A stretch of DNA of 64,000 bases from an uncultured Treponema sp. (GTDB lineage: Bacteria > Spirochaetota > Spirochaetia > Treponematales > Treponemataceae), in NCBI GenBank assembly GCA_949299755.1, contig CASGBA010000002.1:62001-126000 (forward strand), read 5' to 3'. The notes below the pieces were generated by a model. The model was not told the DNA's origin, ran no database searches, and worked only from the letters and a program-made list of their open reading frames with translations. Below are positions 1-64,000 of this stretch, in pieces. The translations under genes and the position numbers were made by a program. Each line of letters begins with the position of its first letter. Position 1 is the first letter of the stretch.

Positions 1-355
1 TAGCCCCGTGACAAATTGCGGAAGCCCCTTCCTGACGGGCATATTCAACAAGAATTTTTCCGATTAAAGGACGAGCGGTGGAAGTCCCGAGAAGATATTT
101 GTCCTCATAAACACAATTGGCTTTCAGCGCGGGCCAGATAAAGTCCGTGATGTATTCTTCACGCGCATCAACGATATAACAGGCCGACGCGCCTGTTTTC
201 AGGGCGCGTTCCTTTATTTTCGCCCAGTCTTCTTTCTGGCCGAGATCAATGCAAACGGCGATTACATCGTAATCATAATTTTCCTTAAGCCAAGGGATAA
301 TAACAGTCGTATCAAGCCCACCTGAATACGATAAAATGACTTTCTCTCTCCCCAT
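1..355 (-). CDS. argG: Argininosuccinate synthase, N-terminal part (cut by window edge)
   Basis: This would make argininosuccinate from citrulline, aspartate and ATP, the seventh step of arginine synthesis in the cytosol. Translating the minus strand from the ATG at 353-355 gives [19 protein letters not shown], which carries the PP-loop SGGLDT of N-type ATP pyrophosphatases. It continues through a DLGQKEDW segment and a GTSTARPLI segment, both typical of ArgG. About 118 codons are present and the frame runs off the left edge without a stop. A strong ribosome site (AGGAGG, 361-366 on the plus map) sits seven bases ahead of the ATG and fixes the start. Other arginine genes (argD, argB, argJ) lie just upstream on the same strand, separated by an antiporter gene. 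Confidence 0.93.
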
Positions 356-381
356 AGGAACCTCCTGTATTTCCGGCACAC

Positions 382-411
382 ATGGTACACCGAAAAAGAC
401 TTTTAATGCAA
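382..411 (-). promoter_or_regulatory. Candidate promoter for argG
   Basis: On the minus strand a TTGCAT hexamer (406-411) and a TACCAT hexamer (382-387) are 18 bases apart, about 27 bases before the argG start codon. Both match the vegetative consensus only in part, so this is a weak prediction. It would separate argG from the antiporter gene transcribed just upstream. Confidence 0.28.
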
Positions 412-449
412 GCGGACAGACGCTGGAGCCGGAATGAAAAACCGGGGTA

Positions 450-2168
450 TCATCTTTTCTCCAAATCGGCCGCCTTTGAAGTAAGCTCGAGAACCTTCAT
501 GTGGAAGAACTTCTCTACAAGGATTGTTTCCACCAACCCAAGGAATTTTCCGGAGGATGAAACAACGGGGATGCTGTCAACCTGATAAACCCTGAAAAGC
601 TCCTTCACCTTCGACACAGGCGTATCAGGAGAACATACCACCGGGGAAGGATCCATTATGTCATACGCCAGAAGAGAGTCCGAGACAGAGCTTCCCAAGG
701 CAATCGCCTCTTTCAAGTGTTCTATCGTTATAATGCCGGAAAACCTGCCCGTAACATCCGCAACGGGACAGCTTAAAGAAGTCTGTGTTCCGAAACTTTC
801 TATAACACCGGAAAAGGGGGTTGTATCCAGAACCATTCTTCCGGCCTTGTTTTCCGGAACAATGGAGAGGACATCCTGTACCGTGCTACTACGCAGAAGG
901 TCTTCCTCAGTTATATCGAGACCAGCCTCGCCTGCCTTCGTTATTCCGTATTTAACGCAGACAGGGCCCAGCATCTGCACAATGAATGTGGTCGCCGTTA
1001 TTACAAGAGGAACCGTATTCCCCAATTCAGAACCGGCAAAAATCGTGGATGCGGAAATTGAAAGACCAATCGCAACTCCGGCCTGGCTTAAAAGGCACCA
1101 CCTCATGTATTTACGAACAGTCGCGGGGGCTCCGGTTATTTTTGCGCCGAAACTGGAACCGATTGATTTTCCGAAAGTCCTCGCAATCACGTAAATCACG
1201 GCGATGACAGCGAACAACGGGGTTATAACACGCAGATTCAGATTGGCGCCTACCAGAACAAAAAACAGAGTGTAAACAGGCGGCGTAAATTTATTTATGT
1301 TTTTAAAAAACTGCGCTGTTGAAAAGAACGCGGTGTTTACTATTAAACATCCGCAGGCCATTGCCACAAGAATTGTATCCAGGTTGAAAAAAGCGGCGGC
1401 ACCTGTTGAAACCATTATGGTTCCCAGGGAAAAACAGAGACTCCTGCCGTCATCGTTTTTTATGCGGCTCAAAATCAGATTGAGGAAAAAACCGGCAAGC
1501 ACGCCGACAGCTATCGATACAAAAATCTTATACAGAATGCCAAGCATCTGGGAACCGAAAGACACCTGCGCGGCCCCGATTAAACCTGACGCCACGGAAG
1601 AGGCCGCGGCGAAAAGAAACAAAGCGACGGCATCGTCCATCGCGACGATTCCCAGCAAAATCGTTGTAAGAGGCCCTTTGCTTCTGTTTTCCGCCAGCAC
1701 ATCGGTTGTGGCGGCAGGCGCAGTGGCAGAAGATATGGCTCCCAGGACAATACCAAGGGCAATGGAATTACGGAGTTCACCGGTGACAAAATAAGAAACG
1801 GCTGTAATCAGAATACTGACCGTAAAGAAGGGAACTATCGATTCAAAAATTAAAATCCCGAGAAACTGCCTGCCGTATTTTTTTATGACATCAAATTTCA
1901 GCTCGGCTCCGATGAGAAAACCTATAAGCGAAAGGGCAAGGCTGCTTACCGGTGTAAGACTCTGCAAAACCTCCTGCCCGAAAATACGCGCCCCGGAAAG
2001 GCCGGCAAGAATACCGGTTACGATATAACCGACAACCTGCGGCAGCTTTAATTTCTTAAAAATAAAACCGCCGGCGGATCCAAGCAGAATAATCAATCCC
2101 AAAATCAAAATTGCATTTATGGAATTAAAATCCGTAAACCTCAACGTGGAAAAATCAATAAAGTCCAT
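450..2168 (-). CDS. CPA2-type cation/proton antiporter with C-terminal CBS pair
   Basis: Predicted inner-membrane Na+/H+ or K+/H+ antiporter of the CPA2 (Kef/NapA-like) group, 572 residues. Roughly residues 15-400 form a run of hydrophobic helices with family features, such as the segment [15 protein letters not shown] after the first helix and the polar stretch [14 protein letters not shown] in mid-membrane. Residues about 430-565 form two CBS motifs (the second around [20 protein letters not shown]), which in related transporters bind adenine nucleotides and gate activity. The substrate cannot be told from sequence. The gene sits between argD and argG on the same strand, 29 bases after argD, so it is probably co-transcribed with arginine genes although no functional link is obvious. 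Confidence 0.85.
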
Positions 2169-2197
2169 ACCGATAAACCCGCCTAAAATCCGTCAAA

Positions 2198-3409
2198 TCA
2201 ACTGAAGGCAGTCAAAACAGATTTCAAGATACCGAGACCTTCATCTATAAGGGAGTCTGTTATTACAAGCGGAGGAAGAAAACGGAGCGTAAATTTTCCT
2301 GCGGTGGAAATACACAAGCCTTTCGGGGCTGCCTGGAGACAGGCTTTCTGGATGGCGGCCGCGTTTCCGCAGGAACCGTCTACATCCACACCTATCATCA
2401 ATCCGCAACCGCGCACATCTTTTATACAGGGCAAATTCCAGGAACGTACCGTATTCCGTATCCGCTCCCCGACCTGCTCGACCCTGTCCATGAAACCACG
2501 GTCTTCAAGGGCTTCCAGAACCGCAAGCCCGGCGGCACATGCCAGTGGGTTTCCCCCGAAAGTGGACTGATGGTCTCCCGCAACGAAAACACCCGCCGCT
2601 TTTCCCCGGAAGAGACAGGCTCCCATGGGGATACCGCCTGCGATACCTTTTGCGAGGGTGACAACATCAGGAGACAATCCCAAGGTCTGGAAGGCAAACA
2701 AATTACCGGTACGGCCCATCCCTGTCTGGACTTCATCCATCATAAAAAGCGCGCCGCAATCCCTGGCGGCTTTTTCACAGGCGTGAGCCCAGTCCGCATC
2801 AATTAAATTCACACCGCCCTCACCCTGTATTCCCTCAATCATAACAGCACACACCGTTTCGTCAAAGGTTTTCAAAGCGTCATAATCACCGGCGGCAATA
2901 GTTTTGAATCCGGCAGGATACGGTGAAAAACAGTCAGGGTGGAACACATCCTGTCCTGTAGCGGTAAGTGTAGCCAGGGTACGGCCATGGAAGGACTTTT
3001 CCAGAGTGACTATTGTATTGCGCTCAATAACATTTGGAGTGCCTTCCCCATGAGTACGCATCCATCCGTATTTGCGGGCCAGTTTTATTGCGGCCTCATT
3101 TGCCTCAGCCCCGGAATTACCGAAAAAAACACCTTCCATTCCTGAAAGGAGCAGCAACCTGTCCGCAAATTCAATCCCCTTATCCGAATTATAATAATTG
3201 GAAATATGTATCTCTTTTTCCGCCTGCTTCTGCACAGCCTTCACGAGAGGACCGTAATTATGTCCCAGACAATTAACCCCTATCCCTGAAGTAAAATCAA
3301 TGTATTTCTTTTTATTCCTGTCGGTGAGGACAGAGCCATTACCTGAAGTAAAGACAACATCAAAACTTGAATAATTATTTACAATACGGCCATTCATTGA
3401 TTTTCCCAT
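2198..3409 (-). CDS. argD: Acetylornithine aminotransferase
   Basis: PLP-dependent class III aminotransferase that converts N-acetylglutamate semialdehyde to N-acetylornithine in arginine synthesis. The 403-residue length fits the family. Visible landmarks are the N-terminal [16 protein letters not shown] segment, [18 protein letters not shown] (PLP phosphate contact), the [14 protein letters not shown] aspartate region that holds the pyridine nitrogen, and the Schiff-base lysine in [15 protein letters not shown]. The ATG at 3409 is preceded by AAGGAAAGGA, which supports this start over the ATG four codons later. It follows argB by 50 bases on the same strand, giving the order argJ-argB-argD. 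ArgD proteins can also act on succinyldiaminopimelate, which cannot be judged here. Confidence 0.92.
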
Positions 3410-3459
3410 ATCCTTTCCTTCAATCCCTTCAATATAAAAATAAAAGCAGAATATTTTAT

Positions 3460-4320
3460 TTAAACAATCATTGTCCCGATGCCGCGGTCGCTGAACATTT
3501 CAATCAGCAGAGAGTGAGGAACCCGTCCGTCAATAATATGGGTTCTTGGAACACCGCCTTTAAGAGCCTCAAGGCAGCATTCGATTTTAGGAATCATCCC
3601 CGAAGAAATAACCCCGGTGGCTATCATCGAGGGAACCGCTTCCCTGGCGATACGTTTTATCAGGGAATCAGGATTGTTTATATCCCGAAGAACACCAGGA
3701 ACGTTTGTCATCTGGACGAATTTCTCCGCCCTCAACGCGACCGCGATTTTCGCCGCGGCTGTATCAGCGTTTATGTTGTAACAGCTGGGATCATCCGCCT
3801 GTCCGACAGCTACGGTTGAAACCACCGGAATAAAGCCCTGTTCCAAAAGTGAAACCAAAATTCCGGGATTGACTTCCACCACTTCACCTACAAAACCAAG
3901 GTCAACCCCTTCCCTCCGCATTTTTTTAGCCCGCATCAGACCGGAATCAACCCCGCTTAATCCGACGGCGGAACCTCCTCCCTGCAGCAGCAGTTTAACG
4001 ATTTCTTTATTGAGCTTGCCGGTTAAAACCATCTGGACCACATCCATTGTCTCGCCGTCAGTGTAACGCAGTCCGTTTATGAATTCGCTTTTTTTCCCGA
4101 TTTTTTCCAGCATGGAATTTATTTCCGGACCGCCGCCATGCACAAGCACCACATGAACCCCTATTGTGTTTAAAAGCACAATATCCTTCATAACAGCCTG
4201 CTTCAGTTCCTCGTTAAGCATGGCATTGCCGCCATACTTGACTACAACAGTCCGGCCCACATACTGCTTGAAATACGGCAGGGCTTCGGAAAGAACCTCC
4301 GCCCAATCTTTATTGTCCAT
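3460..4320 (-). CDS. argB: Acetylglutamate kinase
   Basis: Amino-acid kinase family enzyme of 286 residues that phosphorylates N-acetylglutamate, usually the feedback-controlled step of the cyclic arginine pathway. The sequence shows TVVVKYGGNAM (ATP-phosphate lysine and glycine loop), VLVHGGGPEIN, and the NINADTAAAKIAVAL segment that binds substrate near the C-terminal third. The length is typical of the bacterial enzyme. Whether it has the N-terminal kinked helix of arginine-sensitive hexameric forms is plausible (an extra leader precedes the first strand) but not certain. It lies 25 bases downstream of argJ. Confidence 0.93.
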   Translation of the reverse strand: MDNKDWAEVLSEALPYFKQYVGRTVVVKYGGNAMLNEELKQAVMKDIVLLNTIGVHVVLVHGGGPEINSMLEKIGKKSEFINGLRYTDGETMDVVQMVLTGKLNKEIVKLLLQGGGSAVGLSGVDSGLMRAKKMRREGVDLGFVGEVVEVNPGILVSLLEQGFIPVVSTVAVGQADDPSCYNINADTAAAKIAVALRAEKFVQMTNVPGVLRDINNPDSLIKRIAREAVPSMIATGVISSGMIPKIECCLEALKGGVPRTHIIDGRVPHSLLIEMFSDRGIGTMIV

Positions 4321-4345
4321 AAGTTTTATATCCTGCCTTTAGGTA

Positions 4346-5572
4346 TTAGGTGCGGTAATCGCCGTTTATTTTAACGTATTCATAAGTGAGATCACAGCCC
4401 CAAGCCTTCCCGACTCCGTGTCCGTCCTTTAAATTCACCAGAATACGCACTTCTTTTTCGTTGAGGATTTCCGAAGCCCTGTCTTCGTCAAAGGCAATCT
4501 GGCTTCCGTCCCTGCAAACCTCGATGTCCCCTGCCCTGCTTTGAAACGAAACACAAACTTTGTCCGGTGAGAATCCTGCCCCTGAATACCCCATGGCGCA
4601 GAGAATCCTTCCCCAGTTGGCGTCCCTTCCAAAAAAAGCGGCCTTGACCAGATTGGAGGAAACAACGGATTTCGCAAGAGTCCTTGCAGCACGGTCATCG
4701 GCGGCCCCGGCGACACAGCATTCAATAAGACGCTCTGCCCCTTCTCCGTCAGCGGCGATTTTCCTTGCCATCCTCTCGTTAAGCTCGGTAAGAGCCGCGC
4801 AAAAAGTCTTGTAACCGGAACCCTTATCCGAAATTTCAGGATTGCCGGCCAAACCGTTTGCCATAATGACAAGTGTATCGTTCGTACTTGTATCACCGTC
4901 AACGCTTATACAATTATAAGTTGCGGCGGCACTTTCCTTCAAAGCGGAAAAAAGCATGGCGGAAGAAATCGCGCAGTCCGTCGTTATGAATCCAAGCATT
5001 GTCCCCATGTTTATGTGAATCATACCTGACCCCTTCGCCATGGTTCCTATGGTGACTGTATGCCCGCCTATATCGACACGGATTTCATCCTCTTTATACA
5101 CAGTGTCCGTTGTAAGGATAGCTTCCCGTGCAGGAATATGCCCCTGAACGGATAAACCGGAACAAAGCTCTTTCATGCCCTTTTCCACGGCTTCAATGTT
5201 AAGTTGCTGGCCTATCACACCGGTGGAGCAGACAAGCACGTCATTCACCGGAACGGACAGCTCCTCCGAAACGCTTTTCGCCATACGCACTGCATTTTCA
5301 TAGCCCTGTTTCCCGGTACAGGCATTTGCGTTTCCGGCGTTTGCGATGACAGCCTGCGCCTTTCCGTCGGCGATATGCTCCATGGAAAGCTTTACAGGTT
5401 CAGCCTTTACCAGATTGCCGGTAAAAACCGCGGCCGCCGTGCACGGCGTTTCAGAAACTATAAGCGCAAGATCGGCGGTTTTCCTGGACTCTTTGATTCC
5501 ACACCTTATCCCGTTGGCTTTAAAACCGGCGGGAGCGGTCACCCCGCCTGATTGACTTTCCGTAACTTCCAT
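4346..5572 (-). CDS. argJ: Glutamate N-acetyltransferase/ornithine acetyltransferase
   Basis: Transfers the acetyl group from N-acetylornithine back to glutamate, so the arginine pathway here runs in its cyclic form. The frame is open to 5695, but the extra 41 codons encode an unrelated hydrophobic leader and would overlap the patatin gene. The ATG at 5572 gives MEVTESQSGGVTAPAGFKA, the normal ArgJ beginning, and leaves 22 bases after the preceding gene. With this start the autocleavage site is KGSGMIHINMGTMLGF, with Thr191 as the nucleophile that becomes the N-terminus of the beta chain. About 408 residues is normal. Bifunctional use with acetyl-CoA cannot be told from sequence. Confidence 0.9.
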   Translation of the reverse strand: MEVTESQSGGVTAPAGFKANGIRCGIKESRKTADLALIVSETPCTAAAVFTGNLVKAEPVKLSMEHIADGKAQAVIANAGNANACTGKQGYENAVRMAKSVSEELSVPVNDVLVCSTGVIGQQLNIEAVEKGMKELCSGLSVQGHIPAREAILTTDTVYKEDEIRVDIGGHTVTIGTMAKGSGMIHINMGTMLGFITTDCAISSAMLFSALKESAAATYNCISVDGDTSTNDTLVIMANGLAGNPEISDKGSGYKTFCAALTELNERMARKIAADGEGAERLIECCVAGAADDRAARTLAKSVVSSNLVKAAFFGRDANWGRILCAMGYSGAGFSPDKVCVSFQSRAGDIEVCRDGSQIAFDEDRASEILNEKEVRILVNLKDGHGVGKAWGCDLTYEYVKINGDYRT

Positions 5573-5594
5573 AGCAGTTATAATCCAACTTCTT

Positions 5595-8060
5595 TCAATA
5601 TAGGTCAATAGGTAGATGGGAATTATAAAAACCGGAGCCGATGTTGATAGAAAAAAAAGGTGAAAATTCCCCATAAATTGAATGATTAACTCCACATTTT
5701 AACACCAGCCCGAAGGCTTCCCCAAGCCGGGATCCTATGCCGGCAGAAGCATTCCAGTGAAGGACAGCGCTCCCAGGTTGAATTTTCTCCGGATCAGCCG
5801 AAGCTAATCCCACTGCCCCGGAAAGGATAACATAGACCGGCAGACGCCTGAATAATCCGTAATTACCGGCAGCGGTGAGGTTGTACTTTAATTCCATGCC
5901 CGCACCAGCCACAAGACTGCCTTTTTTTTCCTTCTCGTATATACTCAGTGGAAACAAATTGCGGAAAGAAAATTCCGGTTGGTAATACACAGGGGCCGGA
6001 CCGTCAATCTGAAATATATTGCCGAAGTTAAAATCTGTTCCAGCCTCAAAAAGGAAACCCGCTGAAAAGGATTCTCCAAGGGGAACCCAAAAAGAACCTC
6101 CCCCTTCCAAAATCATAAATTTGTTTGTATCCGTAAAATTATATAGTGAAGCCATAAAACCGGCATAAAATTCCCCGCCTTTTTCCGGCAAAATGTTGTG
6201 GTCGAGGGCGGAAATGCCGGCCCTGGTGAAAGCCAGCAGGGTCTGGGTCTTGCCGTCTCCTTCGATATCGGTATCATAAACCGATACCGCTTCAAAACTT
6301 GCGCCTGCGGCAAAAAACAACCCCTGGCATGGTTCCACCATAAAAGAAAGGCCTCCACCCGACAAGGATGTACGGTATTGCATGGCCACAGAGCTTTCGG
6401 AAACCCGCATGACATAATCATTCTTCAAATCATAGAAGGCGGACAAGGAAAATATGCTTCCAAAGGGCTGGTAAAAATACACGGAAAGCCCGGGGGCATC
6501 CATCAATTCAGCTGAAACTCCAAGCTCTGAGCGTCCGGTGGTGAGCCCCCTTAAAACGACAGAGGGAATCACATCAAGATCCCCCATCATTATCGGAGAA
6601 TATTCAAGGTTATAGGAAAAATTAAACTTCAATTCATGACCGGGAATATCCTTAGGATACAGCCGTATTAAAAGCCCATCACCATTTGCGGATGGAACCC
6701 GGAATATACGGGAATCACCGAAACGGCCGGTGGAATCCAAATCCCCGTAAATTTTCAGGCAATCCGCGGGGGAAACGGTTTTTCCGTTCACCCATTCCGT
6801 CATTTCTTTTACCAGGGCAATATCCCTTTCGGAAACATTCCCTTCCACCAGTACTGAAGAAGCGGTCCATGAAAATTTCCTGCCATTCCCATCACCGGCC
6901 ATACCCTGTGCACTGTATTGAGGCCCGGGTTTGTATGGGAATTCTTTCCGGTAAGTTTCCAAAAAGGCGCTTATGTTTTCCAGATTGTCTTTATTTTCCC
7001 TGGCAGCTACATTTCCGTATTCCAAAAGCTTCTCAGCTTTATCAAAATCAGTTATCTGCATTGTGCCGACATCAATATTTATCAGAAAATCAGCCAGAGG
7101 AGCCTGAAAATTTCCGTTTTGCTTCATTATAAAAAGAAGGGAACGTACCGCAGGATTTATCAGACTTCTGTCAACTTCATCAAAAAGATCATCTTTGGAA
7201 TTCAAGTTGACCGCGATTACAATGTCAGCTCCGTATTCCCGGGCCAATTGGACAGGCAGATTGTCAACCACACCTCCATCAACCAAAAAACGTCCGTCTT
7301 TTTCCCATGGAGAAAAAACACCGGGGAAACTCATGCTCGCCCGTATAGCTTCCGCCAAAGAACCCTTATCCAACACAACCCGCTCGCCGGTTTCCACATC
7401 CGTGGCCACACAGAAAAAAGGGCATGGTAAATCGGAAAAATCCATTTTTTCCGGATAAGGAGATGTAAGGGCATCAAAAAACCGGAGTATATTCTTGCCG
7501 GACAGGATACCTCCGGAATTATAAAAACCGTGTTTATCGAAAAAGAAACGGAGAGGATAACGGTAAAAGTCCATTTTTTCGCGGTACGTCATGTGAGCGG
7601 ACTTATTATCGTCAAAAAATAAAAGCCGCCAGTTTACGGACCGCACTATTCTTTCTATTTCGGAAGGCGTGTAACCGGCGGCATAAAAACCTCCCACAAT
7701 GGCGCCCATGCTTGTACCGCCCACAATATCCACCGGTATTCCGGCTTCTTCTATGGCTTTAAGGACACTTATGTGGGCAATACCCCGGGCCCCGCCTCCT
7801 GCCAAAACAACAGCGACCTTTGGACGGCGGCCCTCCGTATGCGGAAGATTTTCAACAGAAAAAAAAGACCCGCAATTCAGGTTCGGAACATTACCGCCCG
7901 AAAATGAAGGATTCCCCTGAGGGGGAACCATTTCTTCGCAAAAAAGGGCGACAGCCGTTATTAGAAAGCAAAGGGAAAAAAAACTTTTATTCTTTTTCCT
8001 TTGCTGTGAGATGGAACTGGAAAATCCTTTCAACATCAAGAAGAATGACAAAGGCATCAC
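5595..8060 (-). CDS. Patatin-like phospholipase with C-terminal outer-membrane barrel (type Vd-like)
   Basis: An 821-residue frame with a hydrophobic export signal near residues 27-41, a patatin domain (about 80-340), a POTRA-like linker (about 370-460) and a barrel-like C-terminal half rich in alternating aromatic strands, ending at Tyr. The patatin oxyanion loop GGGARG (88-93), nucleophile motif GTSMG (Ser117) and the DGG of FLVDGG (catalytic Asp) are all present. This matches PlpD/FplA-type type Vd secreted lipases, which sit in the outer membrane. The start is uncertain: the frame begins inside the upstream cheW, and an ATG at 8036 would also give the signal peptide. ALFC at the end of the signal could be a loose lipobox. 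It lies between chemotaxis genes and argJ. Confidence 0.85.
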   Translation of the reverse strand: MMPLSFFLMLKGFSSSISQQRKKNKSFFSLCFLITAVALFCEEMVPPQGNPSFSGGNVPNLNCGSFFSVENLPHTEGRRPKVAVVLAGGGARGIAHISVLKAIEEAGIPVDIVGGTSMGAIVGGFYAAGYTPSEIERIVRSVNWRLLFFDDNKSAHMTYREKMDFYRYPLRFFFDKHGFYNSGGILSGKNILRFFDALTSPYPEKMDFSDLPCPFFCVATDVETGERVVLDKGSLAEAIRASMSFPGVFSPWEKDGRFLVDGGVVDNLPVQLAREYGADIVIAVNLNSKDDLFDEVDRSLINPAVRSLLFIMKQNGNFQAPLADFLINIDVGTMQITDFDKAEKLLEYGNVAARENKDNLENISAFLETYRKEFPYKPGPQYSAQGMAGDGNGRKFSWTASSVLVEGNVSERDIALVKEMTEWVNGKTVSPADCLKIYGDLDSTGRFGDSRIFRVPSANGDGLLIRLYPKDIPGHELKFNFSYNLEYSPIMMGDLDVIPSVVLRGLTTGRSELGVSAELMDAPGLSVYFYQPFGSIFSLSAFYDLKNDYVMRVSESSVAMQYRTSLSGGGLSFMVEPCQGLFFAAGASFEAVSVYDTDIEGDGKTQTLLAFTRAGISALDHNILPEKGGEFYAGFMASLYNFTDTNKFMILEGGGSFWVPLGESFSAGFLFEAGTDFNFGNIFQIDGPAPVYYQPEFSFRNLFPLSIYEKEKKGSLVAGAGMELKYNLTAAGNYGLFRRLPVYVILSGAVGLASADPEKIQPGSAVLHWNASAGIGSRLGEAFGLVLKCGVNHSIYGEFSPFFSINIGSGFYNSHLPIDLY

Positions 8061-8457
8061 CTTTTTTCCCTACACCGGAAATATATTCAGCTGATATAGT
8101 ATTTCCGAACTTCGGCACAGCGTCAAGCTCCTCGGTTTTCACATCCATAACTTCTTCCACACTGTCAGCGACAGCCCCAAAAATAGTAACGTGGTTTTCA
8201 TCATTTTCCTGGGGTGTGTTCAACTCCAAAACAATGATACGGGTATTCTTTGTTACAGGAGAAACATCCAATCCGAATTTCCTGCACAAATTGATAACCT
8301 GAATTCCCTGCCCCCGGGAACTGATTAACCCTTCTATACATTCCACGGTACAAGGCAACTGCTCCGGCGCCGTATACTCCAACACTTCCTGTACATGACT
8401 TACGGGTACCGCATACAAAGTGTTATGAAGCATAAATGTCAAATATTGATTTATCAT
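7987..8457 (-). CDS. cheW: CheW coupling protein (short)
   Basis: A 156-residue single CheW domain that would link receptors to the histidine kinase CheA in the chemosensory array. It starts FMLHNTLYAVPVSHVQEVLEY, followed by the conserved RGQGIQVINLCRKFG strand and the late SGVGKKGDAFVILLDVERIF. Its ATG overlaps the TGA stop of the upstream CheW gene by four bases (ATGA), a sign of translational coupling. Its own 3' end overlaps the beginning of the patatin frame. It is the second of two adjacent cheW genes and the third CheW in the window, which suggests mixed coupling proteins in one array. Confidence 0.9.
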   Translation of the reverse strand: MINQYLTFMLHNTLYAVPVSHVQEVLEYTAPEQLPCTVECIEGLISSRGQGIQVINLCRKFGLDVSPVTKNTRIIVLELNTPQENDENHVTIFGAVADSVEEVMDVKTEELDAVPKFGNTISAEYISGVGKKGDAFVILLDVERIFQFHLTAKEKE

Positions 8458-9146
8458 AATTCCTCAAATTCCTCAGGGGCGGAATCAAGATAGTCCGGGT
8501 CATCCACCTTGTCCGCATTATCCGTATAAACCACATTCCCGGCGGTCGCCTCATTCCCGGCGGCTTCAGGATTACCAGCGGATGCTATTCCATCAGTATC
8601 AGGCATATTATCCGCGGTTTCTTCTCCGGAAACGGAATCTTTTTCGGAATCGATATCCTGCGCCCCGTTTTCAAACCGGGACGCGGCATCCTCCATCATG
8701 GAAATTTCCGAAAAGGAGAAGATCTTGTCCACGTCGAGGATGATTATGAATTTATCATCCTGCCGTCCTATACCCTGGATAAAGTCAGCGGCAGGGCTGT
8801 TCCCCAATTCAGGAGTAAGTTCGCAGCCGATTTTTTCCAGATCCAAGACTTCGTTTACTCCGTCGGCGATAGCTCCAAACACATTTTCTTCCCCATCTTC
8901 ATCATTATGGATTTCCAAAACAATGATACGGGTGGATTTATCGGGCTTCCGGTCTTCAAGACCGAAACGCCGCCGCAAATTAATAACCGAAATACTCTGA
9001 TCCCTGGAACGAATAAGACCTTCTATAACAGGGTCAGGATTGGGCAATGTTTGCGGCGGTACATAGGGAAGGACTTCCCGGACTTGAAAAACATTCACAG
9101 CGTAAATTGTGTCCGCCAAAGTAAATGTCAAGTATTGCTTCCCCAT
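8454..9146 (-). CDS. cheW: CheW coupling protein with acidic tail
   Basis: This CheW has a normal domain over residues 1-150 (FTLADTIYAVNVFQVREVLPY, RSRDQSISVINLRRRFG, IQGIGRQDDKFIIILDVDKIF). An unusual tail of about 80 residues follows, rich in Asp, Glu, Ala, Gly and Asn, with three near-repeats of the AGN type (ASAGN, EAAGN, ATAGN). The tail ends in PEEFEEL. The last residues resemble the C-terminal docking pentapeptide of chemoreceptors, and the neighbouring MCP ends in DFEEF. The role of the tail is unknown; recruitment of CheR, CheB or CheD is possible. The gene starts seven bases after the MCP stop, and the GAGGAG that encodes the MCP's Glu-Glu also serves as its ribosome site. Confidence 0.9.
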   Translation of the reverse strand: MGKQYLTFTLADTIYAVNVFQVREVLPYVPPQTLPNPDPVIEGLIRSRDQSISVINLRRRFGLEDRKPDKSTRIIVLEIHNDEDGEENVFGAIADGVNEVLDLEKIGCELTPELGNSPAADFIQGIGRQDDKFIIILDVDKIFSFSEISMMEDAASRFENGAQDIDSEKDSVSGEETADNMPDTDGIASAGNPEAAGNEATAGNVVYTDNADKVDDPDYLDSAPEEFEEL

Positions 9147-9152
9147 AACGGC

Positions 9153-11150
9153 TTAAAACTCCTCGAAATCGTCATCGCTTATCGGAGAATGATTCCCAGC
9201 TGAAGCCGGGGCAGAGGGGACGTGTCCTCCCTGTATATGATTTACCGGAGACTTGGGTTTTTGGGTATAAGCCGGAGCCTGAACCGGAGCAGTCTTTTGA
9301 ACCATTGGTCTGGGTTCATCGGACATGGCCATATCATCCGAAATCTTGAAGAAGCTGATTGTATCCACAAGAGAACGGGCGCTGGCGGAAAGCTCTTCAG
9401 CCATAGCGGCCATTTCTTCAGAAGCGGAAGCATTCTGCTGTACAACTGTATCAAGCTGTACAATAGCCTTGCTTACCTGCTGGGCACCGTTATCCTGTTC
9501 ACGGCAGGCAACAGCGATTTCTTCAACAAGCTGTGAGGTTTCATCGATACTCGGTACAACACCGTTAATCAAACTACCAGCTTTTTCAGCACAGTCAAGG
9601 GTATGGGCGGAAAGCTCACCAATTTCACCCGCGGCAGACTGGCTCCGCTCAGCCAACTTGCGTACCTCGCTGGCAACAACCGCAAAGCCCTTTCCTGCTT
9701 CGCCGGCGCGGGCAGCTTCGATAGCGGCGTTGAGAGCCAACAGGTTTGTCTGACTGGCGATATCTTCAACAATATGGATTTTCTCGGCGATTTCCTTAAC
9801 GGCTTCCAGAGCCTGGTTAACAGCCTCTTCGCCGACCTTACTGTCAGCGGAAGTTTTAGTAGCAATACTCTGGGTTTTGGAAGCGTTGTCCGCATTCTGG
9901 CGGATATTAGCCGCCATCTGTTCCATGGTAGCGGACATTTCTTCCGTGGAGGCAGCCTGCTCACTGGCACCGGAAGAAACGGACTGGCTTGTGCTGCTGA
10001 TCTGGGAACTTCCGTCTTCAATTTGCTTTGAAGCGCTAAGAATATTGGAAGTAATCTTTATGAGGGCACCAAGCATATTCGCCATGGCCTTTCCCATTGT
10101 ACCGATTTCATCCTTACGGGAGTTAATCTTATTTCTGGTTTTATCATCAATATTCTTTATGACAAGATCCCCTCTGGAAATGCAATCCAAAGCTTCACAT
10201 ATAATCTCAATCGGTTTTGATATATTAACAGCTATTGCAACGGCAATCGCAACACCGGCAGCGGACAGAATCAATGCCATCACAATGAGGATTTCCAACA
10301 TAATGGTAATGCGATGGGTAAATTCACGCAGAGGAGCCCGGCAAACAACTGTCCAATTAAGAGTAGGAATCTGGGAATAAGCCATTAAATATTCCGTACC
10401 CTGATAAACATAATCGCCGGAACCATTTGCGCCGGTTCTCATAACAGAATGCTGGGAAGCCAATCCTTTCAAGGATGAATCCGCGGCAGCCATTTTCTCA
10501 ATATTTTCTTCGGAAGTAACATTATTATAACGGGTATCACCGATAGTGTTTCCGGTTGTATTGCTTATAACATATGGACCGCCTGTTTCCCCGACTTTAA
10601 TTCCGGCAAGAAGTTTTGAAAGCCCTTCCGCATCTTTTTCCAAAAAGAGAACACCAATAATCCGGTTGGCGGCGTTGCGTATAGGGGTTGAATAAACAAT
10701 GCTGAAACTTCCTTCCCTTGTCCGGCTTTTGACGGGGTCTGTTGTTACAGTTTCTCCAGCCAAAGCGCGGCGGAAATAATCCCGGTCAGCCACATTGGCG
10801 GTTTCACCGGAAGTCAAGACAGCATTTCCAGAAACATCAGCCACACCATAATCCAGACGCCCTGAATCCAACAGCTTGACAGGTATCAGGTTCTGGGCTT
10901 TTGCTTCAAGGGAATTTGTTTCCATGCGAAGTATATCCCGCAGAGCAAGAACTTCCAAAACGGAACTCTCTGCGTCCACCGCTGCCTCTATATGGTTAGA
11001 GACCGATTCAGAAAGCGTTTCCAAGTTGGATAAAATAATCTCCATTGCGGCCGAACGCGCAAATCCATAGGCAACAAATGTGGACAGCAAACAGACACCC
11101 ATAACAAGGGCTCCGGTAACCACAATAAGAAACGTTTTTAAACTTTTCAT
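9153..11150 (-). CDS. mcp: Methyl-accepting chemotaxis protein, dCACHE type
   Basis: A 665-residue transmembrane receptor. Residues about 7-28 are the first membrane helix. Residues about 35-280 form a periplasmic double-CACHE-like sensor (segments [11 protein letters not shown] and [20 protein letters not shown] are typical). Residues about 285-312 are the second helix, followed by a HAMP domain and the cytoplasmic signalling bundle. The hairpin tip is canonical ([18 protein letters not shown], then [18 protein letters not shown]). A Pro/Ala/Gln-rich linker of about 50 residues leads to the C-terminal DFEEF, which fits the x-[FWYH]-x-x-[FWYH] pentapeptide that tethers CheR and CheB. The ligand is unknown. 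A strong ribosome site (AAAGGAGG) precedes the ATG. Confidence 0.95.
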
Positions 11151-11261
11151 TTTCAGCCTCCTTTAACTGGCTTCCACCGGCGGAAAAATACGCCGTAAAC
11201 AATATAGATTACAGCAGCAAAGCAACGCTAAGCAAGAACCTGTATCATTCTCTATACAAAA

Positions 11262-11624
11262 TCACCCAATAATTTTTTTCACAACAGCCACAAGTTTTTC
11301 CGAATCAAAGGGCTTCACTATCCATCCGGTTGCACCGGCTTCCTTACCTTCCATCATCTTTGACTGCTGGTTTTCAGTGGTCAAAGCTATAATAGCGGCG
11401 AATTTATAATCAGGCAACTGTCTCAATTCCTTTATAAACTGAATTCCGTCCATATTAGGCATATTTATATCGGTGATAACAAGCTCAAATTTCTCACCCT
11501 TTGCCTTGTTCAATCCGTCCACGCCGTCCTCGGCTTCCACCACCTCATATCCTTCATTGGACAGGATAAAACTTATACTTTTGCGGATTGAGACCGAATC
11601 ATCCACAGCTAAAATTCTTTTCAT
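11262..11624 (-). CDS. cheY: CheY-type single-domain response regulator
   Basis: A 120-residue stand-alone receiver domain that would carry phosphate from CheA to the flagellar switch or act as a phosphate sink. The acidic pair DD (8-9), phospho-acceptor Asp52 (ELVITDINMPNMDG), the Thr of IIALTTEN and Lys in WIVKPFDSEKL are all present, so it should be active. It follows cheB by 18 bases and has a good ribosome site (GGGAG). No CheX or CheZ phosphatase gene is visible in this locus, unlike the cheA-cheW-cheX-cheY operon known from treponemes. Confidence 0.93.
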   Translation of the reverse strand: MKRILAVDDSVSIRKSISFILSNEGYEVVEAEDGVDGLNKAKGEKFELVITDINMPNMDGIQFIKELRQLPDYKFAAIIALTTENQQSKMMEGKEAGATGWIVKPFDSEKLVAVVKKIIG

Positions 11625-11642
11625 TCAAAATCTCCCTAATAC

Positions 11643-12788
11643 CTATCTCTTTTTACTAAGCCGGTCAGCTGCGGCAAGCGCGCACGCTGTTATCTTCTGA
11701 AGGGGGACAATCTCGTCTACCCCGCCAAGTTTGACAGCCTCCGCCGGCATACCATACACAATACAAGTATCCTCATCCTGTGCAATAGTGTAAGCTCCCG
11801 CATCATGCATTTCTTTCATTCCCTTTGCTCCGTCATCACCCATACCGGTCATAATGACACCCACCGCATTTTTCCCGGCATAATGGGAAGCGGAACGAAA
11901 AAGCACATCAACCGAAGGCCTGTGTCTGGAAACCAGAGGGCCTTCCTTTACTTCAACATAGTATCTCGCACCACTGCGTTTCAAAAGAGTATGTTTGTTA
12001 CCGGGGGCAATCAAGGCTTGTCCCCTCATAACCGTATCCCCGTCCGCAGCTTCCTTGACGGAAATCTTGCACAGGGAATTAAGCCTGTTGGCGAAGGAAG
12101 TCGTGAAATGTTCAGGCATATGCTGGACAATCACAATACCAGGAGCATCCACCGGCATTGTTTCCAAAACTTCCCGCAAAGCTTCCGTACCACCGGTACT
12201 TGCACCTATTATAATGAGCTTTTCCGTTGTTTCCAAGGTATGCATTGCCCCCGGAGCAAGCATAACATCCGCAGAAAGTTTAGGCTGGATGGTTCTTCCT
12301 GAAAAATTATTTCCGGAATCGGCGGGGTTTGTCAGTGAAGAAAAATCCGCCAAAGCCGCGGATTTTGAAATATATTTTGAAAGCTTTGCCGTTGACTTAT
12401 AAGCCGCCTTAACAGCATCACATATCCTTATCTTTGATTCAAGCAAAAACTGTTTTGTTCCCAGCTGTGGTTTCAGTATCATTTCAACGGCGCCGTAAGC
12501 CATTGCTTTTGCGGCGTTTTCACTGCCAGCTTCCACCTTTGATGAGCATATTACAACCGGGATAGGAAGCCCGGACTCATTCAAACGGCGCAGGAAGGTA
12601 AGTCCGTCCATACGGGGCATTTCCACATCAAGGGTAATGACATCCGGCCTGTTTTCCTTTATTTTTCTGGCGGCAAAAATAGGGTCGGAGGCTGTTCCGG
12701 TCACTTCAATTTCCGGATCAGAGGTTAAAATCTCCGTCATTGTCTGCCTTACCACAGCAGAATCATCAATAATCAAAACTTTTATCAT
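11643..12788 (-). CDS. cheB: Chemotaxis protein-glutamate methylesterase CheB
   Basis: This 381-residue protein demethylates or deamidates receptor glutamates when activated by CheA phosphate. Residues 1-120 are a receiver with Asp54 in [13 protein letters not shown] linker of about 70 residues leads to the methylesterase domain, which has the Ser of [12 protein letters not shown], the His of IVQHMPEHF and the Asp of [12 protein letters not shown] as the expected catalytic triad. The start overlaps the cheR stop by four bases (ATGA), so the two antagonistic enzymes are translationally coupled. The linker is longer than in enteric CheB and carries no recognisable domain. Confidence 0.95.
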
Positions 12789-13630
12789 ACAGCCCCCTGT
12801 ACACGCTGGAAAACTGTCGGAGAAACATTTTTGAGAGGAAGATTCATCCCGAAAATCGTTTCAGAATGACCAAGAAACAAAAAGCCTCCCGGTTCTAAAA
12901 AGTCGAGGAATTTCCTTATAACAGCTTCCTGGGTAGGCTTGTCAAAATAAATAAGCACATTCCGGCAGAAAATTATTTGGATAACATCACGGAAGCCGAA
13001 ATCGCTGTCCATAAAATTAAGCCGGGCAAAGGAAACATGATTACGAACTTCAGGTTTCACCCTGACCTTGGATTCTTCCCTGTTTTTGCTCCGGAGAAAA
13101 TAATTTCTCTTCATTTCGAGGGACATATTTTTAAGTGAATCAATTGAATAAACGGCTCCGGCAGCTTGATTCAACACCTTTGTGGAAATATCAGTGGCAA
13201 GAACCGAATAGCCGTCAAAAACACCGTGGTTTTTCCTCATGAATTCCTGCATTACAATTGAAAGGGTATAGGGCTCTTCCCCGGTGGAACAACCAGCGGA
13301 CCAAAGCTTCACAAACCTTTTCCCCTGTTGTGCCAAAAACGGCAGCGCGGAACTCATCATATAATCAAAATGGGCTGATTCACGGAAAAATTCCGTCAGG
13401 TTCGTTGTCACTGCATCTATCATCAGAACCAGCTCGTCTTCATTGGGGACACCCTTGCCAAAAGCATATTTTATGTATTCATCGTAGGTGGGAATATTCA
13501 ATGCCCTGAGCCGCTGGGAAATCCGCGCCTGTACCATTGTCTTTTTAACGTCGGGCATTTTAATCCCCACGTTTTTTTCTATATAGGACGCGATTTTTTT
13601 GAAATCCTTGTAAGACAGTTCTGTATCCAT
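12785..13630 (-). CDS. cheR: Chemotaxis protein methyltransferase CheR
   Basis: S-adenosylmethionine-dependent methyltransferase for receptor glutamates, 281 residues. An N-terminal helical domain (about 1-80) is followed by the Rossmann-like domain with [18 protein letters not shown] (SAM site), the [16 protein letters not shown] stretch, and [14 protein letters not shown] near the active site. The length is the simple CheR type with no fused TPR region. It sits between cheA and cheB, with a ribosome site AGAGGT before its ATG. The MCP in the same operon ends in a pentapeptide-like tail, which would suit a tether-binding CheR, though the beta-subdomain detail was not aligned. Confidence 0.95.
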
Positions 13631-13650
13631 GCTACCTCTAAAAACACTCC

Positions 13651-15780
13651 CTATGTTGTTTCTTTTTTAACAACATCGGAAAGCTTAAACACATCCAAAA
13701 TGAGGGCCACAGAACCATCACCCAGCAAAGTCGCACCGGAAAGCCCCTGGACATTTTTATATAAAGCACCCAACGGCTTTATTACAGTCTGATGGTTTCC
13801 TATAACCTTGTCGACAACAAGACCGAGTTTGGAGTCCTGGTCATTGACAACAACAACCTGCCTGTATGAAGGCGCATCCCCTTCTATTTCAAACCACTTG
13901 CGCAAATCGACATAGGGAAGCATTTGTCCACGGGCTGAAATATGGGAACATATTTTGCCTTCATCATCTTTCTCCGGATTGAACTCAAGACATTCTTCTA
14001 TATTCGTAAGAGGAACAACATATACGTTGTCACCAACCTTAACCAGCATTCCTTCAATGATTGCAAGGGTTAAGGGTATTTTAAGAATAAAGGTACTTCC
14101 CTTTCCCTCTCCTGTTTCAATGGAAACAGTACCGCCCAGAGAGGTTATATCTTTTTTTACAACATCGAGACCCACCCCGCGTCCTGAAACGGAGGTGACC
14201 TTTTCCGAAGTGGAAAATCCGGGCTGGAAAATCAAATTGTATATTTCTGAATCGGAAAGAATATCCGTAGGCTGCACCAATCCCCGGGAAACGGCTTTAT
14301 CGAAAACTTTTTTCTTTTCGATACCCACACCGTCATCCGAAACAGAAACAACAACAAAGGCTCCTGCATGACTGGCGGAAAGCTTTATAACTCCTGTAAC
14401 ATCCTTTCCGGCGGCCTTTCTCTCTTCAGGAGATTCAATTCCGTGGTCAGCGGAATTCCTTATAAGATGGATAAGAGGGTCATTAAGTTTTTCAATAACT
14501 GTTTTATCCAACTCTGTTTCGGCACCTTCCGTAACAAGCTCGATTTTTTTATTTAAATCGGAAGCAAGATCATGAACCACACGCCGGAACCGGGAAAACA
14601 TCGTCCCTATGGGAAGCATACGCATATCCATCGATGTATCCCTCAAGGACAAAATCAACCTTTCACTCTGTTCACTTAAAGTTATAAGACTTGATAATTT
14701 GGATTCCTGGGCTGACTGATTCAAACGGGCACTGAATGTAACCAATTCACCCACAAGGTCTATTAACTGGTCCAGCTTTTCGGAATTCACCCGGATACTC
14801 TGCTGTGAAATGGAATGGGGTTGGGTTTTGTAATCATCAGCCGCTTTTTGTTCTTCCGCCAGTTTCTTAAAATGCTGCTGTTCCGCCAAGGCGGCGTTAA
14901 CTTCCTGGGGACGAACCACCTTGTTCTCGACAAGAAGTTCCCCCAGTTTTTTCTGCTGCTTAATGATTTTATCTATATCTTCTGAAGAAATGGACTTTTG
15001 CTCAAGAAGGATTTCTCCGATTTTTTTGGAATCAGATGTCGCAAAATTTACAGGCTCAATACTTACAGCCGAAGAATCCACAAAAATAAATACATCCTGA
15101 ACCTCTTCCAAAGAATGTTTTGTGGAAAGGATAATACTCCAGGACATATAACATTTTTCAGGATCTATATCCGAAAGCGCTGGAATGGGGTCAGTGAAAG
15201 AAGTAACGGTTATACGCCCCATTTCAGCAAGTTCACCTATAAGAAGGACAACCCTGGTTCCGGAATGGAAAAAATCAGGGGACGGAGTAAATTTTATCCT
15301 GAAATGGTTTTCATTTTCAGGGAGGGTTGTATCCTTTTTTTCTGCCTTGGATCCATTCACGGAGGGGTTGCGGCTGGAATCGGTTTTGGAGCCTTCATTT
15401 GAGCCTGATATGGCCCGGAATTCCTTTTTCAGGGATTCCGTCATTTCCCGGACATTATCAGGAATGGTACCGTCAGTGGATTCCAGCATTGAATTAATTA
15501 CATCCCGGGCTTTAAGGGTAAGTTCAATAAGCCCCGGAGTCACTTTGATTTTACCGGAACGGACAAGATCATAAGCAGTTTCAATTTCGTGGGTAAATTT
15601 AGAAATGTCATCAAATCCGAACATTCCAGCGGAACCTTTTATAGTGTGCATTACACGGAAAACCGCTGAAATCAAATCGGCATTGCCAGGATCAGATTCG
15701 AGGGAAAGTAAATTATCTTCCAGAGAAGCTAATAAATCAGAAGCTTCTTCCAGAAATACACTATTGAGTTTTTCAAGCAC
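13651..15780 (-). CDS. cheA: Chemotaxis histidine kinase CheA
   Basis: The kinase core of the array, 709 residues. The order is the HPt domain with His45 in MHTIKGSAGMFGF, then a region of about 165-260 in the P2 position, then two short repeats of the GEILLEQ/GELLVENKV type (about 265-315), a motif also seen in secretion-ATPase N-domains. These are followed by the dimerisation helices, the ATPase domain (HLIRNSADHGIESPEER, VSDDGVGI, GRGVGLDVV) and a CheW-like regulatory domain to the end. The start is a GTG at 15778-15780 with GGAGG eight bases ahead, inside the end of the STAS gene, so the two are coupled. The repeat insert between P2 and P3 is unusual and may be a docking element. Confidence 0.95.
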   Translation of the reverse strand: MLEKLNSVFLEEASDLLASLEDNLLSLESDPGNADLISAVFRVMHTIKGSAGMFGFDDISKFTHEIETAYDLVRSGKIKVTPGLIELTLKARDVINSMLESTDGTIPDNVREMTESLKKEFRAISGSNEGSKTDSSRNPSVNGSKAEKKDTTLPENENHFRIKFTPSPDFFHSGTRVVLLIGELAEMGRITVTSFTDPIPALSDIDPEKCYMSWSIILSTKHSLEEVQDVFIFVDSSAVSIEPVNFATSDSKKIGEILLEQKSISSEDIDKIIKQQKKLGELLVENKVVRPQEVNAALAEQQHFKKLAEEQKAADDYKTQPHSISQQSIRVNSEKLDQLIDLVGELVTFSARLNQSAQESKLSSLITLSEQSERLILSLRDTSMDMRMLPIGTMFSRFRRVVHDLASDLNKKIELVTEGAETELDKTVIEKLNDPLIHLIRNSADHGIESPEERKAAGKDVTGVIKLSASHAGAFVVVSVSDDGVGIEKKKVFDKAVSRGLVQPTDILSDSEIYNLIFQPGFSTSEKVTSVSGRGVGLDVVKKDITSLGGTVSIETGEGKGSTFILKIPLTLAIIEGMLVKVGDNVYVVPLTNIEECLEFNPEKDDEGKICSHISARGQMLPYVDLRKWFEIEGDAPSYRQVVVVNDQDSKLGLVVDKVIGNHQTVIKPLGALYKNVQGLSGATLLGDGSVALILDVFKLSDVVKKETT

Positions 15781-16087
15781 AGCTCATCCTCCCCCCCAAC
15801 AAAACATCCAAATTTACACCGGATATACTGAAAGCGTTTTTTACCTGGGGGGAAACGGAACCGGCAATGGAAAATTTCTTTCCGGTATTGGCCGCTTCTA
15901 AGGAAGCCGCAATGATTAACTGTATTGCAGAAATATCTATTTCGGAACAGTCTGAAAGATCAAGGGAAATCTTATCAGCCTCGGAAAAAGCTTTTAACAA
16001 ATCATCTCTGCACTTCAGGACGGAATCTGTAAACACTTCGCCGGACCATTTTACAGTCGCTACAGATTCCTGCCGTGTCTCAGCCAT
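15773..16087 (-). CDS. STAS-domain protein (anti-sigma-factor antagonist-like) in the che operon
   Basis: A STAS domain of about 104 residues. The conserved loop reads DCSEIDISAIQLI, so the phospho-acceptor serine position of SpoIIAA-type proteins is kept (D-I-S in place of D-S-S). An upstream ATG at 16099 exists, but the GGAGG that would serve translation lies after it and five bases before the ATG at 16087, so the latter is the likely start (MAETRQES). The gene is first in the chemotaxis operon and overlaps cheA. STAS proteins normally take part in partner-switching with a kinase/phosphatase pair. None is seen here, so it may be read by CheA or act as a small phosphate target. Confidence 0.85.
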   Translation of the reverse strand: MAETRQESVATVKWSGEVFTDSVLKCRDDLLKAFSEADKISLDLSDCSEIDISAIQLIIAASLEAANTGKKFSIAGSVSPQVKNAFSISGVNLDVLLGGRMSCA

Positions 16088-16133
16088 CAAAACCTCCATG
16101 TTTCAAACATTTTAACCTTACAATCTCTTTTTA

Positions 16134-16160
16134 TTCTCGGCAAATTCTGTTATACTATAA
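16134..16160 (-). promoter_or_regulatory. Possible sigma-28 (flagellar) promoter for the chemotaxis operon
   Basis: On the minus strand the octamer GCCGAGAA (16134-16141) differs by one base from the FliA-type -10 consensus GCCGATAA. Fifteen bases upstream is TTAT (16157-16160) where TAAA is expected, so the -35 half is poor. It lies about 47 bases ahead of the STAS start codon. The placement suits a che operon, but the match is only partial. Confidence 0.3.
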
Positions 16161-16191
16161 AACATAATACACTTAAATCGGAGAAAAAGCA

Positions 16192-16683
16192 ATGAATAGA
16201 GGGTTTTTTGATGAAGAATATTTCACATTTTCTCTTGGTTCTGTTATGTATGCGACAGAAGTCACAAATGTCAAAGAAGTACTTCATTTTGAAAAACTCA
16301 CTAAAGTGCCTAAGACAATGCCCTATCTGAAAGGGGTTATGAATATACGCAGCTCCGTTGTAACGATAATAGACCTGCGTATATTGTTCGGAATAGACGG
16401 GGACAACGACCTGGAATCCCTGCCTATAATCGTAACTGAAATCTCACGGGACGAAACATCCCAACCCTTAACCCTGGGTATAATAGCCGACAATGTGAAT
16501 GTGGTTACAAAACTGGAGGAAGTGCCCAGCGAAGGCCTTTCATACGGCACCATTGAACACCGGAACGATTTCGTGAAAAAAGTCGGAAAACTTAACGGTC
16601 AGTTTGTCCTGATTCTTGACTTACCGGCGGTGCTCAATTCAATAGAAAAAGAAATATCCGATGCCATAGACAACAACCTCTGA
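16192..16683 (+). CDS. cheW: CheW coupling protein, divergent from the che operon
   Basis: A 163-residue single CheW domain on the plus strand. It begins YFTFSLGSVMYATEVTNVKEVL, has the MNIRSSVVTIIDLRILFG strand and ends NDFVKKVGKLNGQFVLILDL. It is read away from the STAS-cheA operon, with only 105 bases between the two start codons. A ribosome site (GGAG) lies 10 bases before the ATG, and TATACT/TATAAA elements lie at 16151-16161. It converges with cheD. With the two CheW genes near 8-9 kb this gives three coupling proteins, so the array may be heterogeneous or this one may serve a different receptor set. Confidence 0.92.
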   Translation: MNRGFFDEEYFTFSLGSVMYATEVTNVKEVLHFEKLTKVPKTMPYLKGVMNIRSSVVTIIDLRILFGIDGDNDLESLPIIVTEISRDETSQPLTLGIIADNVNVVTKLEEVPSEGLSYGTIEHRNDFVKKVGKLNGQFVLILDLPAVLNSIEKEISDAIDNNL

Positions 16684-16703
16684 AAGGGGTCTGCCTTTAT
16701 ACC

Positions 16704-17294
16704 CTAAAACCAGATTATGTCTGTCTTCTTCTTTTCTTCCTCTTTGATACGGGCACGGTATTCTTCTTCCCTTTTGCGGAGAGCATCGTCTTTTGCGGTG
16801 TTTTTCTTTATATGCTTCAACCATACCTTGGAAGTTTTCGGGTCAAAGTATATTTTACGGGGATAATTACCTCCCACATCCGAGGCTTGCACAGGAATTT
16901 TTTCCCTTTCAAGATAATCGAAGGCAAAAAAGATGTTCTGGGCTCCCACCTTTGAACCTGAATCGGGCATATTGAAAATATTGCTGCCCCCGAAAACCTT
17001 GGCGCTTATGCGCTTTTTCTGGGCTCCTTTTTTTATCATGTCGTTAAGCAAAAGCTCCACGGCATATTCCCCGAACCGGCCGCTCTTTTCCTCGGCGTCC
17101 ATATCTGAAGAAGAACTGACAAGCATAAAATGATTCATTCCTCCTATTTGGGCGGAGGCGTCAAACAGAGTGATTGCGATACATGAACCCAGCACCGTGG
17201 AAATCAATTCATTTTCTTCAAAAGTTGAAAAATAATCACCAGGATATAAAATAACTACGTCTTTCTGGAAATGGGTATCAAAATATTTTTTCAA
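16704..17294 (-). CDS. cheD: Chemoreceptor glutamine deamidase CheD
   Basis: CheD converts receptor glutamines to glutamates and in some bacteria stimulates CheC-type phosphatases. The catalytic Cys lies in STVLGSCIAITLFD and the His in GGMNHFMLVS, as in active CheD, and a KVFGGSNIF segment follows. At 196 residues it is about 30 longer than usual, because of a charged Lys/Glu/Arg tail. No ATG exists before the catalytic Cys. The start used is a TTG at 17292-17294 with AGGA nine bases upstream. It is the last gene of a unit with the MinD-like ATPase and a coiled-coil protein. No cheC is seen nearby. Confidence 0.9.
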   Translation of the reverse strand: MKKYFDTHFQKDVVILYPGDYFSTFEENELISTVLGSCIAITLFDASAQIGGMNHFMLVSSSSDMDAEEKSGRFGEYAVELLLNDMIKKGAQKKRISAKVFGGSNIFNMPDSGSKVGAQNIFFAFDYLEREKIPVQASDVGGNYPRKIYFDPKTSKVWLKHIKKNTAKDDALRKREEEYRARIKEEEKKKTDIIWF

Positions 17295-17319
17295 AATAAA
17301 ATCCTATAAATTTTCCTAA

Positions 17320-19038
17320 CTAAAAAAAGGTAATCTCACCCGATCCGATTCCGGATTCCACAGATATACCGGTTATATTCCCGGCATACTGTTTATGCAA
17401 AGTAATTGTAAACTGATCGATTATTGACTTAAAAGCATTATCCTTGAGTTCCCAATTGGAAAGCCCGGATTTCTCAACTTCCTTTTTCTGTAAATCAGAC
17501 AGGCTTTCTATTTCCCGTTCCAAAGAAAGCGCCAAACCGGAATAGGTGTCACTGGCAGTGATCAAGGAAGTCAAATGTTTACGGACAGCCGCACATTTTT
17601 CATTGAAACCCGCGGGAAAAACAGTGAAATTTTTTAAGGCTTTGGCAATTTCAAACTGGGCTTCCTTGAGTTTGGTAAAAAAATCGGAACCCGTAAGCTT
17701 GATTTTTTCCGCAAGTTCCCCGGTTTCAGTTATTTCATTCACAAAATCCGAAAGAAGGTTGTCGGACTCTACAAGAAAATTCTGGAGCAAATCCGACATG
17801 GCTTCTATTGTGTCTTTTGAACGCCCGATAAAGGCATCCATGTCATTGGCAGAGTTTCGGACTGAACTGATGGCATCGTTCTTGGCTATTTCAATTTTTT
17901 GAAGGACACGTACATGTTGAAGTGAATTCACAACCGGCAGAAGGTCCGTAAAAACAATGGATATATCACGGCTTTTGGTTTTTATGAGCTTGCAGGCTTT
18001 GGCAAGACTTTTTTGGGTATTCAGGTATTTGAAGAATTCATCCAAAATTCCCTGGAAATCAGAAAGAATTTTTTCAAACCTGAAAGAAATACCGTTTTCC
18101 CCGGCATCCTCGGAAATAAAGGAATTGATATAGCCCTGGCGCTTTTTCTCCACGCTTTCCAGAATATCCAAAACCTTATCCCAATCAGCTTGAAATATCC
18201 TGGTACAGTCCTTCAACTTGGAACTTATGTCCTCCAGAATTTGAAGGGCGATTTTACAAAGCTGCATATCGAAGGTTAAAACATCCCTTTTCCGCTCGCA
18301 GTCTGAATCATTTATCGATGAATAATCCTTGAATTCTTTAAGACAGAGGACAACCTGATCCGCGGATTGTTTTATGATATCCTGCATCTGGATTGTCTCC
18401 ATGTCCTTTGAAATGAATGTCCAAACCTCATCCGCATTTTTTTTAATTTCCGGAAGGGGTTCTCCAATAGACTGAAGGACTTCCTGCATATTGCAGTGAC
18501 CCACGTTACAGGAAGACAGGGCTTTTTTCTGGGAAGATGAAAGATCAGAAATTATACCTTCAAGAGACTGGATATTCTGAAGAAGAGAGCCTTCTTCTTC
18601 CACAAGCTTGGAAGAATTCTCTATCATGCTGGAGGAAAGTTTTTTAAGGCTTTCTGTAATGCTCGAAAAAGCCCGGCCTCTTGCCCCGGATTTGATGGAA
18701 ATAACCATTGCGTTAAGGGAAAGAAGCTCCATTTCCTCACTGCAATCCTTTATAACCTGGACATCCTTATTCAAATCGCTGAGCATTCCGATTTTTTCAT
18801 TGAGCTTTTCCAGCATCGGTTCATAAACCGCTTCCCTGCCTGTCCAAAAATCATGGGATACAGAGCCAAAATTATTGCATTCATTGCCGAGAAGGCGTAT
18901 TTTTTCAGAAAGGCTGTCTGAGCTTTTGTTTTTTTGGACAGTCATCAATTCAGGGAAAATATCTCCCAGAGACAAAAAAGCCATCTCCGTTTTCCTGCCG
19001 GCTGCCTGAAGCTCCACCAACATATTATGCATATCCAC
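17320..19038 (-). CDS. Soluble coiled-coil protein with a decayed MCP-like tip
   Basis: A 572-residue helical protein with no membrane segment or signal peptide, so cytoplasmic. Residues about 100-135 align by eye with the MCP hairpin: LLSLNAMVISIKSGARG then RAFSSITESLKKLS, against [17 protein letters not shown] then RGFAVVADEVRKLA. The receptor Glu/Arg contacts for CheW and CheA are replaced (IS-IKS). The rest is long amphipathic helix with a CNVGHC cluster near residue 183. The start is GTG with AGGAG nine bases upstream. It lies between cheD and the MinD-like ATPase, 32 bases from the latter. I know no named family for it. It could be a cytoplasmic receptor relative that organises arrays, or a structural scaffold. 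Confidence 0.75.
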   Translation of the reverse strand: MDMHNMLVELQAAGRKTEMAFLSLGDIFPELMTVQKNKSSDSLSEKIRLLGNECNNFGSVSHDFWTGREAVYEPMLEKLNEKIGMLSDLNKDVQVIKDCSEEMELLSLNAMVISIKSGARGRAFSSITESLKKLSSSMIENSSKLVEEEGSLLQNIQSLEGIISDLSSSQKKALSSCNVGHCNMQEVLQSIGEPLPEIKKNADEVWTFISKDMETIQMQDIIKQSADQVVLCLKEFKDYSSINDSDCERKRDVLTFDMQLCKIALQILEDISSKLKDCTRIFQADWDKVLDILESVEKKRQGYINSFISEDAGENGISFRFEKILSDFQGILDEFFKYLNTQKSLAKACKLIKTKSRDISIVFTDLLPVVNSLQHVRVLQKIEIAKNDAISSVRNSANDMDAFIGRSKDTIEAMSDLLQNFLVESDNLLSDFVNEITETGELAEKIKLTGSDFFTKLKEAQFEIAKALKNFTVFPAGFNEKCAAVRKHLTSLITASDTYSGLALSLEREIESLSDLQKKEVEKSGLSNWELKDNAFKSIIDQFTITLHKQYAGNITGISVESGIGSGEITFF

Positions 19039-19069
19039 GATTTGCCGCTCCTGTGCCTCCGTTCAGGAT

Positions 19070-20053
19070 TTAAATCCCTGCTCCCGGAAATTCACTTTTA
19101 AGACGCTCCAGATCGCTGTTATCATACTGGCCGTCCTCTATAAAATTATCATCCAAGCCGTAATTATGGACGGAAATGCGTTCGGCGGAAGCTTGAACAG
19201 CCACCATGAATTTACAATCCGGATTTAAAAGACATAGGGGCGTTCTCCGGGCCACAGAAACCGGAACCTCGGAATCCTCCGGGAAAAATCCTATAAAATC
19301 CAAATGCACATCCAATTTTGCCCTTACAAGGGATCTGAGCCGCTTGGCCATTTCCAAATCCTGGCCGTCCTTCCCCCTGTTTAATATAATCTGGGGACGG
19401 AACCCCGACAAGCCTTCCCTTGCCTTTATCCCGCTTTCAGGGAATTTCTCACAAAGCTCATCAAAAATGGAAAGAACGGAAAAATCCGTGCCATGGGTGT
19501 TCTGTTTTATGGAATCCTGAATAAAAGCCCGTTCCGGCCCTCTCGGAGAAAACTGGGTATTCATGAAGCGGAAAACAGCGGCTTTCAAAAAGGAATAGGC
19601 ATTCAAAATTGATGTGATTTCCGCCGTCGTAACAAGGATTGAATTCCTGGTCATCAGGTAAAAATCCAGGATATTGTAGGTACTTCCGCCCCCCAAATCC
19701 AAAACCGCATAATCGCCCGGCAAAAGAGATAACTCCTTAATCAGTTTTTTCTTCGTAAAAAAGTCCAGGTTCGGTGTGCCGGGGTAAAGACAGTCTCCGG
19801 CAATGAATTTAAGGTTGGGAACCGAAGTTTCCTGAAGGAGAGGCTCCACAGTGGGAATCTGCTTGTATATAAAATTGCCCAGACCGGCGGAATTATTCTT
19901 CAACCCCAAAAGGGTATGGAGATTCGCTCCACCTAAATCAAAATCGCAGAGAATAACCTGCCTGCCCGTCTGAGCCAGCGTACCTGCAAGGTTCACGGCG
20001 ACAACGCTTTTACCTACACCGCCTTTACCGCTGGCAACCGGAAGAATTTCCAT
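19070..20053 (-). CDS. MinD/ParA-family ATPase (FlhG/ParC-like)
   Basis: A 327-residue P-loop ATPase with the deviant Walker A SGKGGVGKSVVAVNLA at residues 8-23, ILCDFDLGGANLH (Walker A-prime Asp) and AVLDLGGGSTYN (switch II region). Such proteins position division sites, flagella or chemosensory arrays by dimerising on membrane or DNA. The extended middle and the neighbours (a coiled-coil MCP relative and cheD) suggest a role in chemotaxis array placement, similar in idea to ParC of Vibrio or PpfA of Rhodobacter. FlhG-type flagellar numbering is an alternative. The ATG has no ribosome site and a promoter-like -10 ends six bases before it. Confidence 0.85.
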   Translation of the reverse strand: MEILPVASGKGGVGKSVVAVNLAGTLAQTGRQVILCDFDLGGANLHTLLGLKNNSAGLGNFIYKQIPTVEPLLQETSVPNLKFIAGDCLYPGTPNLDFFTKKKLIKELSLLPGDYAVLDLGGGSTYNILDFYLMTRNSILVTTAEITSILNAYSFLKAAVFRFMNTQFSPRGPERAFIQDSIKQNTHGTDFSVLSIFDELCEKFPESGIKAREGLSGFRPQIILNRGKDGQDLEMAKRLRSLVRAKLDVHLDFIGFFPEDSEVPVSVARRTPLCLLNPDCKFMVAVQASAERISVHNYGLDDNFIEDGQYDNSDLERLKSEFPGAGI

Positions 20054-20059
20054 GTTTTA

Positions 20060-20088
20060 AACGTATCACTAATAGAAATGTTTTTCAA
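20060..20088 (-). promoter_or_regulatory. Candidate promoter of the MinD-like gene (leaderless geometry)
   Basis: On the minus strand TTGAAA (20083-20088) and TACGTT (20060-20065) are 17 bases apart. Only six bases separate the -10 from the ATG at 20053, so transcription would begin at or next to the start codon. There is no Shine-Dalgarno sequence in between. Confidence 0.4.
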
Positions 20089-20160
20089 TAAATTTATGAA
20101 AATTTATGGATGATTATCAGAAAGTGTAAAACACCATAATCATTCTGCCCCCTCAGGGAA

Positions 20161-20187
20161 GGTGCCGCGGGGATAACCCGCGGCACC
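20161..20187. other. Strong hairpin after the isomerase gene
   Basis: A perfect 11-bp inverted repeat, GGTGCCGCGGG and its complement with a GATAA loop, lies 9 bases after the end of the RpiB-type gene and marks the end of the GC-rich block. Neither side has a T-run, so it is not a standard intrinsic terminator. It may protect the 3' end of the operon mRNA or be a terminator carried in with foreign DNA. Confidence 0.6.
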
Positions 20188-20196
20188 GGCAGACAG

Positions 20197-20628
20197 TCAC
20201 CCCAAGGAACGCAACGCGTCCACCTTCGGCTGGGAGGAGCAGCCGGGCTCGAACTCAGAGCGGAGGAAGGTCTCCGCAAGCCTCTCCATCAGCCTGATTC
20301 CGATTGTGAATGCCCCGAAGCAGGCGATATTCGCATCATTGCTCATGCGCGCCCGCTCCGCGGAATACACATCGCTTATCAGGGCCGCATACGCACCCGG
20401 AACCTTGTTCGCCGCCATCGACATCCCCAGCCCGGTCCCGCAAATCAATATGCCGCGGTCGCACTCCCCAGCCGCCACGGCGCGGGCCACGCCCGCAGCC
20501 ACATTGGCGTATATCGGGTCATCGCCACCGAAATCAACCACCGTATAACCCTTCCCCCTCAGGAACGATACAAGCGCTTCTTTCTCCCTCCCCGCATTGG
20601 GGTCGCATCCGACAGCCACCTTATGCAT
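20197..20628 (-). CDS. RpiB/LacAB-family isomerase, probable D-erythrulose-4-phosphate isomerase
   Basis: A 143-residue sugar-phosphate isomerase of the RpiB fold. The catalytic Cys is present in ILICGTGLGMSM. The usual Cys-Asp-His near residue 9 is Cys-Asp-Pro (VAVGCDPNAG), and the His before Asn-Asp-Ala-Asn is Ser (ARMSNDANIACFG). Those histidines help open a furanose ring in ribose-5-phosphate isomerase. A four-carbon ketose 4-phosphate cannot form that ring. Together with DhaK, DhaL, the SDR and the tetritol-type dehydrogenase this points to DerI activity (D-erythrulose-4-P to D-erythrose-4-P). It is the last gene of the operon, GC-rich, with a strong AGGAGG. Function as plain RpiB is not excluded. 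Confidence 0.85.
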   Translation of the reverse strand: MHKVAVGCDPNAGREKEALVSFLRGKGYTVVDFGGDDPIYANVAAGVARAVAAGECDRGILICGTGLGMSMAANKVPGAYAALISDVYSAERARMSNDANIACFGAFTIGIRLMERLAETFLRSEFEPGCSSQPKVDALRSLG

Positions 20629-20640
20629 TCCGCCCTCCTG

Positions 20641-21285
20641 TCAATCTTCCATCACGGCCTTCATCCCGTCCGCCATCGCCTTCAGGATGATGCAGCACGA
20701 GGCCGCGCCGGCGTCAAGGACCCCGCGGGACCTCTCCCCAAGACGCGCCGCCCTTCCGTATTTCGCAACCATGTCCTTCGTGGACTCCTTGCCCTCCTCG
20801 GCCTTTTCCTTCATCTCCTCAAGGGCTTCCGCAAAACCGGCACCGGCCGCAGCGGACGCCTTGAGGGACTCGCACGCCGGATAAAGGCAGTCCACAAGCG
20901 TCTTGTCCCCCGGCCGGGCGTCCACTATCCCGTAAAGCCCTTCAAGCCCGGCAGAAAGCATCCGCGAGAAAAGCTCCAGCGTTATATCCCCGGAACCCTC
21001 GCCCTTCCCCGACATCTCCATGAATACAGTCCCGTATATCGGACCCATGCTCCCGCCTATTTTGTTAAGCAGCACGCTCCCCAGATCAAACAGCCCGTCG
21101 GTGAAATCCACCTCTCCGTCCCCGAGCTGCTCCCCGTACATCGTGAACCCCTTGGCCATGTTTATCCCGTGGTCCCCGTCGCCTATAAGCCCGTCCACAT
21201 CGCTGAGGTACTGCCTGTTCTCCTGCACCCCCTTCACCATCGAAAGGAGTATCCGCCTGCCGTCACTGTTTTTCACCTTGGACAT
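20641..21285 (-). CDS. dhaL: Dihydroxyacetone kinase-type L subunit (nucleotide-binding)
   Basis: A 214-residue DhaL domain, the nucleotide-binding partner of DhaK. The GDGDHGINMAKGF motif supplies the aspartates that hold the Mg-ADP or Mg-ATP, and GGSMGPIYGTVFMEMSG is the following glycine-rich loop. It starts 12 bases after dhaK. In PTS-type systems DhaL is recharged by DhaM, but no dhaM is present here, so an ATP-using pair like the fused kinases is more likely. In this context the substrate may be erythrulose rather than dihydroxyacetone. It belongs to the high-GC segment. Confidence 0.92.
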   Translation of the reverse strand: MSKVKNSDGRRILLSMVKGVQENRQYLSDVDGLIGDGDHGINMAKGFTMYGEQLGDGEVDFTDGLFDLGSVLLNKIGGSMGPIYGTVFMEMSGKGEGSGDITLELFSRMLSAGLEGLYGIVDARPGDKTLVDCLYPACESLKASAAAGAGFAEALEEMKEKAEEGKESTKDMVAKYGRAARLGERSRGVLDAGAASCCIILKAMADGMKAVMED

Positions 21286-21297
21286 CTCCAGCCCCCT

Positions 21298-22311
21298 TCA
21301 CCACTGCCTGAGGCCCATGCTGTACGCGTCGGCGTCAACCAGCCTTTTAAGCTCACCGTCAAGCTTCATAACAGTCAACGTCGCTCCCATCATGTCAAGG
21401 GACGTGAAGTAATTGCCCACATACGGCCTGTGGATTTTTATGCCCATGCCGCTCAGAAGCTTCTCCACCTCGTTGTACAGGACGTAAAGCTCCATCACGG
21501 GCGTCGCCCCGAGTCCGGAAACAAGGACGGCCACCTCGTCCCCCTCCTTGAAAGGATAATCGGGGACGACCACATCCACCATCCTCTTCGCCATGCCCGC
21601 GGCGCTCTCCAGCGGGCACACCTCTATCCCGGGCTCTCCGTGGTGCCCGATCCCCACCTCCATCGTCCCGTCCCTTATCTCGAAGTTCGGGTGCCCGACC
21701 GCGGGCAGAGTGCAGGGCGTAAGGCCTATGCCTACGCTGCGGCAGCTGTCTATCGCCTTCTGCGCAACGGCGATGACCTCCTCAAGGCTCCCGCCCTCCG
21801 CGGCCCTCGCCCCGCCGCACTTCCACATGAATATCTCCCCGGCGACGCCCCTTCTCTTCCCCATCTGGTCGCGGGGCGCCGACGCGACATCATCATTGGC
21901 GACCACGGTCTTCACCGTTATCCCCTCGCGCGCGGCCATCTTCACGGCCATCTTCACATTCATGTTGTCCCCGGAGTAGTTCCCGTAAAGGCAGGCGACA
22001 CCCTCGCCGCCGTCCGCCGCACGGAACGCCTCCAGGAAAGCCACCGCCGTGGGCGACGAGCATATCTCGCCCACCGCCGCGGCGTCGCACATATTCCGCC
22101 CCACGTATCCGACGAACGCCGGCTTGTGCCCGGAGCCCCCGCCAGTGACCACGCCGACCTTCCCCTTTTTGGGCGCGTCCGCGGCGGCGATCACACCGCG
22201 CGGATTGTCCCCGCCGCTTTTCACCAGTTTAACAGTGTCGCCGTGGCACTTGACGAAGCCCTCCAGCATCTCGTCCACTATGTTGTCCGGATTGTTCAGT
22301 ATCCTCTGCAT
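21298..22311 (-). CDS. dhaK: Dihydroxyacetone/erythrulose kinase substrate-binding subunit
   Basis: A 337-residue DhaK domain that binds small ketoses covalently through a histidine. The sequence shows GGGSGHKPAFVGYVG at about residues 57-71 and the active-site His in EVGIGHHGEPGIEV, so it should bind substrate normally. A fused kinase would be about 570-590 residues. Here K and L are separate genes, read together with the SDR upstream. M. smegmatis D-erythrulose kinase (DerK) is a DhaK-DhaL fusion of this family, and the neighbours favour erythrulose. Dihydroxyacetone from glycerol is the main alternative. The gene lies in the GC-rich block, and its non-coding strand shows a long false frame because of base composition. 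Confidence 0.9.
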   Translation of the reverse strand: MQRILNNPDNIVDEMLEGFVKCHGDTVKLVKSGGDNPRGVIAAADAPKKGKVGVVTGGGSGHKPAFVGYVGRNMCDAAAVGEICSSPTAVAFLEAFRAADGGEGVACLYGNYSGDNMNVKMAVKMAAREGITVKTVVANDDVASAPRDQMGKRRGVAGEIFMWKCGGARAAEGGSLEEVIAVAQKAIDSCRSVGIGLTPCTLPAVGHPNFEIRDGTMEVGIGHHGEPGIEVCPLESAAGMAKRMVDVVVPDYPFKEGDEVAVLVSGLGATPVMELYVLYNEVEKLLSGMGIKIHRPYVGNYFTSLDMMGATLTVMKLDGELKRLVDADAYSMGLRQW

Positions 22312-22366
22312 TTCTTTTTCCTCCTCCGCGTCAGCCCCGCATGCGGTGCGGGATGCGCCCGTTTGA

Positions 22367-23134
22367 TCATTTGATTGTGAACCCGCCGTCCACCAGCAGG
22401 TTGTGCCCTGTTATCATCGAAGCCCCGGCACTGCACAGGAACGCCACCGCCGCCGCGATTTCGTCCGGCTCTGCGAAGCGCCCGGACGGCATCTCCTTCT
22501 TGAAGGCGTCCCCGGCAGGACCGTCCCACGCCTTGTGGCCCATGGCGGTAAGCACAACCGTGGGGGAGACGCAGTTCACCCTTATGCCGTAGGCGCCCCA
22601 TTCCTTCGCGAGGACCTTCGTCATCGCTATTATCCCGCCCTTGCTCGCGCAGTACGCAACGTGCCCGTCGAGGGCGACGACCCCGGCCTGGGACGCCATA
22701 TTCACTATGCAGCCGTTGATTTTGTTCCCTATCATGTACCTGCCGGCGGCCTGCGCCATCAGGAAATTCCCCGTGAGGTTTATGCTTATGACCCGGCTCC
22801 AGTCCTCAAGACTGATGCTTTCAGCATTACCTAACGCGGTGACACCGGCACAACTGACAAGGATGTCGATGCGCCCGAAAGCCTCCGCTCCGGCTTTGAT
22901 TATCCGCTCGGGCTGCCCGGGCTCACATATGTCGCCTGATACGCCTATACAGTTGCCGCCTAATGCCTTTGCGATTTCATCAATTTTAGGATTTCTTGCT
23001 GCAAGAACCAGATTCACACCCTTTGCCTTGAAAAATTCGGCGGTGGCATAGCCGATGCCGGAACTTCCTCCGGTAATCACGGCTGTCTTGCCCTCGAGAG
23101 AGAAATCTTTGTCCACCTTTTCGTATTTAAGCAT
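22367..23134 (-). CDS. SDR oxidoreductase, D-threitol dehydrogenase-like
   Basis: A classical short-chain dehydrogenase of 255 residues. The NAD(P) motif is TGGSSGIGYATAEFF, followed by SCAG (NNAG position), the catalytic Ser/Tyr/Lys in VNMASQAG and VAYCASKGG, and a C-terminal VDGGFTI. The VNCVSPTVVLTAMG stretch and overall layout resemble D-threitol dehydrogenase (DthD) from tetritol operons, from memory only. The base composition changes inside the gene: bases 22981-23040 have 24 G+C of 60, while 22381-22440 have 38 of 60. It stands 136 bases after the zinc dehydrogenase and just before dhaK. Confidence 0.85.
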   Translation of the reverse strand: MLKYEKVDKDFSLEGKTAVITGGSSGIGYATAEFFKAKGVNLVLAARNPKIDEIAKALGGNCIGVSGDICEPGQPERIIKAGAEAFGRIDILVSCAGVTALGNAESISLEDWSRVISINLTGNFLMAQAAGRYMIGNKINGCIVNMASQAGVVALDGHVAYCASKGGIIAMTKVLAKEWGAYGIRVNCVSPTVVLTAMGHKAWDGPAGDAFKKEMPSGRFAEPDEIAAAVAFLCSAGASMITGHNLLVDGGFTIK

Positions 23135-23270
23135 AAAGCACCTCTACAGATATAGAAGAATCAAACAAAAATCACAGAGCCCATGAATACATAAACTCTG
23201 CCTGCATATGCGAAAACACAACTATCCCTGCGCTGAAGACAACAGGTCCTGCGTTTCCATTTTACGTCCA

Positions 23271-24359
23271 TTAAGCCATATCAGGAACAAGAATGACTTT
23301 CAAAGCTCCGTTCTCTCCTGTCTTTGCTATATGGAAACCTTCCTCCCATTTTTCCAACGGGAACTTATGCGTAACAACTCCTTCCGTCGGAAGCTTGCCG
23401 TTCCCGATCCATTCAATTACGGTATCATAACAGAAAGGACTTAAGTGGGATCCAAGCAGATCCAATTCCTTCCTATCAGAAATTATACTCCAGTCAACAG
23501 TCACAGGAGCGCCGAATACCGAGAATTCAACAAACCTTCCCATTTTTCGGATACAATCCAATCCCTGCTGAACACTGGAAGGATGGCCGCTGGCTTCGAT
23601 ATAAATATCACAACCATATCCGCCTGTTAATTCTTTTATTTTTGCGACAACATTATCCTTGCCGGGATTCATAACCATATCGGCTCCGAAGTCTTTTGCT
23701 TTTTTCAGACGGGCATCATTCATATCCAACACAATGAGCAGCTTCGGATTTGCCTGCCGTAGCGCGCCTACCATTCCCAGACCGAGGGTTCCAGCACCGG
23801 ATAACACCACTACATCAGTTGTCTTCACCTGGGCACGTTCAACACAATGGAAAGAACAGCCATAGGGCTCAATCAAAGCGGCTTTTTCGATAGGCATATC
23901 GCCCGGAACAAGATACGGCAACGCTTCTTTTGTCAGTTTTACATATTCCGCCATACCACCGTTTACATTATTCTGGAAACCGAACAAATCATGTTTTTCG
24001 CACATCCAATGCCGCCCTGTTTTACAGAACATACAATCACCGCATGGTACAATTTGCTCAGGGCAGATGCGATCACCGATCTTCCAGTTTCCTTTAACAT
24101 TGGGACCTATTTCCACTACTTTTCCGACAAATTCATGTCCGGGTATCATAGGTTCTTTTATATATTTCGGCTGACCGTCAAAGCCCCAGAAACTCGCCGC
24201 TCCGGCGAAGGCTTTTGTATCTCCGGCGCAAATTCCGCAAGCTTCCACCTTCAAGATCATCTCGCCTTCACCGGCTCTGGGCGTATCAACCATTTCAAAC
24301 CGGTAATCGCCCGGCGCATACGCCACAATTGCCTTCATCTTCTGTGGTAAATCACTCAT
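23271..24359 (-). CDS. Zinc alcohol dehydrogenase, erythritol/L-threitol dehydrogenase-like
   Basis: A 362-residue medium-chain dehydrogenase that would oxidise a polyol with NAD+. The catalytic zinc ligands are in ACGICAGD and IPGHEFVG. The four structural-zinc cysteines lie in VPCGDCMFCKTGRHWMC, and the cofactor loop is GAGTLGLGMV. The phrases KHDLFGF, SFWG before the GHE motif and VDWSIISDRKELDLLGSHL agree, as far as I recall, with EltD of M. smegmatis, which makes erythrulose from erythritol or L-threitol. It lies in the ABC transporter operon, 27 bases after an ATPase gene, with a strong AGGAGGAG ribosome site. Another polyol, such as glycerol or a pentitol, remains possible. Confidence 0.85.
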   Translation of the reverse strand: MSDLPQKMKAIVAYAPGDYRFEMVDTPRAGEGEMILKVEACGICAGDTKAFAGAASFWGFDGQPKYIKEPMIPGHEFVGKVVEIGPNVKGNWKIGDRICPEQIVPCGDCMFCKTGRHWMCEKHDLFGFQNNVNGGMAEYVKLTKEALPYLVPGDMPIEKAALIEPYGCSFHCVERAQVKTTDVVVLSGAGTLGLGMVGALRQANPKLLIVLDMNDARLKKAKDFGADMVMNPGKDNVVAKIKELTGGYGCDIYIEASGHPSSVQQGLDCIRKMGRFVEFSVFGAPVTVDWSIISDRKELDLLGSHLSPFCYDTVIEWIGNGKLPTEGVVTHKFPLEKWEEGFHIAKTGENGALKVILVPDMA

Positions 24360-24385
24360 ACATACTCCTCCTGTATTTATATAAT

Positions 24386-25510
24386 TTATTTTTCACGGAT
24401 CCGGTCTCCCGTATCCTTATCGAACAAATGAGTCTTTTCGCCCCGGACTTCCAGCTTAACAATATCTCCGGAGTGATATCTTTTTTCATCTTCAGTAATA
24501 AGCATAAGCAAAGTGTTTCCTACATGAATACCTATACGGCGTTCATCCCCAAGGTTCTCAAATGTTGCTATATGCTCAGGCGAACCGTCGGATTCTGAAT
24601 CTCCAATCAGGACATCCATAGGGCGCACACCGACTTTACATACAAAGCCGTCTTTTACAACGGAATTGTAACGTTTCGGAACGGCGATCTTCAAATTACT
24701 GTTTTCAAAAGTAAAGAAAAATTTGCCGTCACCGCCGATGATTTTTGTTTCCAGAATATTCATCGGAGGCTCACCGATAAAAGAAGCCACGAATTCATTA
24801 ACCGGATCATCATATACCTCGGCGGGAGTACCAAACTGCTGGAGCACCCCGAAATTAATGATGGCTATTTTTTCAGCAAGTGACATCGCCTCTAATTGAT
24901 CATGGGTGACATAAACAGTCGTGCATTTAATGTCATTGATCAGGCGTTTAATTTCAGTACGCATCGCCTGACGGGCTTTTCCGTCCAAATGCGACAAAGG
25001 TTCATCCATCAGCAATAATTCAGGACGCCTTATAATCGCACGCGCGATATTCACCCGCTGCTTCTGACCTCCGGAAAGTTTAACCGGCATTTTATCGAGA
25101 AGATCATCGCATTGCATAAGGGGAGCGATTTCCCTGACCCGCCTGTCGATTTCCGCTTTATCAACACCTTTTGCCTTCAGGTTAAAAGCGATATTCTCAT
25201 AGACAGTAAGAGGCGGATACATTGCATAATCCTCAAAAGCCAAACCGATGTGCCTGTCCTTCGGCGGCAGATCATTGACCAGGGTATCTCCGATATAAAT
25301 TTCCCCCTGCGTTATTGTTTCCAAACCTGCGGTCATGCGCAATGTCGTTGTTTTTCCGCATCCGGACGGACCAAGCAAAGCAATAAATTCCCCAGGCTTG
25401 CACAAAAGGTTTAAATCTTTCACGGCAAAATCATTCGGATTAGCATTTTTTCTTTTTTTGCCGTCATCTTCATACCGTTTATACAGATGTTTAATTGTAA
25501 GCCCTGCCAT
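24386..25510 (-). CDS. Sugar ABC transporter ATPase (MalK/UgpC type), canonical copy
   Basis: A 374-residue ATPase of the CUT1 sugar-importer family. Walker A is GPSGCGKTTTLR, the signature is LSGGQKQRVNIARA and Walker B is LLLMDEPLSHLD. A TOBE-type regulatory domain fills about residues 240-374. The start is supported by GGGAGG. Its stop is two bases from the next upstream gene, which encodes a second, different ATPase. CUT1 importers normally use one ATPase twice, so a pair suggests a heterodimer as in the rhizobial glycerol importer GlpSTPQV. Confidence 0.93.
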   Translation of the reverse strand: MAGLTIKHLYKRYEDDGKKRKNANPNDFAVKDLNLLCKPGEFIALLGPSGCGKTTTLRMTAGLETITQGEIYIGDTLVNDLPPKDRHIGLAFEDYAMYPPLTVYENIAFNLKAKGVDKAEIDRRVREIAPLMQCDDLLDKMPVKLSGGQKQRVNIARAIIRRPELLLMDEPLSHLDGKARQAMRTEIKRLINDIKCTTVYVTHDQLEAMSLAEKIAIINFGVLQQFGTPAEVYDDPVNEFVASFIGEPPMNILETKIIGGDGKFFFTFENSNLKIAVPKRYNSVVKDGFVCKVGVRPMDVLIGDSESDGSPEHIATFENLGDERRIGIHVGNTLLMLITEDEKRYHSGDIVKLEVRGEKTHLFDKDTGDRIREK

Positions 25511-25512
25511 TT

Positions 25513-26679
25513 TTACTTGTCCTCCCGGTCCGTTTCGGCAGCGGAATATGCTTTGATTGCCGCTTCGTTATATCTACCGACATATTCTTTTGTTTCTGAA
25601 TCGAAAAATATAGCGTGATTGATTTCAATATTAATATAGACATCCTGATCGATTTTTACAGTGAGACCATTCGGCGCAATCATACGGAACTGGAATCCAC
25701 AATGCTCTGCAATAATGACAGATTTATTACCTATACTCTCATAGCTATATACAGTGCATTTGAAAAACCCGTCTTCAGGCTCAAAGGAATATTTAATATG
25801 CTGGGGACGAATTCCAATTTCAACATCATCCAAAGATTTCTCATCCAGAACACCAAACAAATCCCTGTCTTCAGGAAGCTCATATTTTTTATCTATACCA
25901 TTCAAGGTAAAAGAATAACCATTCGAGGTTTTATTCAATTTACCTTTTATGATATTAATCTCCGGATCACCCATGAGCTGCGCAACAAATTCATTACACG
26001 GCATATAATAAATATCATCACTGGTACCGACCTGAACTATTTTCCCTTCATTAACTATCGCTATCCTGTCACCTAACGACATGGCTTCCATGAAATCGTG
26101 TGTCACATAAATACTGGTCGTTCCAAAATTAGCCTGGATGTCTTTTAATTCTGTACGCATCGCGTTCCTCAGCTTTGCATCCAGGTGTGCCAAAGGCTCA
26201 TCCATCAGATACACGCGGGGAGTACGTACCAATGCGCGACCCATCGCAACACGCTGTTTCTGTCCATTCGATAACTGGCTTGGCAGCCGTCCAAGAAGGT
26301 TCTCCATCTTCATCATCGAAGCAACTTCATGCACTTTGTTTTTTATGTACTCTTCGTCACGTTTATACAGCTTGCTCCTCAGAGGCGAAGCCATATTGTC
26401 GTACACCGTCATCTGGGGATACAGGGCATAATTCTCAAACACCATGGCCGTATCCCGGTGGGCGGCGTCCACCAGATTGGTTATCTCGCCGTCAAATTTA
26501 ATCACGCCTTCTTCCGGAAGCTGTATACCGGCTATACAGTTAAGAATGGTGGTCTTTCCCGCGCCGGCCGGACCAAACAATACAAAAAACTCCTTGTCCT
26601 TTATATCGAGGGAGATATTGTCGAGTGCAGTAACCTTCCCGAACTTTTTCGTAACATTTTCAAGTTGTATTCTTGCCAT
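25513..26679 (-). CDS. Sugar ABC transporter ATPase, variant copy
   Basis: A 388-residue CUT1-type ATPase paired with its downstream neighbour. Walker A is GPAGAGKTTILN, Walker B is VYLMDEPLAHLD and the H-loop is VYVTHD-like (IYVTHDFMEAM). The signature reads LSNGQKQRVAMGRA, with Asn replacing the second position of the LSGGQ motif. It also has a C-terminal TOBE-like domain. A changed signature is common in one partner of asymmetric ABC dimers. The gene lies between the permeases and the canonical ATPase, with AGGTG before its ATG. Confidence 0.92.
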   Translation of the reverse strand: MARIQLENVTKKFGKVTALDNISLDIKDKEFFVLFGPAGAGKTTILNCIAGIQLPEEGVIKFDGEITNLVDAAHRDTAMVFENYALYPQMTVYDNMASPLRSKLYKRDEEYIKNKVHEVASMMKMENLLGRLPSQLSNGQKQRVAMGRALVRTPRVYLMDEPLAHLDAKLRNAMRTELKDIQANFGTTSIYVTHDFMEAMSLGDRIAIVNEGKIVQVGTSDDIYYMPCNEFVAQLMGDPEINIIKGKLNKTSNGYSFTLNGIDKKYELPEDRDLFGVLDEKSLDDVEIGIRPQHIKYSFEPEDGFFKCTVYSYESIGNKSVIIAEHCGFQFRMIAPNGLTVKIDQDVYINIEINHAIFFDSETKEYVGRYNEAAIKAYSAAETDREDK

Positions 26680-26689
26680 ATCTTTACAC

Positions 26690-27514
26690 CTATCCCTTCA
26701 CCGCACCAAAACTCAAACCACGGACCAGATGTTTTTGGATACAAAGCGCAAATATAATGGCGGGCAAAGCGGATACAGCGGCCGCTACCGCCAGCTGTCC
26801 GTAATGAGCACTATCTGTTCCAAGGAATTTAGTAATGGTTACTGTAATCGGTTGTATATTTGTACCGCTGAGCATCAACGGGAACGTAAAGCAGTTCCAG
26901 GAAAAAATGAAAGCCAGCAAAGCGGCGGATACAAGACCGGGTTTTATGAGAGGTACAAGATTTTTGAAGAAGATATGATACCAGCTGTACCCGTCCACCT
27001 GTGCGGCATATTCAATCTCCACAGATATATCCTCAAAGTATCCCCGTACAACCCAAATCAGCAAAGGCATACTGATCAATTGGTACACCCAAATCAAGCC
27101 GAAATAGGAATCATAAATTCCGAGAGCCTGATAAATCATAAAGAGAGGGAGAACAACAAGGATTTCGGGAGCAAACTTGAATGAAAGTATTTGAAATGCA
27201 ATATCCTCTTTTTTCTTGAAGTCATACCTCGCAAGGGCATAAGCCGCGGGGACTCCGGCAATAACAGACACAATGACAGCCCCGCCTGACACAATCAAAC
27301 TGTCCAGCATATAGCGCAGATAATCAGATTCCAATAACACAGCTTTGTAATTATCCAAAGTAGGAGTAAAAACAAAAGTCGTCGTGTACATTTCAGCATC
27401 GGATTTGATGGACAAGACAAGCATCCAAATCAATGGAAACAAAGCAAACACTGAATACACGGCCAACAGTCCGTTCTGGGCTATACGCCCCAACTTTCTT
27501 GAAGCTATATCCAT
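26690..27514 (-). CDS. Sugar ABC transporter permease (MalG-type)
   Basis: A CUT1 permease of about 274 residues with six hydrophobic helices. The EAA loop appears as EIEYAAQVDGYSWYHIFFKNLVP, where it meets the ATPase. The frame is open to 27553, but the ATG at 27512-27514 is preceded by GAGGTGG at the right distance and gives MDIASRKLGRIAQNG, so that start is used. It follows the other permease gene by 56 bases and abuts the variant ATPase gene. The substrate is inferred from the operon (tetritol or another short polyol). Confidence 0.92.
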   Translation of the reverse strand: MDIASRKLGRIAQNGLLAVYSVFALFPLIWMLVLSIKSDAEMYTTTFVFTPTLDNYKAVLLESDYLRYMLDSLIVSGGAVIVSVIAGVPAAYALARYDFKKKEDIAFQILSFKFAPEILVVLPLFMIYQALGIYDSYFGLIWVYQLISMPLLIWVVRGYFEDISVEIEYAAQVDGYSWYHIFFKNLVPLIKPGLVSAALLAFIFSWNCFTFPLMLSGTNIQPITVTITKFLGTDSAHYGQLAVAAAVSALPAIIFALCIQKHLVRGLSFGAVKG

Positions 27515-27570
27515 ATAAACACCACCTCTTGCATTAATTTTTGTCAAAAGCAATTAAGAATAAAACAGTT

Positions 27571-28506
27571 TTATTCTTCCAAACCTGCAGCCTGCTTTTG
27601 TGCAGCCCGCTGCTTTTTAACGATTTGCCGCGCCACAACATTGATGAAAACCCATAACACCAAAATATATGGAAGCGCGTATCCGAATTTTTGGAATTGG
27701 AAACCTGTCTGATACGCTGTCAAAGAAAGATTCATAAGCGTATCGCCGGGACCGCCTTTTGTAAGCGCAAAAATAATCGCATACTCCTGCAAAGCAGCCA
27801 TCAAACGGAACAAGAGGGCAATATACAAACTGGGTTTTAACATTGGAAGAGTAAGATAGCGGAAATTAAACAATATGCTTCCGCCATCAATTTTAGCTGA
27901 CTCAAACGGTGATTTTGGAAGTGACTGCAAGCCAGCCAATATAAGCAACATACAAAAGGAAGTGTTTACCCAGATATCAATCATAACCACGGTCAACATG
28001 GCGGTATAAGGGCTTGCGGCCCATGGAAAATTATAAACACCGAAAATATTCAAAAATTTTTCCAGAATACCGACCGAGTTGTTCAACATCAACTGCCATA
28101 TAATTGTCGCTGTAATCGGTGCAACCATCAGGGGGAAAATCAAAACAACCCTCATGATTTTTGAGAATTTGTTATTCAGGTTATTTAACAAAATTGCGAT
28201 TCCCAACCCTAATCCCATTTCAAACAGAGTACTGAAAAACGCGTATCTCAATGTCACCCATACTGATTTCCAGAATCCGGCAGACTGGAATATTTCTATC
28301 CAGTTTTTTAATCCCACAAATCTATAAGAAGGCAACCTGAATGAATAATTAGTCAACGAATAATAAATTGACATCACAAACGGAATCATAATTCCGATGG
28401 TGATAATCAATGCAGGAGCTACAATCATATATGGAAGCATCCTTGTTTTAAAAGGCAACACATTCAATTCGTTAATTACCGTGTCACCTGTCCTTTGTTT
28501 TTTCAT
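27571..28506 (-). CDS. Sugar ABC transporter permease (MalF-type)
   Basis: A 311-residue CUT1 permease with an N-terminal cytoplasmic stretch, six membrane helices (the first near residues 28-50) and an EAA loop around FESAKIDGGSILFNFRYLTLPML. It forms the translocation pore with the neighbouring MalG-type protein. A ribosome site GGAGAA lies before the ATG. It is separated from the binding-protein gene by a terminator-like hairpin, so it is expected to be made in smaller amount than the binding protein. Confidence 0.92.
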   Translation of the reverse strand: MKKQRTGDTVINELNVLPFKTRMLPYMIVAPALIITIGIMIPFVMSIYYSLTNYSFRLPSYRFVGLKNWIEIFQSAGFWKSVWVTLRYAFFSTLFEMGLGLGIAILLNNLNNKFSKIMRVVLIFPLMVAPITATIIWQLMLNNSVGILEKFLNIFGVYNFPWAASPYTAMLTVVMIDIWVNTSFCMLLILAGLQSLPKSPFESAKIDGGSILFNFRYLTLPMLKPSLYIALLFRLMAALQEYAIIFALTKGGPGDTLMNLSLTAYQTGFQFQKFGYALPYILVLWVFINVVARQIVKKQRAAQKQAAGLEE

Positions 28507-28532
28507 TCCGGGTTCTCCAATTTTCCTGCTAC

Positions 28533-28569
28533 AAAAAAATCAGGGAAGAGCTTATTGCCCCTCCCTGAT
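28533..28569 (-). terminator. Intercistronic hairpin with T-run between binding protein and permease genes
   Basis: On the minus strand the arms ATCAGGGA and TCCCTGAT enclose a 15-base loop and are followed by seven T. It looks like a leaky intrinsic terminator. Such elements commonly raise the ratio of binding protein to permease in ABC operons. Confidence 0.75.
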
Positions 28570-28641
28570 ACTGACTCATTACAGTTTCATGCTCAAACAG
28601 GGCGATTCATACTACCTGTAATAGAACTGAATATTTTCAAG

Positions 28642-30057
28642 TTATATTTCGATATCCGATACAATCCTATCCAATTCCACTTTGAGGGCTTTCATCGCTT
28701 CTTCTGTAGAAGCATATTTGGAGCTTGTCACAAGATCCTGCAGTGTTTCCGCCCACTTGGTTGTGCATTCAAAGAAGTACGGCTGGGGTGTAAACTGTAT
28801 GGTTGCATTCTTTGACAATATTTCAATAGACTCCAGATAATTCTCCGCTGAACCGACGATTGACTGATACGCATCGCTCTGCATTACAGAAGTCCTCGGT
28901 GTGTCAGGGCTGGCTCCATCTGTTCCGGCATAAAGCATATAATCCGGGCTCGTGAAGTACTGGATAAAGTACCATGCTGCATCTTTATTTTTGGAATATG
29001 CGTTCATCGCAAGAGACCAAATCCAGATATTGGCTTTCATATCATTATCGGTTTTTCCTTCCGGCAACGGAATTGTGGACCAAGCGATATTACCTGATTC
29101 CTGGGAAGCGCCTTCAAAATTCTGGAAATAAGCCGCACTTGTAGCGTCAAACAGCATTGCCGCACGGCCGGCTCCCAAAGCAGCGCTTGCCTCGTACCAA
29201 GTATAGTTACTCCACTGGGACGGGCCCGCAGCCTTTATAAGATTAATCCAGTAATCTGTCATGGCGATGGCTTCAGGTGAATCAAGTTTGCAGACGAGTT
29301 TTCCGTTTTCAATCGCGAAGTCCTGCGCGCCCCAGGTGGAGAACAGGGACATATATCCGGGGTGGATTGTCGCCCACTCACGTGTACCGCGCACAGCGAT
29401 ACCGAAGGAACCGGGTCCGTCAAATTCATTCAGTGATACAGCAGTTTTCATCAACTCATCTGTTGTTCTCGGTACAGACAAACCTTTTTCAGCGAACAGT
29501 TTCTTGTTGTAGGAAAGGTTGTTAAGCTCCCAACCCATGGGAAGGGCCCACTGGGAACCGCTTCCAACTTTGTTACCGGGAATAAGATCCCATTTCAAAG
29601 CATTGACAACAGCGGGTATAAAATCAGAAAAGTTATAATCGGGAGACGTTTTTGACGGATCATTGATATAACCTTCCAGCGGTTCCATGTAACCGGCCGG
29701 AGCATATTCCCACACCTGATACGCACCTGTCATATAGACGTCCGGAGTACCTGAACGGCTGTTCAAAGATGTATTCAGTCTGTCAAAATAGTTTGATTCC
29801 GGAGTAGAAGAATATTCAACGGTTATTCCTGTAAGCTCCTCAAAATCCTTCAATTTGCTGATGACAGCCTTTGAATAATTGTGCTCATTGAACATAACAT
29901 TCAAAGTTGTCCCTTCATGTTTTCTCCAATCAAAATCTTCAGCACTACCTGCCGCACTGCTTCCGGAAGTGGCCTCCTCTTTACCACCACAAGCGACAAA
30001 AAGCATTAATGCCATCACACACGCAATAAGAATACACAGGCTCCTTTCTTTACGCAT
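28642..30057 (-). CDS. Sugar ABC transporter substrate-binding lipoprotein
   Basis: A CUT1-type extracellular solute-binding protein of about 471 residues, the first gene of the transporter operon. The ATG at 30055-30057 gives MRKERSLCILIACVMALM and then FVACGG, a lipoprotein signal whose Cys would be lipidated. A GAGGAGG sits nine bases ahead. The frame is open further upstream to 30120, but those codons lack a ribosome site. The body has family traits such as the VYMTGAYQVWEYAPAG segment and a late AWYFIQYFTSPDYM. The ligand cannot be read from sequence. The operon suggests a four-carbon polyol. Confidence 0.92.
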   Translation of the reverse strand: MRKERSLCILIACVMALMLFVACGGKEEATSGSSAAGSAEDFDWRKHEGTTLNVMFNEHNYSKAVISKLKDFEELTGITVEYSSTPESNYFDRLNTSLNSRSGTPDVYMTGAYQVWEYAPAGYMEPLEGYINDPSKTSPDYNFSDFIPAVVNALKWDLIPGNKVGSGSQWALPMGWELNNLSYNKKLFAEKGLSVPRTTDELMKTAVSLNEFDGPGSFGIAVRGTREWATIHPGYMSLFSTWGAQDFAIENGKLVCKLDSPEAIAMTDYWINLIKAAGPSQWSNYTWYEASAALGAGRAAMLFDATSAAYFQNFEGASQESGNIAWSTIPLPEGKTDNDMKANIWIWSLAMNAYSKNKDAAWYFIQYFTSPDYMLYAGTDGASPDTPRTSVMQSDAYQSIVGSAENYLESIEILSKNATIQFTPQPYFFECTTKWAETLQDLVTSSKYASTEEAMKALKVELDRIVSDIEI

Positions 30058-30127
30058 TCTACTTTTACCTCCTCTGTAGAATTTTAATTTTCTCATATGC
30101 ACAAAACCGCCTGTCTGCATTCAAGCG

Positions 30128-30140
30128 GCACGTTTCGTGC
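30128..30140. promoter_or_regulatory. Operator-like palindrome at the transporter transcription start
   Basis: A perfect inverted repeat, GCACG-TTT-CGTGC, lies 11-23 bases downstream of the -10 box, so it covers or abuts the expected start of transcription. This is a usual place for a repressor. No regulator gene is present in the operon, so the protein that binds is unknown. Confidence 0.45.
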
Positions 30141-30150
30141 ATACAAAATA

Positions 30151-30182
30151 ATTCTACCCCCCCCCCCCGTCTATTCCGTCAA
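30151..30182 (-). promoter_or_regulatory. Transporter operon promoter with G12 tract in the spacer
   Basis: On the minus strand the -35 is TTGACG (30177-30182) and the -10 is TAGAAT (30151-30156), each one base off consensus. The 20-base spacer is GAATAGAC followed by twelve G (C12 at 30157-30168 on the plus strand). Removing three G would give the ideal 17. A homopolymer placed exactly here is the arrangement of phase-variable promoters such as Neisseria porA and opc. The lead to the start codon would be about 85 nt. Confidence 0.7.
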
Positions 30183-30308
30183 CTTTTTTTTCAGGATTTT
30201 GTAAAATTTTGTTGCATTCAAATATGTTTTTTATATATCCTATCTAAAAGTATTAGCTAAAACACAAAGTGAAAAAAGATTATTACAAGAAACAGGGAAT
30301 CAATCAAA

Positions 30309-30920
30309 ATGAAAGCATTTGAATACGACAGTGGAATTATGAAATACGCGACACTGCTGAGCAGAATTACGCTCTTGAATCTCGCCTGGATCGTTTTCTG
30401 TATTCCCGTTATTACCATCGGAGCCTCCACCGCGGCGCAGCACTATTCAGTCCGCCGCCTGATTTCAGGAGACATTCATGTTCTGAGGAATTTTAAAAAC
30501 GGTGTAAAACTTTTCTGGAAAAAAGGGACACTCGCATGGTTTTTTACCATAATATTGTCCGCACCCTTTGTGTTTATGTACGGCCCGCTTACAGAAAACG
30601 AGCTTCCGTACAGTCATGTTTTCCAAATTACTTCGGCCGTCACCCTTATCTCGCTGGTATTTGTATTGATATGGACATATCCGCTCATAAGCGGCTTTTC
30701 CGGTAAATTTTCAGGTATATTATTCAATGCTTTTATTTTTGCCTTTATGTACGCCCCGGTAACTTTAATCGCCGTAATTTTATACGGCGCCGCCGGTTTT
30801 CTATTCATGAGATTTCCCGCCACCCGCATCCTGATTTTTTTATTCGGGCCGACTTTAATCGTCTACTGCACTATGATATTGTTTGAAAAAATATTGCAAA
30901 AATATAAAAACAAGGGTTAA
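30309..30920 (+). CDS. DUF624 (YesL-like) membrane protein
   Basis: A 203-residue protein with about five hydrophobic helices. Its start (EYDSGIMKYATLLSRITLLNLAW) and the VRRLISGD stretch are typical of the DUF624/YesL family. These proteins are usually coded beside CUT1 sugar transporters, and their role is not established. It is divergent from the binding-protein gene, and the 251-base gap between the two start codons holds the G12 promoter. TTGCAT (30212-30217) and TATATC (30234-30239) could be its own promoter. A modest AGGGA ribosome site precedes the ATG. Confidence 0.8.
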   Translation: MKAFEYDSGIMKYATLLSRITLLNLAWIVFCIPVITIGASTAAQHYSVRRLISGDIHVLRNFKNGVKLFWKKGTLAWFFTIILSAPFVFMYGPLTENELPYSHVFQITSAVTLISLVFVLIWTYPLISGFSGKFSGILFNAFIFAFMYAPVTLIAVILYGAAGFLFMRFPATRILIFLFGPTLIVYCTMILFEKILQKYKNKG

Positions 30921-30933
30921 AATAAAATACAGG

Positions 30934-31293
30934 TTATGAAATATTCCCTGAAATCGCGGAGGTCAAATATTCATACTCGTTGGAAATTTCCGGCATCATG
31001 GCGAAAGCGAGATCCCATTTATCCTCCCGCATAAGGGCGACCTGCTGCGAGAACAAATCGAACAGACGTACAGCCGATATGTTTCCCGTCATGCCTTTCA
31101 GCGAATGGGACGCCTCCAGAGCCTTTTCCCTGTCGCCGTTTTCAACGGCTGCTTTCAACGCCTTATAAGTCTCATCCTTGAGGAAAATGCGCAGGAGCTT
31201 CAGCATAAGGGGTTCGTTACCCATAACCCTGCCGAAAAATTCTTCGACATTGATTCCTGAAGATTCGAGGATTTGTTTTGTTTTTTCATCCAT
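30934..31293 (-). CDS. HPt (histidine phosphotransfer) protein
   Basis: A stand-alone HPt domain of about 119 residues that would relay phosphate to or from a response regulator. The phospho-histidine is His63 in ASHSLKGMTGN, with the preceding helix LKAAVENGDREKALE typical of the fold. The frame can be extended 10 codons to a TTG, but the ATG at 31293 starts a normal MDEKTKQILE helix. An AGGAGG stands 18 bases ahead, a little far. It follows the HD-GYP regulator by 44 bases. No hybrid kinase is coded nearby, so its phosphate donor must lie elsewhere. Confidence 0.85.
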   Translation of the reverse strand: MDEKTKQILESSGINVEEFFGRVMGNEPLMLKLLRIFLKDETYKALKAAVENGDREKALEASHSLKGMTGNISAVRLFDLFSQQVALMREDKWDLAFAMMPEISNEYEYLTSAISGNIS

Positions 31294-31337
31294 AATGAAA
31301 TTTGAAGGAGACCTCCTTTTCAAAATTTTCCTGAGCC

Positions 31338-32408
31338 TCAGGATTTTGCCCTGTAAAATTTGCGGATCTCCTTTTCAACCGAAAAAAAGGAATCCAGCAG
31401 CCGCGGATTAAACGCGCCGCACTCCCCGGAAGATATCATGTCCCAGGCTGTGGACGCCTCCAGTGGATCCTTGTATACACGGCGGCTTATCAGCGCGTCG
31501 TAAACATCAGCGATTGACACAATCTGGGTGTAAACAGGGATTTCGTTCCCCTTCAACCCGTCCGGATAGCCCGTGCCGTCCCACCTTTCATGATGGTGTC
31601 TGGCAATGTCATAGGCGTACTGGAAGGACTCGTGCTCCCGCAGCTGGGGGATTTGTTCCAGCAGCTCCCCGCCCTTTGCGGCATGGGTTTTCATTATTTC
31701 ATATTCATCCGGGGTGAGCCTGCCGGGTTTATTCAGGATTGAATCCGGAATGGAAATTTTACCGACATCATGCACAATGGATGCGACGGCTATCAGGTCA
31801 ATCTGTCCGCCGGTGAATCCCTCGCCGAGAACCGTATTCTCCAGCATATACTTTGTGATGTCATGTATGCGCTTTACATGCTCTCCGGATTCAATGCTCC
31901 GGAATTCAATGGCGGTGGCGAGGGCTTCAACCATACCGCGGTTCAAGTCCGTTATTTTTTCTTCCTGAAGGCTTATTGTGCTTTTTTGTTCATCAACGGT
32001 ACAAGAAAGCCGGCGCCGGGCCCTGAAAAGCTCGATGACGGAACCGATGCGTTTTTCAATCACATATGAAACAAACGGCTTTGAAATAACATCCATCACG
32101 CCGAGGACATAGGCTTCCTTCAAAACGGAATCGGTGGCCTCCGCGGTAATCAGGAAAACGGGTATCCTGTCCATGAGATTTTCGCCGCGGAGTTTCCGGA
32201 GGACATCTATCCCCGACATGCCCGGCATAATCACATCCAGCAGAACCGCGCATATTTCATCTTTTTTACCGAGGATTTTCTCCAAACCTTCCCCGCCGCC
32301 GGAAGCCTCGATAATCCTGTACTTGTCCTTGAAAATATTGCCCAAAACGGTTCTTGTTATCTGGTCATCATCAATGATAATGACTGTATCGGCGTCCTTC
32401 ATATACAC
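31338..32408 (-). CDS. Response regulator with HD-GYP domain (c-di-GMP phosphodiesterase)
   Basis: A 356-residue RpfG-like protein. Residues 1-125 are a receiver with phospho-Asp58 (AVLLDVIMPGMSG). Residues about 155-345 are an HD-GYP domain with the metal-binding VHDVGKISIPD, the second histidine in THAAKGGELL, ARHHHERWDGTGYPDGL (the GYP signature) and ADVYDALISRR. All core residues are intact, so c-di-GMP hydrolysis is likely. The start is a GTG at 32406-32408, 7-8 bases after GGAGA. An in-frame ATG two codons later is possible. It is probably co-transcribed with the HPt gene and may follow the GH13 gene. Confidence 0.92.
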   Translation of the reverse strand: MYMKDADTVIIIDDDQITRTVLGNIFKDKYRIIEASGGGEGLEKILGKKDEICAVLLDVIMPGMSGIDVLRKLRGENLMDRIPVFLITAEATDSVLKEAYVLGVMDVISKPFVSYVIEKRIGSVIELFRARRRLSCTVDEQKSTISLQEEKITDLNRGMVEALATAIEFRSIESGEHVKRIHDITKYMLENTVLGEGFTGGQIDLIAVASIVHDVGKISIPDSILNKPGRLTPDEYEIMKTHAAKGGELLEQIPQLREHESFQYAYDIARHHHERWDGTGYPDGLKGNEIPVYTQIVSIADVYDALISRRVYKDPLEASTAWDMISSGECGAFNPRLLDSFFSVEKEIRKFYRAKS

Positions 32409-32420
32409 AACACGTCTCCT

Positions 32421-34121
32421 TCACAAACCGGTGAATACAAATTCCCTGAATGATGTCTGTCCCTCACTCCCGGCTGCGGTCAAAGTAAGGACGACGGCAG
32501 ATTCCCCGTCCCACGGAATTTCAATTTCCGTTCCATCGGAAAAAGGCTGTCCGGCGGAACCGTTGACGGAATAAAAGGATTCAACGGCATTTTCAGCTTC
32601 CAGAGAAACAACGCAGGGTTTCCCGGACTGAAAGCGTGTGCTTCCTTCTATACCCAGATATATCTGTCCGGCTGTTTTTATGTAATTTTTATTGTACAAA
32701 ACCACAACGGATTCAGCGGGCAGAGGGGAATCTGATGTGAGCTTTCCGCCTTTCACACGGAATTCCGTTTCACCGTCAACACGGTTTATATAAGTTCCGT
32801 TGCGGAGGCTGACGGGGAAATCAACCTCAACGGCTTTTCCTGCATTGATAATGACAGCACCCTTGTTTCCACGGCTGACAATCAAAACGGAACCGCCCGC
32901 CGCCTCGGACAGCTCTTCGTCCTCGCCAGCCATTGCAATGCGGAAAAAGTTAACAGCCCTGACGGCAGGATTTTTATACCCGTCACTGCCGGCACACCCT
33001 ATCCGGTTCATCTCTCCCCAGCGGTTCTGTTTGTCCGCTCCGTAGGGCCTGTTGAAAAAGAGCGGTGTCCCCCCTGAACGGGCGGCGGCGACAGCGTATC
33101 CGAGGATAACATCATCCTCGTCCATAACAGCCCAGTTTCCGTCGTTTATATAATTGTCGTGGGACTCAACCCATGTGACAAGCCGGCGGGTTTCTCCACC
33201 GGCAAAAAAATTACCGAGCGTGGCGGCGGAGAATCTCCCGCCGGAAACCGCCGAGCGGAGTTTTATACCATAAGCGCTGGCGGTCGCGGCGCCTATCGCC
33301 TCGATATAGGCGGAAATACGCTCATTGGCGCCCTGAAGGACTTCGCCGTACATAAAAAGGCCGTCAGCGCCGGTTACTTCTGTCTTCACCCTTGTCCAGA
33401 AATTATTCTGATACCCGTCGTTTTCCTTGGGATCATCAGGAAGTCCTATGTGTTTCGCCGTGTCGAAACGGAAACCGTCCGCCCCGCAGGCCACGCAGTC
33501 ATTCAAATAAGCGATGAAATAATCCTGAAAACCGGGATTTTCCGTATTAACATCGGGCAGTCCGCCCATGCTGTAAGTGGTACATTTCAGTCTGTCCGAA
33601 AAATCCGAGAGGGCATTTTCCGCGCCTTTGTGGTAAAGCCTGTGCATTCCTCCAGCGGCGGAGGCAAGGGAAGCGCTCACGGCAGAAATCACGGGGGTTG
33701 TATGGTTAGGAACCACATCCACAATAACTTTTATCCCGTATTTTTCAGCCTCGGCGCACATGGCGGCAAATTCGTCCCTTGTGCCGAGCTGGTAATTCCC
33801 GATTTTCCAATCCACCGGCTGATAATGATAATACCACTTGCCGTCGCCGAAAAGCTGCATCCCACCGTCTTCCCCCTCATAGCAGGTATTGGCGGGGGAA
33901 GTCTGCACGGCGGAAAATCCTGCGGCCGCTATGTCAGCCATCGAATTTTTTATAGTGTTGAAATCCCAGCAAAAGCAGTGCAAAATACATCCGTCTGAAA
34001 TATTCGCAGCGAGGGGGAATTTCCAGCCGGATACAGCCTCATTACTTCCATTCCCACAGCCGGACAAAAGAGCGAAAATCGTTATGACGGCACAAAAAAA
34101 CATTATTCTTTTACACTGCAT
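32421..34121 (-). CDS. GH13 alpha-amylase family lipoprotein
   Basis: A 566-residue starch-type glycosidase with a lipoprotein signal (KRIMFFCAVITIFALLSGC, lipidation at Cys22), so anchored at the cell surface or in the periplasm. The family motifs are DVVPNH (134-140), GFRFDTAKH with nucleophile Asp220, MYGEVLQG with acid/base Glu260, and VESHDNY with Asp322. The C-terminal 190 residues are beta-rich and may be the usual domain C plus a small starch-binding or Ig-like part. The start ATG has no ribosome site and lies seven bases after a consensus TATAAT. It is divergent from the GH5 gene. Confidence 0.92.
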   Translation of the reverse strand: MQCKRIMFFCAVITIFALLSGCGNGSNEAVSGWKFPLAANISDGCILHCFCWDFNTIKNSMADIAAAGFSAVQTSPANTCYEGEDGGMQLFGDGKWYYHYQPVDWKIGNYQLGTRDEFAAMCAEAEKYGIKVIVDVVPNHTTPVISAVSASLASAAGGMHRLYHKGAENALSDFSDRLKCTTYSMGGLPDVNTENPGFQDYFIAYLNDCVACGADGFRFDTAKHIGLPDDPKENDGYQNNFWTRVKTEVTGADGLFMYGEVLQGANERISAYIEAIGAATASAYGIKLRSAVSGGRFSAATLGNFFAGGETRRLVTWVESHDNYINDGNWAVMDEDDVILGYAVAAARSGGTPLFFNRPYGADKQNRWGEMNRIGCAGSDGYKNPAVRAVNFFRIAMAGEDEELSEAAGGSVLIVSRGNKGAVIINAGKAVEVDFPVSLRNGTYINRVDGETEFRVKGGKLTSDSPLPAESVVVLYNKNYIKTAGQIYLGIEGSTRFQSGKPCVVSLEAENAVESFYSVNGSAGQPFSDGTEIEIPWDGESAVVLTLTAAGSEGQTSFREFVFTGL

Positions 34122-34128
34122 TAAAAAA

Positions 34129-34158
34129 ATTATACTTCTTCGATTAAAAAACCGTCAA
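34129..34158 (-). promoter_or_regulatory. Promoter of the GH13 gene (leaderless geometry)
   Basis: On the minus strand TTGACG (34153-34158) and a perfect TATAAT (34129-34134) are 18 bases apart. Only seven bases separate the -10 from the ATG at 34121, so the mRNA would begin at the start codon. Confidence 0.6.
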
Positions 34159-34233
34159 GTAAAGATTATTTTTAAAAACCTTGCTTAAAAAAGACATAAA
34201 CTATAAAATACTACGGAAAATTGCGGGGGCAAA

Positions 34234-35991
34234 ATGAAGCTTTCGGATAAAATCAGTTTGAATAAATCCTTCATAATCGGTTTTGCAATGTTTTTATGTT
34301 TTCTTCCCGGCTTTGCGGAAAGCCCGGTGAAGAATCCAGTCAAAGCGCCCTTCACAAAGGGAGTGAATCTTTCCCAATGGTTTGAAAGGGAGAGCCCGGA
34401 TTCGGTACAGTTTAATCTTTTCACCCGGGAAACATTTTACGAACTGAAGGACATGGGGATTGATATAGTCAGGCTTCCCATTCACTTTGAAAACCTTTCC
34501 GGAGAAGAAAACAACTGGACGATAAACGAAAAAATATTCTCATATCTGGACCAGGTGGTTTCCTGGGCTGAAGAGGTACAAACATACATCATTCTGGACA
34601 ATCATTCTTTTGACCCGGCTGTTTCCACCCCGGATGACATTGAAAAACGGCTGGAAAATATCTGGAGGCAGGTTGCCGCCAGATACAAGGACAGGAGCCG
34701 GTATGTCATGTACGAGATTCTGAATGAACCCCACGGTATTTCAATTTCCCGCTGGGGGAAAATACAGGGAAACATAATAAAGGTTATACGCTCCATCGAT
34801 AAAACGCACACAATAATTGCAGGCGGGGCGGTTTGGAATGACATAGAGTCCTTATTCAAACTTCCGGAATACAAGGATGACAATATTGTCTACACATTCC
34901 ATTTTTACGATCCCTATCTGTTTACACACCAGGGAGGGGCTTGGACTGACATCGGGAATATCAGGGGGATTCCCTTCCCATACAGAAAAGACAGTATGCC
35001 GGCTACACCACGGAAAAAAACCCAGTACGCCGCCCAATTGCTGGCAAATTACAAAAGGGACGGGAATGCCGCTGCCATGGAGAAGGCTTTGGACAGAGCC
35101 GCGGAATTTTCCGCAAAAAGGAACGCCGTTGTCTTTTGCGGGGAAATGGGGGTATACATGACTTTTGCGGATAAAAATGAAAGGGTTGAATGGTACAGGA
35201 CAACGGCGGCTCTTTTAAATGAAAGGAACATCCCGTGGACCATGTGGGATTATTACGGGAGCTTCGGCCTTTTCAATTCCGCCGCAGGAGGCTTTTATCC
35301 GGATGATATAAACAAGCCTTTGGCAAAAGCCATCGGATTCTCGGTTCCGGACCACACCGGCCCTGCGATACAGTTTGCCGAAGAAAATAACATTGGATTC
35401 CAGTGGCACACCCCGGACTCCGAATTGTCCTGGAAGGCGGAAGGGAACCGGTTTTTAATCCACAACAGTTCCCCCACCCCATTCCGGGGAATAAGGAACG
35501 GAATAAAACTTGAAGACGGCTGGAACGGAGGATATGTGGCCGCCGATGAAGACGACGGGGAAAGCGGAACAGCCCTGGGCTGGGGAAAATGCGGAAGGTA
35601 CGGCCGGCTCGGTTTGTCTTTCATTAAGCCGGTGGATTTATCGTACCCGGTTGCGGAAGGAGCTTCCCTTGAATTCAAAATCAAGCGGAGCGGCAGCACG
35701 GGCAGGATTCAAATACGGTTTGAAAATCCCGAAACGGAAACATCAATCCCCTGGCGTATTGGAACCGATTTTAACGAGGCAGACTGCCCCGATGACGGCA
35801 AATTCCACACAATACGAATACCCCTGTCCGGAATGACGGAAACAGGGGCGTGGATTTCCTCCGCATCGGAATGGAAGGAAGGCGAGCCGGGGAAATTCAA
35901 CTGGAGGGAAACCGCTTCCCTGTTTTTCACCGCTGAATACGATTCCATGGAACATGGGGCTTTTCTAATAAAGGATATTGTCATCCGGTGA
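34234..35991 (+). CDS. Secreted GH5 endoglucanase with C-terminal beta-sandwich module
   Basis: A 585-residue glycoside hydrolase family 5 enzyme for cellulose or related beta-glucans. Residues 1-29 are a signal peptide ending near GFAES. The catalytic domain runs over about 35-375. Acid/base Glu165 lies in YEILNEPHG, nucleophile Glu304 in VVFCGEMGVY, and FHFYDPYLFTHQG is also typical. Residues about 420-585 look like a carbohydrate-binding module of beta-sandwich type (LEFKIKRSGSTGRIQIRF, SLFFTAEYD). No dockerin or barrel is seen. A GGGGG-type ribosome site precedes the ATG, and a bidirectional terminator follows. Confidence 0.93.
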   Translation: MKLSDKISLNKSFIIGFAMFLCFLPGFAESPVKNPVKAPFTKGVNLSQWFERESPDSVQFNLFTRETFYELKDMGIDIVRLPIHFENLSGEENNWTINEKIFSYLDQVVSWAEEVQTYIILDNHSFDPAVSTPDDIEKRLENIWRQVAARYKDRSRYVMYEILNEPHGISISRWGKIQGNIIKVIRSIDKTHTIIAGGAVWNDIESLFKLPEYKDDNIVYTFHFYDPYLFTHQGGAWTDIGNIRGIPFPYRKDSMPATPRKKTQYAAQLLANYKRDGNAAAMEKALDRAAEFSAKRNAVVFCGEMGVYMTFADKNERVEWYRTTAALLNERNIPWTMWDYYGSFGLFNSAAGGFYPDDINKPLAKAIGFSVPDHTGPAIQFAEENNIGFQWHTPDSELSWKAEGNRFLIHNSSPTPFRGIRNGIKLEDGWNGGYVAADEDDGESGTALGWGKCGRYGRLGLSFIKPVDLSYPVAEGASLEFKIKRSGSTGRIQIRFENPETETSIPWRIGTDFNEADCPDDGKFHTIRIPLSGMTETGAWISSASEWKEGEPGKFNWRETASLFFTAEYDSMEHGAFLIKDIVIR

Positions 35992-36004
35992 AAAATCCAG
36001 GGTG

Positions 36005-36041
36005 AAAAAAACCTGCGGAAATAAATTCCGCAGGTTTTTTT
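36005..36041. terminator. Bidirectional terminator between GH5 and clpB
   Basis: The arms ACCTGCGGAA and TTCCGCAGGT enclose ATAAA and are flanked by an A-run before and a T-run after. The element can therefore end transcription of the GH5 gene on the plus strand and of clpB on the minus strand. Confidence 0.9.
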
Positions 36042-36056
36042 GTATTTTCCGGGCGG

Positions 36057-38645
36057 CTATTTTTTAGTAAACACCAAACCGGCGGAAGACTTGTCTTTGG
36101 TCACTTCAATTGCGGAGCCTTCCGGATACTTTCCGGCTATAATCTCCTTTGCCAGAGGATTTTCCAGATAAGTCTGTATGGCCCGTTTCACCGGCCTTGC
36201 ACCGAACAGGGGATCGTAACCCACATCCGCCAGGAATGCCACGGCGCTGTCCGCCACTAAAAGCTTGAGTCTGCGGCTTTCGAGGCGCTTGGCAGCTCTT
36301 TCCAACTGCTTGCGCACAATGGCGACAATGCTGTCCTTGCCGAGACGGCTGAATGTAATAACCTCGTCAATCCTGTTTATGAATTCAGGACGGAAAGACT
36401 GCTTCAGCATTTCATGGACGCGGCCTTCCACAGCCTTCAGTTTTTCATCCGTGTCAGCCTGAAGAATCAAATCGCTCCCCAGATTGCTGGTCATGATTAT
36501 TATTGTATTCTTGAAATCCACCACCCGGCCCTGGGAATCCGTAAGACGACCGTCATCCAAAACCTGGAGAAGCACATTGAACACATCAGGATGCGCCTTT
36601 TCAATTTCATCGAAGAGAACAACACTGTAAGGACGCCGCCGGACTGCTTCCGTAAGCTGTCCCCCTTCGTCATAACCCACATATCCGGGAGGTGCGCCGA
36701 TAAGGCGGCTGACAGCGAATTTTTCCATGTACTCGCTCATGTCGATGCGGGTAAGAGCCTTTTCGTCGTTGAACAGAAAATCCGCAAGGGTTTTTGCCAG
36801 CTCCGTTTTTCCCACACCGGTGGGACCAATAAAAAGGAAGCTTCCCAGGGGTTTGTTCTCATCGGAAAGACCTGCCCTGTTGCGCCGTATCGCATCAGCC
36901 ACCGCAGACACAGCCTCATCCTGACCTACGACACGTTTATGGAGGACATTTTCCAGCTCAATGTATTTCTGCTTTTCGCTGGCCATCATTTTGCTGACAG
37001 GAATCCCGGTCCAAGAGGAAACCACAGAAGCGATGTCCTCTTCACCGACTTCCTCACGCAAAAGCTTCGCCTGGCCTTTTCCGGAATCATCCCCGGATGC
37101 CATGCTGAGCTTTTTCTCGAGTTCAGGTATCTTGCCGTACTTGATTTCCGCAGCCTTATTCAAATCCCCTTCCCTTGTGTAGCGTACTTCATCAAGGCGG
37201 AGTTGCTCAAGCTGTTCTTTAAGCTGTCGGCTTTCACCGATACGCTTTTTCTCGTTCTCCCACTGTAACCTCATGGCGTTTCGTTTTTCAGTCAAAACGG
37301 AAAGTTCCTGCTCGATTTTTTTCAGCCTTTCGATGGAAGCGGGATCCGTTTCCTTGGACAAGGCTTGCTTTTCTATCGTAAGCTGAAGTATTTTCCGCTC
37401 AACCTGATCCAACTCGGTAGGCTGGCTTTCAATCTCCATTTTAAGACGGCTGGCTGCCTCGTCCACAAGGTCGATGGCCTTGTCAGGCAAAAAACGGCTT
37501 GTGATATACCTGTCCGACAGGGTGGCAGCCGCGACAAGGGCTTCATCTTTTATGCGCACACCATGATGGACTTCGTACTTTTCCTTCAAGCCGCGCAATA
37601 TGGCTATTGTATCCGTCACGGAAGGTTCCACACAGTAAACCTGCTGGAAACGCCTCTCAAGAGCCGAATCCTTTTCAATGTATTTGCGGTATTCATCAAG
37701 GGTCGTGGCCCCTATCACATGGAGTTCCCCACGGGACAAAGCGGGCTTCAGCATATTGGAAGCGTCCATGGAACCTTCCGAAGCGCCGGCACCCACAAGG
37801 GTATGGAGCTCATCGATGAAAAGAATGATGCGCCCCTCTGATTTCTGGACTTCCTGAATAACGGCTTTTAACCGCTCCTCGAATTCGCCCCTGAATTTTG
37901 CCCCGGCGACCAGGGAACCCAAATCAAGGGTTAAAAGCCGTTTATCCCTCAGGGTTTCTGGCACATCGCCGGAAACAATGCGTCTGGCAAGGCCTTCCAC
38001 GATGGCGGTTTTACCGACACCGGGTTCACCTATCAACACCGGGTTGTTCTTTGTCCTTCTGCTTAAAACCTGCATCACTCGGCGGATTTCTTCATCCCGG
38101 CCGATAACCGGGTCAATTTTTTCCTGCCGGGCAAGAGCCGTTAAATCCCTGCAATATTTTTCCAGGGACTGCATGGTGGCTTCCGGATCTTCGCTTGTTA
38201 TCCGCTGGTTTCCCCGGATTTCCTTCAGGGCGCTTAAAACAAGGTTCCTGTTAATGCCGGCATCTTTCAAAATGGAGGCTGCCTCGTCCCTTCCTTGAAG
38301 CATTGCCAGAAAAATATGCTCGGTGGAAACGTATTCGTCCTTCAAATCCGAAGCTTCTTTCTCGGCGGAAGCCAGAACCTTGGCGGCGGCGGGGGAAAAG
38401 GTCAGTTGGGCGGAATCCCCTGTAACCCGGGGAAGCCTCCTGATTGAATCATCCGCTTCCGAAGCTATTTCGTCCGGTGAAATACCTATGCGCTCCAGTA
38501 AGGGAGGAATTACCCCGCCTTCCTGGGTCACAAGCTCATATAAAATATGCTGGTTTTCTACCTGGGAGTTGTCGTTGCGCTGTGCAATGGAAGTGGCATC
38601 CTGCACCGCCTCCCTTGCTTTTATTGTATATTTATCTATATTCAT
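36057..38645 (-). CDS. clpB: ClpB disaggregase
   Basis: A Hsp100 AAA+ chaperone of 862 residues that pulls proteins out of aggregates with DnaK. The order is the N-domain repeats ([17 protein letters not shown] start), AAA-1 with GEPGVGKT, the coiled-coil middle domain (about 400-530, [18 protein letters not shown]), and AAA-2 with [18 protein letters not shown] and its Walker [15 protein letters not shown]. The length is normal. No ribosome site is visible. TATATT (38652-38657) ends six bases before the ATG, but its -35 is poor. No HrcA-type CIRCE repeat was seen in the short upstream gap. Confidence 0.97.
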
Positions 38646-38697
38646 ACTTTAAATATACAAATAAAAGCCGCAAAAAAAAATATCTTAAAAAGATTTA

Positions 38698-38898
38698 TTA
38701 AAATTTCGGAATTCCCTCATCCTTGTGATCAGGGAAATAGTGATCCAAATATTCAAGACATTGGATAGCTACACGCTGCGCATGTTCATACCAAATATAG
38801 TAAAGCTCATTATTTATATCATGCGGGAAAGGCGCTCCTTGAACATCAGATACAAGCTGTTTTAAAATTGCCAGTCCGTCCCGGTCGATTTTTCTCAT
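38698..38898 (-). CDS. Small protein of unknown function
   Basis: A 66-codon frame, not recognised. The frame is open to 38970, but that would run into the protease gene. The ATG at 38896-38898 gives MRKIDRDGLAILKQLVSDVQG and has a GGGGGA stretch before it. The product is acidic and rich in His and Tyr (NNELYYIWYEHAQRVAIQCL, DHYFPDHKDEG), with no signal or membrane helix. It lies between the M16 protease and clpB, all on the minus strand. It could be a real small protein of the protease transcript. Confidence 0.5.
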   Translation of the reverse strand: MRKIDRDGLAILKQLVSDVQGAPFPHDINNELYYIWYEHAQRVAIQCLEYLDHYFPDHKDEGIPKF

Positions 38899-38939
38899 TC
38901 CTGTCCCCCAGAAAAAGGCGTTTAAACAACGATAGCTTA

Positions 38940-41900
38940 TTATATAATATAATTCCTTATATTTCCACAAAAATCACCTTTTTCAGCGAGTTTTATTATC
39001 TTTTTCGTACCGACAGCAACTTCTTTCCGCATGCCCAGGTTTTCCCGCAAAAATTCCGCCGCTTCTTTCAATTTTTCAGGGGTAAGGGATTTCATGAACC
39101 GGAGCTTTGTTTTCCTGGTTTCTCCGGTGATACCATACAAAAACCGGATACAATCCGTAAAAGCCCTGTCACACGGAGTCCTGGGTTTTATTTCCCTGCT
39201 GTAGCACCCCGTTATCATGCTGTCCGTCTCTTCCCGGGAAAGAAGCAAAGAAGAGGCCTCCTCCAATGCGGAGACAAAAACCGAAAGGGAACGTACCGGT
39301 CCGGGATCCCGGTAGGAAGAAAACACGAACACGTTTTCCAGGGAATCGGGACAGGCAAAAACCCCGTAAGCGCCACCGGTTGTCCGTATTTTTTCCCAAA
39401 GGGGACCGTTTGAAAACCAGTGTCCAAGAACCGTAACCGCCGCATTCATTTCGTCCGGATATGGAGGAGCCGGTAATGCCATGGCGGAAAAACCGACCTG
39501 CATCTCTGAGTATACGGTCTCAAATTCCACACTTCCGGTGTTATCCCCGAAACCGGAACCTGCATCCGTCATTTTGAAGAAGGTTGAAGCATCCCTGCAT
39601 TCAGGATTGGCAGGGGCTAAACCTGAAAAATCCTTCATAAGCGAAAGGACACAGCCGGAAAGCTTTTTAAGGCCGGTTTCCGTTCCGGTCAAATGGACAA
39701 AAACACCGCTTCCGGTAATTTTGGAACGCAGTTCCTCCAGTTTCCGGGAAAGGAAATTTAAATCCTGCTTTTTCCCGGATAACCCGCGGATAAAACGGAT
39801 TTGCGAAAAACCGTTCCATAATTCGTCCACAGCCCGGGCACGGCTGGCACCAACCGAAGCCCTGGATGAAGCGTACTGGTGGCCGGAAGGGACTATTGAG
39901 GATTCCAGGTCGTTCATGTATTCTGAAAAAAGGGTTTTTATCCTCTTTGTATCCGAAAAATCCGCCGACCTGACAATCCTCAGGGCGAATTTAAAAGCCT
40001 CATCAGAAAGTTCTTCCAGCATTTTTATCCTGAAAACCAAAAAATCCCTTCCCGCATCACCGTTTTTAAATGGAGCAGGCAGCCTGGCACCGGACACAGG
40101 GGATGACACGTAGAGAGAAACCCCGATGCCACCGAAAAGCCCGGCTGATTCGGAAGCGGCTTCGGCCCAGGTGAGGGGTTGGCCACATGAACCGGAAAGC
40201 CCCACATTTGAAAAGGCGGCGGTAAAAAACGGCAGGAAAGGGTAATCCTCCGGGGACAGGGTATCTACGGGAAAAAAGAAATCCGCATAGGTAATGCCGT
40301 TCACATTTTGTTCATGGGTCATCATCACCGCATCTTTCCCGAAGGTTGAAAAAATACAGGGTAATTCATCATAGGGTGGCGGCAAGTCTTCCGGCGCCAA
40401 ATGGGGGATGAGGGCCAGGTTTTCGGGGGATTCCGGACTCATTTGTTTTTCAAACAGGGCTTTTTGCTTTTCCAAAAAAATCCGGCGGTTTTCTTCCTCC
40501 TTTAATCCGGAAGAGAGCTCGAACTGCCTGATTTTTTCCTGGAAAACCGTTTCCTGCCGGCTTGACCATTCTTTGTCGGGATAAACTGAAAGAAGGGTCC
40601 TGTGATTGTTTTCCAAAAACCAATCCCGGATTAAATCCGCCAAAATCTCCGGGCGGTCCGCAATATCCGCTTTCAGTTTTTCAAAAACCGGAATGTAGCG
40701 CATGGTCTCCCAAGGGGTTTTACCCCTGAGCCATCCGCGTAACGAACGTGACATCAGCACCAGGGAGAATGGTCCGGAACCACGCCGGATTTCCCTGTTG
40801 AGGAAATCCATTGAACGGACAGCGGTTTCCAGTTCCTTTTGCGGAATACCGTTTTCGACGATACCGCTGAGAGTGTCCAGTATAACCTTCTCCACCTTCC
40901 CCGCATTTTTTCCGTTTACGCCGCGCAACCCGGCGGAAAAACAAAGCAGGCGCATATCCGCTTCCAATCCGTTTGACGGCAGGATGTCTTCGCCCAATCC
41001 GGAATCAAGGAGAGCCTTGGACAGCGGGGAACCGTCATGCCCAAGAAGGATTTCCTCCAAAAGACAGGCTTTCATGAAAACAGAGGCGTCACAGGTTTCC
41101 GGCAAAAGCCAGTTCAATGACACGGAAAGCTTATCCTCCCCCTCATCCATATCGCCGGGGGGCGCGGGTTTACGGACAACCCGGGGCTCATTCCATCTTT
41201 CAGGCAAAGGCGGAAGGGGGACGGGCTCAGCCTGTTCAAATTTTGAAAGGAACCGGCTGTCAAGGAATTCAAATTGTTTTTCTGTAGCTATGTTACCGTA
41301 CAAAAAAATCCTGCAATTTGAGGGATGATAGTATTTTTTATGGAAAGCTTTGAATTCTTCAAAAGTCAGGTCGGGGATACATTCAGGCTCCCCGCCGGAG
41401 TCATACCCATAGGATGTACCTTCAAAAAGGGAACGCACAGTCCAGTCCCCGGCAACGGAATCAAAAGAGGAATAATTCCCTTTCATTTCGTTGAAAACCA
41501 CACCCTGGATGGAAAGCTTTCCGTCATCCTGCATTTCAAAACGGTGCCCTTCCTGTAAGAATGTCCATTCTTCCAACAGGGGGAAAAAAACCGCATCCCC
41601 GTACACAGCCATCAAATTGAAGTAGTCCGATTCAACGGTTGAGCTTGCAGGATAAACGGTTTTGTCCGGATATGTCATTGCATTGAGAAAGGTTTTTATG
41701 CTTTGACGGCACAGGACAACAAAGGGATCTTTCAGGGGGAATTTCTCGGAACCGCACAAAACCGAATGTTCCAGAATGTGTGCGGTGCCCTTTGAATTTT
41801 CGGGTTGGGTCGCAAATGCGAAACCAAAAAGATTTTCCGGATCATCATTCAAAATATGGAAAACCTCACATCCGCTTTTAATATGCCTGGCATAAATTCC

Positions 41901-41990
41901 GGTTGCCTTCATCTCTTCGACGGGAACAATTTCCAGAATTTCGAAGCCGTTTATTTTTTCCCCTTTTGCCAAATTATGCCCTTGAAGCAT
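38940..41990 (-). CDS. Presequence-protease-type M16C zinc peptidase
   Basis: A 1016-residue peptidase of the PreP/insulinase group. It probably degrades small peptides such as cleaved signal sequences in the cytosol, since no signal peptide is seen. The inverted zinc motif HILEH lies in GTAHILEHSVLCGS with the distal Glu further on (NEMKGNYSSFDSV region). Four homologous domains fill the length, and the C-terminal half holds the Arg-Tyr pair region (RTTGGAYGVFACPDSL). The size and the LCGSEKFPLKDPFVVL stretch are typical of M16C rather than shorter M16B. It follows fliG-like by 20 bases. Confidence 0.93.
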   Translation of the reverse strand: MLQGHNLAKGEKINGFEILEIVPVEEMKATGIYARHIKSGCEVFHILNDDPENLFGFAFATQPENSKGTAHILEHSVLCGSEKFPLKDPFVVLCRQSIKTFLNAMTYPDKTVYPASSTVESDYFNLMAVYGDAVFFPLLEEWTFLQEGHRFEMQDDGKLSIQGVVFNEMKGNYSSFDSVAGDWTVRSLFEGTSYGYDSGGEPECIPDLTFEEFKAFHKKYYHPSNCRIFLYGNIATEKQFEFLDSRFLSKFEQAEPVPLPPLPERWNEPRVVRKPAPPGDMDEGEDKLSVSLNWLLPETCDASVFMKACLLEEILLGHDGSPLSKALLDSGLGEDILPSNGLEADMRLLCFSAGLRGVNGKNAGKVEKVILDTLSGIVENGIPQKELETAVRSMDFLNREIRRGSGPFSLVLMSRSLRGWLRGKTPWETMRYIPVFEKLKADIADRPEILADLIRDWFLENNHRTLLSVYPDKEWSSRQETVFQEKIRQFELSSGLKEEENRRIFLEKQKALFEKQMSPESPENLALIPHLAPEDLPPPYDELPCIFSTFGKDAVMMTHEQNVNGITYADFFFPVDTLSPEDYPFLPFFTAAFSNVGLSGSCGQPLTWAEAASESAGLFGGIGVSLYVSSPVSGARLPAPFKNGDAGRDFLVFRIKMLEELSDEAFKFALRIVRSADFSDTKRIKTLFSEYMNDLESSIVPSGHQYASSRASVGASRARAVDELWNGFSQIRFIRGLSGKKQDLNFLSRKLEELRSKITGSGVFVHLTGTETGLKKLSGCVLSLMKDFSGLAPANPECRDASTFFKMTDAGSGFGDNTGSVEFETVYSEMQVGFSAMALPAPPYPDEMNAAVTVLGHWFSNGPLWEKIRTTGGAYGVFACPDSLENVFVFSSYRDPGPVRSLSVFVSALEEASSLLLSREETDSMITGCYSREIKPRTPCDRAFTDCIRFLYGITGETRKTKLRFMKSLTPEKLKEAAEFLRENLGMRKEVAVGTKKIIKLAEKGDFCGNIRNYII

Positions 41991-42009
41991 GGATACCTCG
42001 CCTGTGTTA

Positions 42010-43089
42010 TTATTTTACCCATTCATCATCATCGCCGTTGATGGAAAACTTTCCGTCTTCCCATCCTTTCCGCACCGTAAGGAAAAAGGAGGCTGTCGCT
42101 TGATCCGTTTCCCGTCTGGGAAAGGGACTGCAAGCCTGCTCTTCCTCAAGGATTGAAGCGCCCCGGAGTTTGGAAATGTTTTTCAGAATCTTATTCCGGA
42201 ACTCTTCAGATTTCCCGTATATAATGGCGGCGATATCATGATCTTTGATTTTGCGAAGCTCTTCCTGAAGGAACCTGTCATCGGCAAGAATGATATCATC
42301 CACGGTGAAAAGTCTGCGGCTGATGTCCTGCACAAGATCCGGATCCGTCTCGGCCAGAGAAGAGAGAATTCCCTCCTCCGATTTTCCATCCATTTTGCGC
42401 AGGATGTCGGCAAGAACTGAGTGTCCGTCCACGTGGACAACGGTGGAGACAGCGAGCGTCCGTAACTTTTCTTCCATGGATGAAGCGAGCCGTCTTAAAG
42501 CCTCGGGATTAAGTTTTTTTAATTTCGCAAGATTTAAAACCGTTTCCTTTTTCATTTCGTCCGGCATGAGGGCAATCGCTTCCGCCGCAAGTTTTGACGG
42601 ACACTGGGAAAGGGCAGCCGCTCGCACCGAGGGCGATTCATCGGAAACAAGCTGGTAAAGTTTTTCAGGACTTACCGACTCCAAAAAGGAAAAAGGCTTT
42701 TCCACGGATACGGGGACAGCCTTTTCCATCATTTCCTTTGCCCGCTCGGAACCGAAGGCATTTTCCAGAATGGTACGGGCTGTATTCACACCGCCTTCCT
42801 TTCCGAAGGTTCTTTTCGCCAGGCTTTGAAATTCGGAAAAAATAGCCTCCGCTTCATCGGGGTCAACACTTCTGATTGTGGATATTTCCAGAACGATTTT
42901 TTCAACCTGATCTTGTGAAAGCTTTGACAAAACCTTTGCAGCTTCATCAGCGCCGATGAGAATCAGGAATTTGGCGACCTTTCTGTAAGAGCTTTCTTTT
43001 TTCGGCTGCCCGGCTTTCTTGTTTTCCGAGCCGCCCTCCTGCCCAGGAACCTTGATAAGGCCTGGATAATTTTCTTCATTCAAAGCCAT
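42010..43089 (-). CDS. FliG-like flagellar switch paralogue
   Basis: A 359-residue protein with FliG features. The N-terminal part has FLILIGADEAAKVLSKLSQDQ and the middle contains a helical armadillo-like region. A FliG-C-like segment reads FTVDDIILADDRFLQEELRKI and ends with AIIYGKSEEFRNKILKNIS, where FliG has the torque helix. The N-terminus carries an extra Lys/Gly-rich leader, and the last 45 residues do not look like FliG. Treponemes are known to have two FliG proteins. This one stands outside any flagellar operon and may be FliG1-like, with a modified or structural role. It precedes the M16 protease gene. Confidence 0.75.
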   Translation of the reverse strand: MALNEENYPGLIKVPGQEGGSENKKAGQPKKESSYRKVAKFLILIGADEAAKVLSKLSQDQVEKIVLEISTIRSVDPDEAEAIFSEFQSLAKRTFGKEGGVNTARTILENAFGSERAKEMMEKAVPVSVEKPFSFLESVSPEKLYQLVSDESPSVRAAALSQCPSKLAAEAIALMPDEMKKETVLNLAKLKKLNPEALRRLASSMEEKLRTLAVSTVVHVDGHSVLADILRKMDGKSEEGILSSLAETDPDLVQDISRRLFTVDDIILADDRFLQEELRKIKDHDIAAIIYGKSEEFRNKILKNISKLRGASILEEEQACSPFPRRETDQATASFFLTVRKGWEDGKFSINGDDDEWVK

Positions 43090-43177
43090 GAATCCATAAT
43101 ATCAATGCAAGGTATCTAGGTCAATAAAACACGCAAATTATCCATTCGGTTCGGAGGAATCATATATTGGGGAGGGC

Positions 43178-43211
43178 TTGACATTTTAAACATTTGAATA
43201 TATGTTCAAAT
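43178..43211 (+). promoter_or_regulatory. Promoter and ArsR-type operator of the metal-efflux operon
   Basis: TTGACA (43178-43183) is consensus, and TATGTT (43201-43206) follows after 17 bases. A perfect inverted repeat, ATTTGAA-TATATG-TTCAAAT (43192-43211), covers the -10 and ends one base before the ATG. Its shape and half-sites fit SmtB/ArsR-family operators, so bound repressor would block the polymerase until metal is bound. Confidence 0.75.
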
Positions 43212-43212
43212 A

Positions 43213-43617
43213 ATGAAAAATAAAAGCACTGTATTAAAACCGAACTTTGGCTCCGGGGAAATATGTGAAAAAAAGGAAATCCATCCTGAAAATATTTCCC
43301 ATGCCATGGAAAAAATGCCTGAAGAGAACCTGCTCTATGATTTGGCGGAATTTTTCAAAACCTTCGGAGATTCAACCCGTGTACGCATTGTCGCCGCTCT
43401 TATAGGAGGGGAAATGTGCGTATGTGATTTAGCGGCGATGCTAAACATGACCGTTTCGGCTGTGTCCCATCAACTGAGAATTTTACGGGGAGCCAAAATA
43501 GTGCGCCCTAAAAGGCAGGGAAAACAGATTTTCTATTCCATAGAAGATCACCACGTGGGAATTTTATACAGCGTTGCCCTGGAACATATTCGGGAAGAAT
43601 ATTCGAAAGAGTTTTAA
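43213..43617 (+). CDS. ArsR/SmtB-family metal-responsive repressor
   Basis: A 134-residue winged-helix repressor that should leave its operator when it binds Zn, Cd or Pb. The recognition helix region is LAAMLNMTVSAVSHQLRIL. It has EMCVCDLA (two Cys of the alpha-3 site, as in CadC) and, near the end, D-x-H-x(10)-H-x(2)-E in DHHVGILYSVALEHIRE, the alpha-5 zinc site of SmtB. A Cys at about residue 18 could complete the alpha-3N site. The ATG has no ribosome site and lies where transcription should begin, so the mRNA may be leaderless. It is followed after 14 bases by the P1B ATPase. Confidence 0.92.
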   Translation: MKNKSTVLKPNFGSGEICEKKEIHPENISHAMEKMPEENLLYDLAEFFKTFGDSTRVRIVAALIGGEMCVCDLAAMLNMTVSAVSHQLRILRGAKIVRPKRQGKQIFYSIEDHHVGILYSVALEHIREEYSKEF

Positions 43618-43631
43618 CAAGGAGATTCCTT

Positions 43632-45629
43632 ATGGACTGCGGAGACAAAAACAGTGAGGTCTGTTGCTGCTGCGGACACTGCGGCCACAACAGGACAGAA
43701 GACAAAAAATCAAACAAACCAGATAAAAAAGAGGGGGCAATTATTTTCGCCATCGCAGCTTTATTAGCGATGGCAGGAATTCTTCTGCAAAACCGGCTGC
43801 CCGGCTATGCGGTGTTTCTTCTATTTCTGGCTTCCTGGATTTTAAGCGGAAGGGACGTCATAATAAAGGCGGCGAAAAACAGCCTTAAAGGAAATTTCTT
43901 CGATGAAAATTTCCTGATGACAATTGCAACCACAGGCGCCTTCATAATAGGAGAATACCCCGAAGCGGCGGCGGTAATGTTGTTTTACAACATCGGGGAA
44001 ATGCTCCAGGAAGCCGCCGTAAAAAAAACCAGACATTCAATCACAAAACTTATGGACATCCGCCCGGATTTCGCCCGGCTTCCTGACGGCAGCAAAGTCC
44101 ACCCGGAAACAATACAACCTGGAACACTTCTCACTGTTTTTCCCGGTGAAAAAATCCCTCTCGATGGCATTATCGAAAAGGGGGAGTCTTTTTTGGACAC
44201 AACGGCAATGACAGGAGAAAGCGTTCCCAGACCGGCTTATCCCGGGGTAAAAGTTTTTGCCGGCTTTATAAACGGAAGCGGGGAAATAACTGTAAGGACA
44301 TCAACAATATGGCAGCAGACAGCCGCCGGAAAAATGTTGGAAATAATAGAAAACAGCCGGGGAAAAAAAACAAAAAGAGAAAAACTCATAACTTCTTTTT
44401 CAAAGATTTACACTCCGGTTGTAACCATAAGTGCGGTTATCATGGCGGTGTTTTTCCCCCTGATTTCTTTTCATCTCTTGGGTTTTACAGACCAGTCTTT
44501 AAATGATTTATTTAAAACCTGGACATACAGGGCATTAACCTTTCTTGTTATTTCCTGTCCATGCGCTTTTGTGGTATCAGTTCCACTGGGATATTTCGGA
44601 GGAATAGGTGCGGAAGCAAAACACGGGATTCTGATAAAAGGAGGGGAATACATAGACATACTGGCAGACGCCGGTTGCGTTATTTTTGATAAAACAGGAA
44701 CCCTGACAACGGGCGTTTTTTCCGTTGAAAAAATAATACCGGAAAAATCATTCACCGGAAACGAATTGCTTGAAATTGCCGCAGCAGCAGAGAGAAAATC
44801 CAAACACCCGTTGGGAACCGCTGTATGTGCAGAAGCTGAAAAAAGGGGTATTTATATTGACATGGGAGAAATATCCGGAGTCACAGAAAAAGCGGGAGGA
44901 GGTGTAATCCTTGAATACAGGAATAAAAGAATCATAGCCGGATCACTCCGTTTCATACGGGAAAACGAATGCACCGTCTCCGAACCTGAAGGACAGCAGG
45001 AAAATTTTTCCGCCGTTTTTATAAGTGTTGACGGAAAATTCGCAGGAAAAATATTGTTGCGTGATCAGGAAAAAGATGATGCCTTACAAGCCATTCAAAT
45101 CCTGAAAAAAATCGGAATCGGGAAAACAGGCATAATAACAGGAGACACAAAGCAGGCTGCCGAAAAAACGGCGGAACGGCTCGGCATTGCTGAAACAGCC
45201 GCCTCTGTTTTGCCCCACGAAAAGGTTGAAAAATTCACCTATCTCGCGGAAAAGATGAAAGAGGAAACACCGGGCAAAACAGCCTTATTCGTGGGAGACG
45301 GTATAAATGACGGTGCGGTAATTGCCTGCGCCGATGCGGGCATTGCAATGGGCGCCCTGGGAAGCGATGTGGCAGTGGAAGCCGCAGATGTGGTCTTGAT
45401 GAACGACAAGTTGCTGCTGGTACCGGAGGCGGTTCTGCTGGCGAAAAAAATAAAGCGCATAGTGTCGGAGAATATCGCCGTCTCCATTTCGATAAAGCTC
45501 CTGTTCCTGGTGTTAGGCGCCGCAGGAATAATCGGCTTAAAGCTTGCGGTTTTTGCGGATGTAGGGGTTGCCCTTATTGCAGTGCTCAATTCGATTAGAC
45601 CTTTGGGATGGAAACAGTTTTTTATTTAG
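43632..45629 (+). CDS. Zn/Cd/Pb-type P1B ATPase with Cys-His-rich N-terminus
   Basis: A 665-residue heavy-metal efflux pump. Motifs in order are TGES, the membrane metal site SCPCAFVVSV, phosphorylation loop DKTGTLTTG, SKHPLG and VGDGINDGAV. The last helix carries Asp (FADVGVALIAVLN), as in ZntA/CadA. There is no GMTCxxC heavy-metal domain. Instead the first 20 residues hold Cys3, Cys11-14, His16, Cys17 and His19, an unusual short metal-binding tail. The ATG has AAGGAG before it, and the gene is co-transcribed with the upstream repressor. It may export Zn, Cd or Pb; Cu is unlikely given the final Asp. Confidence 0.93.
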   Translation: MDCGDKNSEVCCCCGHCGHNRTEDKKSNKPDKKEGAIIFAIAALLAMAGILLQNRLPGYAVFLLFLASWILSGRDVIIKAAKNSLKGNFFDENFLMTIATTGAFIIGEYPEAAAVMLFYNIGEMLQEAAVKKTRHSITKLMDIRPDFARLPDGSKVHPETIQPGTLLTVFPGEKIPLDGIIEKGESFLDTTAMTGESVPRPAYPGVKVFAGFINGSGEITVRTSTIWQQTAAGKMLEIIENSRGKKTKREKLITSFSKIYTPVVTISAVIMAVFFPLISFHLLGFTDQSLNDLFKTWTYRALTFLVISCPCAFVVSVPLGYFGGIGAEAKHGILIKGGEYIDILADAGCVIFDKTGTLTTGVFSVEKIIPEKSFTGNELLEIAAAAERKSKHPLGTAVCAEAEKRGIYIDMGEISGVTEKAGGGVILEYRNKRIIAGSLRFIRENECTVSEPEGQQENFSAVFISVDGKFAGKILLRDQEKDDALQAIQILKKIGIGKTGIITGDTKQAAEKTAERLGIAETAASVLPHEKVEKFTYLAEKMKEETPGKTALFVGDGINDGAVIACADAGIAMGALGSDVAVEAADVVLMNDKLLLVPEAVLLAKKIKRIVSENIAVSISIKLLFLVLGAAGIIGLKLAVFADVGVALIAVLNSIRPLGWKQFFI

Positions 45630-45655
45630 ATAAAAAGGGAACACCACCTATACCG

Positions 45656-46498
45656 TCATGGAGAAGTTATGACTGCGTTTCTTGTTTCTTTAGCCTTGTA
45701 AAGCAGTTTATCGGCGTATTCAACCATTTCCGCCACTGTCTTTTCCTGATTATAGAAAGCGCCAATACTTACAGAAAGCTTTATTTCCGGTAAATTCTGA
45801 ATTGATATGTTGTTAACACGTTGTCTGATGGTTTCCATTTTCGTAAAAAATATTTCTTTCGGTATATTCTGCATAACCATCAGAAATTCATCACCACCGT
45901 ACCTGATGATTATATCGGAACTTCTTACATTCGATACCATTTCAAATGCGATGGCTTTAAGCACTTGATCTCCCGTCGTGTGCCCGTATGTGTCATTGAT
46001 TTGCTTAAAATTATCCACATCCACAAGAGCAACCCCTGGATGTTTTGACAAAACACATATTTGTTCATCGTAATACCGCCGGTTATAAACATTTGTCAGT
46101 GAGTCTGAATATATCTTTTTTGTATGCGTGGAGATAGTATCTATAAATTCATTTTTGCCTGCGGCATCCCACAAGGTTTCATCCGAAGTTTTTGTCACCA
46201 TTTCAATGACATAGGGCTTACCGTCAATTTCAATGTATTTTGAAATTACAAAATAAATTTCATTATTCACAAACTCGAATTTAGTGACTTTGTTTTTGCA
46301 GGACAATGCCTTCGCCGAAACACAATTGGCACATCTTCCGGTTTTGTTCCATGCCGCATAACATACATAATCCTTTTCGCAGGGTTTAACACCCTTTTTA
46401 AAGACTATTTCTTTCGTTAATGAAACATCAACAACCCTGACTAAATCAAACATACCTTGAAGCATTGCTATAATAGGAGTCAGCTCATCATGTGTCAT
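45656..46498 (-). CDS. Diguanylate cyclase with N-terminal Cys-rich PAS-like sensor
   Basis: A 280-residue protein. Residues about 120-278 are a GGDEF domain with an intact RYGGDEF active site and an RSSD inhibitory site five residues before it, so it should make c-di-GMP and be product-inhibited. Residues 1-110 form a PAS-like domain with a cluster of four or five cysteines (KPCEKDYVCYAAWNKTG, then CANC and SCKNK), which could hold a metal or respond to redox. No membrane helix is visible. It converges with the P1B ATPase gene. A role in responding to metal or oxygen is only inferred from the cysteines and neighbours. Confidence 0.88.
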   Translation of the reverse strand: MTHDELTPIIAMLQGMFDLVRVVDVSLTKEIVFKKGVKPCEKDYVCYAAWNKTGRCANCVSAKALSCKNKVTKFEFVNNEIYFVISKYIEIDGKPYVIEMVTKTSDETLWDAAGKNEFIDTISTHTKKIYSDSLTNVYNRRYYDEQICVLSKHPGVALVDVDNFKQINDTYGHTTGDQVLKAIAFEMVSNVRSSDIIIRYGGDEFLMVMQNIPKEIFFTKMETIRQRVNNISIQNLPEIKLSVSIGAFYNQEKTVAEMVEYADKLLYKAKETRNAVITSP

Positions 46499-46589
46499 GT
46501 AAATATACCCCCCTATCCTACTAAAAGTTTATCATGAGATAAACAAAAAACAATAGTTAAAGGTAAAATATAAATAAAAACTAAATGGC

Positions 46590-46952
46590 TCAACATCCTT
46601 CCGTAGTGTTTTTATCTTCTGCTTTGTTTTCAGGAACGGATCCGTGAATCTGTCCATCCTCAGAAAAGGGGTTCCTGTTTTCCACGGAATCGTCAGGGTT
46701 ACCTGCATCTTGGACTTCCGTTTCCTGTTTTTTTTCCGCCTGATCTTCCTCAGTCTGAGCCTCTGCTTCCAACTTGGATTTATGTCTGGCATACAAAGCA
46801 ATTACAGCCGCGGCGGCAACAAAAAACACAGCCGCAACAACTGACACAACAGGATTTTCTGATTCGCCGTTTTTCAAATCGGCGACAAGTCCGTATACCA
46901 GATACAATAAATATACAGCGGCTGCATAGTATAAGCCGTATTTCCTATTCAT
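46590..46952 (-). CDS. Small two-helix membrane protein of unknown function
   Basis: A 120-residue protein with hydrophobic segments at about residues 8-25 and 37-56, then a highly charged, Glu/Gln/Asp-rich tail (KLEAEAQTEEDQAEKKQETE) ending in EGC. I do not recognise a family. It is transcribed after the pyridoxal kinase gene, 66 bases away, and lies before the GGDEF gene on the same strand. The ATG at 46952 is followed by the first helix directly, so the tail is probably cytoplasmic. Confidence 0.6.
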   Translation of the reverse strand: MNRKYGLYYAAAVYLLYLVYGLVADLKNGESENPVVSVVAAVFFVAAAAVIALYARHKSKLEAEAQTEEDQAEKKQETEVQDAGNPDDSVENRNPFSEDGQIHGSVPENKAEDKNTTEGC

Positions 46953-47018
46953 ACGGATATTCTACATTCATTCAAAACATAAAACAAGTATAAACATTAC
47001 GGCTTACAGGGACTCAAT

Positions 47019-47858
47019 TTATTTTTTACAAAGGGAAAGCCTGTCAATTAAATACGGCAGAGCTTTTTCAAATTTGACTCCGTACCAATGGTCCTTGTCG
47101 TCCAGGGTGGCTTTCATTGATTCCACAACCACATCGGCGGCAAGGGCAGCGGCATCATAGACAGACCATCCCCTGCACAGTGCGCCGGCCACAACGGAAG
47201 CGTAAACATCCCCTGTTCCATGCATGGAAGCATCCAGTTTGTGGTTAAAGTAATATTTTATTTCCTTGCCGTCATAAACAGCGCAGCCAAGTTTATCCGG
47301 TTCAAAGCTGACTCCGGTGAGTACAATATAGGACGGGCCGATGGCTTTCAGTCTTTCCAAAAGACCAGAAATATATGAAGAATCATAAGAGGATCCCGCA
47401 TATTTTTCCCCCAGAAGGAAAGCGGCTTCCGTCAAATTCGGAAGTATCACATCCGCGCGGGCACAGAGCTTTTTCATCTCGGACGGGAAATCCTCATCAA
47501 ATCCGGTATACAACACACCGTTGTCCGCCATAACAGGATCTATTATCCTCAGACTGTCTTTTTTTGAAGTCTCATCCATAATCTGAAGGATAATGGGAAT
47601 CTGGGCTTTGCTCACATAACCTGTATAAAAAGCATCGAAGGTTATTTTCTCTTTTTTCCAGTGTTCCAGGATAGCCGGCATATCACCGGTTAAATCCCGG
47701 AAGGTGTATCCGGAAAATCCTGCCGTGTGGGTGGAAAGAACGGAACTGGGTAATACGGCGGTCTCGATTCCGCAGGCTGAAATTACCGGCAATGCAACGG
47801 TCAGGGAACACTGTCCCACGCAGGAGACATCCTGAATAGTAAGAAGCCTTTTGTCCAT
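47019..47858 (-). CDS. Pyridoxal/pyridoxamine kinase
   Basis: A 279-residue ribokinase-like enzyme that phosphorylates vitamin B6 vitamers in the salvage pathway. It begins LLTIQDVSCVGQCSLTVALP and has the SVLSTHTAGFSGY segment that holds the pyridine ring. The C-terminal ATP/anion hole is MHGTGDVYASVVAGAL, with Asp as the catalytic base. The length and these motifs fit the PdxK/PdxY group. A strong AGGAGG precedes the ATG. It is divergent from a MocR-type regulator, a common pairing when the regulator senses PLP, which supports the call. Confidence 0.9.
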   Translation of the reverse strand: MDKRLLTIQDVSCVGQCSLTVALPVISACGIETAVLPSSVLSTHTAGFSGYTFRDLTGDMPAILEHWKKEKITFDAFYTGYVSKAQIPIILQIMDETSKKDSLRIIDPVMADNGVLYTGFDEDFPSEMKKLCARADVILPNLTEAAFLLGEKYAGSSYDSSYISGLLERLKAIGPSYIVLTGVSFEPDKLGCAVYDGKEIKYYFNHKLDASMHGTGDVYASVVAGALCRGWSVYDAAALAADVVVESMKATLDDKDHWYGVKFEKALPYLIDRLSLCKK

Positions 47859-47921
47859 AAAATGATTCCTCCTGAGATACTGAATTAAAAAGAACCGGCA
47901 GGATGATAATATAAAAAATCT

Positions 47922-47938
47922 GGTATCATAGATATACC
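47922..47938. promoter_or_regulatory. Operator-like inverted repeat between pyridoxal kinase and MocR genes
   Basis: GGTAT-CATAGAT-ATACC is a perfect 5-bp inverted repeat. It overlaps the expected -35 of the MocR gene, whose TATAAT is at 47958-47963, and it lies 64 bases before the kinase start. It is a good candidate site for the MocR protein itself. Confidence 0.45.
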
Positions 47939-47969
47939 CATTTTTAATAATTTTTAATATAATCAGATT

Positions 47970-49475
47970 ATGTTCACCTGTGACTTCTCAAAAAGGAAAG
48001 AAATGTCCCTGTGGGAATTCCTTTACACTGAAATAAAAAACGCGGTTATTTCCGGCGTATTTTCCCCCGATGAAAAAATGCCTTCCAAGCGGGCCCTGGC
48101 AGTACATCTGGGAGTAAGCGTAATCACAGTGGCCGCTGCTTATGCCCAGCTGATATCGGAAGGCTGGCTGTATTCAATTGAGCGCAAAGGCTTTTTCGTA
48201 ACGAACATCCGGGAATCCATGCCGGAAAAAAACTTCCGCCCAATCCGTCCCAAAAAAAACTCTTCCGGCGAAAAGACATCTGAACGTACCGAACCGAAAC
48301 CCACAAAACCTGAGGGAAAGTGGTTCGCGGATTTCAGGGACAATTCCACCGCTTTGGGAAAATTCCCTTTTTCCCAGTGGTCGAAAATAATAAGAAAAAT
48401 ATTGCGTATGCCCGATTCGAAGCTTCTTTCCAGATGTGAAACAGCGGGACTATGGGAACTGCGGGAAGAAATATCATCCTACCTGCTGCGGTTCAGGAAC
48501 ATAAAAGCCCCCCCTGAAAGGATTATTATCTGTCCCGGAACCGAATACGCCTACGGAATGCTGGTTCAGATTTTAGGACGGGAAAGACTTTACGCTGTTG
48601 AAAATCCCGGTTACAGGAAAACGGCGGATGTCCTGCGCATAAACGGGGCCGAGTGCCGTCCGGTGGACATGGACCAGGAAGGAATCCGTCCCGACATCAT
48701 CGAGAAACTCAACGTGTCTGTCATCCATGTTTCGCCGTTGCACCACTACCCCACCGGCCGGGTTATGCCCGTAAAACGCCGGATGGAGCTTTTGTCCTGG
48801 AGCATGGAGAAAACCCCGGCCAACGGGAATCCGCCCGGACGCTGGATTATAGAGGACGATTACGATTCCGAATTCAGGTTCACCGGGAAACCCTTGGAAA
48901 CCCTCCAGAGTTTATCGGAGGATTCCGGAGGCAACCGGGTGATATACATGAACACCTTCTCCAAAACCCTGGCGCCTTCTTTCAGGATAAGCTACATGGT
49001 GCTTCCGGAAAGCCTGCTCGAAGACTTTTCAAAAAAAACCGGGTTCTTTGCCTGCGCGGTTCCCAACCTGGATCAAATGGCCTTGGCTGAATTCATGAAA
49101 AACAAAAACTTTGAAACCCACATTATCAGGATGAAAAACTATTACAGGACAACCAGGAATAATTTGATTGCCGCCATTGAAGGGGGGAAACTGTCCGGCA
49201 TATCCCACATAAAAGAAGAGGATGCGGGGCTGCACTTCCTGCTTACCCTTGACACTGGGTTTTCGGGGAAAAAACTCAAGGCGAAGCTGGCGGAGGAAGG
49301 TATAAACGCTGCCCTCCTTTCCGATTATTTCCACAAAGGGGAACAGGGGAAGCCGGACAGATTTCCCGGAGACGCTGACAAAACGCTGGTGATAAATTAT
49401 TCCGGCTTGGGCAGGGAAAAAATCCCCGCCGCCGTCAAACGCATGGAAAGAGCCTTAACTGCCTGCTGCCCCTGA
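47970..49475 (+). CDS. MocR/PdxR-type GntR regulator with aminotransferase domain
   Basis: A 501-residue regulator. Residues about 10-80 are a GntR winged helix (MPSKRALAVHLGVSVITVAAAYAQL is the recognition region). Residues about 130-500 are an aminotransferase class I fold that would bind PLP through the Lys in NTFSKTLAPSFR, with IIEDDYDSEFR in the ring-contact position. Such proteins sense PLP and control pyridoxine genes. Divergence from the kinase suggests PdxR-like control. The first ATG has no ribosome site and follows a TATAAT by six bases. An ATG at 48003 with AAGGAAAG before it is another possible start. Confidence 0.9.
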   Translation: MFTCDFSKRKEMSLWEFLYTEIKNAVISGVFSPDEKMPSKRALAVHLGVSVITVAAAYAQLISEGWLYSIERKGFFVTNIRESMPEKNFRPIRPKKNSSGEKTSERTEPKPTKPEGKWFADFRDNSTALGKFPFSQWSKIIRKILRMPDSKLLSRCETAGLWELREEISSYLLRFRNIKAPPERIIICPGTEYAYGMLVQILGRERLYAVENPGYRKTADVLRINGAECRPVDMDQEGIRPDIIEKLNVSVIHVSPLHHYPTGRVMPVKRRMELLSWSMEKTPANGNPPGRWIIEDDYDSEFRFTGKPLETLQSLSEDSGGNRVIYMNTFSKTLAPSFRISYMVLPESLLEDFSKKTGFFACAVPNLDQMALAEFMKNKNFETHIIRMKNYYRTTRNNLIAAIEGGKLSGISHIKEEDAGLHFLLTLDTGFSGKKLKAKLAEEGINAALLSDYFHKGEQGKPDRFPGDADKTLVINYSGLGREKIPAAVKRMERALTACCP

Positions 49476-49514
49476 AAACAAAAACAGCCCCAGGACAAGG
49501 GCTGTTTTTGTTTT
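49475..49514. terminator. Bidirectional terminator between MocR gene and ssrA
   Basis: AAAACAAAAACAGCCC and its exact complement flank an eight-base loop. The A/T-rich outer part gives a T-run in both directions, so it can serve the MocR gene on the plus strand and ssrA on the minus strand. Confidence 0.88.
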
Positions 49515-49538
49515 CACAAAGGGCTTCCGCCCCTTTAC

Positions 49539-49889
49539 TGGAGGTGGGGGGAGTTGAACCCCCGTCCTAAAATGCAGCGCAACGGCGTCTACAGGTTTAT
49601 CGGTGCGAGGTGGTTGTCGGGAACCGGTGTCAGCACCGCAAGCGTCGGTTCCGTATTTTGGAAAAAGTCCCTCGTACCGTCCAAACCCGGTACAAAGCAA
49701 GCTCCGGTTGGCGTCGGGAACAGTTGTTGCTTCGGAGCAGCATCAACAACGTCCCGCGTTCCCCCGCTTACGCAGCGAGAGCGTAACTGTCGTTATTTTC
49801 GGCAGTTATGGTTTTTGTCCGGTCAGAGGCCGGACGGCCTCACCTGCAGCCGGAACCCTGAACATCCCAGTCGAATCCGGGACACCCCC
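49539..49889 (-). ncRNA. ssrA: tmRNA
   Basis: Transfer-messenger RNA that frees stalled ribosomes and tags the unfinished protein for breakdown. The minus strand begins GGGGGTG (49883-49889) and ends CACCTCC-A (49539-49546), which pair as the acceptor stem. The 5' part carries TTCGACTGGG and the 3' part a T-arm with GTTCAACTC. The tag frame is at 49768-49803. The gene encodes the discriminator A but not the CCA end, which must be added. No internal intron or circular permutation is seen. The tag AENNDSYALAA is of the treponemal kind as far as I recall. Confidence 0.95.
49768..49803 (-). other. tmRNA tag reading frame
   Basis: The resume codon GCC is followed by codons for Glu-Asn-Asn-Asp-Ser-Tyr-Ala-Leu-Ala-Ala and TAA. 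The Ala-Leu-Ala-Ala end is the degradation signal read by ClpXP-type proteases. Confidence 0.92.
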
Positions 49890-50016
49890 TTCCAAGTTCC
49901 GTCTATATTTTTAAAATACAGCTTAAACCTGAAAAAATCAAGGGCGAATAAGCCTCCGCTGTCTTTTCCTCTGCCCGGCCGACGGTTCCCGGTAAAAGAC
50001 AAGTTAAAACCCCGCA

Positions 50017-50045
50017 TTGCAAATTTATCTTTTTCCTGTTATTGT
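50017..50045 (+). promoter_or_regulatory. Candidate guaA promoter (leaderless geometry)
   Basis: TTGCAA (50017-50022) and TATTGT (50040-50045) are 17 bases apart, each matching four of six consensus bases. Five bases follow before the guaA ATG, with no ribosome site. Confidence 0.4.
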
Positions 50046-50050
50046 GAATT

Positions 50051-51976
50051 ATGACGGAAGACAGAATATCCGTACTGGACTTTGGAAGCCAGTATGCCCA
50101 CTTAATCGCCAAACGTTTCAGGATGCTGGGGTACTATTCTGAAATCATGCAGCCCACAGCTCCTGTTTCAGCTTACAAAAACACAAAGGGGATTGTCCTT
50201 TCCGGAGGCCCCTCCTCAATCTACGAAGATGACGCCCCTGCATATAACAGCGGGATTTTTTCCCTGGGAATACCGGTCTTGGGACTCTGTTACGGACACT
50301 ACGTTGTTTCAAAGGAAAACGGGGGCGAAATTGCAAAGAGCCAGGCGGGGGAATTCGGATTTGCATCCCTGAAAAAAAGGGAGGGAACCGACTGTCCCCT
50401 TTTCAAAGGGGTGTCCTTTCCCGCCCAGGTTTGGATGAGCCATCAGGACGAAATCGTTTCCTGCGCACCCGGGTTTGAGCCTGTCGCCTTCACGGAAAAC
50501 TGCCGGTTTGCGGCTGTGCAGAATCCGGAGAAAAAACAATTCGGCCTCCAGTTCCATGCGGAAGTAAAAGACACACCCTGCGGAAACATAATCTTTGAAA
50601 ACTTCGCTGAATTCTGCGGGATGGAAAAAAACTGGGATCAGGACAAGGTTCTTTCGCTGCTGATTGAACAGATAAAAACTGAAGCCGGTATCCTGCCCCT
50701 TCCGGACGGGACCCGGCGGCCTGAACGGAAAGTCCTCCTTTTCCTTTCGGGGGGAGTTGACTCCACGGTAGCCTTCGCCCTTTTGAACAAGGCTCTGGGG
50801 CAGGACAAGGTTCTCGGCCTTCACATTGACAACGGCTTCATGCGGAAAAATGAAAGCGAGGAAATAGTGGAACGCTACAAGGCGGCTGGCTTCACAAACT
50901 TCATCTGCAAGGATGCGTCGGAGACCTTCCTCAACGCCATAAAGGATGAAACGGATCCCCAAAAAAAACGGAAAGCCGTGGGTGAAACCTTCATCAAGGT
51001 GAGGGATGAAACAGTCCTGGAACTGGGGGTTGCCGCCGAAAACATGCTTCTCGGACAGGGAACCTTGTATCCGGACGTGATTGAATCAGGAGGGACAGAA
51101 AACTCAAAAACCATAAAAACCCACCATAACCGGGTGGAGGGTATACAGGCCCTGATAGAACAGGGGCTTATAATCGAGCCGTTGAAAGAACTGTACAAGG
51201 ATGAAGTCCGGGCGATAGGCGGCAAACTGGGGCTTCCCGATGATTTGATTTACCGGCACCCCTTCCCGGGACCCGGCCTGTCAATCAATGTGCTGTGCGG
51301 GGACGGCAAGGATTCCCAACCGGAGGAAGACAAAACCAAACTTCCCGCCGCGGAGAAAAAGCTGAAAAACCTTGAGCTTTCAGGTTTCTTTACAAAATGT
51401 GAAGATGAAGGCGGAACGGGGATCCCGGAACTTTCAGGCATATCAATCCTTCCAGTCAAATCAGTAGGCGTGCAGGGTGATTTCCGCACATACACATTCC
51501 CGGCGGTGCTTCAATTCAAGGATGTGTTTTCCAAATTCCCGGCCTGGGATGAATTGGAAAAAGCCTCCTCTTTCATAACGAATTCCCTGCCGGACGTGAA
51601 CCGGAGCATACTCCTCCTGTGGCGCATAGAAAACGGGGAAGAGACCATGGAATTGCAGAAAGCCAGATGCACCAAGGAAAGGCTGGATCAAACCAGGGAA
51701 GTGGATGCGGTGGTTCTGGAGGAATTACGCAAGGCGGGGCTTTACCGCAACGTTTTCCAGCACCTGACGATAAACCTGCCCTTTGCGGTTTCCCGGGACA
51801 GATGCTCGGTTGTCCTGCGGCCTGTCGTTTCCGAAGATGTAATGACGGCAAGGTTCGCCCACTTACCTGTACCCATGCTACAGCATATCACTGAAAGAAT
51901 CATAAAGTTTGGTTTTGCAGACGCAGTGTATTACGACATAACAAACAAACCGCCCGCCACGTTCGGATGGGAATGA
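50051..51976 (+). CDS. guaA: GMP synthase, long form
   Basis: Converts XMP to GMP with glutamine and ATP. Residues 1-200 are a class I amidotransferase with Cys80 in GLCYGHYVV and the His/Glu of QFHAEVKDT. The ATP pyrophosphatase domain follows with LSGGVDSTVAFALL (about 229-242). At 641 residues it is over 100 longer than common bacterial GuaA (about 525). The extra part lies in the C-terminal dimerisation region, after GPGLSINVLCGDG, as in long eukaryotic-type enzymes. The ATG is not preceded by a ribosome site. It is divergent from ssrA and convergent with purA, so purine genes are clustered here. Confidence 0.95.
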   Translation: MTEDRISVLDFGSQYAHLIAKRFRMLGYYSEIMQPTAPVSAYKNTKGIVLSGGPSSIYEDDAPAYNSGIFSLGIPVLGLCYGHYVVSKENGGEIAKSQAGEFGFASLKKREGTDCPLFKGVSFPAQVWMSHQDEIVSCAPGFEPVAFTENCRFAAVQNPEKKQFGLQFHAEVKDTPCGNIIFENFAEFCGMEKNWDQDKVLSLLIEQIKTEAGILPLPDGTRRPERKVLLFLSGGVDSTVAFALLNKALGQDKVLGLHIDNGFMRKNESEEIVERYKAAGFTNFICKDASETFLNAIKDETDPQKKRKAVGETFIKVRDETVLELGVAAENMLLGQGTLYPDVIESGGTENSKTIKTHHNRVEGIQALIEQGLIIEPLKELYKDEVRAIGGKLGLPDDLIYRHPFPGPGLSINVLCGDGKDSQPEEDKTKLPAAEKKLKNLELSGFFTKCEDEGGTGIPELSGISILPVKSVGVQGDFRTYTFPAVLQFKDVFSKFPAWDELEKASSFITNSLPDVNRSILLLWRIENGEETMELQKARCTKERLDQTREVDAVVLEELRKAGLYRNVFQHLTINLPFAVSRDRCSVVLRPVVSEDVMTARFAHLPVPMLQHITERIIKFGFADAVYYDITNKPPATFGWE

Positions 51977-51983
51977 AACCCCG

Positions 51984-52009
51984 AAGGCCGCCTGAAGAAA
52001 GGCGGCTTT
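51984..52009 (+). terminator. Terminator after guaA
   Basis: The arms AAGGCCGCCT and AGGCGGCTTT pair around GAAGAA. The T-run is short (three), so termination may be partial. Confidence 0.6.
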
Positions 52010-52035
52010 CATGGGAACCCTTGAGTCAGGGAAAA

Positions 52036-53259
52036 TCAAGCCCAGACATTCCTGCGTATAAAGGTGTCCGCCCTTTCATAACCTACGGAAACAATGTCAA
52101 CGGGAACACCGCAATACTGCTCGATAAAATCAATGTAGGACTGGGCTTCTTCCGGAAGCAAATCATAGGAGCGGCATTCCTTCAGGCAGGTTTTCCATCC
52201 CTTGAATGTCTTAAGGACAGGGCGGGCTGCATTCAATTCCTCCACCGAAGAAGGGAATTCCTCGGTGACGGTTCCGTCTATATTGTATGCCACACAGGCT
52301 TCGATTTCTTCCAGAGTGTCATAAACATCAAGATGTGTCAGGGCAAGGGAATCAATTGAATTTGACCGGCAGGCATAACGGAGGGCGACAAGATCCAGGT
52401 ACCCGCACCTGCGTGGCCGGCCGGTTGTCACCCCGTATTCCCGGCCTGTGTCCCTTACGTACCGGTACAAGCCGCTCTGGCTGTCCTCATCGAATTCAGT
52501 GGGCATGGGGCCGTTACCCACCCGGGTGGAATAAGCCTTAAACACACCGATAACCTTGTCGATTGCCCTGGGCCCTACACAACCGCCTATGGCAGCACCC
52601 GCCGCGGAAGAAAAGCCGGAAGACACGTAAGGATAGGTTCCCAAATCAAGATCCAGAAGAACACCCTGGGCTCCCTCGAAAACAACCTTTTTCCCGCTGT
52701 ATTTGCACAATTCATAGGTCAAGTTGACCTTCATCTGGAGGAGGCGGGGAATATAGGGTTCAAGGAATTCCAAATCCTCTTTCTCAAGGTCGTCCATCTT
52801 TTCCTTCCAGAGAAGATCCGCAACCCTGATCCCGTCCCTTTCACTTTTCATAGCATAAGTTAAGCCTATACCGCGTCCCGTGGTTCCTATGGGACGGCGG
52901 CGCTGTTTATCCCGTTCGACATCAAGTTTCCTGTAGCGGGGCAACACTATATGGGCTCTGTCCGAAATAAAAACCCGGTTTTCCCAGGCGATGCCTTTTT
53001 CCGAAAGCATGGACAATTCGGCGAACAAGGCCTCCGGGTCAATCACCATGCCGGCACCGAGATACACAATATTGTTTTCATGAAGTATCCCTGAAGGCAC
53101 AAGATGAAGGGCGTATTGGACGCCGCCGCTTACAATTGTGTGCCCGGCGTTTGCGCCGCCGGAATAGCGGACAATGCACTGCGCTTCAGACGCAAGATAA
53201 TCGACTATTTTACCTTTACCTTCATCACCCCACTGGGCTCCGACAACAACAAGATTCAC
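52036..53259 (-). CDS. purA: Adenylosuccinate synthetase
   Basis: Joins aspartate to IMP with GTP, the first step towards AMP. The start NLVVVGAQWGDEGKGKIVDYLA holds the P-loop and catalytic Asp, GANAGHTIV the His, and TTGRGIGLTYAMKSERDGIRV and GPRAIDKVIGVFKAYSTRVG are also typical. The frame reaches an ATG at 53280, but the GTG at 53257-53259 begins the usual N-terminus and has GGGAGGGG seven bases ahead, so the GTG is chosen. About 407 residues, slightly short of the 425-430 common size. It is transcribed from its own clear promoter. Confidence 0.94.
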   Translation of the reverse strand: MNLVVVGAQWGDEGKGKIVDYLASEAQCIVRYSGGANAGHTIVSGGVQYALHLVPSGILHENNIVYLGAGMVIDPEALFAELSMLSEKGIAWENRVFISDRAHIVLPRYRKLDVERDKQRRRPIGTTGRGIGLTYAMKSERDGIRVADLLWKEKMDDLEKEDLEFLEPYIPRLLQMKVNLTYELCKYSGKKVVFEGAQGVLLDLDLGTYPYVSSGFSSAAGAAIGGCVGPRAIDKVIGVFKAYSTRVGNGPMPTEFDEDSQSGLYRYVRDTGREYGVTTGRPRRCGYLDLVALRYACRSNSIDSLALTHLDVYDTLEEIEACVAYNIDGTVTEEFPSSVEELNAARPVLKTFKGWKTCLKECRSYDLLPEEAQSYIDFIEQYCGVPVDIVSVGYERADTFIRRNVWA

Positions 53260-53319
53260 CGGTTCACCCCTCCCATTCATTTTTTATGCGGGATTTTCCG
53301 TACACCGCTAAACAGGGGA

Positions 53320-53348
53320 AGTATAGCTGAAAGCGTTTTTTTTGTAAA
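53320..53348 (-). promoter_or_regulatory. Promoter of purA
   Basis: On the minus strand TTTACA (53343-53348) and TATACT (53320-53325) are exactly 17 bases apart and both are one base from consensus. The leader would be about 55 nt. No PurR-type box was recognised. Confidence 0.7.
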
Positions 53349-53395
53349 TGCTCGCACAAAGCCGGAACGAAAAGCCCCAACAGGAAAATAAACTT

Positions 53396-54463
53396 CTAAC
53401 CGCGATAATCCTCACGGGAAAACCGTACGTTTTTATTTATATGTATAATAGTGAAAAACAAAATAGCGATGAGCCAAATTGAAGTCAAAACTACAAGAGA
53501 AGATGTCCCGCCTGAATAATAAGCTGTAAGCACCAGCATTGCCACCGCAGTTTGAAGAATAATCAAAAGGACAAGTGTCTGTCTCTGGGAAAACCCTATG
53601 GCCACAAGCTTATGATGAAGGTGTGAAAAATCAGGTGACATTATGGAACGGTGTTCCCTTACCCGTCTCCAGACAGCAGCCACCGCATCGCAAAAAGGAA
53701 AAACCATAAGTGTTATGGCATACCATACTGGAACAGAGGGAGTACCGGAAGAATTCGGAAGGAGAGGCAGAACGGCAAGCATAAAACCGAGAAACTGACT
53801 TCCACCGTCACCCATGAATATTTTTGCCTTGGGAACAGGCAGGTTGAAAATCAGGAAAGCAATTATTGCAGGAATAATAAAAGCGCAAACCAGCACATTA
53901 TGATTTCCGCCCTGCCGCAAAAAAAACACGGAATAAGATATAACCACAACAAGGGATGTTGTGCCGGCAAGTCCGTCAAGTCCGTCAAACATATTGATCA
54001 CATTGATAATTCCGGCCACCCATAAAACGGTCACAAACCAGGAGAAAAACCCCAAATCTATATTCAATCCGAGAGGCGCAAAGGAAATTGTATTAAACCT
54101 GAAACCTGCAGCCCACACAGCCCAACCGGCGGCAAGCTGCACTAAAAGTTTGTATCTTGCTTTCCACGGATGCAAATCATCCCAAAAACCCATAATAAAA
54201 ACCGCAAAAGCCACGGCAAACAAAACCAAGTATCCGCCGTCAAAAGAGAAACCGAAAAAACTTCCGGAAAATCCAATTATCATTGTGACGGCGAAACCTA
54301 TGAAAATTCCCAAACCTCCCAGCCGGGGAATATTCCCCTTATGCATACGCCTGTCGTCATGGAAATCATAGATGGACAGTTTGTTTGCGATTTTAATCGT
54401 TAAAAAAATAACAAGAGATGAAAGTAAAAGATCAAACAAACAAAATAATAAAATCAGTTTCAT
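53396..54463 (-). CDS. Undecaprenyl-phosphate sugar-1-phosphate transferase (WecA/TagO family)
   Basis: An integral membrane enzyme of 355 residues with about ten or eleven helices. It would start a surface polysaccharide by moving a GlcNAc- or related sugar-1-phosphate from UDP-sugar to undecaprenyl phosphate. Key motifs are DDRRMHKGNIPRLGG (early cytoplasmic loop), INVINMFDGLDGLAG (catalytic aspartates), AKIFMGDGGSQF and the SHLHHKL histidine loop. The gene ends a chain with manC and rfbBDCA. Treponemes are often said to lack lipopolysaccharide, so the product could be a lipoglycan or capsule. MraY is less likely from the motifs. Confidence 0.88.
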   Translation of the reverse strand: MKLILLFCLFDLLLSSLVIFLTIKIANKLSIYDFHDDRRMHKGNIPRLGGLGIFIGFAVTMIIGFSGSFFGFSFDGGYLVLFAVAFAVFIMGFWDDLHPWKARYKLLVQLAAGWAVWAAGFRFNTISFAPLGLNIDLGFFSWFVTVLWVAGIINVINMFDGLDGLAGTTSLVVVISYSVFFLRQGGNHNVLVCAFIIPAIIAFLIFNLPVPKAKIFMGDGGSQFLGFMLAVLPLLPNSSGTPSVPVWYAITLMVFPFCDAVAAVWRRVREHRSIMSPDFSHLHHKLVAIGFSQRQTLVLLIILQTAVAMLVLTAYYSGGTSSLVVLTSIWLIAILFFTIIHINKNVRFSREDYRG

Positions 54464-54479
54464 GCTTTACTTTACCTGT

Positions 54480-55925
54480 TTAGCACCGGCCATATTTATC
54501 TTCAACCCTTGTGATGTCATCTTCTTCAAGGTAAGTTCCAGACTGAACCTCAATCAACTCAAGCGGAATTTTACCGGGATTTTCCAGGGAATGAAGAACA
54601 CCAAGAGGGATAAATGTAGACTGGTTTTCAGTTAAAACCATAACTTCATCCCCGTTCCTGACTTTAGCTGTTCCGGATACAATCACCCAATGTTCCGACC
54701 TGTGGTGATGAAGTTGAAGGGAAAGTTTTCCACCCGGTTTAACTGTTATATGTTTCACCTTAAAACGGTTGCCCTTCTCAATAGAATCATAACTTCCCCA
54801 GGGCCGGAAACCTATCTGGGGATCCTCAACCTCACAGCATTTGCGCTCTTTTAAAATGGACACAACTTTTTTTATGTCCTGGGAGGCATTTTTGTCAGCC
54901 ACAAGGACCGCATCCCTGGTTTCAATAATCGCAAGATTATCACAGCCCACACCCACCACGAGCCGCTTTTCAGAAAAAGCAATGTTTCCGGTGGAGTTAT
55001 ACAAAAACACATTTCCCCGGGTCACATTCCCGTCCCCGTCCTTCGGGGAAACATCCCACAAGGAGGAAAAGGAACCAACATCGCTCCATCCCGCATCCAT
55101 CGGCACAACCGCACCTACAGAAGTTTTTTCCATGACGGCATAGTCTATGGAATTCGAGGGGGATTTGGAAAAATCATCCGGATTAAGACGCAGGAAATCA
55201 AAATTTTCTGAAACCTGATCTTTGTTTATGGCGCTTACCGAGGATTCCACCGCTGAATATATTTCCGGCGCAAAGGTTTTCAGTTCCCTTAAAAACACCG
55301 AAGCCCGGAAAAGGAACATACCGCTGTTCCAATAATAGCCGCCTTCCTTTATATAAGAAAGGGCTGTAACCTCATCGGGTTTTTCCTTGAAACCGTCAAT
55401 CTCAAACCAAGAGGAACCACTGCCTCCGGTCTTGCCGGCCTTCACATAACCATAAGCGGTTTCAGGTCTGTCGGGGACAATTCCGAAGGTGACTATTTTT
55501 CCGGAAAGGGCCGGTTCCACCGCCTTCTCAACAGCATTTTTGAAAGCACGCACATTTTCCACCGCCGAATCAGCGGAAAGGACAAACAGGAGGGGATCCT
55601 CCGATTTCCGGGTTAAATAAAAGGTGGCAGCGGCAATAGCCGGTGCGGTATTCCTGCCGAAGGGTTCCAGCATAATGGAAGGACGCTCAATCCCCAATTC
55701 AACCAACTGAACAGCCGCAGTGAAGCGGTGCACCTCGTTGCATATGACAAGGGGGTCGGAAATTCCCTCTATCCCGTTAAGGCGGAGGATTGTTTCCTGG
55801 AGCATGGATTTTTCCGAGACCAAGGACAGGAACTGTTTAGGATATTGGGAACGCCCCAAAGGCCATAACCTGGTTCCCTCGCCACCGGCTAAAATAACGG
55901 GAATTATTGAAAAATCCATGTCCAC
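54480..55925 (-). CDS. manC: Mannose-1-phosphate guanylyltransferase/mannose-6-phosphate isomerase
   Basis: A 481-residue type II bifunctional enzyme. Residues 1-300 are the nucleotidyltransferase (VILAGGEGTRLWPLGR, then the metal-holding Asp region FVLSADSAVENV and the substrate loop KPDEVTA). Residues about 340-481 are a cupin (FRPWGSYDSIEKG, LSLQLHHHRSEHWVI) for the isomerase. It makes GDP-mannose for surface glycans. The frame begins at a GTG with GAAGGA nine bases before it, and an ATG two codons later is also possible. It lies between rfbB and the wecA-like gene. No GDP-mannose 4,6-dehydratase is coded in the window. Confidence 0.94.
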   Translation of the reverse strand: MDMDFSIIPVILAGGEGTRLWPLGRSQYPKQFLSLVSEKSMLQETILRLNGIEGISDPLVICNEVHRFTAAVQLVELGIERPSIMLEPFGRNTAPAIAAATFYLTRKSEDPLLFVLSADSAVENVRAFKNAVEKAVEPALSGKIVTFGIVPDRPETAYGYVKAGKTGGSGSSWFEIDGFKEKPDEVTALSYIKEGGYYWNSGMFLFRASVFLRELKTFAPEIYSAVESSVSAINKDQVSENFDFLRLNPDDFSKSPSNSIDYAVMEKTSVGAVVPMDAGWSDVGSFSSLWDVSPKDGDGNVTRGNVFLYNSTGNIAFSEKRLVVGVGCDNLAIIETRDAVLVADKNASQDIKKVVSILKERKCCEVEDPQIGFRPWGSYDSIEKGNRFKVKHITVKPGGKLSLQLHHHRSEHWVIVSGTAKVRNGDEVMVLTENQSTFIPLGVLHSLENPGKIPLELIEVQSGTYLEEDDITRVEDKYGRC

Positions 55926-55964
55926 AGCATACCATCCTTCTTTATTCGGTTCAAGATATACGTA

Positions 55965-57110
55965 TCACCGTTCCATATACTTTCCTGAAAGGATATTATC
56001 CGTCCAGTTTTTATGGGACAAATACCATTTTATGGTACCCCTCAAACCTTCCTCAAAGGTCATCTTCCTTTCCCAACCCAGTTCACGCCTGATTTTTGAA
56101 CAGTCGATGGCGTAACGCCTGTCATGGCCGGGTCTGTCGGTGACATATTCTATCAAAGATTCAAGTTCGTCCTCCGTTTTTTGCCCATATCCGGCAACGG
56201 GCATTTCCACAGCGGTCAGCTCAATGACTTTGTGAAGAAGTTTAATATTCTCCCATTCATTTTCACCACCTATATTGTACTTTTCCCCGCACACACCGGA
56301 ACGGAGTATCTGCCAGACTGCCCTGTTATGGTCTTCCACATAAATCCAATCCCGGATGTTCCGGCCGTCACCGTATACGGGAAGTTTACGTCCTAAAGTT
56401 ATATTGAGAATCATCAGTGGCAGAAACTTTTCCGGAAACTGGAAGGGACCGTAATTGTTGGAACAGTTTGAAAGGGTTACCGGCAGGCCGTAGGTGTGGG
56501 AATAGGCTGAAACGAGATGGTCACTGGAAGCCTTGCTGGCGGAATAGGGGCTTCTGGGATCATAGGGGGTTGTTTCCGTGAAAAAACCTTCACCACCCAG
56601 AGAGCCGTAAACCTCATCCGTGCTTACATGGTGGAAAAGAACACCCTCCTGGAAAGAACCGTCCGGTTTTTTCCAGGAATTCCGGGCACAATCCAGCAGG
56701 GTGAATGTGCCGTCCACATTTGTACGGATGAAAGCCTTGGGACCTGAAATTGACCGGTCCACATGGCTTTCCGCGGCGAAATGAACCACGGTATCTATAT
56801 CATATTCCCGGAAAATCCTTTCCACGGTTTCCCGGTCACAAATATCGCCTTTTTCAAAAAAATAACGCCTCTCCCTTTCCGGAACGCCCGAACCGAACCG
56901 TTCCTCCACATCCTGGAGACTCTGGAGATTGCCGGCGTAGGTCAAGGCGTCAAGATTCACAATCCTTCCGGAAAAGCCGGCGTCGGAGAATTTTTCCGGG
57001 CAGGAAGAAATTCCGAAAAGGTAATGGATGAAATTACAGCCTATGAAACCGGCGCCGCCGGTAACAAGGATGTTGGACAGTTTTCTTCCTTTACAAACAG
57101 CAGAATCCAT
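55965..57110 (-). CDS. rfbB: dTDP-glucose 4,6-dehydratase
   Basis: The second enzyme of dTDP-L-rhamnose synthesis, an extended SDR of 381 residues. The NAD site is VTGGAGFIGCNFIHYL. DTVVHFAAESHVDRSI is the family stretch, HVSTDEVYG supplies Thr-Asp-Glu, and the catalytic Tyr/Lys lie in SPYSASKASSDHL. A GGAGG is five bases before the ATG. It has about 25 residues more than the shortest family members, partly from an N-terminal extension and a Glu/Arg-rich insert near residue 78. It follows rfbD in the operon. Confidence 0.95.
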   Translation of the reverse strand: MDSAVCKGRKLSNILVTGGAGFIGCNFIHYLFGISSCPEKFSDAGFSGRIVNLDALTYAGNLQSLQDVEERFGSGVPERERRYFFEKGDICDRETVERIFREYDIDTVVHFAAESHVDRSISGPKAFIRTNVDGTFTLLDCARNSWKKPDGSFQEGVLFHHVSTDEVYGSLGGEGFFTETTPYDPRSPYSASKASSDHLVSAYSHTYGLPVTLSNCSNNYGPFQFPEKFLPLMILNITLGRKLPVYGDGRNIRDWIYVEDHNRAVWQILRSGVCGEKYNIGGENEWENIKLLHKVIELTAVEMPVAGYGQKTEDELESLIEYVTDRPGHDRRYAIDCSKIRRELGWERKMTFEEGLRGTIKWYLSHKNWTDNILSGKYMER

Positions 57111-57128
57111 AGAACCTCCATAAAATCG

Positions 57129-58100
57129 TCAGGGTTTATTCTCCCCAGGAAAGCGTTTGGAAAAATCGGGGCCGCTCATAAAGGCTAAAAGGCTCTCCTT
57201 CCAGCCGGGCAACGGAATTCCCAGAGCCCTTTTCAGTTTTGCCTTGGAAAGAACTGAATAAGCGGGCCGGGGAGCCTTGGCGGGATACTCTTCCGTTGTG
57301 CACGGGGAAATCCGGCATTCATTTGAAACAAGGCCCTTGGCCTTGCCTATGCGGTAAATTTCGCAGGCAAAATCATACCAGGTGGTTTCCCCTTCCCCCG
57401 AATAATGGTAAACACCGTTTCCGGCCCCGGAAGACAAAAGCATGACAATGTATCTGGCAAGATCCATGGAAAAGGTAGGGCTTCCCTTCTGGTCGCTGAC
57501 AACCTTAATTTCCGGTCGGGAATTCATCAAATCCACCATCGTGTAAACAAAGTTTTTCCCCCGTGGTCCGTAAAGCCAGGCAGTCCGGATAATATACCAG
57601 GGCAGGGGTTGTTTGTTTTCCCCGCCGTTGTGGGTTTCAAAAACCTTTTTGACAAGCTCTTCCCCTTCAAGTTTTGTTCTACCGTATACGCCGGAAGGAC
57701 AAACCGTATCTGTTTCTATATAGGGAGTTTTGGACTTTCCATCGAAAACATAATCGGTTGAAATGTGGACAAGGCCGGCGCCGAATCTGACGGCGGTTTC
57801 CGCCAAATTTCCTGCACCGGTACAATTCAAGGCGGCGGCTTTGTCCGGTTCATCCTCCGCCTTGTCCACTGCGGTGTAAGCGGCACAATTGATAATCCAG
57901 TTGCCCGGATTCCCCGGGATTCCCTGCCCCTCCCCGCCGGAAAAAACTCCGGAAGCGAATTCCTCCAGAGCCTTCAAATCGGTTATATCCACCTCCCGGT
58001 CGCTTCCCTGGCAGGCGGTACCTCCGTCCTGAATCCTTTCCAGCAAGGTGCTTCCGAGCATACCTTTAGAGCCGACAACCCAAATCACTGGCCCCTCCAT
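57129..58100 (-). CDS. rfbD: dTDP-4-dehydrorhamnose reductase
   Basis: The last step of dTDP-L-rhamnose synthesis, 323 residues. The NAD(P) motif is WVVGSKGMLGSTLLERI. NCAAYTAVDKAEDEPDKA, HISTDYVFDG and the TPYIETDTVCPSGVYGRTKLEGE catalytic Tyr/Lys region are all seen. The ATG lies within the end of rfbC (16-base overlap). It is a little longer than the common 290-300 residues, with insertions of Gly/Glu type near residues 55-62 and 155-162. Confidence 0.94.
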   Translation of the reverse strand: MEGPVIWVVGSKGMLGSTLLERIQDGGTACQGSDREVDITDLKALEEFASGVFSGGEGQGIPGNPGNWIINCAAYTAVDKAEDEPDKAAALNCTGAGNLAETAVRFGAGLVHISTDYVFDGKSKTPYIETDTVCPSGVYGRTKLEGEELVKKVFETHNGGENKQPLPWYIIRTAWLYGPRGKNFVYTMVDLMNSRPEIKVVSDQKGSPTFSMDLARYIVMLLSSGAGNGVYHYSGEGETTWYDFACEIYRIGKAKGLVSNECRISPCTTEEYPAKAPRPAYSVLSKAKLKRALGIPLPGWKESLLAFMSGPDFSKRFPGENKP

Positions 58101-58690
58101 GTTCCGTCAATGGAAAAATAATCCCCATCCTTCTTGAAAGAAGGATAAAGCCTGTCTTTTTCGGAAGTTATGGGGGAAAAATCACCGTCCGAAAGGGAAG
58201 CCCAATCCACACCTATAAGCGAATCATTCCACATCAACCCCTGCTCATCTTCCGGATGGTAAAAATCAGTGCATTTATATGTGAAAACAGCATAATCCGA
58301 AAGCACAAAAAAACCGTGGGCGAATCCCGGCGGTATATAAAACTGGTTGTTCTTTTCCCCATCCAATACTAGACCATAATATAGTCCGAAAGCCGGAGAA
58401 CCGTTCCGTAAATCCACAGCCACATCATAAACCCGGCCGGAAACAACCCGCACCAACTTACCCTGGGGGTGTTTTGACTGGAAATGCAAGCCACGGAGAA
58501 CGTTTTTCACGGAAGAGGACTGGTTATCCTGCACAAAACGCATTTTCAAACCGGCTTCAAAAAAATCCTTCTCGTTATATGATTCAAAGAAACTTCCCCT
58601 TTTATCAGGGAAAATTCTTGGCTGTATTTCATACAAACCGGGAAATTCAATACCTTCCTTCCCGGTACATTTTGAAAAAGTAAAAGCCAA
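58085..58690 (-). CDS. rfbC: dTDP-4-dehydrorhamnose 3,5-epimerase
   Basis: A cupin-fold epimerase of 201 residues acting between RfbB and RfbD. Typical segments are PRIFPDKRGSFFESYNEKDF, RFVQDNQSSSVKNVLRGLHFQ (catalytic His), PPGFAHGFFVLSDYAVFTYKC (Tyr region) and the WNDSLIGVDW end. The start is a TTG at 58688-58690 with GGAGG five bases ahead; no ATG is available before the first conserved strand. It is 10 bases after rfbA. Confidence 0.94.
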   Translation of the reverse strand: MAFTFSKCTGKEGIEFPGLYEIQPRIFPDKRGSFFESYNEKDFFEAGLKMRFVQDNQSSSVKNVLRGLHFQSKHPQGKLVRVVSGRVYDVAVDLRNGSPAFGLYYGLVLDGEKNNQFYIPPGFAHGFFVLSDYAVFTYKCTDFYHPEDEQGLMWNDSLIGVDWASLSDGDFSPITSEKDRLYPSFKKDGDYFSIDGTWRGQ

Positions 58691-58699
58691 AACAGCCTC

Positions 58700-59584
58700 C
58701 TAAAAAATATCCCTGGATTCCGCAATGTAACGCAGGTATTCCCCGTAATCAGTTTTATATTCCGAAGCCAAAGAAAGCAATGAATCCCTGGAAAGCCATT
58801 TATTTCTAAAAGCAATTTCTTCTATGCAGGATACATACATACCCTGCCTTTTTTGTATTGTGGCGATAAAATTTGAGGCTTCCAAAAGCCCGTCATAGGT
58901 ACCCGTATCCAGCCAGGCCATCCCCCTTCCTAAAACCTCCACGGACAGGGCTCCTTCAGATAAATACACATTATTAACGGCGGTTATTTCAATTTCCCCC
59001 CGGGCACTGGGTTTTATATCTTTCGCAATGGAAACAACCGAATTATCATAAAAATACAAACCGGGAACAGCGTAATTCGATTTTGGCTTTTCAGGTTTTT
59101 CTTCGATGGAAACAGCTTTACCGGAAGAGTCAAATTCCACCACACCGTAAGAGCGGGGATCCTTCACATAATAGCCGAAAATTATGCCACCGCCGTCTTT
59201 CTCCACTGACCGGACACAATCCCTCAGCTGTCCGGCAAATGAACGTCCATAAAAGATATTGTCGCCCAAAACCAGTGCGACGGAATCCTGTCCGATAAAA
59301 TCCGCACCGACTATAAAGGCATCAGCCAACCCCCGGGGACTTGGCTGAACCGCATATTCAAAACGCATCCCCAATTTCGCCCCGTCCCCGAATAATTCCC
59401 GAAAAACACCCGAATCCCTGGCAGTGGAAATAATGAGGACATCCCTAATCCCGGAAAGCATTAAAACTGAAAGGGGATAATAAATCATGGGTTTATCATA
59501 AACCGGAAGGATTTGCTTTGAAACAGCCTTTGTCAAAGGATAAAGCCTTGTACCGGAACCACCGGCAAGAATAATGCCTTTCAT
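58700..59584 (-). CDS. rfbA: Glucose-1-phosphate thymidylyltransferase
   Basis: The first enzyme of dTDP-L-rhamnose synthesis, forming dTDP-glucose. It has 294 residues, the usual length. It begins [18 protein letters not shown] (nucleotide loop), with [25 protein letters not shown] and [17 protein letters not shown] following. It is the first of the rfbACDB set, 57 bases after parB, so the group may be read from a promoter in or before the par genes. Confidence 0.96.
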
Positions 59585-59641
59585 CCTGCAAATATACCAC
59601 AGGAAAAAGAAAAAATAAAGGGAAACATGGCTGGGTAAATT

Positions 59642-60562
59642 TCAGCGGCCGGAAAACAATTCAAAAATCCGGTTCAAATCATCCGGAGAAAAATAGGAAA
59701 TTTCAATCACGCCGCCGGCGGGGGTTCCTTTTATGGAAACCTTTGTTCCTAAAAGCTCTATGAATTTATCCTGCAAAGCCGCCAAATCCGCGTCCTCCGG
59801 CTGTGAAGGAGTTTTCGCTTTTTGCTTTTTGGCGGTATTCTCCTTTTTTGAAGCACGGCCCCCGCCGTTAAGTTCAGCCGCATAAGCCTCACAGTCCCGG
59901 ACAGAAAGACCGCTCCCCAAAATTCTGGCGAACATAATCTGCTGGTCGGAGGGATTCACAACCGAAAGAAGGGCCCTGGCATGGCCGGGAGAAATTTTCC
60001 CGTCTTTAAGGGCTTCCCTCATATCCGTGGGAAGTTTCAAAAGCCGCAGGGCGTTTGCCACAGCCGACCGGCTTTTTCCCACCCGGGCAGCGGCTTCCTC
60101 CTGACTCAAATTACCTAAAACCATCAATTCATGATAAGCTTCCGCTTCTTCCAGGGGATTCAAATCCTCCCTCTGGATATTTTCTATGAGGGCGATTTCC
60201 AGTTTACGCTCATCGGAGTATTTTCTTACGATAACAGGTATTTCGGAAAGCCCCGCCAACCGGGCGGCCCGGGTGCGCCTTTCCCCGGCAATAATGAAAT
60301 ACTTTCCGTCACCGGTTTGCTCCACAATAACAGGTTGTATAATCCCATGTTCACGGATTGAATCCGCCAGTTCCTGAAGTGATTCCCCGTTGAATTCCCG
60401 GCGGGGCTGTTTGGGATTCGGTAAAAGCAGAGCCGGATCCACCATTAAACCGGAGGTACTGTCAGGGACGGGGGAAACCTGCTTTTTTTCAGCAGTGGAA
60501 GGAACCCCTTCAAGAAGGGCATCAAGACCTCTTCCCAATCCTCTTTTGGAAGCCTTAGCCAC
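59642..60562 (-). CDS. parB: Chromosome partition protein ParB
   Basis: A CTP-dependent DNA-clamp that loads at parS sites near the origin. The sequence shows the conserved start KRGLGRGLDALL, the CTP box IAGERRTRAARLAG, IENIQREDLNPLEEAEAY, and a helix-turn-helix LSQEEAAARVGKSRSAVANAL. The frame can start at a TTG (60568), but the GTG at 60560-60562 lies nine bases after GAGG and overlaps the end of parA by eight bases. A Lys/Ala-rich linker (about 235-260) precedes the C-terminal dimer part. No parS-like sequence was noticed in the gaps checked. Confidence 0.94.
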   Translation of the reverse strand: MAKASKRGLGRGLDALLEGVPSTAEKKQVSPVPDSTSGLMVDPALLLPNPKQPRREFNGESLQELADSIREHGIIQPVIVEQTGDGKYFIIAGERRTRAARLAGLSEIPVIVRKYSDERKLEIALIENIQREDLNPLEEAEAYHELMVLGNLSQEEAAARVGKSRSAVANALRLLKLPTDMREALKDGKISPGHARALLSVVNPSDQQIMFARILGSGLSVRDCEAYAAELNGGGRASKKENTAKKQKAKTPSQPEDADLAALQDKFIELLGTKVSIKGTPAGGVIEISYFSPDDLNRIFELFSGR

Positions 60563-61310
60563 GGGCAATCACCTCTTTTGCAAGCTGCTCATAACTGCGG
60601 GCACCGGAACATTCAGGATCATAGGCGCATACAGGCAAACCATGGGAGGGAGCTTCGGAAAGACGTACGTTCCTGGGAATAACGGTGTCAAAAACCCTCT
60701 CCCGGAAATACATTTTAACCTGGCGAACCACATCCTGGGGAAGTTTCATTCTGGGATCGTACATGGTAAAGAAAATCCCGCCTATCAAAAGGGAAGGATT
60801 GAAAGTATTCTGCACCCTTTGAACGGTTTGCAAAAGCAATGTAAGCCCTTCCAAGGCGAAATATTCACATTGAAGTGGAATTAAAACCTGTTCAGCGGCG
60901 GCAAGCCCATTTAAGGTTAAAATCCCCAGGGACGGGGGACAATCTATAAGGATATAATCATAGGAATCCTTTAATGGCGCCAGAGCTTTTTTCAGAAAAA
61001 ACTCCCGGTCATCCTGATCCACAAGCTCCACCGCCGCACCGGAAAGATCTATGGAAGCAGGCACAGCGTCCAACAGGGGCAAATTCGTGTTCCTCACAAC
61101 TTCCTTTGCCGAAACTTTTTCCGCAATCAAATCGTAAACGGTGGGAGGTTCCTTATCCAAGCCCACACCGGAAGTCATATTTCCCTGGGAATCAAAATCC
61201 ACAAGAAGAGTTTTCTTACCTTCCAGGGCAAGATAGGCACCAATATTTATTACCGATGTTGTCTTCCCTACACCACCTTTTTGATTAACAAAAACAAATG
61301 TTTGTCCCAT
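60555..61310 (-). CDS. parA: Chromosome partition ATPase ParA/Soj
   Basis: A 251-residue ATPase that works with ParB in moving the origin region. Walker A is VNQKGGVGKTTSVINIG, Walker A-prime is LLVDFDSQGNMTSGVG, and the switch region is YILIDCPPSLGIL. The frame is open 16 codons further, but the ATG at 61310 starts MGQTFVFVNQKGG in the standard way. In many bacteria parAB lies near the replication origin. The usual partners (rnpA, gidB, dnaA) are not in this window. Confidence 0.95.
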   Translation of the reverse strand: MGQTFVFVNQKGGVGKTTSVINIGAYLALEGKKTLLVDFDSQGNMTSGVGLDKEPPTVYDLIAEKVSAKEVVRNTNLPLLDAVPASIDLSGAAVELVDQDDREFFLKKALAPLKDSYDYILIDCPPSLGILTLNGLAAAEQVLIPLQCEYFALEGLTLLLQTVQRVQNTFNPSLLIGGIFFTMYDPRMKLPQDVVRQVKMYFRERVFDTVIPRNVRLSEAPSHGLPVCAYDPECSGARSYEQLAKEVIARG

Positions 61311-61358
61311 ACATTTCCAGTATATATGATTTTTATAATTTATAACAGCCCGCAACAA

Positions 61359-62105
61359 TCATTGCCCGGGATTTTCCGTCATATTCTTATGTTCCGGAAA
61401 AATACTGTAGGAAACTGAATAATCATATACATCAGCCTTTTCGATTTTTTTAATAAAGCCGACCACAAAATATGTCAGCGGAAGGAAAACAACTTCCACC
61501 GCTGTTTTCAAGAGATAATTTGAAGCGGCCATCACAATTAAAACAGGAAGGGAATATAAACCGTAGAAAGCGACGGACACAAAAATCACAGTATCAAAGA
61601 ACTGCCCCGCCAAGGTGGAAGTAATTGCCCTGAACCAAAAAAACCGTCCCCGGGTAACCACTTTTATCTTTGAAAGGGTAACGGAATTAACATATTCACC
61701 GGAAAAATAACCCAGTATGCTTGCCAGGGCAATCCGAGGAACCTGCCGCAGGATATTGTCAAAATCACTTTGGAATGTCCACTCGGCCTGGGCGGGAAGC
61801 ACGCCGACAAACGCAATCGACAGGCTCATGAGCACCAGCGTTGCGAATCCGGTCCAGATGACCTTCCGCGCCGCGCGGTAACCGTATACTTCGGTGAGGA
61901 TGTCCCCGAAAATATACGAAAGCGGGAACAGGATTGTCCCGCCGTCAAAAACGAACGGTCCTATTTGCAGCATTTTCGCCGCAAGAATGTTGGAAAGGAC
62001 GAGCACCCCGGTGAAAAGCCCGGCGACCGCCGGAAGCAGGGAAAAGCCGGTGTTCACGGCGGACACCGGCGGGGAAATTTCTTTGCCATCACGATTCAGT
62101 TTCAT
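61359..62105 (-). CDS. Queuosine-precursor transporter YhhQ (DUF165/VUT family)
   Basis: An integral membrane protein of about 248 residues with six or seven helices. Family marks are LSNILAAKMLQIGPFVFDGGTILFP with FPLSYIFGDILTEVYGYRAARKVIW, and later FFWFRAITSTLAGQFFDTVIFVS. It would import 7-cyano- or 7-aminomethyl-7-deazaguanine for tRNA queuosine. The frame extends to a GTG at 62123, but the ATG at 62103-62105 is preferred. It lies 48 bases before parA on the same strand. Confidence 0.88.
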   Translation of the reverse strand: MKLNRDGKEISPPVSAVNTGFSLLPAVAGLFTGVLVLSNILAAKMLQIGPFVFDGGTILFPLSYIFGDILTEVYGYRAARKVIWTGFATLVLMSLSIAFVGVLPAQAEWTFQSDFDNILRQVPRIALASILGYFSGEYVNSVTLSKIKVVTRGRFFWFRAITSTLAGQFFDTVIFVSVAFYGLYSLPVLIVMAASNYLLKTAVEVVFLPLTYFVVGFIKKIEKADVYDYSVSYSIFPEHKNMTENPGQ

Positions 62106-62178
62106 ATGCGAATATTTGCGCACAACAGAAAAAAAATCAAGGAGGCTGCCCCGCCGGAATCAGGATGCGCCGGGAACG

Positions 62179-63150
62179 TCATTCGGCGGACAGCGCCCGG
62201 TACGCTTCCTGCGGAAGCATATCCAGCCATTCCACAGCCCTTTGATTCAGGTTAGCGTTCGCGGCGATATGGGCGAACGGAGAGTCCGCGGCGGCACCAT
62301 GCCAATGAACGACTCCGGGAGGACAGATAGCCACATCGCCAGGGAGCATCACCTGAACTTCCTGCCCTTCAATCTGGTGGTAGCCGATTCCGTCGGTGGC
62401 AATCAGAACCTGACCGCCCTCGTGACGGTGCCAGCGGTTGATTACACCGGGTTCAAAAACCACATAGTGCAGGCCGGGAGAACCGGCGGCATTCCCGTCC
62501 CCGGCCAAATCCGAAAGATAAACCGTCCCGCTGAAATTGACGGATTCCGACGCCTGCCCTTTGGGGAACATAAAGCCGCCGTCCCCGGGTTTGCGGCCGG
62601 GGAACTCCTCCTGCTCCAGCGCGGCGTATTCTTCGTCGCTCACATGCTGAACCGGCCCGTCATCATGCGCGCCCGTATATCCGGCGTCATAAATCACCAT
62701 CTGCGAGAACCAGCTGTCGGGCGCGGCGCCGTGCCAATGCCTCGCTCCGGCGGGAATCTGCACGACATCACCCTCCCGAAGAATCCAGGCTTTTTTGCCC
62801 TCCTCCTGGTAATAGCCGACGCCGCCCGTCACCATGACAATCATGCCGCCGTGACGGTGCCATGCGCTGCGCGCCCCGGGCTCAAACACAATGTTGTTTG
62901 TCTGCGGAAAATCATATGTGCCGTCGGCGACTATCATGTCCTCACGGTATACGGTGCCGATGAAGGACGGGGAGCTGATGTCCCTCCCGACGGGGAATTC
63001 AATCTCCTCTTTCGCAAAGATTCTTCCTCCCCCGGAAACAGCGGTCTCCTCCGGCACACCCTGCGGAACCTGTTTTGAGCTTGCGCAGGAAAAAAGAAGC
63101 GGCAGCGACAATACAGCGGAAATGCGTTTCAGCGTATTCTTCATGTTCAT
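62179..63150 (-). CDS. Bicupin lipoprotein
   Basis: A 323-residue exported protein. The signal ends LSLPLLFSCASS, a lipobox with Cys at about residue 23. Two cupin domains follow, each with two histidines plus Glu/Gln type metal ligands: SAWHRHGGMIVMVTGG and ARHWHGAAPDSWF in the first, and NRWHRHEGGQVLIATDG and VVHWHGAAADSPF in the second. The halves are clear copies of each other, so the gene arose by domain duplication. Similar cupins act as hydroxynitrile lyases, tetralin-type oxygenases or simple carbon-carbon lyases. The substrate here is unknown. Its base composition is GC-richer than its left neighbours. Confidence 0.85.
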   Translation of the reverse strand: MNMKNTLKRISAVLSLPLLFSCASSKQVPQGVPEETAVSGGGRIFAKEEIEFPVGRDISSPSFIGTVYREDMIVADGTYDFPQTNNIVFEPGARSAWHRHGGMIVMVTGGVGYYQEEGKKAWILREGDVVQIPAGARHWHGAAPDSWFSQMVIYDAGYTGAHDDGPVQHVSDEEYAALEQEEFPGRKPGDGGFMFPKGQASESVNFSGTVYLSDLAGDGNAAGSPGLHYVVFEPGVINRWHRHEGGQVLIATDGIGYHQIEGQEVQVMLPGDVAICPPGVVHWHGAAADSPFAHIAANANLNQRAVEWLDMLPQEAYRALSAE

Positions 63151-63273
63151 TTTATACCTCCGAACAATGGTTTTCCATGAAATATATTTGAATCATAAAG
63201 CCGGGAGTAACCACCGGGTCAAGAACTTACGCTCTTTTTCCGCATTTTTTTCAATTTTTCAAGGAAGCGGCGC

Positions 63274-63300
63274 AAAAAAAGCCGCCGTTAAACGGCGGCT
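63274..63300 (-). terminator. Terminator of hsp20
   Basis: On the minus strand the arms GCCGCCG and CGGCGGC with a TTTAA-type loop are followed by seven T. It lies 19 bases after the hsp20 stop and separates it from the bicupin gene. Confidence 0.88.
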
Positions 63301-63318
63301 TCAGGCTCTTTTGGAAAA

Positions 63319-63759
63319 TTAAGTCGTTTTGATTTCAATCATCTTCGGCTGGTTTTCCGGACGGCGCGGGATGTTGATTTCCAGAATACCGTCTTTGAAC
63401 GAAGCCTGCACAGCGTCGGGATTGATGTCGGCGGGAAGAGTGAACTTCCTGCTGAAAGACGTCATCCTGCGCTCCCTGATGAGATACTCGCCGGCTTTGT
63501 TGTCTTTGCCTTCGGCTTTTTTCTCGACACTGTCCTCGTGCCTGGAAGAAATCGAAAGGATACGGTCCTTCAGGCTGATTTCAACGTCCTTGTCTTTGTA
63601 GCCGGGAAGCTCCATTTCCATAATGTACGCATTCTCGGTTTCCTTCACGTCAACGCGGGGCGCCGAAGCGGTTGTCGCGGGAACCAAAAAGTTCATGCCG
63701 CGGTCGAATGCATCGAAAATGTCCGAAAAAGCAGGGTTAAAAAGGCTTAATGAGTTCAT
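63319..63759 (-). CDS. Small heat-shock protein, Hsp20 family
   Basis: A 146-residue holdase with an alpha-crystallin domain at about residues 35-135. Typical parts are VDVKETENAYIMEMELPGYKD, VEISLKDRILSISSRHED and the closing FTLPADINPDAVQASFKDGILEINIPR. The C-terminal IEI triad (MIEIKTT) is the oligomer contact. It has a strong AAGGAGG before the ATG. A sigma-54-type promoter and a long perfect hairpin precede it, so it seems to be controlled in a special way. The standard CIRCE repeat is absent. Confidence 0.95.
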   Translation of the reverse strand: MNSLSLFNPAFSDIFDAFDRGMNFLVPATTASAPRVDVKETENAYIMEMELPGYKDKDVEISLKDRILSISSRHEDSVEKKAEGKDNKAGEYLIRERRMTSFSRKFTLPADINPDAVQASFKDGILEINIPRRPENQPKMIEIKTT

Positions 63760-63795
63760 AGTGAACCTCCTTAAATAAAGTTTTGCAGTTTTATA

Positions 63796-63814
63796 ATTCC
63801 GGTCAAACCGGAAT
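63796..63814. promoter_or_regulatory. Perfect palindrome in the hsp20 leader
   Basis: ATTCCGGT-CAA-ACCGGAAT is an 8-bp perfect inverted repeat, 37 bases before the hsp20 start codon and within the leader that the upstream promoter would make. It could be an RNA hairpin affecting translation or stability, or an operator. Confidence 0.55.
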
Positions 63815-63854
63815 CTTGCAGCCTGAGTTTCTTCTCAAACTACACTTATATATT

Positions 63855-63870
63855 AGCAATAAACATGCCA
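63855..63870 (-). promoter_or_regulatory. Sigma-54-type promoter of hsp20
   Basis: The minus strand reads TGGCATG-TTTA-TTGCT. The consensus is TGGCACG-N4-TTGCW, so there is one mismatch and the GG and GC pairs are exactly ten bases apart. The start of transcription would be near 63844, giving a leader of about 85 nt that contains the palindrome. Confidence 0.6.
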
Positions 63871-63939
63871 ACTTTCATATTTTTTTTCACCAATATATAT
63901 ATTTTTTTTCGTATTTATTTATAACATAAAGATTTAGAG

Positions 63940-64000
63940 ATGAAGAAAAAAAAATCATCCGGCGTGCGCAGGTTTTTATCCGGAGGCGGAAATTTTAAAA
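63940..64000 (+). CDS. Possible start of a gene running off the right edge
   Basis: An ATG at 63940 opens a frame MKKKKSSGVRRFLSGGGNFK that stays open to the end of the window, on the strand opposite to hsp20. The Lys-rich start and the A/T-rich stretch before it (TATAAC at 63919-63924) would fit a gene, but 20 codons are too few to identify and the ribosome site is weak (AGAG). Confidence 0.3.
   Translation, partial: MKKKKSSGVRRFLSGGGNFK

Follow-up and report, generated by a model that had tools for sequence, protein, structure and literature searches.

When an operon for ABC-type uptake and catabolism has a run of 12 G residues in its promoter, does the run make it a slippage switch? The question is raised by one site in the window (the 64,000-nucleotide stretch of treponeme DNA analysed here), for which an earlier note had suggested phase-variable expression of a polyol operon. 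On the comparisons given below, we consider it likely that the tract is a slippage-prone spacer in a genuine promoter of an acquired uptake operon, with cells of one clone differing in uptake. Read on the minus strand from 30182 to 30151, the site consists of TTGACG, GAATAGAC, G12 and TAGAAT, with 20 nt between the hexamers, so that the hexamers, coordinates and spacing proposed earlier all hold; the tract is also, as had been claimed, the only long homopolymer of its kind, no second G or C run of more than seven bases occurring in the window. Its assembled length, taken from one genome for the species, may be off by about one base. The hexamer and tract unit lies 93 bases upstream of the likely start codon of the binding-protein gene (ATG, 30057–30055), which stands behind an AGGAGG site and is a likelier start than the ATG at 30120 given in a mechanical list of open reading frames. 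A standard promoter scan with spacers of 16–18 nt found no alternative promoter downstream of the tract, up to the start codon; it misses the TTGACG/TAGAAT promoter because the spacer of the latter is 20 nt.

Table 1. Features of the locus in window coordinates, followed by three more promoters with poly-G spacers from this genome in contig coordinates
Feature	Position	Strand	Basis or remark
−35 hexamer TTGACG	30177–30182	−	TTGACA at this position in 14 aligned Lachnospiraceae orthologous loci
Non-G part of spacer, GAATAGAC, 8 nt	30169–30176	−	sequence
G12 tract within promoter spacer (C12 on plus strand)	30157–30168	−	in no Lachnospiraceae orthologue
−10 hexamer TAGAAT, flush against tract	30151–30156	−	sequence; alignment with Lachnospiraceae loci
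Predicted 5′ leader hairpin of transcript	30091–30148	−	z = −5.3
Ribosome-binding site AGGAGG	30068–30073	−	sequence
Extracellular solute-binding lipoprotein, first gene of operon	28642–30057	−	PF01547, 2.8e-32; lipobox in MRKERSLCILIACVMALMLFVACGG
ABC permease, UgpA/MalF type	27571–28506	−	
ABC permease, MalG type	26690–27514	−	
ABC ATPase, UgpC/MalK type	25513–26679	−	
Second ABC ATPase, UgpC/MalK type	24386–25510	−	
Zinc-dependent polyol/alcohol dehydrogenase	23271–24359	−	86–94% identity to Lachnospiraceae over part covered
GolD/DthD-family short-chain dehydrogenase	22367–23134	−	NF005309, above cut-off
DhaK-type (dihydroxyacetone/ketose) kinase	21298–22311	−	PF02733, 5.8e-110
Probable DhaL-type kinase subunit	20641–21285	−	sequence and position after DhaK
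Divergent DUF624/MusI-family membrane protein	30309–30920	+	part of transferred block
TTGACA-N19-TAAAAT, run of at least 10	C4:11955–11985		upstream of lipoprotein gene
TTGACA-N14-TAAAAT, run of at least 10	C8:76564–76589		upstream of outer-membrane beta-barrel gene
G9, N19 spacer	C20:2114–2144		upstream of exported-protein gene

The closest relatives of the binding protein are found in Lachnospiraceae (about 76–82% identity in the nearest loci), where the gene stands in the same arrangement of a divergent DUF624 gene, the binding protein, two permeases, two ATPases and a dehydrogenase; across the binding protein, permeases and ATPases, protein identity to the nearest loci is 76–90%. Within the treponeme's own family, 274 genomes contained no close copy of the operon and a single 46% homologue (in genome G086), which has no upstream G run. 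The genome itself is that of a spirochaete, given its three matches to FlaA periplasmic-flagellum sheath proteins (best, 6.6e-84), of which 14 control genomes had none. We infer that the block, intergenic region included, was horizontally transferred from Lachnospiraceae-like gut bacteria. Comparison of the promoter in relatives, a check proposed with the original claim, shows what that region carried: all 14 aligned Lachnospiraceae loci have, at the homologous position, a TTGACA-N17 (12 loci) or N18 (2 loci) promoter with a TATAAT-like −10. The hexamers in the window are thus those of a genuine promoter, because the 14 orthologous loci conserve them at that position, 17 or 18 nt apart. None of these promoters contains a G run, and no run of more than six G was present upstream of the gene in the loci retrieved for a wider set of orthologues. 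Since these Lachnospiraceae loci have a real promoter at the homologous position and no G run, it was after the transfer, and within a functional promoter, that the tract arose. The earlier arithmetic, by which loss of three G gives 17 nt, also stands: the eight non-G bases plus G9 restore 17 nt, against an ancestral spacing of 17 or 18.

The leader between promoter and gene has diverged as well. In the 14 Lachnospiraceae loci it forms a hairpin with differing stems and an invariant loop, GGCAGGTAAAC (for example, L049:4914–4968), which matched no Rfam family and is a candidate for a new leader RNA or operator. The window leader has a strong predicted hairpin that lacks this loop; ancestral control was therefore probably altered as the switch was gained.

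A substrate that is a polyol or a related ketose is suggested by the GolD/DthD-type dehydrogenase, the zinc dehydrogenase and the DhaK kinase encoded in the operon. The name 'polyol operon' used at the outset is reasonable on these dehydrogenase and dihydroxyacetone-kinase genes, but the substrate is not established. The stretch encoding the short-chain dehydrogenase, DhaK and DhaL (20641–23270) has 60% G+C, as against 43% for 23271–30920 and 47% for the rest, and a terminator-like site (23201–23174) lies between the two parts; by the G+C contrast, two acquired modules may have been joined in the operon.

We then searched the whole assembly (2.35 Mb in 23 contigs) for G runs by pattern. It contains 14 runs of at least eight G (two G12, four G10, five G9 and three G8), and the length of the promoter tract is exceptional, as only six runs genome-wide reach G10 and only two reach G12. 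A −35/−10 flanked layout surrounds 4 of the 14 tracts of at least G8 and 3 of the 6 of at least G10, the three sites other than that of the window being loci L115, L116 and L110 (Table 1). On the basis of the window sequence, the chance of such flanks at any point (TTGAC before and TANNNT after, at a spacing of 10–23) is 2.3e-4, which gives binomial probabilities of about 3e-12 (4/14) and 2e-10 (3/6); even with the per-site chance raised tenfold for AT-rich intergenic DNA, P remains below 1e-6. Other long runs lie elsewhere. The second G12 is inside a trkH-like potassium-transporter gene (L112:1926–1937; G000:C2:403925–403936), the frame of which breaks at the tract, possibly reflecting translational phase variation or a sequencing error. 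A G10 inside an ABC exporter gene (L113:3551–3560; G000:C2:262550–262559) also coincides with a broken frame and has a second frame break upstream, the alternatives being a pseudogene or an assembly error. Tracts of G8–G10 adjoin repeated sequence around GGTIGG-type repeat proteins (L017, L046 and L114, on G000:C1, C15 and C9).

The layout extends well beyond this genome. The pattern TTGAC-N3–16-G7-TANNNT was found in 70 of the 145 family genomes, the richest having 20 sites, as compared with two matches for a reversed-pattern control; a poly-C version gave two matches in 110 genomes, so the tract is G on the coding strand almost exclusively. In a sample of the phylum, the pattern was present in 32 of 48 family genomes versus 28 of 248 others. 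Two genomes from outside the family (G491 and G509; family f12, genus g39) have eleven sites each; by this pattern, a second family of the class is likewise well supplied with the device. The window's family also includes a 1.1-Mb genome (G021), equal in size to that of T. pallidum, and DUF2715 proteins, both compatible with Treponemataceae. When spacings of up to 40 nt were allowed, 138 tracts with a single TTGAC had a mean spacing of 17.00 (sd 2.35), with 126 of them at 14–20 nt. Tract length and the remaining spacer are anticorrelated (r of about −0.4 to −0.5; −0.42 in the set that was permuted), none of 20,000 permutations was as tight, and the anticorrelation persists with one site per genome; judged from these sequences, the quantity kept is the total spacing rather than the tract length. 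Free hexamer positions also follow the consensus, the sixth base of the −35 being A in 113 of 144 cases. The poly-G spacer layout of the window is thus a system shared across the family, its spacings clustering around 17. Raw spacer counts dipped at 17 nt, as if assembled states avoided the optimum, but the dip disappeared when genomes were weighted equally.

What these promoters drive is mostly surface material. With lipoprotein and export calls made by a simple signal-sequence rule, a lipoprotein-like gene follows 65 of 104 sites and another exported or membrane protein 20 of 104; under a common criterion the figures are 61 of 91 and 19 of 91, versus 6 of 40 and 6 of 40 among open reading frames of the window. 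Metabolic or envelope enzymes are rare cargo (a zinc dehydrogenase, a 3-hydroxyacyl-CoA dehydrogenase, a member of the ketopantoate reductase family and two Glycos_transf_4 enzymes). A Pfam scan of 101 downstream genes returned one solute-binding protein, that of the window, which supports the expectation that a nutrient operon would be unusual under such control. As it is the only one among 101, the purpose of the putative switch cannot be read across from the other genes.

The mechanism that we propose is as follows. The operon came into the treponeme lineage with its fixed promoter, the source being Lachnospiraceae-like gut bacteria, and a G run then took the place of the promoter spacer, a layout used in the family mainly for surface lipoproteins and outer-membrane proteins. 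The tract would now act as a slippage-prone spacer inside a sigma-70-type promoter, each G gained or lost changing the distance between −35 and −10 by one base. G9 (17 nt) is the predicted ON state, G8 and G10 would be intermediate, and a weak or OFF state is predicted for G12 (20 nt) as assembled. Slippage at this tract would thereby alter transcription and leave the cells of a single clone with unequal capacity for substrate uptake, a heterogeneity that would presumably be advantageous.

The same promoter could instead be a rheostat or simply a fixed weak promoter, real but tuned slowly between lineages rather than switched frequently within a population. Orthologous tracts that differ in length speak against this. 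Among promoter pairs from other species, compared with one genome per species, three differ by 1–4 G in similar flanks: G13 versus G9 (142 identities, 5 mismatches and 6 gap columns over 150 upstream bases), G12 versus G9 (138 identities, 12 mismatches) and G10 versus G11 (126 identities, 22 mismatches). Other pairs are equal (G9/G9 and G8/G8), as slow tuning would allow, and not every tract therefore changes on every time scale. In T. pallidum, tract length at tprL shows no clean correlation with expression in vivo, and other tpr promoters are under the influence of a CRP-like regulator (PMC7864442), both of which would suit a rheostat; against it, about half of the G/C tracts of eight or more in that species (24 of 46) vary between clones (PMC10013896). 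Of 17 tracts tested in T. pallidum, the majority were variable (PMC7864442). We regard slow tuning or fixed weakness as rather unlikely.

The tract might also have arisen by a mutational accident, destroying the promoter as the acquired operon decayed, with no adaptive switching. The unfavourable 20-nt spacer and the loss of the donor lineage's conserved leader loop are what one would expect of decay, but the open reading frames of the operon are all intact and strongly conserved, both hexamers survive and the layout recurs family-wide with total spacing near 17; such an accident is quite improbable. A G run working by way of a G-quadruplex or a poly-G-binding protein, and not through spacing, would account for the strand bias of the tracts. 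A single G12 run is, however, too short for a three-tetrad intramolecular quadruplex, and a mechanism based on structure alone does not predict spacing centred on 17 with compensating spacer parts, which makes action of this kind very improbable. Long G runs are error-prone, and the frame-breaking trkH and exporter tracts of this very assembly would be in keeping with a homopolymer that is an assembly or sequencing artefact. Such an error may shift a length by about one base; it would not create G12 at this exact site, nor the same layout in dozens of independent genomes, and we find an artefact hardly credible. A spacer prone to slippage in a genuine promoter therefore remains our preferred reading.

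Immune evasion is the usual explanation for the promoter-slippage switches known so far; here it is an operon for uptake and catabolism that lies behind the promoter. Because the donor lineage shows the fixed promoter in its ancestral form, one can reconstruct, base by base, how a contingency locus was born; with the family survey, poly-G promoters can be counted in many species and an ON length predicted for each tract. Whether treponemes of this family generally convert fixed promoters of acquired metabolic operons into slippage switches through poly-G, dividing nutrient use randomly and heritably within a clone, seems to us an evenly balanced proposition; it would make the device a general one of the family and not a speciality of T. 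pallidum antigen variation.

The Lachnospiraceae orthologues of the operon share its gene content, gene order and promoter position, but have a fixed 17- or 18-nt spacer free of G runs and a leader hairpin with GGCAGGTAAAC. The other poly-G promoters of the family share the TTGAC-N-G7+-TANNNT layout and a total spacing of about 17, and differ in driving mostly genes for lipoproteins or exported proteins. In T. pallidum, variable-length poly-G tracts change the activity of the tprE/G/J and tprL promoters (PMC7864442). These promoters resemble that of the window in having poly-G tracts, but their products are surface antigens, and at tprL the tract lies over the −10 region, adjacent to the start site, which leaves the hexamer spacing constant. 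Tracts of the tpr type overlap the −10 or come after it, close to the start site; that of the window is confined to the spacer and stops where the −10 starts. In its flanking −35 and −10 hexamers, a tract of at least eight identical bases and an attainable spacing of about 17 nt, it matches the porA and TP0126 type. In Neisseria meningitidis porA, according to PMC7864442, a poly-G tract separates −35 from −10 and governs transcription by setting their spacing; the product is a porin of an unrelated bacterium, with no evidence there of a converted fixed promoter of acquired origin. A precedent also exists in the treponemes themselves, for which the earlier note had cited tpr genes: in the same source, the T. 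pallidum gene TP0126 (an OmpW homologue) has been found experimentally to have poly-G between −35 and −10, with expression best at 17 nt. TP0126 probably belongs to the same bacterial family as the window and has the same layout, with the optimum that is predicted for the window, but it encodes a single outer-membrane protein of a pathogen. The proposed mechanism is one already demonstrated for TP0126, and what sets the window apart is its unusual cargo, a horizontally acquired operon for uptake and catabolism.
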